Source of the DNA: Clostridiales bacterium
Lineage (GTDB): Bacteria; Bacillota; Clostridia; Peptostreptococcales; Anaerovoracaceae
Length of the DNA: 32,635 nt
Direction: 5' to 3'
NCBI GenBank assembly: GCA_012838265.1
Contig: DUPP01000179.1
Span: forward strand, 1 to 32,635
Shown here: positions 1-32,635 of the stretch, piece after piece
Position numbering within the stretch: the stretch's first letter is position 1
Layout of the letters: each line of letters starts with the position of its first letter
Program-made: the position numbers and the translations under genes
The notes under the pieces: model-generated
What the model was told of the DNA's origin: nothing
Databases searched by the model: none
The model's input: the letters and a program-made list of their open reading frames with translations, nothing else

Positions 1-101
1 GTCTCGTCCATCTCTTCGGCAATAGGCTTTATTTCATTTTCCGCGAAACGACGGAACATTTCTTGCTGAAGCAAATGTGTTTTTGATAATTTAAAATCCA
101 T
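1..101 (-). CDS. Acyl-CoA dehydrogenase, N-terminal fragment (runs off window)
   Basis: Reverse-complement reading from ATG at 101: MDFKLSKTHLLQQEMFRRFAENEIKPIAEEMDET, typical N-terminus of short-chain acyl-CoA dehydrogenases; GGAGG RBS upstream. Not in the supplied ORF track. Confidence 0.8.
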   Translation of the reverse strand, partial: MDFKLSKTHLLQQEMFRRFAENEIKPIAEEMDE

Positions 102-426
102 TTTTCTTTTTCCTCCCACATAAATAGATGATTGGCATTATTATGTATAATTTGTAGAAGCAATAACCATGCCAAGAATTGTGCTCTGTTTATTGTTATG
201 GAATAAAAAAAATGGATGTCACTCTAAATTTTTATTATGTTACTTAACAGTTGCTCTCGAAGAGCCTAAACTTAAAGGCTTTCATCACCTATATATAAAA
301 GGTAATAGTCTTTAATTTCTTTTCTAATAAATGAAAAAACCTATAATTATAGGTCGTTATAAATAAATTTAAACATAAAAACATTTTTTGAACCATTTTT
401 GATTCAATATTTATTTTAAGTTAATA

Positions 427-471
427 ATTTAATTCATAAAGTAATTTATTTAATTACTTTATGAATTAAAT
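427..471. repeat. Perfect 20-bp AT-rich inverted repeat with 5-nt loop
   Basis: ATTTAATTCATAAAGTAATT-tattt-AATTACTTTATGAATTAAAT read directly. Confidence 0.9.
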
Positions 472-517
472 ATGGTAAAAACTATAATTTTAATTCAGCA
501 ATATTCAGTAATATATT

Positions 518-1252
518 TTATCTCAATAGCATCCCCTTTTTCCTGAATTTCACTCCTACATCATCCCTGGTTTTGCTCATTAACGCTTTTCCGCAATGTT
601 CCGTCCATCTATCACTAGTCTCCCCGCCTGTGCGATCTATATAATACTGCTTCATTGTTTCATTATAAGCTTCTATATTTTGACTTTGCCTGCTGTTATC
701 ATAGTAATCGATTTTATGGATTTCTTCTTGTGGGAGTCGGGGTTTAAGTCCTGGTGTTTCATCTGGATAACCCAAGCATAATAAAAATAATGGTGCAACC
801 ATATCCGGCAATTTGAATTGGTCTGACAAGACCGCAACATCATTTCTAATTCCACCGACTACAACGCCTCCAAGGCCAAGACTTTGTGCCGCAATAAACG
901 CCTTTTGCATGGCAATAGCTGCATCTATAACAGCCACAGTATAGCATTCTGTATTACCGAACACGGCTTTATCGGTATTTTCAAAGTATTCACTTCCTCT
1001 ATATAAGTCAGCGCAGAAGAGTAAAACTAATGGTGCTTCCTTCACCCATCTTTGTCCACCGGATACCTCGTAAAGTGTATCTATTTTTTTGCGATCTCTT
1101 ACTTCAATGATCGTATATGCTTGGAAGTGGCTTGATGTAGGCGCCATTTGAGCACATTTAATAATCATATCAACAGTATCCCGATCGATCGGTTTGTCCT
1201 TATATTTTCTTATTGACGTATGATTCAAAAGCATCTTTACCGTTTCATTCAT
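518..1252 (-). CDS. NfsA/Frp-type nitroreductase family protein
   Basis: N-terminus NETVKMLLNHTSIRKYKDKPI...MAPTSSHFQAYTIIEV is characteristic of FMN-dependent nitroreductases. Start moved from 1270 (GTG) to ATG at 1252 because AAAGGAG lies just upstream of it. Confidence 0.88.
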   Translation of the reverse strand: MNETVKMLLNHTSIRKYKDKPIDRDTVDMIIKCAQMAPTSSHFQAYTIIEVRDRKKIDTLYEVSGGQRWVKEAPLVLLFCADLYRGSEYFENTDKAVFGNTECYTVAVIDAAIAMQKAFIAAQSLGLGGVVVGGIRNDVAVLSDQFKLPDMVAPLFLLCLGYPDETPGLKPRLPQEEIHKIDYYDNSRQSQNIEAYNETMKQYYIDRTGGETSDRWTEHCGKALMSKTRDDVGVKFRKKGMLLR

Positions 1253-1508
1253 TATAATTGCTCCTTTCACGAGAACACTGTGTCATTTTGTAAATCAATA
1301 AATACATCCGAAACAAAACCAAAAAGGTTTATATAGGTTTTGTCTCCGAAATTGTATTTATTATAACATATATTAATAAAAGTACACCTCAAATTTATTT
1401 TATGTTAATATCTTAAAATTAAGAAACCAATAGCGATATACATTAAATTATTGTTAAATTTTTATTAAATAGTGATATATCTACCAGCAGAATAAGAATT
1501 GCTCAGTA

Positions 1509-1517
1509 TGCTATAAT
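1509..1517 (+). promoter_or_regulatory. Extended -10 promoter element (TGCTATAAT) for the EamA gene
   Basis: TATGCTATAAT about 40 nt upstream of the start; no good -35, but TGn extended -10 present. Confidence 0.5.
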
Positions 1518-1555
1518 ATGGTATGATGTGTTGATATTTGGAAAGAGGCGTTGAA

Positions 1556-2431
1556 ATGACAGTTGAAATGACATATAAATCAAAGCAAATGGGTATCGTT
1601 CTAATGCTGCTGGCAGCATTATTCTTTTCTATATTGCAGGTTTGCGTAAATTTAACTGGAGAGAATATTCCTCTGATGGAGCAGGTTTTCTTTCGCAACA
1701 TCATTAGTATGGTAATCAGCTTTATTATCATTAAGAAAAACAACTTGTCTGTGTTCGGAGAAAAAAAATATCAGCCATTATTATTCATGCGTTCATTCTT
1801 CGGGCTTCTTGGACTAGTTTCATTGTTTTATGCCGCTCAAAGAGCAGCTCAGGCTGATGTTACTATTCTAAGCAAGTTGTCTCCATTCTTAATAACTATA
1901 CTTGCATATGTTTTTCTAAAGGAGAAAATTGCGAGAATTCAAGTCCCAGCTTTGATTATTGCTTTCGTCGGAGCTTTATTTGTTGTGAATCCGGCATTTC
2001 AATCAAATTTATTCCCTCTTTTCATAGCCTTTTTATGTGCTGTCTTTTCTAGTGTATCATATACACTTCTTGCATATTTTAAGGATAAGGTCGATGGAAT
2101 GACGGTTATCATGCACTTTTCGACCTTCTGTGTAATATCTTCTCTTCCTTTTTTTATTATGGATTTTACCATGCCAAGCCTTACTGATTTTTTACTGCTG
2201 CTTCTCATTGGAGTTTGCGGTGCTTTTGGTCAAATTGCACTAACCTATGCATATCGAATGGCTCCTGCCGCAGAGGTGAGCATCTATAACTACTCAGGTA
2301 TACTATTCTCAGCTTTGCTTGGTTATTTCATTCTTGGGGAAGCATTACCTATTTCTTCTATTATAGGTGGAATACTTGTAGTTCTCGCTTCCTATCTCAC
2401 CTACCGTTATTCCTTCTTACCTTCCGAATAA
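1556..2431 (+). CDS. EamA/DMT-family transporter
   Basis: About 10 hydrophobic segments, EamA-like pattern (LMRSFFGLLGLVSLFYAAQRAAQADVTILSKLSPFLITILAYVFLKEKI). Start chosen at ATG 1556 after GAAAGAGG. Confidence 0.85.
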   Translation: MTVEMTYKSKQMGIVLMLLAALFFSILQVCVNLTGENIPLMEQVFFRNIISMVISFIIIKKNNLSVFGEKKYQPLLFMRSFFGLLGLVSLFYAAQRAAQADVTILSKLSPFLITILAYVFLKEKIARIQVPALIIAFVGALFVVNPAFQSNLFPLFIAFLCAVFSSVSYTLLAYFKDKVDGMTVIMHFSTFCVISSLPFFIMDFTMPSLTDFLLLLLIGVCGAFGQIALTYAYRMAPAAEVSIYNYSGILFSALLGYFILGEALPISSIIGGILVVLASYLTYRYSFLPSE

Positions 2432-2528
2432 GAATGCTATATAACATGTAGTTTAATTAAACATATGTTACACCTCCGAATAAGACCAATATATATCAGT
2501 TGACGGGGTATGAAATGCTATATGTCAG

Positions 2529-2558
2529 TTGACGGCGTTTTTAATAAAGGTATATAAT
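2529..2558 (+). promoter_or_regulatory. Sigma-A type promoter for alr (TTGACG-N18-TATAAT)
   Basis: TTGACG at 2529-2534 and TATAAT at 2553-2558, 70 nt upstream of the likely alr start. Confidence 0.65.
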
Positions 2559-2627
2559 AACCTTATTAATTATAAATATAAAGCAAACATTAATATGACA
2601 ATATATAAGAAAGGCAGGCTCACTTTT

Positions 2628-3758
2628 ATGCTAAAAGAGGCATTAAGACCGGCTTGGGCTGAAATTAATCTAAGTAATCTTGAATATAATCTAAAACAAG
2701 TTAAGAAAAAGGTAGGGGGACGGGAAATAATTGGTGTAGTCAAGGCGGATGCTTATGGTCACGGGGCAATTGCTGTATCTAAAGTTTTACTTCAAAATGG
2801 AGTAAAAGCCTTGGCCGTCGCAACACCACATGAAGCTGCTGAACTGCGTGAAGCGGGTATAACTTGTCCTATTATTATGGTTGGTCTTGTACCAGAGATC
2901 TACGCTCATACACTTCTTAATAATGATATCATCCCAATAACTGCTACTTACCGACATGCGGAAGCAATCTCCAACGCAGCTAAATCTGTTGGAAAGATTA
3001 TTGAAGCCTTCGTTGTCGTAGATACTGGAATGGGACGCATAGGCTTCCTTCCCAACGATGCAAGTGTTGAGGAAATAAAAAAAATAAACAGTCTTTCTAA
3101 TCTTAAAATTAAAGGGCTCTTTTCTCATTTTGCAGCTGCTGATGAGAAAGATAAGAGCTACACAATAAAACAGATTTCCCTTTTTAAACAATTTTTAGAA
3201 AAGTTGGAACAGGCGGGAGTTAATATCTCATACCGTTCAATCGGCAACAGTGCGGCTGTAATGGATATTCCAGACGCTTATTTTGATGCGGTACGCCCCG
3301 GAATTATACTTTACGGTTGTTATCCTTCATCCGAAGTGAATAAAGACCAACTTAAGATAAAACCTGTGATGTCAATAAAAGCAAATATTATTTATTTAAA
3401 AAAGATTCCTGCCGGGTATTCCATAAGTTATGGACGTAAATTTACAACAAAACGAGAAAGTCTGATTGCAACATTAACTCTCGGTTACGCTGATGGTTAC
3501 CCAAGATATCTCTCAGGAAAGGGTCGTGTAATTGTAAACGGAGTTTATGCTCCTGTGGTAGGAAATATCTGTATGGATCAATGCATGGTTGACGTAACCG
3601 ATGTGCCTGGTGTTTGCCTTGGCAGCGAGGTTGTGGTAATGGGAAAGCAAGGTGATTTAGAAATCACTGCTGATGAAATCGCAGAAAAAACGGGAACGAT
3701 AAATTATGAGATCATCTGTGGATTCGGCCAAAGACTGCCGAAAGTATATGTGAAATAA
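2628..3758 (+). CDS. alr: Alanine racemase
   Basis: RPAWAEINLSNLEYNLKQ...GVVKADAYGHGA (PLP lysine motif), RPGIILYG, LGYADGYPR, MDQCMVDV, YEIICGFGQRLP. Start placed at internal Met34 of the supplied ORF, since the promoter overlaps the annotated ORF start. Confidence 0.96.
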   Translation: MLKEALRPAWAEINLSNLEYNLKQVKKKVGGREIIGVVKADAYGHGAIAVSKVLLQNGVKALAVATPHEAAELREAGITCPIIMVGLVPEIYAHTLLNNDIIPITATYRHAEAISNAAKSVGKIIEAFVVVDTGMGRIGFLPNDASVEEIKKINSLSNLKIKGLFSHFAAADEKDKSYTIKQISLFKQFLEKLEQAGVNISYRSIGNSAAVMDIPDAYFDAVRPGIILYGCYPSSEVNKDQLKIKPVMSIKANIIYLKKIPAGYSISYGRKFTTKRESLIATLTLGYADGYPRYLSGKGRVIVNGVYAPVVGNICMDQCMVDVTDVPGVCLGSEVVVMGKQGDLEITADEIAEKTGTINYEIICGFGQRLPKVYVK

Positions 3759-3792
3759 ATTTAAATTCTCCGCTTAGGTGAATGTGTGTTCA

Positions 3793-4620
3793 CTATTCTC
3801 TTACTTTTCTCGGCAATAACCCTATCATATAACATATGATAAAGGTGAAAAGGTTCACTAAAACTATGCTGGCACCTGCTGGGGTATCAAACTTATAGGA
3901 TACTATCATTCCAAAAAAGAAGCAGATCATTGAAATTATGGCAGAGGTTATGATAACGCCGCGAAAGCTTCTGAAAATCTGCATGGACGATAATGCCGGG
4001 AAAATAATCAGACTCGAAATTAAAAGAGCCCCCATGATTCTCATGCCAACCACAATGGTTACCGCAGTCAAAAGAGCAATCATCATATTATAAATACCAA
4101 CATTAGTTCCGGTTGCACGCGCAAAATTTTCGTCAAAGGTCACTGCAAAGATCTTATTATAGAAGAAAATAAATAACAAAAGCACTATAATAGATAGTAA
4201 TGTGCTCAAAAAAACATCCTCGTTGCTCATAGCCAAAATACTTCCGAATAAAAAATTATAGACATCTGCATTCATACCTGTTGTCAATGAAGCAATGATG
4301 ACACCTATTGCGATGAAGCTGCTTGAAATCAAAGCAATAGCAGCATCTCCCCTTATTTTACTGTTTTCGCTGATTCTAAGCAGCAAAAACGCTGCAATAA
4401 CAACTACTGGTATCGATACCTTCAAAGGGGCAAGGTTCATTGCCATTGCCACAGATAAAGCACCAAATCCTACATGAGACAATCCATGCCCTATCATCGA
4501 ATATCTTTTGAGAACCAAGCTCACTCCAAGTAATGCAGAGCACAGTGCTACCAGCATCCCCACCACAAAGGCACGTAATATAAACGAATATGACAGCAAT
4601 TCACGAATCAGATCTATCAT
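3793..4620 (-). CDS. znuB: Zinc/manganese ABC transporter permease (ABC-3 family)
   Basis: ABC-3 family membrane protein pattern (MVALCSALLGVSLVLKRYSMIGHGLSHVGFGALSVA); downstream of znuA and znuC. Confidence 0.9.
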   Translation of the reverse strand: MIDLIRELLSYSFILRAFVVGMLVALCSALLGVSLVLKRYSMIGHGLSHVGFGALSVAMAMNLAPLKVSIPVVVIAAFLLLRISENSKIRGDAAIALISSSFIAIGVIIASLTTGMNADVYNFLFGSILAMSNEDVFLSTLLSIIVLLLFIFFYNKIFAVTFDENFARATGTNVGIYNMMIALLTAVTIVVGMRIMGALLISSLIIFPALSSMQIFRSFRGVIITSAIISMICFFFGMIVSYKFDTPAGASIVLVNLFTFIICYMIGLLPRKVRE

Positions 4621-5320
4621 TTTCGCCTCCCCAAAGAAACATTTTTCCTGTTTTACTTTTGAGATAATTCTCTGTTGTACCGAAAAACACTAGATTTTTG
4701 TCAAGGTGCAGAATTTTGCTTGCATTTTTAACTGCTGCCTTTACGTCATGGGATATCATTACTACTGTTATTCCTGACTGATTTAGTTCCTTTATTATTT
4801 CGTAAAACTCGGTTGTTATTTTTGGATCTAACCCAGAAACAGGCTCATCCAAAAAAAGTATCTTATCAGTTGCACAAAGAGCTCTTGCAAGAAGGACTCT
4901 TTGCTGTTGACCTCCTGATAGTGTTTTATAGGATTTATTTTTGATGTCCAAGATTCCCAATTGTGCCATATTACTTTTAGCCTTTGTTTTTTCTCTGCTT
5001 GAATAAAATGGCTTTAATCTCATTTGATTTAAACATCCTGATAAAACCACTTCAAAAACAGAAGCAGGAAAATCTTTTTGCACTGGATTATACTGCGGTA
5101 AATATCCAATATGGCTCAACTTTACTCTTTCATCGAAAATAAGGGATCCATTTTTTATAGGGATAAGTCCCAAGATTCCTTTCATCAGAGTCGTTTTCCC
5201 AGAGCCATTTTCACCAACAATGCAGATGTAATCTCCCTGCTCAACGTCAAAGCTTATATCGCTTAATACAGGTTTTCTATCGTAGTATACTGACAAGTTT
5301 TGAACGCTGATTAACGGCAT
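4601..5320 (-). CDS. znuC: Zinc/manganese ABC transporter ATP-binding protein
   Basis: Walker A GENGSGKTT, signature LSGGQQQR, Walker B ILFLDEP; overlaps znuB by 20 nt. Confidence 0.92.
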   Translation of the reverse strand: MPLISVQNLSVYYDRKPVLSDISFDVEQGDYICIVGENGSGKTTLMKGILGLIPIKNGSLIFDERVKLSHIGYLPQYNPVQKDFPASVFEVVLSGCLNQMRLKPFYSSREKTKAKSNMAQLGILDIKNKSYKTLSGGQQQRVLLARALCATDKILFLDEPVSGLDPKITTEFYEIIKELNQSGITVVMISHDVKAAVKNASKILHLDKNLVFFGTTENYLKSKTGKMFLWGGENDRSDS

Positions 5321-6415
5321 CTACTTCAAGCCCTCCTTTAAGTTTTCAGCGTTTTGCCTCATTAATGATAAATATGTGGCACCGCTTTCCAACTCTTCTT
5401 TCGTTACGTTATGACATGAATGAAACAGCAGCATTTTTTTCCCGGTTTCCCTACTTATACTTCTTGCTACCTTTGGGTCTTCCATTTCAGCATAATATAT
5501 GACATGTATATTCTCTTCCTTTATCCTATCTATCAAGTCTGCTACCTTTCTTGCGCTCGGTTCCGTTTCAGAAGAACATGAATCAAATGCTGATCGATAT
5601 GTCAAACCATAACGTTTTGCAAAATAATATAGCGCAAATCTGCTTCCAAATATGATTTCGTTTCGATGTCCATCCCTTACTATTGCTTGAAATTCCTCAT
5701 GAAGTGCATCTAATTCTTCATTGTAACGAGCAGTATTTTTTTTATAATAGGCCTCGTTTACAGGATCTATCCTGCAAAGAGCTTCATTTATTTTATTTAC
5801 CATTATTTTTGCATAAATTGGATCCGTCCAAATATGTGGATCAAAGACGTGACTTTGGCTGTGCCTGTGGTTATGACTTGCCCCGGTATTGTGATCATGC
5901 CATAGTTCATTATTGTGTTCATCCCATGTTTCATAGTCATGATCATGCCCTGCTCCACCGTTATGAACACCCCTTGCTTCTTTGTTCTTTTCATGTTCCG
6001 CTACTGTAGGCTCAGCGCTGACTAAATCAATTCCCTCAGACAAATCAAGCACTAAACTCTTGGAATTAGAACTCTTCATGCCATCGATGATTTTTTGTGA
6101 CCAAATCTCCATATTTTTACCAGTATATATAAATAAATCTGATTCATTTATTTTTATAATATCTGAAGGCGTAGGTTCATAAGAATGACTTTCCATGCCT
6201 GGCGGTAAAAGAAGGGTTACTTCTGCCTTATCACCGGCAATTTGCCGCGCAAAATCATACTGTGGAAAAAGAGTTGCCACAATTTGAACCTTGCCGTCTT
6301 GAACCTTGTCATCTGTGGTACTTTTCACTACAGAAGCTTCATCATCAGGTACACATCCAGCTAACAGAAAAGCCAAAAGTACAATAATTACAAGTATATA
6401 TAGTTGTTTTTTCAT
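5321..6415 (-). CDS. znuA: Zinc ABC transporter substrate-binding lipoprotein with His-rich loop
   Basis: Lipobox LLAGC, IVATLFPQYDFARQIAG, MESHSYEPTPSD, His-rich loop then VFDPHIWTDP (ZnuA/TroA family). Confidence 0.93.
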   Translation of the reverse strand: MKKQLYILVIIVLLAFLLAGCVPDDEASVVKSTTDDKVQDGKVQIVATLFPQYDFARQIAGDKAEVTLLLPPGMESHSYEPTPSDIIKINESDLFIYTGKNMEIWSQKIIDGMKSSNSKSLVLDLSEGIDLVSAEPTVAEHEKNKEARGVHNGGAGHDHDYETWDEHNNELWHDHNTGASHNHRHSQSHVFDPHIWTDPIYAKIMVNKINEALCRIDPVNEAYYKKNTARYNEELDALHEEFQAIVRDGHRNEIIFGSRFALYYFAKRYGLTYRSAFDSCSSETEPSARKVADLIDRIKEENIHVIYYAEMEDPKVARSISRETGKKMLLFHSCHNVTKEELESGATYLSLMRQNAENLKEGLK

Positions 6416-6427
6416 CCCTTACCCCTT

Positions 6428-6844
6428 TTAAGATTCATTCGTACAATTACTGCAACAGCCATACAAAACTGTTTTTGAATGATCCACCTCAAAATCATGA
6501 TGGAATTTGACATGAGAATCTAATTCTTCAAGGTATTTACATTCAACATGAATCAGCTGACCGCATTCAATACATTTTAAATGATAATGCTCCCCGCAAT
6601 CTTCATTCTTCGCTATATACTGATAGCAAGCACTTTTACCCTCTTCGATAAAATATTTTCTCACTATTCCCTGTGAAACAAGCTTGTCCAAATAACGATA
6701 AACTGTAGCCTTGCTCACAGGGTTTCCACCTTGTTTCAAAGCTGTAATTATTTCAACGGCAGTTATATGACGATCCTTGTTTCGAATCAGACAATCCAAA
6801 ATCTGATCCCTTTGCTTTGTTTTATACTTTGTTACAGCAGTCAT
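6428..6844 (-). CDS. zur: Fur-family transcriptional regulator (probable zinc regulator Zur)
   Basis: ISxTVYRYLDKLVSQGIV-type winged helix, HYHLKCIECGQLIHVEC and CCSNC Zn-binding Cys; first gene of the znu operon. Start at ATG 6844 preceded by AGGAGA. Confidence 0.88.
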   Translation of the reverse strand: MTAVTKYKTKQRDQILDCLIRNKDRHITAVEIITALKQGGNPVSKATVYRYLDKLVSQGIVRKYFIEEGKSACYQYIAKNEDCGEHYHLKCIECGQLIHVECKYLEELDSHVKFHHDFEVDHSKTVLYGCCSNCTNES

Positions 6845-6874
6845 GATAATTCTCCTATCAACCAATGTTTCAGC

Positions 6875-6970
6875 TAATTAGTTCCTCGAGTTATTCATTT
6901 GATTTATATTAACAATAGCTGTATTTTCCTAGCCTTTCTTAATTAATTCCTCAAGTTATTCATTTGATTT
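6875..6970. repeat. Pair of 31-nt direct repeats, 65-nt period (6875-6905 and 6940-6970)
   Basis: TAATTAGTTCCTCGAGTTATTCATTTGATTT versus TAATTAATTCCTCAAGTTATTCATTTGATTT, 29/31 identical. Confidence 0.9.
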
Positions 6971-6981
6971 TGCTCTGAAAT

Positions 6982-6996
6982 TGAAACTGAGTTTCA
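6982..6996. promoter_or_regulatory. Palindrome TGAAAC-TGA-GTTTCA at the zur-znu transcription start (candidate operator)
   Basis: Perfect 6-3-6 dyad immediately downstream of the -10 element. Confidence 0.5.
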
Positions 6997-7003
6997 TTTT
7001 TAT

Positions 7004-7009
7004 ATTATA
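7004..7009 (-). promoter_or_regulatory. -10 element (TATAAT) of the zur-znuACB promoter
   Basis: Reverse complement reads GGCTATAATATAAAAATGAAACTCAGTTTCA; about 160 nt upstream of zur. Confidence 0.55.
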
Positions 7010-7085
7010 GCCTGGAAAATGTTCTGTCATGTCGAATAACCAAGACAAAAACGTTCAATAATCGGCAATTAAAGTAGCTTTGACA

Positions 7086-7116
7086 CTAAAAAATCCGGGT
7101 ATCTATGATCCCGGAT
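7086..7116 (-). terminator. Rho-independent terminator of the DtxR/MntR-like gene
   Basis: On the minus strand ATCCGGG-ATCATAGATA-CCCGGAT followed by TTTTT, about 50 nt after the stop codon at 7169. Confidence 0.85.
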
Positions 7117-7168
7117 AATTAGTTATGAGTATGATAAAACTTCTTTGTTCACAATTTTTTTGCAATTA

Positions 7169-7543
7169 TTATTCACAATTTTTTTCTACCCATTTCTTTA
7201 TTTGCTGAAATGACTCTTGGCTTATTACATGCTCGATTCTGCACGCATCAGCAACCGCAACTTTTTCATCTATTTGCAAGGCATTTACCAAATACTTAGT
7301 AATCAGCCTATGGCGTTCGTAAATCTGAGTCGCTCTCTCATATCCTGCTTCTGTCAGATGAATTTCACCACTTTCTTCCATAGTGATATATCCTGCCTTT
7401 TTTAAGATACCCATTGCTCTACTAATGCTCGCTTTCGTGTAATCCAGCTCATTGGCTATATCGATAGAGCGAACGGAGCCGTTCTTATTTTGCAAAATGA
7501 GTATTGTCTCTAAATAGTTTTCACCTGATTCCTTAATTTTCAT
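7169..7543 (-). CDS. DtxR/MntR-family metal-dependent transcriptional regulator
   Basis: ENYLETILILQNKNGSVRSIDIANELDYTKASISRAMGILKKAGYITMEESGEIHLTEAGYERA...ERHRLITKYLV...DACRIEHVIS: DtxR HTH and metal-binding dimerisation helix. Confidence 0.92.
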   Translation of the reverse strand: MKIKESGENYLETILILQNKNGSVRSIDIANELDYTKASISRAMGILKKAGYITMEESGEIHLTEAGYERATQIYERHRLITKYLVNALQIDEKVAVADACRIEHVISQESFQQIKKWVEKNCE

Positions 7544-7716
7544 AGTATCCCCCGTAACAAAATATACCTTGATTAGTATATTATCATAAAATTATACTAT
7601 CATAAAATATTATGCAATTCAATGTGAGCGGAAGTTCGCTTTTCTTTGTTCTAAAAATCATTCTTTGCCATGAAATCCATTTACCTTGAAAATTTAAAAA
7701 CAATTATGGAAATATA

Positions 7717-7746
7717 TTGACAAAATATCATTAATAATAGTACACT
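7717..7746 (+). promoter_or_regulatory. Candidate feo promoter P1 (TTGACA-N18-TACACT)
   Basis: Consensus -35 TTGACA at 7717-7722 and TACACT at 7741-7746. Confidence 0.55.
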
Positions 7747-7752
7747 ATATAT

Positions 7753-7772
7753 GAGTTAGCGGCGGCTAACTC
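7753..7772. promoter_or_regulatory. Perfect palindrome GAGTTAGC-GGCG-GCTAACTC (candidate metalloregulator operator 1)
   Basis: 8-4-8 perfect dyad just downstream of P1 -10. Confidence 0.6.
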
Positions 7773-7871
7773 GGGGTATATTTAATATAACAATAGCTAA
7801 TAGCTTGAAAAATTAAATAATATTGTCAAATCATCAAAATAAATTGTCATAATAAATTTAACCGATTTATA

Positions 7872-7894
7872 TTACAGAACTCAGAGTTCTGTAA
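7872..7894. promoter_or_regulatory. Perfect 11-1-11 palindrome TTACAGAACTC-A-GAGTTCTGTAA in the feo leader
   Basis: Read directly; followed by ATTTTC on the + strand, so it could be an operator or a weak attenuator hairpin. Confidence 0.55.
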
Positions 7895-7907
7895 ATTTTC
7901 GAAAAGA

Positions 7908-7925
7908 AGTTAGCTTATGCTAACT
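7908..7925. promoter_or_regulatory. Palindrome AGTTAGC-TTAT-GCTAACT (candidate operator 2)
   Basis: Second occurrence of GTTAGC-N4-GCTAAC, 154 nt after the first. Confidence 0.6.
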
Positions 7926-7978
7926 CTAACGTTAAAAAAGAATATTATTTTTCAGAGTAATAACTGAGGGTATACAAA

Positions 7979-8278
7979 ATGATGACTTTAAAGGATTGTA
8001 GAAGAGGAAATGTATATATAGTTGAAAAATCTATGCTCAAACAACCAGGGAAGCGAAGATTGGAATCATTGGGACTTACAGAAGGAACTTTAATCAGTAA
8101 ACTTAACGAAGCGATAGATGGTTCTATCATTTTTCTTGTAAGAGGTTCTAGGCTTGCTATTGGTAAAGATTTAGCCGACGATATCATTGTTCGTGATATG
8201 ACGGAAAGTGATATAAGAGGAAAGAAAAACGGCTGGGGCAAGCGTAGGAGGAATCGTCATGGCAAAGGCGGAATATAA
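7979..8278 (+). CDS. feoA: FeoA-family ferrous iron transport protein
   Basis: SH3-like FeoA pattern (KRRLESLGLTEGTLISKLNEAIDGSIIFLVRGSRLAIGKDLADDIIV) and overlap with feoB. Confidence 0.88.
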   Translation: MMTLKDCRRGNVYIVEKSMLKQPGKRRLESLGLTEGTLISKLNEAIDGSIIFLVRGSRLAIGKDLADDIIVRDMTESDIRGKKNGWGKRRRNRHGKGGI

Positions 8279-10331
8279 CAAAACTCACAACGGTTCAGAT
8301 AATAATTCTCCTCAAACTGAGGAACTACAAGTAGGCTTTATTGGTAATCCAAATAGTGGCAAAACCACTCTTTTTAATGCTTATACTGGGGCAAAGCTAA
8401 AAGTCGCTAACTGGCCTGGTGTAACTGTTGAGAAAAAAGAGGGAGTTTTTAAGTCACATAACCATTCATATAAATTAGTGGATTTACCCGGAATCTATAG
8501 CTTGACCTCTTACTCTATAGAAGAAAAAGTAAGTCGACAATATATTTTAAGTGATGACGTAGACGTAATTATTGATGTTGTTGATGCGTCTAATCTTGAA
8601 AGAAATCTTTACCTGACACTTCAACTGATTGAAATTGGCAAACCTGTTGTTTTAGCACTTAACATGATGGATATAGTCGAAGAAAGAGGAATGGAGATTG
8701 ACTTACATCGCATGCCTGAAATGCTAGGAATTCCGGTTATTCCGGTATCTGCCAGAAAGAAAACTGGACTAGATATTCTGATGCATGCTGTATCACATCA
8801 TACAGAAATCGAACCTGAAAATGACCCTATAGTGGTTTATAGCGATTTAATTGAAGATAAAATAACTAAGATAACAGAAAGACTACGGGAACATAATCCT
8901 GATATATACAATCCACGTTTTTATGCAATAAAACTATTGGAAAAGGATCCTGAAATAATGGACACTTGTCCTGTTGATGTTTCTGATATTTTAGATAAAA
9001 GTTACGAAACTGAGATTATAAAGCAAAAGTACGATTTTATCGAAGAAGTAATCGAAGAGGTTCTTATAAACAGACAAGAAAGAGCAAGGCGTACAGATAA
9101 AATTGACAGGGTTCTGACACATAGAATATGGGGAATGCCCATATTTTTTGGAATTATGGGGCTTGTGTTTTTACTGACATTTGCCCTTGGTGACGGAATA
9201 AAGGGAATATTTGAAGGCTGGCTTGAAAGCTTAAGTATATGGGTAGATAGTAGTCTTTCAGCAATTAATGCAGGACCCATCTTGATATCTTTAATTGTAG
9301 ATGGAATTATTGCTGGAGTCGGTACTGTTTTAACATTCTTACCTAATATTGCTATTCTATTCTTAGCATTAGCATTTTTAGAAGATAGCGGCTATATGGC
9401 AAGGGTAACTTATGTCATGAATGGAATCATGAATAAAATTGGTCTGTCGGGAAGAGCATTTATCCCAATGCTTCTTGGATTTGGTTGTACTGTTCCTGCA
9501 ATTATGGCAACACGTACCTTAGAAAATGAAAGAGATAGACGAAAAACAATACTTATTACACCATTTATGTCATGCAGTGCAAAGATACCGATTTACGTTT
9601 TGCTATCCGGTATGTTTTTTGGCAAGTTAGCCTCCTTAGCAGCTTTATCAATGTATATTATTGGATTAGTAGCAGGGCTTTTAACTTCATATGCAGCTAC
9701 AAAGGTAGAAAATAAAATAGACCAATTAAAAGCACCAGGCGAAAAGCCAGAAGTAAATCAGTTATTAATTGAACTTCCTGAATATAAGAACCCTAATTTA
9801 TATAGCATCTTAATATATGTATGGGAAAACGTAAAAGAATATTTAGCCAAAGCAGGAACAACGATTTTCGTAGCTTCTATAATACTATGGTTTATCTTGA
9901 GGTTCAGCACAACAGGATATGTAGAAGATATGTCCCAAGGTTTTGGGGCTGCCATTGGACGTTTCTTAGTTCCAATACTTGAGCCGGCAGGGCTTGGATT
10001 CTGGCAGATAAGTCTTTCATTAATTGCCGGTTTAGCAGCAAAAGAAGTAGTTGTATCAAGTATGGGTATCCTGTTTGGAATCATTAACATCGATGAAGCA
10101 GGGATTAGCACAATTTATCAATCATTAGAGGCTATAGGATTTGGTCCATTAAATGCATACGCAATGATGATTTTTGTACTATTTTATACACCCTGTATTG
10201 CTACACTTGGAGTAATCGCAAAAGAACTTAAATCAGCAAAATGGACAACATTCGTAATAACATTCCAACTTGCATTTGCATGGTTGGCATCCGTTATAGT
10301 TTATCAAATATTTAAGTTAATATTATATTAA
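8259..10331 (+). CDS. feoB: Ferrous iron transporter FeoB
   Basis: G-protein motifs GNPNSGKTTLFNAYTG, NWPGVTVEKKEG, DLPGIYSLTSYS, LNMMD; FeoB membrane motifs LGFGCTVPAIMATRTLENERDRR. Confidence 0.97.
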   Translation: MAKAEYNKTHNGSDNNSPQTEELQVGFIGNPNSGKTTLFNAYTGAKLKVANWPGVTVEKKEGVFKSHNHSYKLVDLPGIYSLTSYSIEEKVSRQYILSDDVDVIIDVVDASNLERNLYLTLQLIEIGKPVVLALNMMDIVEERGMEIDLHRMPEMLGIPVIPVSARKKTGLDILMHAVSHHTEIEPENDPIVVYSDLIEDKITKITERLREHNPDIYNPRFYAIKLLEKDPEIMDTCPVDVSDILDKSYETEIIKQKYDFIEEVIEEVLINRQERARRTDKIDRVLTHRIWGMPIFFGIMGLVFLLTFALGDGIKGIFEGWLESLSIWVDSSLSAINAGPILISLIVDGIIAGVGTVLTFLPNIAILFLALAFLEDSGYMARVTYVMNGIMNKIGLSGRAFIPMLLGFGCTVPAIMATRTLENERDRRKTILITPFMSCSAKIPIYVLLSGMFFGKLASLAALSMYIIGLVAGLLTSYAATKVENKIDQLKAPGEKPEVNQLLIELPEYKNPNLYSILIYVWENVKEYLAKAGTTIFVASIILWFILRFSTTGYVEDMSQGFGAAIGRFLVPILEPAGLGFWQISLSLIAGLAAKEVVVSSMGILFGIINIDEAGISTIYQSLEAIGFGPLNAYAMMIFVLFYTPCIATLGVIAKELKSAKWTTFVITFQLAFAWLASVIVYQIFKLILY

Positions 10332-10378
10332 TACAATTTTTGTAAAAAAGCCTCTTTTATGAGGAAAGGAGAGCATAA

Positions 10379-10570
10379 ATGATCGATTTCATAATAGGTA
10401 CACTAATTCTTATCGCTGTAATCTTAGCTGTTAGAAGCATTAAAAATAAAAAGAGTGCAGGCTGCTGCAGCGGGTGCGCTGGCTGCCCCTCTTCACGAGA
10501 TAAATGCAATGTATCTGAAGTCTTTGAAGCAGAAACCAGAAAAAATCTGAAGAACAAGGATCAAGGATAA
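10379..10570 (+). CDS. FeoB-associated Cys-rich membrane protein
   Basis: One TM helix then SAGCCSGCAGCPSSRDKC, directly downstream of feoB, RBS AGGAAAGGAG. Confidence 0.85.
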   Translation: MIDFIIGTLILIAVILAVRSIKNKKSAGCCSGCAGCPSSRDKCNVSEVFEAETRKNLKNKDQG

Positions 10571-10634
10571 CAAATAAAACAGGAATCAAACTTTACTCCG
10601 ATTCTTTTGAAGTTTTCGGCGCTTTGATCTCTAT

Positions 10635-10676
10635 GGCTGTTCTGAACAATTTCTTCATTCCTACATGTGAACAGCC
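10635..10676 (+). terminator. Possible weak terminator hairpin after the feo operon
   Basis: GGCTGTTC ... GAACAGCC perfect 8-bp arms followed by TCCTTTTATG; loop is long (26 nt). Confidence 0.35.
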
Positions 10677-10720
10677 TCCTTTTATGTATCCACTAACCTA
10701 CAAACCGTTTTGCATTCCAT

Positions 10721-11806
10721 TCACTCTATGATTTTTACCCTGACTCCTTCAGCGATATCATCACCGGGCGAAAGTATAACTGCTTCTCCTTCTGAGACCC
10801 CTGATATTACTTCTAAGTAATCCTCTCCCTCAAGACCTGTTTCGATTTCACGCAGAACCGCTTTGTCTTCCTCAATTACATAAACACAATTTTTCTTTTC
10901 CTTTTCAAAAACTGCTAAATCTGGAATACGCAAAACACTATCTTTTTTCTCCACGATTATATCTACATCCACATTGCTGCCAAGACGAATTTTCTCCGTG
11001 GTTCCAAATGAAATTTCAACAGTTACTCTTTTCTGGTTTACTCCTAGATCAGACATTTTATTTTCAGCCTTAGGATGAATCTTTTTTACGGTACCCTTTT
11101 CATCAGAAAAACCTGTATTTTTATTGTAAATTCTAACTTGATCACCCTCACGGATCAAATCTGCATCTTCTGCAATAAAATCCGCTTTTACATAGATTTC
11201 ATTTAGATCTGAAATTTCAAGGATAGGTGTGCCCACAATAACAGATTCGCCTTCTTTGACATATACTCCGGTAATAACCCCATCAACAGGTGCACTTATC
11301 CCCGAAGCTCCTGAAGATACAATATAGCTGTCAATGGAGTACTGCATGGAAGATATTTGTGCATCCAGCTGTTTTACTGCTGTGTTGGAGGCATTATATT
11401 CTGAGTAACTCAAAGCACCCTGCTCGTAAAGTATTTTATTTTTATCTGCCAGCTCTTTTGCCTGTTTGTATTGTTCCCTTAACCCGGATAACTCTGCCTG
11501 TAAGCTTTTTATATCCAACTTGGCACTGGTTCCATCACTGCTTATTAATAAATCCCCTGATTTTACACTTTGCCCTTCTTCAACCAGCAAGTTATTGATT
11601 TCACCTGAATTTTTTGCAGTTACTATGATAGACCGTGCCGACTCTACAGTTCCACTCTCTTTCAGTATCTTTTTTACTTCCCCCCGATCCACTGTTGCAG
11701 CTTTAACATATACTTCTGTTTTCATAAAAACAGCAGCTGATGCGGCGGCAAGCAGCACCACGGCAATTATTAATAACCACTTTTTATTTGTTTTTAATTG
11801 CTTCAT
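10721..11806 (-). CDS. HlyD/MacA-family efflux periplasmic-adaptor-like subunit
   Basis: N-terminal TM, VDRGEVKKILKESGTVESARSIIVTAKNSGEI lipoyl-like domain, ISAPVDGVITGVYVKEGESV, coiled coil. Start at ATG 11806 after AAAGGA. Confidence 0.88.
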   Translation of the reverse strand: MKQLKTNKKWLLIIAVVLLAAASAAVFMKTEVYVKAATVDRGEVKKILKESGTVESARSIIVTAKNSGEINNLLVEEGQSVKSGDLLISSDGTSAKLDIKSLQAELSGLREQYKQAKELADKNKILYEQGALSYSEYNASNTAVKQLDAQISSMQYSIDSYIVSSGASGISAPVDGVITGVYVKEGESVIVGTPILEISDLNEIYVKADFIAEDADLIREGDQVRIYNKNTGFSDEKGTVKKIHPKAENKMSDLGVNQKRVTVEISFGTTEKIRLGSNVDVDIIVEKKDSVLRIPDLAVFEKEKKNCVYVIEEDKAVLREIETGLEGEDYLEVISGVSEGEAVILSPGDDIAEGVRVKIIE

Positions 11807-11924
11807 AATCCTTTCCCTTTCTGGCATATTAAAGTTAGAATTATCTAAGTGCCTATAAAAAATTCACGACATGCAGCTTTTATTGTGTATTATGCTTCTA
11901 TTGATTCTATTATTTATTAAGATA

Positions 11925-14306
11925 TTAAGATTCTCTATTTTTCAACGCCTGCAGGAAATCAAGCTTCTGTATTTTTCTGTAGGTTGCCAACTGAGCAAGA
12001 AAAACGCATACTACAGTATAAATCCCCGCATATACAAGTGCTGTTAGAGTCGGTGTCATATCCACAGTATAAATATCAGTACTGAACGCAGCAGCGCTAT
12101 ATTCAGACATCAGAAATCCTAATGGAATTCCAAAACCAATACCTAAAATTACGAGAATATTATTTTCTCTCACGATCATCATAAATATTTCCCATTTACT
12201 AAACCCCAGTACACGCAATGACGAAAACTCCATTTCTCGTTCACTAAGGCTAACTATAGTGGCATTATATACTATACTAAATCCTAGAATTCCTGAAAAG
12301 AGAACCATGATGCCTATGGATATGTTTACCATCGTCATATATTGTTCATAAGCACTTCTCATATCTGCAATAGACATGACCGGGCCGATATTAGCAGCTT
12401 TAATTAACTTTTCGTTTATATTAGGGTCGCTGGAATCGATATATACTCCATTGATAACGTTCTTTTCAAGCAGCAGCTTCCCCATTGTATCAATATCCAT
12501 ATAAGCATTCATACCTAAGGATTGTCTAATTACGCCTTTGACCTGGACGATAATATCTTCTCTATTGGGAATATAGTTATTTACTTGTATCAAATCACCC
12601 TTTTCTATATCCAATGCCTTGGCCAGATTCTCAGTGACAAGCACTCCCTGCCTTGGTAGGTTTATTTCATTTCCCTTATTGTCAATAAAGGTATAAAACC
12701 TTGTGTCTCTGGAGAGCCCTATTATATTTACTGCTTTCTTTTTGTTGCCGTTTGTCAGCTCGAAGGGATATTCCAATTTTCCCTCAATGTAGTTCGCATC
12801 GATCAGATGCTCCATATCTCTTACTGTATTATAATGAACAGGACTTGTAAAACCTATATTGTAATCCATCTTTTGGAATTCCTTGAAATGCTCATTCATC
12901 ATCTGGTCCATGATACTAGGCATGCTGGTGCTGAACAGCATCATCGCATATGTCAAAGAAATCCCAGCCATTACAAACAATGTCCGTTTCTTAATCCTGA
13001 ATATGTTTTTATTGATCATTTTACTGCTAAAGGACAATCGTTTCCAGAAAAAAGGGATTTTCTCCAGCAGTATTCTTTTTCCCGATTTTGGTGCTTCCGA
13101 CCGCATTGCATCGGCAGGAGTAATCTTAAGTGCACCTCTTGCTCCAATAAGTCCAGAAAGAATACAAAAAGCAGCTGATAGAATGATCGCTATGATAAGA
13201 TATGAATAATAAAACTCAACCCGAAGCATAGGAATATGAAAATACTCAAGAAAAAGTCTCGTAATAGCACCAGCAAGCAGCATTCCAAGAACCGCTCCTA
13301 CAGCTCCTCCTATAACACCTGCACTCAAGGAGTATTTTACATAGTGAAATAAAACCTGCCCGTTCCTATATCCAATTGACTTTAGAACTCCAATTTTAAT
13401 TCTATCCTTTTTAACCATCCTGGAAAGCATCATCATAAGTATCAAAGCTGCCACAACGAGAAATAGGATTGGGATCGTACTCGCCATATTATTTAATTGG
13501 ACTAATTCCTGATTGATTATAGCATTGCTCAATTGATCCTCTCGCTTTATGGTCTGCTTTACGCCATAAAGATCCAATGCATTCTCTACATCATCAATTA
13601 ATAATTCTTCATCCGCATAGACATCATAACGTATCAGCAGTTCATTATAGCTTCCGATCAATCCAGAGGCCTGCTGCCCGAACTCCTCTGTCACATAGCA
13701 AATACCGAAGTTTTTCTCTGCCGGTAAAATAGACTGGTTGTTTTCCATTATATAAATAAATTCCGGATTGGCAACAATACCCACGACCTCTAAAGCGTAC
13801 TGTTTTCCTCGAATTTGAACATTAATCTCATCACCTGTACCGATTCCCCTGGCTTTAGCAAACTGTTCAATAAGTAAGGCTTCTCTCCCAGAGTCTGAAA
13901 TCAATTTACCTTCCAATAATGTAGAACGGTTAATCTCATTCTCATCACCAGTAGTTGTAATTAAACGCAGGTTTACCCTCTCGTTTTGATTATCTGTAAT
14001 CATAGGTACCTCAAGAGTAATTCTGCCCATAGCTTGATCAACACCATTAATATCCTCAAGCTGTTTTACCTTTTGGTATGGAATTGCAACAGTTTGAATA
14101 AAAAGATCTGCAAAGTTGTTTTGTTTGTAATAGGCATCAACAGTATTATTCATATTTACAGAAGCCATGTTTAAAGACGTAAATATCGCAACCCCCATGG
14201 TGATAATGGTTAATACGGCAATAAACTGCCCCTTCGAATGATTTATCATTCGTATAAGCATAAGGTCAATCTTTGGGAGCCTATGTTTTCTTCTATGACT
14301 TACCAT
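11925..14306 (-). CDS. ABC transporter permease with two FtsX-like domains
   Basis: Long FtsX/MacB-like permease, two extracytoplasmic domains, C-terminal SIVYNATIVSLSEREMEFSSLRVLGFSKWEI. Confidence 0.9.
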   Translation of the reverse strand: MVSHRRKHRLPKIDLMLIRMINHSKGQFIAVLTIITMGVAIFTSLNMASVNMNNTVDAYYKQNNFADLFIQTVAIPYQKVKQLEDINGVDQAMGRITLEVPMITDNQNERVNLRLITTTGDENEINRSTLLEGKLISDSGREALLIEQFAKARGIGTGDEINVQIRGKQYALEVVGIVANPEFIYIMENNQSILPAEKNFGICYVTEEFGQQASGLIGSYNELLIRYDVYADEELLIDDVENALDLYGVKQTIKREDQLSNAIINQELVQLNNMASTIPILFLVVAALILMMMLSRMVKKDRIKIGVLKSIGYRNGQVLFHYVKYSLSAGVIGGAVGAVLGMLLAGAITRLFLEYFHIPMLRVEFYYSYLIIAIILSAAFCILSGLIGARGALKITPADAMRSEAPKSGKRILLEKIPFFWKRLSFSSKMINKNIFRIKKRTLFVMAGISLTYAMMLFSTSMPSIMDQMMNEHFKEFQKMDYNIGFTSPVHYNTVRDMEHLIDANYIEGKLEYPFELTNGNKKKAVNIIGLSRDTRFYTFIDNKGNEINLPRQGVLVTENLAKALDIEKGDLIQVNNYIPNREDIIVQVKGVIRQSLGMNAYMDIDTMGKLLLEKNVINGVYIDSSDPNINEKLIKAANIGPVMSIADMRSAYEQYMTMVNISIGIMVLFSGILGFSIVYNATIVSLSEREMEFSSLRVLGFSKWEIFMMIVRENNILVILGIGFGIPLGFLMSEYSAAAFSTDIYTVDMTPTLTALVYAGIYTVVCVFLAQLATYRKIQKLDFLQALKNRES

Positions 14307-15001
14307 ACGATATCCTCAACATCTATAGGATTTTCATTGATTATATCCTCTATGATACAGCCGCTTCTCATTTTGATAATACGATCCGCCATATAAGCGA
14401 TATCCGAATTGTGAGTAATTATGATGACTGTTTTCCCCATATCCCGGTTAAGCTTACGCAGCAAGCTTAATATTGCAATTCCTGTTTCAAAATCCAGTGC
14501 TCCTGTAGGTTCATCGCAAAGAAGTATCTCAGGATTTTTAGCAACGGCTCTCGCTATCGAAACACGCTGCTGCTCGCCACCGCTTAATTGAGATGGAAAA
14601 TGATCTTTTCTTTCTCCTAGACCTACAGCCTCCAGTATTTCGTCGACGGGTAAAGGATTTTGGGATATTTCCGTCGCAAGCTCTACATTTTCTTCTGCAG
14701 TCAGGTTAGCCATAATATTATAAAACTGAAATATAAATCCAATTTTGTTCCGGCGATATTCTGTCAGCTCTTTTTCGCTATATGCGGTTATTTCTTCATC
14801 GCGTAAAAACACCTTGCCGGAAGTCGGCTGATCCATTCCGCCAATAATGTTAAGGAGGGTACTCTTTCCAGAGCCGCTTGGCCCTAGTATCACTATAAAT
14901 TTTCCCTCTTCAATTTCAAAACTAGTTTCCTGAAGCGCTTTTACTTCTATTTCCCCCATTTGATAACTTTTTGTCAAGTTCTCGGTCCTTAATATAACCA
15001 T
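14300..15001 (-). CDS. ABC transporter ATP-binding protein (LolD/MacB type)
   Basis: GPSGSGKSTLLNIIGGMDQPTSG, LSGGEQQRVSIARA, LLCDEPTGALD. ATG 15001 preferred, preceded by GGAAAGG. Confidence 0.95.
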   Translation of the reverse strand: MVILRTENLTKSYQMGEIEVKALQETSFEIEEGKFIVILGPSGSGKSTLLNIIGGMDQPTSGKVFLRDEEITAYSEKELTEYRRNKIGFIFQFYNIMANLTAEENVELATEISQNPLPVDEILEAVGLGERKDHFPSQLSGGEQQRVSIARAVAKNPEILLCDEPTGALDFETGIAILSLLRKLNRDMGKTVIIITHNSDIAYMADRIIKMRSGCIIEDIINENPIDVEDIVW

Positions 15002-15060
15002 ATTATACCTTTCCATCTTAGGCTAAAAAAATATCGCTTATATATTTTTGTTTCAATATA

Positions 15061-15096
15061 TCACAACAGGGACTGCATAAGCAATCCCTGTTGTGA
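15061..15096. other. Perfect 12-bp inverted repeat TCACAACAGGGA-N12-TCCCTGTTGTGA
   Basis: Read directly; lies between the orphan kdpD-like gene and the ABC operon. Confidence 0.8.
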
Positions 15097-15172
15097 CCCC
15101 AAGTCTTATTAACGCACTTTTATTAATTATATGCAGCAGAGCTTTCTGAAATAAAAAACTGGGTACGAACGA

Positions 15173-15832
15173 TCAGCTCCAGTTACAAACCTGATTAATC
15201 CTCTCTGTAGTTCTCATTATAGATAACTCTCTAAGCTTGTACAATTTTTTCTTATTTAATGACCCTTTTAAAAAGTTTAGCGTTTTTTCTTTACCTTTAA
15301 TCTTACCTTCTCTAAATCTTCGAATCAGTTCTTCCGGCTCTAGGTCGATAAATTCTACACTTTCTGCATAGTCAAATATGTAATCTGGTATTCGTTCTTC
15401 AAAAGGAATCTGAAGAGTATCGTTTACAACCTGGCTTAGACTTTCTATTTGATGCGCATTTACAGTTGTGTATACACTTATTCCGGCTTCCAACAATTCT
15501 TCGATATCCTGAAAGCGTTTCTCATGTTTCGAGCCTTCCGCATTCGCATGGGCCATTTCATCGATTAGTATTATCTGCGGCTTGCGGAATAAGGCTCCCT
15601 CTAAATGAAACTCCGAAATTATACCTTTACTGCTGGCAATCAGCTTTAACGGCAAAATCTCAAGCCCTTCCATCAACTCTTTAGTTTCATTACTAGAATG
15701 TGGGGCGATGTATCCAACCAATACATCGACTCCCTTTCTTGATTTTTCATGTGCGTCTTTTAGCATTTTATAGGTTTTTCCAACCCCTGGAGAATACCCA
15801 AAATAAATTTTTAAACTCCCTCTTTTGTTCAT
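15173..15832 (-). CDS. Stand-alone KdpD N-terminal (osmosensitive K+ channel sensor) domain protein
   Basis: LKIYFGYSPGVGKTYKMLKDAH (KdpD Walker A), DVLVGYIAPHS, ILIDEMAHANAEGSKHEKRFQDIEELLEAGISVYTTVNAHQIESLSQVV; ends before the Usp and histidine kinase domains. Confidence 0.9.
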   Translation of the reverse strand: MNKRGSLKIYFGYSPGVGKTYKMLKDAHEKSRKGVDVLVGYIAPHSSNETKELMEGLEILPLKLIASSKGIISEFHLEGALFRKPQIILIDEMAHANAEGSKHEKRFQDIEELLEAGISVYTTVNAHQIESLSQVVNDTLQIPFEERIPDYIFDYAESVEFIDLEPEELIRRFREGKIKGKEKTLNFLKGSLNKKKLYKLRELSIMRTTERINQVCNWS

Positions 15833-16018
15833 TTTATTACCCCCTGATTTCCAGTTAAAACAATTGATTGTAATTTTGCCCTTATACAAAGGCTACTGAT
15901 ATCAAATCCATCCATACTCCCAATTTCCTTAGCTTATTCATTACTTAATTACAGCATATCGTAAACTTGAGATATTTTGCGTCATAATTTTACACAATAT
16001 TTCGACAATAAAACACAT

Positions 16019-16063
16019 AAATCCCCCTTGTGTCATTCATTAATGTCACAAGAGGGATTTTTA
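16019..16063. terminator. Bidirectional terminator-like hairpin downstream of ridA
   Basis: AAATCCCCCTTGTGTCATT ... AATGTCACAAGAGGGATTTTT, about 19-bp stem with 2 mismatches; strongest T-tract on + strand. Confidence 0.65.
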
Positions 16064-16113
16064 GATTTATTTATTATGTTGGCTTATAATGTTAATATAT
16101 CACATTACATTTA

Positions 16114-16494
16114 TTACAGGTATGCTATTGTCTCGATTTCTACCAATACGTCTTTTGGGAGGCGAGCAACTTCTACTGCGGAACGCGAAGGGTATGAACC
16201 CTCCTCAAAATACCTGGCATATACTTCATTCATAGCTACAAAGTCCTTAATATCCTTCAAAAATACTGTTGTTTTGATAACTTTGTTCATAGAGCTTCCT
16301 GCTTCTTCAAGTATTGCTTTTATATTCTTCAGTACCTGTTCTGTTTGTTCTTCGATTGAGGTTCCAACAATATCTCCCGTTTCAGGGTTTAAAGGAATCT
16401 GACCTGAGGTGAAAATCAGATTATTAAAAATATTTCCTTGTGAATATGGCCCTATAGCCGAAGGGGCCGCCTTTGTTGATATTACTTTTCTCAT
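16114..16494 (-). CDS. ridA: RidA family (YjgF/L-PSP) reactive intermediate deaminase
   Basis: [36 protein letters not shown] ... [23 protein letters not shown]. Confidence 0.95.
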
Positions 16495-16544
16495 TTTATT
16501 ATTCCTCCTGAATCAATAAACATAAATTTTTAATGTTATGCGCA

Positions 16545-18524
16545 TTACTCGGACGTGCTGAGGATCTCTTTGTTTTTTTCAACCTGGCTTACCTTCATTT
16601 TATAAACGTCCTCGGGTTTAACTTCTTCCAGAAGGCCTAAAACTGAAGGACCTAGGAATATGGTATCGAGCACCCTATCGTCTATGGATATTTTGCTGTA
16701 AGGAGTAAAATTCGTTCCCTTGATATAATATTCATTTCCAACTTCAACTACAGCTTCTACTTTAATCTCTCTTATACCCATTTGCAGATCGGTAGGTTCA
16801 TAAGGGCATATTCCATCAAAAATATATCCTTTTCCATACAACATATCATATTGAAGCGCCTTTAAATTTACCAGGTAATCTAAATCCTGACTATGGTTTT
16901 GATGATATTTAGTTAGTATTCCTTCATGAATATTTATCCTATTAAGCACCTCGACACTGAGCTGATATGCAAATAAGTCCTTGTCTTCTTTTGATAATCC
17001 AAAATTATCCCATATAATATACTCTGTTTCGTATATATTTTTGTTAACCAGATCATTTGCACTGATGTTGAGGCTTGGCAGATGATCTCCAAAAATAACA
17101 AGCACTGTGTCCTCTTCAAATTGTTCAAGGGCAGCCACCAATTCTCCAATAAATACGTCCATTTCATAAAGCTGTTGGATATAATATTCAAAAGCCAGTG
17201 CATCTTCTTCTATTCCTATTTCATCAACAGTGACTACCGGGTCATCAAAAATTCGTGAACTAGGGTACTTTCCATGACCCTGAACTGAAATCGTATAAAC
17301 CAGATCCTCGCTTTCAGTGGATTGAAGAGCAGTTAGGATTTCTTCTTTTAAAACACCGTCTTTAGCCCAGTTTTTTGGTGTTTTTATAACCCCATTCATA
17401 TATTCCAAAGAGGTAAATGTATCGAACCCTAAATTTGCCAAAACATTATTTCTTCCATAAAATGCTCCTCTATGATTGTGTATAACATGTGTTCCGTATC
17501 CCAATCGCTTTAGATTATATGCTATGGTTTCGCATGTTTTATCCTTTAATATAGATTTGTAAGGGTATTCCCCTGGACCAAAAAATCTTACACGCATACC
17601 GGATAACACCTCAAATTCTGTGTTAGCCGTTCCTGCGCCTACAGATGGTACTGTCAGAAAGCCTGAAGAATATTCGTTTTTGAGCTTACGAAAATTGGGG
17701 ATCGGATCGGTTGAATACTTAGTTTTCTCAAGCAAAGTCGGATCAAAAAAGGATTCCATTTGAAGCATGACTACGTTTGGCTTACGTTCATTTGTATCAT
17801 TTGTGCTTATGCTGCTTACCGGAATGCTTTCTAATTCCTCTAACTCTTCAGGTGTAAAGATACTAAGTATTTTTTCTCTAGAATAGTCTGGTTGAGCCGA
17901 AATCCCTGTGTTCAGCCATGTATTCATAAAACAGTACGGAAGGCCATAATCCCTATAAGCATACCCTAAATTACCAAAATGGGTTGACACCCAGTTTTGA
18001 CTGATTGCGATATTTGTAAATCCCCATAAGGTTATCCCTAAAACGAAAATACCAAAAATACTTTTTGTATATTTTATTTTTCGTTTATGTTTAGGCATAA
18101 AAATAAAAACAAGAATAAGAGCTGTGATGATCAATATCGCGACAGACACCGCAAGTATGATTTCTGATGTGCTGAGATAATTAGGAATTATTGATATTCC
18201 TGATTCTAGCAATGCTAAATCGGTAACCGTAAACGGTGTCATTCTGAAACTTAGGATTATACCATTAGTTATCCCTATAGCAAGCCAGAATATGGAAACC
18301 ACTACGTAAACAAAAATTCTGCGTTTTACCAAATAAACAATGGAATAAGTACAAAAAATCAAAAATGTATTATAAAGAAAAGTCATGGGAGAATTTATAA
18401 AATAATCTAGGCTTTCCCATAACGACTTCCTGCTTACAGATTCAATTATAATATTTATAGTTATTGATAATACCACGCACAAGGCAATGGAATTATAAAG
18501 ATATCTATCAAAAAAGTTTTTCAT
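16545..18524 (-). CDS. LTA synthase family (sulfatase-fold) membrane protein with C-terminal extension
   Basis: Five N-terminal TM segments, KPNVVMLQMESFFDPT, GAGTANTEFEVLSGM, IFGDHLPSL; C-terminal tail resembles an IPT/TIG-like domain (YYIKGTNFTPYSKISIDDRVLDT). Confidence 0.88.
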   Translation of the reverse strand: MKNFFDRYLYNSIALCVVLSITINIIIESVSRKSLWESLDYFINSPMTFLYNTFLIFCTYSIVYLVKRRIFVYVVVSIFWLAIGITNGIILSFRMTPFTVTDLALLESGISIIPNYLSTSEIILAVSVAILIITALILVFIFMPKHKRKIKYTKSIFGIFVLGITLWGFTNIAISQNWVSTHFGNLGYAYRDYGLPYCFMNTWLNTGISAQPDYSREKILSIFTPEELEELESIPVSSISTNDTNERKPNVVMLQMESFFDPTLLEKTKYSTDPIPNFRKLKNEYSSGFLTVPSVGAGTANTEFEVLSGMRVRFFGPGEYPYKSILKDKTCETIAYNLKRLGYGTHVIHNHRGAFYGRNNVLANLGFDTFTSLEYMNGVIKTPKNWAKDGVLKEEILTALQSTESEDLVYTISVQGHGKYPSSRIFDDPVVTVDEIGIEEDALAFEYYIQQLYEMDVFIGELVAALEQFEEDTVLVIFGDHLPSLNISANDLVNKNIYETEYIIWDNFGLSKEDKDLFAYQLSVEVLNRINIHEGILTKYHQNHSQDLDYLVNLKALQYDMLYGKGYIFDGICPYEPTDLQMGIREIKVEAVVEVGNEYYIKGTNFTPYSKISIDDRVLDTIFLGPSVLGLLEEVKPEDVYKMKVSQVEKNKEILSTSE

Positions 18525-18543
18525 TAAAGTCGTCTGCCTCCAG

Positions 18544-19419
18544 TCAATTGTTTTTGGGTCGAATCATATTTGCCAGCGCTGCAAATTCCTGAAGCTGAAG
18601 TGTTTCTGCTCTCCGAGCCGGATCAATGCCTGCATTTTTAATTATGGAACCGATTTCATCCTTCGTCAACCCGTAAATTCCTGTCAGCGAATTCAAAAGG
18701 GTTTTCCTCCTCTGTCCAAAGCCAGCCTTTACAACTGCAAAAAAGGCATCCTCATCATTAAGTTGAATATGCTTTTCATTTCTGAGGTCCAAACGAATCA
18801 CTGTGGAGTCAACCTTAGGGCGGGGAAAAAAAACTTCTTTCGATACGTTAGCCACATGAGTAACAGTACAGTAATACTGCACTGCTACGGAAAGTGCCCC
18901 ATAGGCTTTGCTTCCCGGTTCAGCTACAATACGGTCCGCCACTTCTTTCTGCATCATAACGGTGATACTGTCTACCGCTACCCTATCCTCCATAATTTTC
19001 ATTATTATTGGAGTTGTAATATAATACGGCAGATTTCCAAGAATCTTAACCCTCTTGATTTTTTGACCGTTTACCTCTTTGTTTTGTTCCAATACCTTTT
19101 CTAAATTGGTTTTCAAAATATCATTGTTTATTATTTCAATATTGTTATATTCACTAAGGGTTTCGTTTAAAATTGGAATCAAGTTTTCGTCAATTTCTAT
19201 GGCAATAACCTTGGCTGCCTTTTCAGCAACAGCAGCGGTAAGTACTCCAATCCCCGGTCCTATTTCTATTACCAGGTCCTCTTTACCTATCATAGATTTC
19301 TCGATTATTTTATCAATAATATTTTTATCAATTATAAAGTTTTGACCGAGACTTTTTATAGGTCTGATGCCATACTTTTTAATAATCTCATTTATCGTCG
19401 TAGGTGAATATAGTTTCAT
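18544..19419 (-). CDS. rsmA: 16S rRNA (adenine1518/1519-N6) dimethyltransferase RsmA/KsgA
   Basis: KSLGQNFIIDKNIIDKI, VIEIGPGIGVLT, ILGNLPYYITTPI, FFPRPKVDSTVIRL, GFGQRRKTLLNSL. Confidence 0.97.
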   Translation of the reverse strand: MKLYSPTTINEIIKKYGIRPIKSLGQNFIIDKNIIDKIIEKSMIGKEDLVIEIGPGIGVLTAAVAEKAAKVIAIEIDENLIPILNETLSEYNNIEIINNDILKTNLEKVLEQNKEVNGQKIKRVKILGNLPYYITTPIIMKIMEDRVAVDSITVMMQKEVADRIVAEPGSKAYGALSVAVQYYCTVTHVANVSKEVFFPRPKVDSTVIRLDLRNEKHIQLNDEDAFFAVVKAGFGQRRKTLLNSLTGIYGLTKDEIGSIIKNAGIDPARRAETLQLQEFAALANMIRPKNN

Positions 19420-19437
19420 CTTATATCCTTTTGTGTT

Positions 19438-20031
19438 TCATTTTTTTGAATCTATACTATTATCTTTTTCATCTTGATCTTGTTTACAGTCTTTTTGCTT
19501 GTCCACCTCAATCAAAGCATCTAAAAATTCTTTACGTTTAATCCCATATTGGTTTAGTCTGTTTAGAAGAACTTTTGCATTGCCATAGCCTATACCTAAA
19601 ATCTTACCCAGCTTGTCTCTTTTTTCTGCAGCACCCGCCGCTCCCACAAGCCCGTACTCCTGTAAATCCTCATAATTAAACTCACATCGTTTATTTGCGA
19701 TAGAAGGTCTGGCCTTTTTTATTGCTTCTTTAATCATTTCAGGCGTAGCATTTTCTACTCCTATATCGCCATTTTTCAATGCGTTTTCCCTTGATAAAAA
19801 AGCATGCTTCCCCTCTGGGAATAGTTCAGTAAGCCTTTTTCTTATTTTCTCTCCTGCAAAGTCTGGATCGGTGAATATAATGATTCCTTTTTCAGCATAG
19901 GCTTTTTCAATACGCTTAAAGGTTTCTGCCTTGATACCAAAACCATGGGTAGCTATAGTTTCTGCCTCAATCGCTCTTTTTATAGCTGCTTCATCATCTC
20001 TTCCTTCTACAACTATGATTTCTTTAATCAT
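19438..20031 (-). CDS. rnmV: Ribonuclease M5
   Basis: Toprim domain: IIVVEGRDDEAAIKRAI, IIIFTDPDFAGEKIRKRL, GIGYGNAKVLLNRLNQYGI; next to rsmA. Confidence 0.94.
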   Translation of the reverse strand: MIKEIIVVEGRDDEAAIKRAIEAETIATHGFGIKAETFKRIEKAYAEKGIIIFTDPDFAGEKIRKRLTELFPEGKHAFLSRENALKNGDIGVENATPEMIKEAIKKARPSIANKRCEFNYEDLQEYGLVGAAGAAEKRDKLGKILGIGYGNAKVLLNRLNQYGIKRKEFLDALIEVDKQKDCKQDQDEKDNSIDSKK

Positions 20032-20039
20032 AAGATCTC

Positions 20040-20501
20040 CTAATTTGGAACAATACCTCCCTTATTCTCCTTCTCATCCTCATCGGGAAGTACATATAAA
20101 ATCTCTTCTGGTTTAATCATTCTCAGCTGATGTCTAGCCTGCTGCTCAATATATTCCGGACTGTTAACCTGGATATAAATTGACTCAAGCATAGCCTTCT
20201 TATTCAGTAGTTCCTGCTGTTCTTCCATCACTCTGGCTTCAGCAAGCTTTAAACTAACAATATTAAAAATCGAAATTCCAATAATAATTAAAATAAAAAA
20301 AGAAATAAAAAAGTACACCATTCTCCGGCGAGCTTTTTTAATTGCTTGCCTCTGGGTTAAGGTCTTTTTTACTTTTCTGCGATTGTTTCTTTTTGCAGCC
20401 TCGTCTCTTTTTCGCTTTCGTTCCTGTCTTGCTTCTTCTATACTGATTACCCGGCTATTATTCTTATATTCTCTGCTGCGAAGTTTTTTTCTTTTCCGCA
20501 T
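20040..20501 (-). CDS. DivIC/FtsB-family septum formation initiator
   Basis: Basic N-terminus, single TM, short coiled coil, YIEQQARHQLRMIKPEEILYVLP. Confidence 0.88.
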   Translation of the reverse strand: MRKRKKLRSREYKNNSRVISIEEARQERKRKRDEAAKRNNRRKVKKTLTQRQAIKKARRRMVYFFISFFILIIIGISIFNIVSLKLAEARVMEEQQELLNKKAMLESIYIQVNSPEYIEQQARHQLRMIKPEEILYVLPDEDEKENKGGIVPN

Positions 20502-20580
20502 GAATCCACCTTTAGCTGAATTAATGGTTTTAATTAGCTTTTATCCTTTGGTAGTAAAGCCGTCTTTGGAACAGATTTTA

Positions 20581-20877
20581 CTAGCTCATTTTAGCACAAA
20601 AGAATTTTTTCCACAAGAGAGCGCCGGTTCCAAATGCAATGAGCACATGAACGCTTAGCCTTCCGTAACAGCAATAATAAAGAAAGGATGAGGTAACTAT
20701 AGCCGCAAAAATCCAAAACAAAATATCCTGGAAAAAGGACATCCCTCTCCCCGGCTTAAACCTTTTCTTAATTCTTACAAAGATATCGTGAAACAGCATA
20801 ATAGTCATACCTGCAAATAGCATGATGACAAATTCGAAGGATTGATCAATAATTAATGGATTAATTTCTGGATTCAT
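20581..20877 (-). CDS. yabQ: Spore cortex biosynthesis protein YabQ
   Basis: Small multi-TM protein, FVIMLFAGMTIMLFHDIFVRIKKRF; adjacent to yabP and divIC. Confidence 0.82.
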   Translation of the reverse strand: MNPEINPLIIDQSFEFVIMLFAGMTIMLFHDIFVRIKKRFKPGRGMSFFQDILFWIFAAIVTSSFLYYCCYGRLSVHVLIAFGTGALLWKKFFCAKMS

Positions 20878-21134
20878 TTCAAAATCTTTTTAAGGAACCC
20901 CTTTTCCTGTTTATCTTTTTTTTCAGTATAAACTGCCGAGCCTATAGCACCTGAAATAAAGACCACTCCTTCATCCAAGTCCAATTTTTGTACGTGGAGA
21001 CCTTCTCCTTTGATGATAAGTCCACCGTTTTTTAGAATCAGCAGTATGACTTCCTCATTGAAGCTCTCTATGTCAGTAACCCCTGTAATAGAAATCTTTT
21101 CTCTATTATCGATGTTAACAACATGTGAATCCAT
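20874..21134 (-). CDS. yabP: Sporulation protein YabP
   Basis: NREKISITGVTDIESFNEEVILLILKNGGLIIKGEGLHVQKLDLDEGVVFISGAIGSAVYTE: YabP/YqfC family. Confidence 0.92.
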   Translation of the reverse strand: MDSHVVNIDNREKISITGVTDIESFNEEVILLILKNGGLIIKGEGLHVQKLDLDEGVVFISGAIGSAVYTEKKDKQEKGFLKKILK

Positions 21135-21250
21135 AAAAAAACACCCCTTTACAATATATTATTAGGGGTATCTATTTATTCAAAGTTAACAGTATATTAT
21201 GTATTACTAAGATTGATAGGGTTTTTTTAATAATGTTTTGTTCCTTATAC

Positions 21251-23080
21251 TTATTCAATATTTTGTTTTCCCCTTGTAATTGACAAGGGAAGAGATATTG
21301 TTACTTTCGTTCCTCGTCCTTCCTTACTTTCAATTTCAATACTGCCTTTATGTTCCTCAATGATTTGCTTTGAGATAGCCAAGCCTAAGCCTGTGCCACC
21401 CATCTCTCTTGATCTTGCTTTGTCCACTCGAAAGAACCGCTCAAACACTCTGGACTGCTCCTTTTCTGGAATACCTATACCGTTATCGGTAATGATAATA
21501 TGAGCATTTTTTCCCACAGTCAATGCATCGATGTCTATTCTCCCGCCCTCCTGTGTATATTTGATTGCATTGCTTAGAACATTAAGCAGCACCTGCTCTA
21601 TTCCATCCCTATCGGCTACTGACATGATTTTCTGGTTGTCGTTAAAAATATAATTTAGATGCTGGTTCTTATTTTTTGCTGTCATCTCAACTCTAGTCAC
21701 TACTGACTTAATAAGAGGAATCAGATTAATCTCCCTCATGTTCCAATTCTCCTGCTTATAATCTAATCTGGAAAGCTGAAGCAGAACCTTCACAAGGCGA
21801 TTCATTCTGTCTACTTCCGTATCAACTATCTTCAAAAACTGATTAGTCGTTTCCTTGTCATCAACCTGGCCGCACAGCAAGGTTTCAGTGTAACTTTTTA
21901 TAGTTGTAAGCGGCGTTCTTAATTCATGTGATACATTAGCTACAAAATCCATCTGCATATTTTCAAGTTTCTGTTGGGCAGTAATATCCTGTAGAATCAT
22001 GATAATCCCTACATCCTGTGCGTTTTCATCCTTAAATCTGTCGTATCTTACAGCAAAGATAGAACCGCCGTAAGAAAATTTATCCGCAACTCCTCCATCT
22101 TTACAATTTTCCCTCAAGCGCTCGAAAATCAAGTTTTCATTATAGTCTCTTATGATATCATCGTAATGTTTGTTTGCTTTATCCTCCTCGCTTATATTAA
22201 GCATAGACATAGCGGCAGGATTGGCATGGATGATATGGCCGGATAAATCAACTGCAATCAATCCATCAGCCATATATTGCAAAATTGTCTCCAGTTTGCT
22301 TTTTTCATTAGATATTTCCGATAAAGTAAGGTTGAGTTGTTTTCTAAGCAGATTGAACATTTCGGCAAGACGGCCGATTTCGTCGTCCGATTTGACGCTG
22401 ACCTCCTGACTGAAATCTCCCTGTGCCATCTTTTCTGCCTTTTCCGTTACATCATTGATTGGTACGGTTATACTTCTCGCTATAAAAAAGCCAAGAACAA
22501 CCGTTATTAGAAGGGCTATGGCCATTGCTCGGACAAATATAAGCTTTGATTGATCTATAGTTTCGTAAACGCTGGTCATATCTTCCCTAAGGTAAAGAAC
22601 CCCTTTGATGTTATCCTCTTCCCCAATTGGAAATACCATATTTTTGACAGGAATTTCTTTGTTTTGCAGTTTAATTATTCCGTCTGCTTCCGCAATTTCA
22701 CCGTTAAGGCCGCTGAAAATCAAGTTCTGGTCCAGTAAAGTGACAGCACTCTTTAATATCTGTTTCTCATTGTTTGAAGCAACAATCGTAAAATCATCAT
22801 CTACGACGAATATCTCCTGCTGAATCCCCCTTGACCAATTTATAATATTTGACTGGATTCTTTCCTGATGGCTGATCAAATTATCATATTCCGTAAAGGA
22901 GGACAGTAAAGTTCCTTCCAAAACTAAATTTGATATATTGTCACGTATAGAGTTCTTATAGTAGGCCTCTAATTGGCTCATAATAAAAACTCCAATTATT
23001 GTTGTTGCGATAAAGACAAGAAGAAAGTATATCAATACTATCTTCCACCTTATACCAGACCATCTCTTTTTCGCAAACAT
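21251..23080 (-). CDS. walK: Cell-wall sensor histidine kinase WalK (VicK/YycG-like)
   Basis: Two TMs, HAMP, PAS (LETILQYMADGLIAVDLSGHIIHANPAAM), HisKA (FVANVSHELRTPLTTIKSYTETLL), HATPase; immediately after walR. Confidence 0.9.
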   Translation of the reverse strand: MFAKKRWSGIRWKIVLIYFLLVFIATTIIGVFIMSQLEAYYKNSIRDNISNLVLEGTLLSSFTEYDNLISHQERIQSNIINWSRGIQQEIFVVDDDFTIVASNNEKQILKSAVTLLDQNLIFSGLNGEIAEADGIIKLQNKEIPVKNMVFPIGEEDNIKGVLYLREDMTSVYETIDQSKLIFVRAMAIALLITVVLGFFIARSITVPINDVTEKAEKMAQGDFSQEVSVKSDDEIGRLAEMFNLLRKQLNLTLSEISNEKSKLETILQYMADGLIAVDLSGHIIHANPAAMSMLNISEEDKANKHYDDIIRDYNENLIFERLRENCKDGGVADKFSYGGSIFAVRYDRFKDENAQDVGIIMILQDITAQQKLENMQMDFVANVSHELRTPLTTIKSYTETLLCGQVDDKETTNQFLKIVDTEVDRMNRLVKVLLQLSRLDYKQENWNMREINLIPLIKSVVTRVEMTAKNKNQHLNYIFNDNQKIMSVADRDGIEQVLLNVLSNAIKYTQEGGRIDIDALTVGKNAHIIITDNGIGIPEKEQSRVFERFFRVDKARSREMGGTGLGLAISKQIIEEHKGSIEIESKEGRGTKVTISLPLSITRGKQNIE

Positions 23081-23085
23081 AAACT

Positions 23086-23784
23086 TTACGGCCTCCTAAA
23101 GTAATATCCTATTCCTCTTTTGGTCATTATGTACTTTGGATTGCTAGAATCATCTTCCAGCTTTTCTCTTAATCTCCTTACTGTTACATCTACAGTACGA
23201 ATATCCCCGTAGTATTCATATCCCCAGACTTCCTCCAATAGTTGTTCTCTTGAAAATACTTTATTTTCACGTTCTGCCAGGTATTTTAATAGTTCAAATT
23301 CACGTAGTGTAAGCTCCAGCGCTTTTTCATTCTTTCGCACTTCATATCTATTTAAATCAATGGCAAGGTTTCCAAAATACTTAATATTGGAAGGTGCATC
23401 CTTAAGGTCCTTCATCAAATCTGTTCTGCGTATATTCGCTTTAATTCTTGCTATGAGCTCTCTCATACCGAATGGTTTAGTGATATAATCATCGGCACCA
23501 AGCTCAAGGCCAAGAACCTTATCCACTTCTTCCTCTTTTGCTGTCAGCATAATAATAGGTATCGTATTTGTCTCCCTTATTTTTTTGCATACTTGAAAAC
23601 CATCCATTACAGGCAACATCACGTCAAGTAATATCAAATCTGGCTTATTAGACAGAGCTTTTGAAAGGCCTTCCTTCCCGTCATATGAAGTCTCAACTTC
23701 AAATCCTTCCTTGACTAAATTGAATTTAATAATATCTGATATAGACTTTTCGTCTTCAATAATCAAAACCTTTTTAGAGTCCAT
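23086..23784 (-). CDS. walR: OmpR-family response regulator WalR (YycF/VicR-like)
   Basis: Receiver (VLIIEDEKSISDIIKFNLVKEGFEV, LILLDVMLPVMDGF, LTAKEEEVDKVLGLELGADDYITKPF) and winged helix (DIRTVDVTVRRLREKLEDDSSNPKYIMTKRGIGYYF). Confidence 0.93.
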   Translation of the reverse strand: MDSKKVLIIEDEKSISDIIKFNLVKEGFEVETSYDGKEGLSKALSNKPDLILLDVMLPVMDGFQVCKKIRETNTIPIIMLTAKEEEVDKVLGLELGADDYITKPFGMRELIARIKANIRRTDLMKDLKDAPSNIKYFGNLAIDLNRYEVRKNEKALELTLREFELLKYLAERENKVFSREQLLEEVWGYEYYGDIRTVDVTVRRLREKLEDDSSNPKYIMTKRGIGYYFRRP

Positions 23785-23812
23785 AAGAAAATCCTCCTAA
23801 CTATAGACCTCG

Positions 23813-23860
23813 ACCGTTTAGACTCCATCAAATAATGGATTTAAAGGCATGACTAACGGT
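23813..23860 (-). other. Nested stem-loop in the walRK 5' UTR
   Basis: Outer ACCGUUAG/CUAAACGGU and inner UCCAU/AUGGA arms in minus-strand RNA, between the promoter and AGGAGG. Confidence 0.55.
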
Positions 23861-23896
23861 TCCCCTCGTAAGGTGATTCACACAAACAGCTCAGTT

Positions 23897-23925
23897 ATTA
23901 TATCAAAAAAAAACGTATTCGTCAA
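23897..23925 (-). promoter_or_regulatory. Sigma-A promoter of walRK (TTGACG-N17-TATAAT)
   Basis: Minus strand TTGACG (23925-23920) and TATAAT (23902-23897), 17-nt spacer. Confidence 0.75.
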
Positions 23926-23996
23926 AAATCCGCTCCTTCCAATTTTTCGTCTACTCACCTTGCCCAAGCCCTTATTCATATTATGAGGCGAGGGAA

Positions 23997-25166
23997 GTGA
24001 TTACAATGTATTCAAAGTATTCAAATCATGGGGAAATGATCCCCGTTATTATATATTCAAAACATACTATCAAAGAGATAAGAGATTGCATTATTGAAAG
24101 CTATGGTCAAATTAAATATGAATTGCCTTTCATTAATGCCGTTTCGGTTGAAATCCCAAAAGATAAAATTAAAACTTTATCAAACAATATAATGATAGCC
24201 TCTATCAGGAAAGATGCTATCGTATCAAAAACTCCTCTCTTTTCGCGCGCAAAACCCGTTCAGGCTGCATGTGGAGACTTTGAGAGGGATATAGAAAGAA
24301 TTTATTGCAGTACAGAAAGAGGTAAGGGAGTGGGTGTGGCCGTTATTGATACCGGTATTTCTCCCCATTATGACCTTGTAAAACCGATGAATAGAATTGT
24401 TGCATTCAAGGATCTTCTTGCCAACAAAGAGATGCCCTATGACGATGACGGACACGGTACACATGTAGCGGGACTTATCGCAGGTAACGGCTATACATCA
24501 TGCAAATATATTGGCACTGCCCCTTGCGCTAATATAATCTCCATTAAAGCTCTCGACGATTCAGGTAATGGTACGGAATCTGATATACTGGCTGCTCTTC
24601 AATGGATTATCAATAATGGACGACTATATAATATTCGAGTGATTAATTTATCGCTTGGAGTTAAAGTAGAACCAGATAACGAAGGTGACTCCTTGGTTAA
24701 AGGTGCCAATGCAGCTGTCCGGCATGGTTATACTGTAGTTACAGCAGCAGGAAATAACGGTCCTGGAAAATGTACCATAAACTCTCCTGGAATCAGTCCT
24801 ATGGTAATAACAGTAGGGGCAGCAGATATGACTAAATTTGATGAAAGCGGCAACGTAAAGGTCGCCAGCTTTTCGAGCCGTGGTCCTACTTTTTCCGGTA
24901 TTATCAAGCCAGATTTAATTGCTCCGGGGGTAGATATCTGTTCCTTGGACGCAAAAAATCCAAAAAATTATTCCATTCAAACAGGAACTTCTATGTCTGC
25001 ACCTTTAGTAAGCGGTGTAGCGGCTTGCCTTTATGCTTCTAACCCCTGTTTGACACCTGCGCAAGTGAAACGGATCCTGCTCCGTGAGGCTATCCCATTA
25101 AAAAATGAAGACCGCTGCGCACAAGGCTGCGGTCTATTGAACTATAGAATGTTCTTAAATTTATAA
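23997..25166 (+). CDS. S8 family (subtilisin-like) serine peptidase
   Basis: Catalytic D (VAVIDTGISPH), H (DDDGHGTHVAGLIAG), S (QTGTSMSAPLVSGVAA), plus N-terminal propeptide-like region. Start may be GTG 23997 or ATG 24006. Confidence 0.93.
   Translation: MITMYSKYSNHGEMIPVIIYSKHTIKEIRDCIIESYGQIKYELPFINAVSVEIPKDKIKTLSNNIMIASIRKDAIVSKTPLFSRAKPVQAACGDFERDIERIYCSTERGKGVGVAVIDTGISPHYDLVKPMNRIVAFKDLLANKEMPYDDDGHGTHVAGLIAGNGYTSCKYIGTAPCANIISIKALDDSGNGTESDILAALQWIINNGRLYNIRVINLSLGVKVEPDNEGDSLVKGANAAVRHGYTVVTAAGNNGPGKCTINSPGISPMVITVGAADMTKFDESGNVKVASFSSRGPTFSGIIKPDLIAPGVDICSLDAKNPKNYSIQTGTSMSAPLVSGVAACLYASNPCLTPAQVKRILLREAIPLKNEDRCAQGCGLLNYRMFLNL
25100..25135 (-). terminator. Terminator for the M23 gene inside the 3' end of the S8 peptidase gene
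   Basis: Minus strand AGACCGC-N13-GCGGTCT then TCATTTTTT, starting 26 nt after the M23 stop codon. Confidence 0.6.
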
Positions 25167-27389
25167 ATAATTTAATGGGTTTTTTGCCTTTCCATTGACA
25201 TGTACTTCAAAGTGAACGTGTGGGCCGGTACTTCGCCCTGTATTCCCTACATTGGCGATATGCTGGCCCTGATAAACTCGCTCTCCTGCTTTGACATGCA
25301 GCTTGCTGCAATGTCCGTATACAGTGACCCTGCCGCCACCATGGTCTATTTTAACTGTATAGCCCAGGGCTCCGTTGTATCCTGAAAAGATAACCTTGCC
25401 GCCGTCAGCTGCTTTAATTTTCGTTCCGGTGGGGGCTGCCAGGTCAATTCCTTTATGCAATCTTCCCCAGCGTGTTCCGTATCGTGAAGTAAGCTTTCCT
25501 CTGATTGGATAGATGAGCTTTCCTGTGCCGATCAACGGCGGTGGTTCCTTAGTACCAACTAGTACTACTTGTGGTACTGGTTCTGTTATAATAGTTGACT
25601 TGATTTCTTTTCGGCTAACCTCTATTCCATTGTGTCTTATTATTTCGGCAACAACATCCTTTTCTCCGTTGATGCCCAAGGATTTTACTGTCTGTTCATT
25701 CTTATAAAGGCTGCTGGTATTTTCATAGGCGATTTCATAAGGTATCGTTTCCTTGTATTTTGCAACCTCTACTGTTTCAACCGTAACTAACGGTACGATT
25801 TGATTAAGACAAATCTCCTGACCAATTTGAATCTTTTCAGGTATCACCTCAGGGTTGGCTCTTTGCAGTTCGCTTAATTGGATGCCATATATCTTTGAGA
25901 TTTCAGATAAGGTCTCGCCCGATTGCACAGTATGAATCTTTTTCTCGATTGATCCCGACATTATATATTCCAGAGCCTGGTCCTTCTTCTTAATAGAACC
26001 CAGCTTTGTTTCGACTTTTTTGATCTCAACGTTTTCAGCAAACCCTACCTCTTTTAACTCGATATCTTCATCGTTCGGCATAAATTTATTTTTTACTTCA
26101 TGTAAAACGTTCTTGGCTGCTCTTTCACTTTCAAGAACAGAGACTAATCTGCCATCAACAACAATTCCATAGCCGTTTACTTTCATATCACGCATATAGG
26201 TCAATTTGTTCAGGATGTCCTCTTTGTTATCAATCTCCTGATTAAGAGCAATGACCTTGTTAAAACGTATGTCTCTATCTTTGTTAATAATAATCTCCGC
26301 ATCATATTGATGGCTCAGCTTATCACCGATAACATCGACGATCTTGTAAACATCCTCCTGATTTTTGGCAACACCAAGAACTTTTCCATTATAGATATAT
26401 TCGTATGCTGTCATGCTCCCTATTGTCATGGTGATTGCTGCATATACGATAACGCCCGCACCAAAGCCGACTATAAGCTTCTTTCTGTTATTTTCACCAA
26501 ACTCTCTGACTTGAATTGAACCTCTATGAATTTTTTTGCATATATGACTGGCAAAACAACTTGCCGCATCATTCTTCATATCAATAAATTCAATAAAGGT
26601 ATACATCTTATCAGTTGCATTTTCTATCTTTTTTGCTAATGAAGAATTAATGCTATATAGCTTATTTTTTAGTTCTGCCTTGTCCTCTATTTTCATAAAC
26701 AGCGGCGTAAGTCTCTTATGTAATAAATGTTTGGCATTATGATATATTTGAACCAGTCTTGCTATGTTCGTCCCATAAAAATCAAACACCTTGTCAATAG
26801 CTGAGTCAAAAGATGTATTGACCTCTTCTTGAGAGGAATCGAACATGGAAATCTGACCTTTAATTGGTTCTTCGACTGCTTTTTCCTCAGGGATAAAGGT
26901 CTCAGGCTGAATCTCATCAAAATTAAGAGTAAATGCCTCTGGTAGAATCTCACCATAATTAGGGGTATTGGCCTCTGATCGAATCTCATTAAAAATGGAA
27001 GCAGGTTTAAAATCCTCAAAGCTGCCCTCATCCGTTAAGATGATCTGCACTTCTTCAGATTTCTTTTGCTTCCTTTTATTTCTTCTTTCGGCAATGCGTT
27101 TGTTAGCATTTACCATTCGTCTTTCTTTTTCAATAATATCAAAATCAAGCTCAAAAAACTCCATTGCGGAAACTTTTTCCAGCTTTTTATTGATAAGCCT
27201 ATCAATTTCTGCTTTGGCTTGTTCCTTATTCATTCCGGATAAATCCAAGCTTGAAACTGATGTACAGGTGCTATCTATGTCTTCAGATTTATTGTTTTTG
27301 TCTTTTTTATTTAATCTATAATTAACGCCTGAAGCTATGCTTGTCCATAAGCAATACATCTTCTTACCAAGGCTTTTAATATTTTTCAT
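25161..27389 (-). CDS. Membrane-anchored G5/LysM/M23 peptidoglycan metallopeptidase
   Basis: TM (LIVGFGAGVIVYAAITMTIG), LysM (HTVQSGETLSEISKIYGIQLSELQRANP), G5-like region, M23 (HKGIDLAAPTGTKIKAADGGKVIFSG ... GHCSKLHVKAGERVYQGQHIANVGNTGRSTGPHVHFEV). Start at ATG 27389 preceded by GGGAGGAAG. Confidence 0.92.
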   Translation of the reverse strand: MKNIKSLGKKMYCLWTSIASGVNYRLNKKDKNNKSEDIDSTCTSVSSLDLSGMNKEQAKAEIDRLINKKLEKVSAMEFFELDFDIIEKERRMVNANKRIAERRNKRKQKKSEEVQIILTDEGSFEDFKPASIFNEIRSEANTPNYGEILPEAFTLNFDEIQPETFIPEEKAVEEPIKGQISMFDSSQEEVNTSFDSAIDKVFDFYGTNIARLVQIYHNAKHLLHKRLTPLFMKIEDKAELKNKLYSINSSLAKKIENATDKMYTFIEFIDMKNDAASCFASHICKKIHRGSIQVREFGENNRKKLIVGFGAGVIVYAAITMTIGSMTAYEYIYNGKVLGVAKNQEDVYKIVDVIGDKLSHQYDAEIIINKDRDIRFNKVIALNQEIDNKEDILNKLTYMRDMKVNGYGIVVDGRLVSVLESERAAKNVLHEVKNKFMPNDEDIELKEVGFAENVEIKKVETKLGSIKKKDQALEYIMSGSIEKKIHTVQSGETLSEISKIYGIQLSELQRANPEVIPEKIQIGQEICLNQIVPLVTVETVEVAKYKETIPYEIAYENTSSLYKNEQTVKSLGINGEKDVVAEIIRHNGIEVSRKEIKSTIITEPVPQVVLVGTKEPPPLIGTGKLIYPIRGKLTSRYGTRWGRLHKGIDLAAPTGTKIKAADGGKVIFSGYNGALGYTVKIDHGGGRVTVYGHCSKLHVKAGERVYQGQHIANVGNTGRSTGPHVHFEVHVNGKAKNPLNYL
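26886..26993 (-). repeat. Three tandem 36-bp repeats encoding a 12-aa motif
   Basis: FNEIRSEANTPN / YGEILPEAFTLN / FDEIQPETFIPE in the N-terminal part of the M23 protein. Confidence 0.75.
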
Positions 27390-27458
27390 ATGCTTCCTCC
27401 CAACCACCTCACGTGGGTATCTTCATATGCTGCCGCAAATGTTATGCTTGCAAATAGC

Positions 27459-27487
27459 ATTATATCTTTATATTCGAGTTTTTTCAA
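27459..27487 (-). promoter_or_regulatory. Sigma-A promoter for the M23 gene (TTGAAA-N17-TATAAT)
   Basis: Minus strand TTGAAA at 27487-27482 overlaps the dnaD-like gene's TGA stop; TATAAT at 27464-27459. Confidence 0.65.
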
Positions 27488-28752
27488 TCCGTTTTTTGAA
27501 TGTTTTTAAGCTTCTCGGCAAAGCAGCTGCAGCGTCCCCCCGTATCAAGTGTGCCTGTGTCCTTGCAAAGGGGGCAATCATACGTTAAATCCATATAATC
27601 AATTGTAAAGTTATTTTCTGTCATTAAAAAGGCTTTTTCTGCATTCAGGCGATCTATTCTTGCCTTCATAGCTTTGATTTTACTCTTTACATCGTTTGTA
27701 CCAGAAAGCATTATCTTTGAAATCTGCAGTCCGATATTACGAGTTTCTTCTTCAATTTCTCTCACTCTGGGTATATTTTTATATACCTCTGCACGCCTTT
27801 CTTCAGCTTCTGCCTCATGCCTTGCTCTAAGTTCTTCATAATATCTCATTACTCTTGCTATGTATCCAGAACCTGTTTCACCTTTATTGGATGAAGTCCT
27901 TTCATTCCCGCTACTCCACGCTTTTAATACGGTATTGATATAATTAATATTGGGATTGGATATGCCTGTGGTCTTCTTACAAGCTTCAAGCACCCTGTCA
28001 ATGGTGAATCCCATCTGGTCAAACCATGTGTCCATTATTCTTTTTTCTTCTTCTGTAGCATTACGCAGTAAACCTAATGCCCGAAGGACTCTTTTATACA
28101 AATAGTGGCGATTATCTATTTCTTCAAGATAGTCTTCTATTTGCTCTGCTGTTTTAAGCCCTTGATTTGCCCACTCCTTAACGACCGCTGCTACATACTT
28201 ATGGTTGCTGTGACCTTTTTTCTTAACACAGTAGGAATAAGCATACAATATCATTTCAGGCGTTGCATTATAATCCGTAATCCAAGAAAGGATCTCCATT
28301 GGCTCATTTCCTTCGAATAGTCTTCCTGTTATCTGCTCGATTCTACTGTACATTTTCTTAATGTCTTTATTGTCCATAAGACCCTTTAATCGATCCGGTA
28401 CCTTTGAATCCTGTTTACGGGCCTTTGACTTCTTTCCGTATACAAGACCCTTTAGATTGATGAATTCCACCTGATAGTGGAATTTATCGCCTGGTTTTAT
28501 AAAATGTTTTCGGATCACTCCCAACTTTTCCCAATAGGTCCATGCCTTTAAAACGTCTTCATCCTCCATGCCCAAGTGTTTCGCAATAGTCTCGTTCGTC
28601 ATATTCTTGTCAAAATCAGCATACATCAGAGCAAATAAATATACTTTAACATAATTGCCTGGAGCTTGGGGCATATATTCATTTATAAAAATATTTTCAA
28701 CATGAGTGTCTCTCAGATAAAAATCTTTGTTAATCTCCTTTTTGAAATTCAT
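27484..28752 (-). CDS. DnaD-domain replication protein with a C-terminal DnaC-loader-like Zn-binding tail
   Basis: N-terminal winged helix and DnaD regions (EILSWITDYNATPEMILYAYSYCVKKKGHSNHKYVAAVVKEWANQGLKT; YINTVLKAWSSG), then YYEELRARHEAEAEERRAEVYKNIPRVREIEEE ... YDCPLCKDTGTLDTGGRCSCF. Confidence 0.85.
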   Translation of the reverse strand: MNFKKEINKDFYLRDTHVENIFINEYMPQAPGNYVKVYLFALMYADFDKNMTNETIAKHLGMEDEDVLKAWTYWEKLGVIRKHFIKPGDKFHYQVEFINLKGLVYGKKSKARKQDSKVPDRLKGLMDNKDIKKMYSRIEQITGRLFEGNEPMEILSWITDYNATPEMILYAYSYCVKKKGHSNHKYVAAVVKEWANQGLKTAEQIEDYLEEIDNRHYLYKRVLRALGLLRNATEEEKRIMDTWFDQMGFTIDRVLEACKKTTGISNPNINYINTVLKAWSSGNERTSSNKGETGSGYIARVMRYYEELRARHEAEAEERRAEVYKNIPRVREIEEETRNIGLQISKIMLSGTNDVKSKIKAMKARIDRLNAEKAFLMTENNFTIDYMDLTYDCPLCKDTGTLDTGGRCSCFAEKLKNIQKTD

Positions 28753-28792
28753 ATCTAAAATTCCTTAACTAATCATTAGCACTGTATGTATT

Positions 28793-30130
28793 TTATTTCT
28801 CACTAATATTACTTTTGTCTACAAACCTGGTGTACTTTCCTAGCCAGGTAAGCTCAATGGTTCCAGTTGGACCACTACGATGTTTTGCGATGTTTACCTC
28901 ACATATGTTAGGTTTTTCGGTAGTATCAGGAAAATAGTACTCATCCCTATACAGGAACATAACTATGTCTGCATCCTGTTCGATAGAGCCTGATTCTCTA
29001 AGGTCCGAAAGTATCGGTCGATGGTCAGCTCTCTGCTCTGGCGCACGAGAAAGCTGGGACAGCACAAGTACCGGGCAATCCATTTCCCTGGCCAACTGCT
29101 TTAAATACCTGGAAATTGCCGTAATTTCTTGCTGTCTATTTTCAGTTTTCCCTTCAAAGGTCATTAACTGAAGATAATCTATGACGACCAGATCCAGTCC
29201 CTTCTCCGCCTTAAGCCTTCTGCATTTATTTTTAATCTCCATGGGAGTGATACCTGGCGTATCATCTATGTAAATACTAGTTTTGGAAAGGGTATCCAAT
29301 GCGATATGAATCTGATCCCAATCCTGACGTTCCAAATTCCCTGTTTTCAATTTTTGTATTTCAATTCTGGATTCCATACTCAGCATTCTTTGGCCTAACT
29401 GCTCCTGCGACATTTCCAGACTAAATATCAAAACCTTTGCTTTTCCTTTTATCGCGGCCTGCTGTGCTATATTTAAGGCAAATGCAGTTTTTCCCATACT
29501 GGGTCTTGCTGCAAGGACGATTAGATCTGATCTTTGCATTCCCGAAGTTTTTGCATCTAAATCGATAAAGCCAGTGGTCAAGCCGGTGATATTGCCCTCC
29601 AGCTTTGACATTTCATCAATCATTGTGATATTGTTCCATAAAACATCCTTAATTGCCTGATAATCTTTGTTCTGTCTAGACTGAGCAATTTCAAAAATTA
29701 CTCTTTCAGAGTAATCTAAAACCTCGGCAGATTCCATCTTCTCTTGATATGCATTTTCAATAATATTTGACGATGCGTTAATCAACTTACGGAGCACTGC
29801 TTTTTCAGCAATGATTTTCGCATATCCTCCTACGTTCGAAGTAGAAGGGACGACTGACGACAGCAATGCAACATATGCCCTACCTCCTACCATTTCTAAG
29901 GTTTTCCGTTTTTTTAGTTCTTCTGAAACAGTAAGAATATCTATAGGTTGACTTTTTCTATATAGTTCTATTATGCAGGAGTAAATCTCCTTATGTATTT
30001 CACTGTAGAAATCTTCTGGCTTGAGAATTTCCAGCACTTCATAAAGTGCTTCCTTGTCAAGAAGGATTGAACCCAACACAGATTTCTCAGCATCATCGTT
30101 ATGTGGGGGTATTCTTTCATATTGGCTCAT
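28793..30130 (-). CDS. dnaB: Replicative DNA helicase (DnaB family; DnaC in Bacillus)
   Basis: RIPPHNDDAEKSVLGSILLD, LIVLAARPSMGKTAFALNIA, LVVIDYLQLM, SDLRESGSIEQDADIVMFLYRDEYY. Start at ATG 30130 after AGAGGT. Confidence 0.98.
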   Translation of the reverse strand: MSQYERIPPHNDDAEKSVLGSILLDKEALYEVLEILKPEDFYSEIHKEIYSCIIELYRKSQPIDILTVSEELKKRKTLEMVGGRAYVALLSSVVPSTSNVGGYAKIIAEKAVLRKLINASSNIIENAYQEKMESAEVLDYSERVIFEIAQSRQNKDYQAIKDVLWNNITMIDEMSKLEGNITGLTTGFIDLDAKTSGMQRSDLIVLAARPSMGKTAFALNIAQQAAIKGKAKVLIFSLEMSQEQLGQRMLSMESRIEIQKLKTGNLERQDWDQIHIALDTLSKTSIYIDDTPGITPMEIKNKCRRLKAEKGLDLVVIDYLQLMTFEGKTENRQQEITAISRYLKQLAREMDCPVLVLSQLSRAPEQRADHRPILSDLRESGSIEQDADIVMFLYRDEYYFPDTTEKPNICEVNIAKHRSGPTGTIELTWLGKYTRFVDKSNISEK

Positions 30131-30186
30131 AATATACCTCTTTGAAGCGACGTTCATAGGTGCTGCAACTGAGAAAATACGTAAAC

Positions 30187-30633
30187 TTACTGTCCTGATA
30201 CTGTTACTTTAATCTTTGCTGTAACCTCCGGGTATATCTTTACATCCAGTTTGTACTCGCCCATTTGTTTTATCGGGCTTTCTAATACGATTTTTCTTTT
30301 ATCTATGCTTATTTTATGCTGATCCATTAGAGCATCTGCGATATCCTTGGAAGTGATAGAACCAAACAATCGTCCTCCTTCTCCAGACTTTGTGACGATT
30401 TCAACATTAAGCTTAGCCATTTTTTCGGCCAATTGTTTTGCCTCAGCAAGTTCTTTTTGACGCTGTTCCTCCTGAATCGCTTTTTGTTTTTCTAAAATCT
30501 TAAGATTAGCGTCGGTCGCTTCTTTTGCAAATCCACGAGGAATCAACATATTTCTGGCATATCCGTCACTTACCTTGACGACTTCTCCTGCCTTTCCGAC
30601 TCCCTTAACGTCTTTCTCTAATATTACAATCAT
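30187..30633 (-). CDS. rplI: 50S ribosomal protein L9
   Basis: [40 protein letters not shown]. Confidence 0.98.
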
Positions 30634-30647
30634 TTTTCACCCTCCTA

Positions 30648-32504
30648 TTATGCTTCTGCCTCGCTAACCAGCTCAATGATGCGATTCATAGCCTTTTCGA
30701 CAGGCATTTCTATCTGTGCTCCCGCCTTTGTCAGGTTGCCGCCTCCACCCAGCTTCTCCATTATCGTTTGAACATTAATTTCACCTAAAGATCGCGCACT
30801 GACCACAGTAAAACCTTCCTCATCTTCTCCAACAACAAAGCTTGCTTTTATACCTTTTATGTTCAGCATTTCATCAGCTGCTCTTGCAGTTATGACCTGT
30901 ACATCAGCATGACGACCTTTGCATCTTGCTATAGCTATACCGGGAAGAGGGGTGATAGCACTGGATACAATTTGAGATCGTAATTTAAGAGAATCAATAT
31001 CTGTCTGAAAAAATTGTCTTACATTTGCTGTATCTGCACCCATTCTGCGCAGCCATGACGCTGCCTCAAAAGTCCTTACGCCGGTCTTAATTGAAAATCG
31101 GTAGGTATCTACTATTATTCCAGCAAGAAGTGACTCTGCTTCAAACTTATCGATATCTTTCTTTTCCCCGCTATATTGGAGAATTTCCGTAACTAGCTCT
31201 GAAGTAGATGATGCATAGGCTTCCGTATAAGTAAGTGATGCATTTTCAATGAATTCTTCTGTTTTTCTGTGATGATCAATGACGACCTGCTTATCTGTCT
31301 TTTCCAGTATTTCAGGGCATTCAACCATGCTTGGACGGCTCGTATCCACAACTACAACCAAGGTATCCTTGCTAGTTATCTCTATGGCTTTTTCATTATT
31401 AATGAAATTATAGTTCCCTGTCGACACAGCTATCTCATACATCTCTGCCAGGGATTCGTTATATGAATTGATGATTATATAAACAGGCTTATTCCTATTC
31501 ATCGCAATTCTAGCGATGCCAAGAGCCGCTCCAAATGAATCCATATCAGGCTTTTTGTGACCCATGATAATAACTTGCTCTGACTGATCGACCAGCTGCC
31601 TTAGAGCGTGTGCCATGATTCTGGACTTTCCTTTATTTCTTTTCTCGACCGTCTGTAATCTGCCGCCGTAATATTCAATCTTGCTTACCCTTTTCACTAC
31701 TGCTTGATCGCCTCCCCGGCCAAGAGCCAAATCTAAAGCGGCGGCAGCATATTCGTCTCCTTGTTGTGGTGTCTTTCCTCCGACTCCTATTCCTATACTA
31801 AGGGAAACCGGGAAATCTGCATCTGTCTCAATTTCCCGTACTTCATCTAAAATTGAGAACTTTCCAGCTTCCAACTTTTCAAAATGTTTTTGCTCAAAGA
31901 CTACGAAATATTGATTGTTTCTGAATCTTGTAATCGATGCGGACATTTTTGCTGCCCACTGTCGGATAGTTTTATCGATTTCTGCCGCTACGATGGACTT
32001 TCGATCGTCCGGTGAAGATGAGATGAGTTCATCGTAATTATCAACTATAACATACGCATAGCAACTTTTTTCATCCTTATATAACGTCTTTACCAGCTCA
32101 TAATTTGTCATGTCTATCCAGTAAAGCACTGCACTTTTATTTTTGTCCTCATCCAAATAAGAGGATACAACCTTATAAGTCTTTCCATTATGAGTAACCA
32201 TGACTGGTTTCTCTATGGGATCCTCCGTAAAGAAATCTGATGCTTTTAATCCTGTCACACGAGTAATCCCATCATTGATTACATCTGCTTCTTGATAGAT
32301 ATCTGCAAATTTTTTGTTATACCAAAGAAACATTCCTTCAGAATCTATCATGCATAATGGTAAAGGATGATTGGATATGGAATAGCTCATGGTTTTATCG
32401 ACTATTTGAAAGATATGTTCTTTATATGCCTTCATTGAGTCGATTCTTTTACCAGGAGCTTTAAAATAAGCGTAAATTCGGTCTAATATTGATTTTTCAC
32501 CCAT
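30648..32504 (-). CDS. GdpP/YybT-like DHH-DHHA1 phosphodiesterase (PAS and degenerate GGDEF; probable c-di-AMP phosphodiesterase), no N-terminal TM
   Basis: PAS-like (MIDSEGMFLWYNKKFADIY), GGDEF-like (VSLSIGIGVGG), DHH motifs GHKKPDMDSFGAALG, VVVDTSRPSM, VIDHHRK, C-terminal GGGGNLTKAGAQ; adjacent to rplI. Confidence 0.92.
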   Translation of the reverse strand: MGEKSILDRIYAYFKAPGKRIDSMKAYKEHIFQIVDKTMSYSISNHPLPLCMIDSEGMFLWYNKKFADIYQEADVINDGITRVTGLKASDFFTEDPIEKPVMVTHNGKTYKVVSSYLDEDKNKSAVLYWIDMTNYELVKTLYKDEKSCYAYVIVDNYDELISSSPDDRKSIVAAEIDKTIRQWAAKMSASITRFRNNQYFVVFEQKHFEKLEAGKFSILDEVREIETDADFPVSLSIGIGVGGKTPQQGDEYAAAALDLALGRGGDQAVVKRVSKIEYYGGRLQTVEKRNKGKSRIMAHALRQLVDQSEQVIIMGHKKPDMDSFGAALGIARIAMNRNKPVYIIINSYNESLAEMYEIAVSTGNYNFINNEKAIEITSKDTLVVVVDTSRPSMVECPEILEKTDKQVVIDHHRKTEEFIENASLTYTEAYASSTSELVTEILQYSGEKKDIDKFEAESLLAGIIVDTYRFSIKTGVRTFEAASWLRRMGADTANVRQFFQTDIDSLKLRSQIVSSAITPLPGIAIARCKGRHADVQVITARAADEMLNIKGIKASFVVGEDEEGFTVVSARSLGEINVQTIMEKLGGGGNLTKAGAQIEMPVEKAMNRIIELVSEAEA

Positions 32505-32635
32505 TCTGACTCCTATTTCTTTCTTCTGTTTTCACTATCATTTTTCTTGATTGTGCAGAATATTATATCATAAGCGCAATCTGAATCTTGGCTTGTTTTG
32601 CTGAGACGCAATAAATGCATCCAAATAAAACTGGA

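Follow-up and report, generated by a model that had tools for sequence, protein, structure and literature searches.

Fusion of DnaD to the N-terminal domain of a DnaC-type helicase loader, without the AAA+ domain, in the family Anaerovoracaceae

The fused gene and its neighbourhood

The window, i.e. the whole analyzed stretch of 32,635 nucleotides from an Anaerovoracaceae genome, carries on the minus strand a gene (27484..28752) for a 422-aa protein in which DnaD (DDBH1-DDBH2-DDBH2) is joined to the N-terminal domain of a DnaC-type helicase loader. The DnaD part comprises residues 1 to about 282. DDBH1 winged-helix membership was met by the alignment of residues 1-285 with unfused DnaD proteins, and the AlphaFold2 model of DDBH1 contains helices and a two-strand wing. 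Membership of the DnaB_2 (DDBH2) family was met by two stretches matching Pfam PF07261 (E 5e-28); the first domain, residues 137-208 (28129..28344, minus strand), is also recognized by TIGR01446, and the second covers about residues 209-282. Foldseek comparison of the DnaD part with DnaD (2zc2) gave only weak E-values.

A variable junction follows (residues 283-294; 27871..27906, minus strand; pLDDT below 50), which occupies the place of the conserved C-terminal tail of unfused DnaD proteins. The remaining residues, 295-422 (27487..27870, minus strand), form the loader N-terminal domain or head, as supported by NF005304, AlphaFold2 and dN/dS. Residues 296-415 match positions 4-122 of 330 in NCBIfam NF005304 (E 1.3e-29, 103 bits; far above chance), i.e. 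PRK06835, the DnaC-type ATP-binding protein (clostridial loader, 330 aa). The profile match ends at 122/330, where the linker to the AAA+ domain would start, and the ORF end falls before the linker and Walker A region. Near its C-terminus the head contains four invariant cysteines in a C-x2-C-x11-C-x-C arrangement (C393, C396, C408 and C410; 27523..27576, minus strand), a presumed zinc site. There was no match to DciA (PF05258) in the fused protein.

The sequence-only reading had described a DnaD protein fused to the N-terminal part of a loader lacking the AAA+ domain, with the loader part at 27484-27858 (residues 299-422 plus the stop codon of the ORF), and this held according to the profile matches and the Cys motif; absence of loader similarity, which would have refuted it, is not the case given the NF005304 match. 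With the clostridial DnaC/DnaI-type loader (NF005304/PRK06835; CD3654 in C. difficile) the fusion shares the N-terminal ~120 residues including the Cys4 motif and the gene place next to DnaD in the dnaB region, but it lacks the whole AAA+ domain and is covalently joined to DnaD. With the DnaD/B. subtilis DnaB family (DDBH1-DDBH2-DDBH2; CD3653 in C. difficile) it shares the winged-helix-like N-terminal part and the two DnaB_2 repeats, but carries the loader head in place of the conserved C-terminal docking tail.

The gene for the replicative helicase and presumed partner, dnaB (28793..30157, minus strand; Pfam DnaB_C E 3e-112), lies 40 bp upstream of the fused gene on the same strand, and the run also contains, upstream of dnaB, the gene rplI for ribosomal protein bL9 (30187..30633, minus strand), identified by sight. 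The gene after the fused gene encodes a LysM/G5/M23 peptidase and is thus, as had been read, an unrelated peptidase. The helicase gene was found just upstream of the fusion and on the same strand, as in the window, in most genomes of the family looked at. Elsewhere in the window, a 238-aa protein (15173-15889, minus strand) consists of a KdpD sensor domain alone (PF02702, residues 22-231, E 9e-76), without the histidine kinase part.

Distribution of the fusion and absence of a full-length loader

The fusion was detected in the family of the window, Anaerovoracaceae (hereafter f1), and in two smaller families, f9 of the same order and f44, which belongs to a different order within the class. 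Among 37 f1 genomes, 35 matched the fusion; both parts were present in one ORF in 33 of the 37, and two were cut at contig ends. The ORF end is identical in isolates and metagenome-assembled genomes (MAGs) across f1 genera; a named carrier is Anaerovorax sp. IOR16. Thus, the comparison of the locus across relatives, which had been proposed as a check, showed that the fused form is standard throughout the family. It is the sole form in f9 (3/3 genomes), where the helicase gene of the two genomes checked has the opposite orientation, like in unfused relatives, and fused ORFs are present in f44.

Each of the 44 unfused loci that were read in detail encodes DnaD and a loader with Walker A in two neighbouring ORFs. 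The sequence-only reading had stated that DnaD and a DnaC-like ATPase are usually separate adjacent genes in other Clostridia, and this held for the unfused loci and is in line with PMC5204125. Nor is the loader-derived tail a normal part of most DnaD proteins outside the lineage, which would have refuted the reading: DnaD proteins from the rest of the order and class are without this tail and stand beside a full loader. No further fusions were found in a phylum sample of 120 genomes, and no earlier description of such a DnaD-loader-head fusion was found in the literature searched.

The gene tree groups f1 with f9 (SH-aLRT 88) and places f44 elsewhere. Likewise, the DnaB tree unites f1 and f9 in a clade with full support and a long stem (0.45), and f44 is separate on another long stem. 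The fusion may have arisen in two lineages, f1+f9 and f44; a single origin was not rejected by either the gene tree (AU p 0.29) or the DnaB tree (p 0.20). The long-stem DnaB clade of f1+f9 is compatible with a possible co-adaptation of the helicase. No in-frame fusion of DnaD with a full loader was found as an intermediate; open frames of ~680 aa that seemed candidates turned out, in both loci checked, to be two ORFs split by a stop. A phage origin was not supported, as a search of viral contigs yielded no relative, and unannotated faecal 'phage' matches to the fusion look like misbinned bacterial contigs.

The proposed search for a full DnaC/DnaI AAA+ loader yielded none in the genome of the window, and no full-length loader was present in any of the 213 genomes of the three fused families (199 f1, 11 f44 and 3 f9; for f1, no genome had a match to the full loader model above its cut-off). 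As a positive control, the same search recovered a full loader in 94/95 genomes of the rest of the order. Walker A occurs in none of the fused ORFs and is present in every neighbouring loader ORF of the 44 unfused loci. The other loader-model matches in the genome of the window were an IS21 IstB, DnaA and weak Walker-A-only matches. This genome is a fragmented MAG (92% complete assembly); a full loader elsewhere in it was ruled out within this assembly and in complete relatives. DciA (PF05258) was found in 0/61 well-completed genomes of the family, with positive controls, which rules out that DciA has taken over loading. These absences and the family-wide occurrence go beyond what had been read from the window.

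A split loader, in which the AAA+ partner acts in trans (the AAA+ domain of DnaA, an IS21- or phage-type DnaC or a diverged unknown ATPase), could be considered at this point. In its favour, IstB or mobile-element DnaC-like proteins occur in some genomes, and DnaA was always present in the genomes checked. However, in three genomes assembled in a single contig (G126, G119, G223) the sole match to the loader model at E below 1e-6, besides the fused head, was DnaA. The accessory loaders of some f1 members, of IstB or phage/ICE type, are moreover scattered and look mobile, although only one of them was read in context, where the adjoining replication gene is of plasmid/ICE type. We therefore regard a split loader as very unlikely; it remains possible that a rapidly diverged AAA+ helper of another family escaped detection. 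The accessory loader read in context (L047; G019:C1 about 56801) is a mobile-element-type DnaC of 287 aa encoded directly behind a 284-aa replication-initiator-like ORF. Among the DnaC-resembling AAA+ proteins of genome G000 is an IS21-type IstB beside an integrase-like ORF (G000:C98; L002 1480-2286, minus strand).

Constraint on the head and loss of the DnaD C-terminal motif

Within the genus, where dS was computable, dN/dS of the loader-head tail was 0.02-0.13, and the tail is thus under purifying selection; for the junction codons 285-300 the values were 0.15-0.49 where computable. The four cysteines were invariant in 22 full-length fusions, in a set of 31 fused and unfused heads and in the f44 fusions. 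These data bear on the possibility that the fused gene is a deletion scar or an assembly artefact, i.e. that the AAA+ domain was lost recently or the contig broken and the tail is decaying. This could be suspected from the fragmented state of the MAG and from frame changes that break the fused gene in G223. Against it stand the ORF end shared by isolates and MAGs across genera, the low dN/dS and the invariant cysteines, so that a scar or artefact is all but excluded. Of the two explanations offered by the sequence-only reading, the deletion scar is thus rejected; a frameshift restoring an AAA+ domain, which would have undermined the reading as a whole, was not found either. In G223 (L139; G223:C1 about 1528681) the fused gene is broken into parts in different frames, possibly by indel errors of long reads; it is intact in G103 and G196 of the same genus.

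AlphaFold2 modelled the head with high confidence (mean pLDDT 95.4, pTM 0.78); three long helices are joined in the model by a Cys4 knuckle and a short terminal helix. No relative of the head in the PDB was detected by sequence profile or fold, and a structural match to the zinc domain of B. subtilis DnaI was not recovered. Because a solved homologue is missing, the helicase-binding role is inferred from the place of the head in the loader. The other explanation, an ATPase-free helicase-binding adaptor, is supported by the family-wide fusion, the purifying selection and the invariant cysteines, with helicase binding itself remaining an inference without biochemical data.

Unfused clostridial DnaD proteins end in a tail resembling [FY]H[NL]-x(7-13)-Y-x-x-x-EL[DE]. 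This motif was present in 42 of 44 unfused proteins (C-termini from L068-L097 and L106-L119) and in none of 63 fused proteins, which represent about 53 distinct genomes; its chance rate in shuffled C-termini was 0.0014. The DnaD motif was thus lost together with the AAA+ domain, a further point not contained in the sequence-only reading. In B. subtilis, the corresponding C-terminal tail of DnaB, a protein related to DnaD, binds the AAA+ part of DnaI (PMC13326638), and therefore the dock and the tail that docks on it seem to have disappeared jointly, with a covalent link taking their place. The simplest reading, which is an inference, is that the AAA+ domain connected the helicase-facing head to the DnaD-type protein, and that the fusion made both bridge and tail dispensable. 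The paired loss suggests that, in Clostridia, DnaD docks on the AAA+ domain through this tail, and the motif of unfused DnaD may be considered a candidate peptide for docking on the AAA+ domain of the loader.

A putative chromosomal loader without ATPase

Chromosome replication becomes committed when the helicase is loaded, and there is a long-standing debate on what ATP hydrolysis by the loader is for (ring opening, restraint, release or proofreading). We consider it likely that the fusion is a chromosomal helicase loader without ATPase, in which a DnaD oligomer presents several heads; loading activity has not been shown and there is no biochemical evidence. In this proposal, a clostridial DnaC-type loader would have lost its AAA+ domain, and the remaining head would have been joined to the DnaD C-terminus, replacing the docking tail. 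DnaA would recruit the DnaD part to oriC and PriA would recruit it to stalled forks, and the DnaD part would oligomerize. In B. subtilis, DnaA recruits DnaD, and both DnaD and DnaB are tetrameric (PMC13326638); a DnaD oligomer would therefore display several heads at the origin with no need for an AAA+ ring of the loader. The heads are predicted to bind DnaB and either keep the ring open or hold subunits around single-stranded DNA. Release may then occur via ssDNA binding, the ATPase of DnaB itself and primase, and not via ATP hydrolysis by the loader.

ATPase-free loading is plausible because the helicase-binding domain of E. coli DnaC alone loads DnaB at about half the wild-type efficiency (PMC8213410). 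Like the fused head, this isolated laboratory construct is an ATPase-free N-terminal part of a DnaC-class loader; it is, however, an artificial truncation of 75 residues without fusion to an origin protein, and homology of the two heads has not been shown. In C. difficile, the best-studied of the relatives with separate DnaD and loader genes, helicase binding persists in Walker-A mutants of the loader, and mutant loaders seem capable of helicase loading or activation but do not restrain the helicase (PMC5204125). DciA represents a likewise ATP-independent class of chromosomal loaders, but is an unrelated KH-fold protein and absent from the fused-family genomes. Phage lambda P likewise opens the helicase ring without being an AAA+ protein of the DnaC type (PMC6391071), but its sequence is unrelated and it acts at the phage origin only.

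Alternatively, the fusion could be a recruiter only, with the head tethering DnaB to DnaD at the origin and the helicase opening or assembling unaided on ssDNA (the ring-maker route, with primase as activator), so that strictly speaking there would be no loader. Assembly of the C. difficile helicase is ring-maker-like, depends on ATP and requires primase (PMC5204125), and the long DnaB stem of f1+f9 together with the Asp that most of their members carry at position W+8 of the DnaB docking helix could be signs of a helicase variant that loads itself. On the other hand, f44 helicases do not have this Asp, and the isolated E. coli DnaC binding domain raises loading (PMC8213410), so tethering and loading need not be separable. 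This alternative seems unlikely to us. As to position W+8 itself (L163-L168, L193-L208), Asp is found in most f1 and all f9 helicases, Gly, Val, Ala, Ile, Glu or other residues in unfused relatives and Ser or Gly in f44. As a mark of AAA+ loss this Asp was discarded, since with f44 lacking it the residue is at best lineage-specific.

The preferred reading, an ATPase-free loader, can be taken one step further: chromosomes would be replicable with a loader derived from DnaC/DnaI in which the AAA+ domain and the docking tail are replaced by covalent fusion, giving a further loader class beside AAA+ DnaC/I and DciA. We lean towards this bolder view, with modest confidence. The fusion could also explain one kind of genome that would be scored without dnaC/I and dciA; genomes scored with neither were left open in PMC5109545. 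Altogether, the data reveal that the ATPase of the helicase loader was lost throughout a clade and that the helicase-facing head was kept as part of DnaD, a larger change than had been read from the window, and with loading activity itself not shown. With the ATPase deleted family-wide and the head kept, these bacteria provide a natural experiment which makes the question of the loader motor testable.
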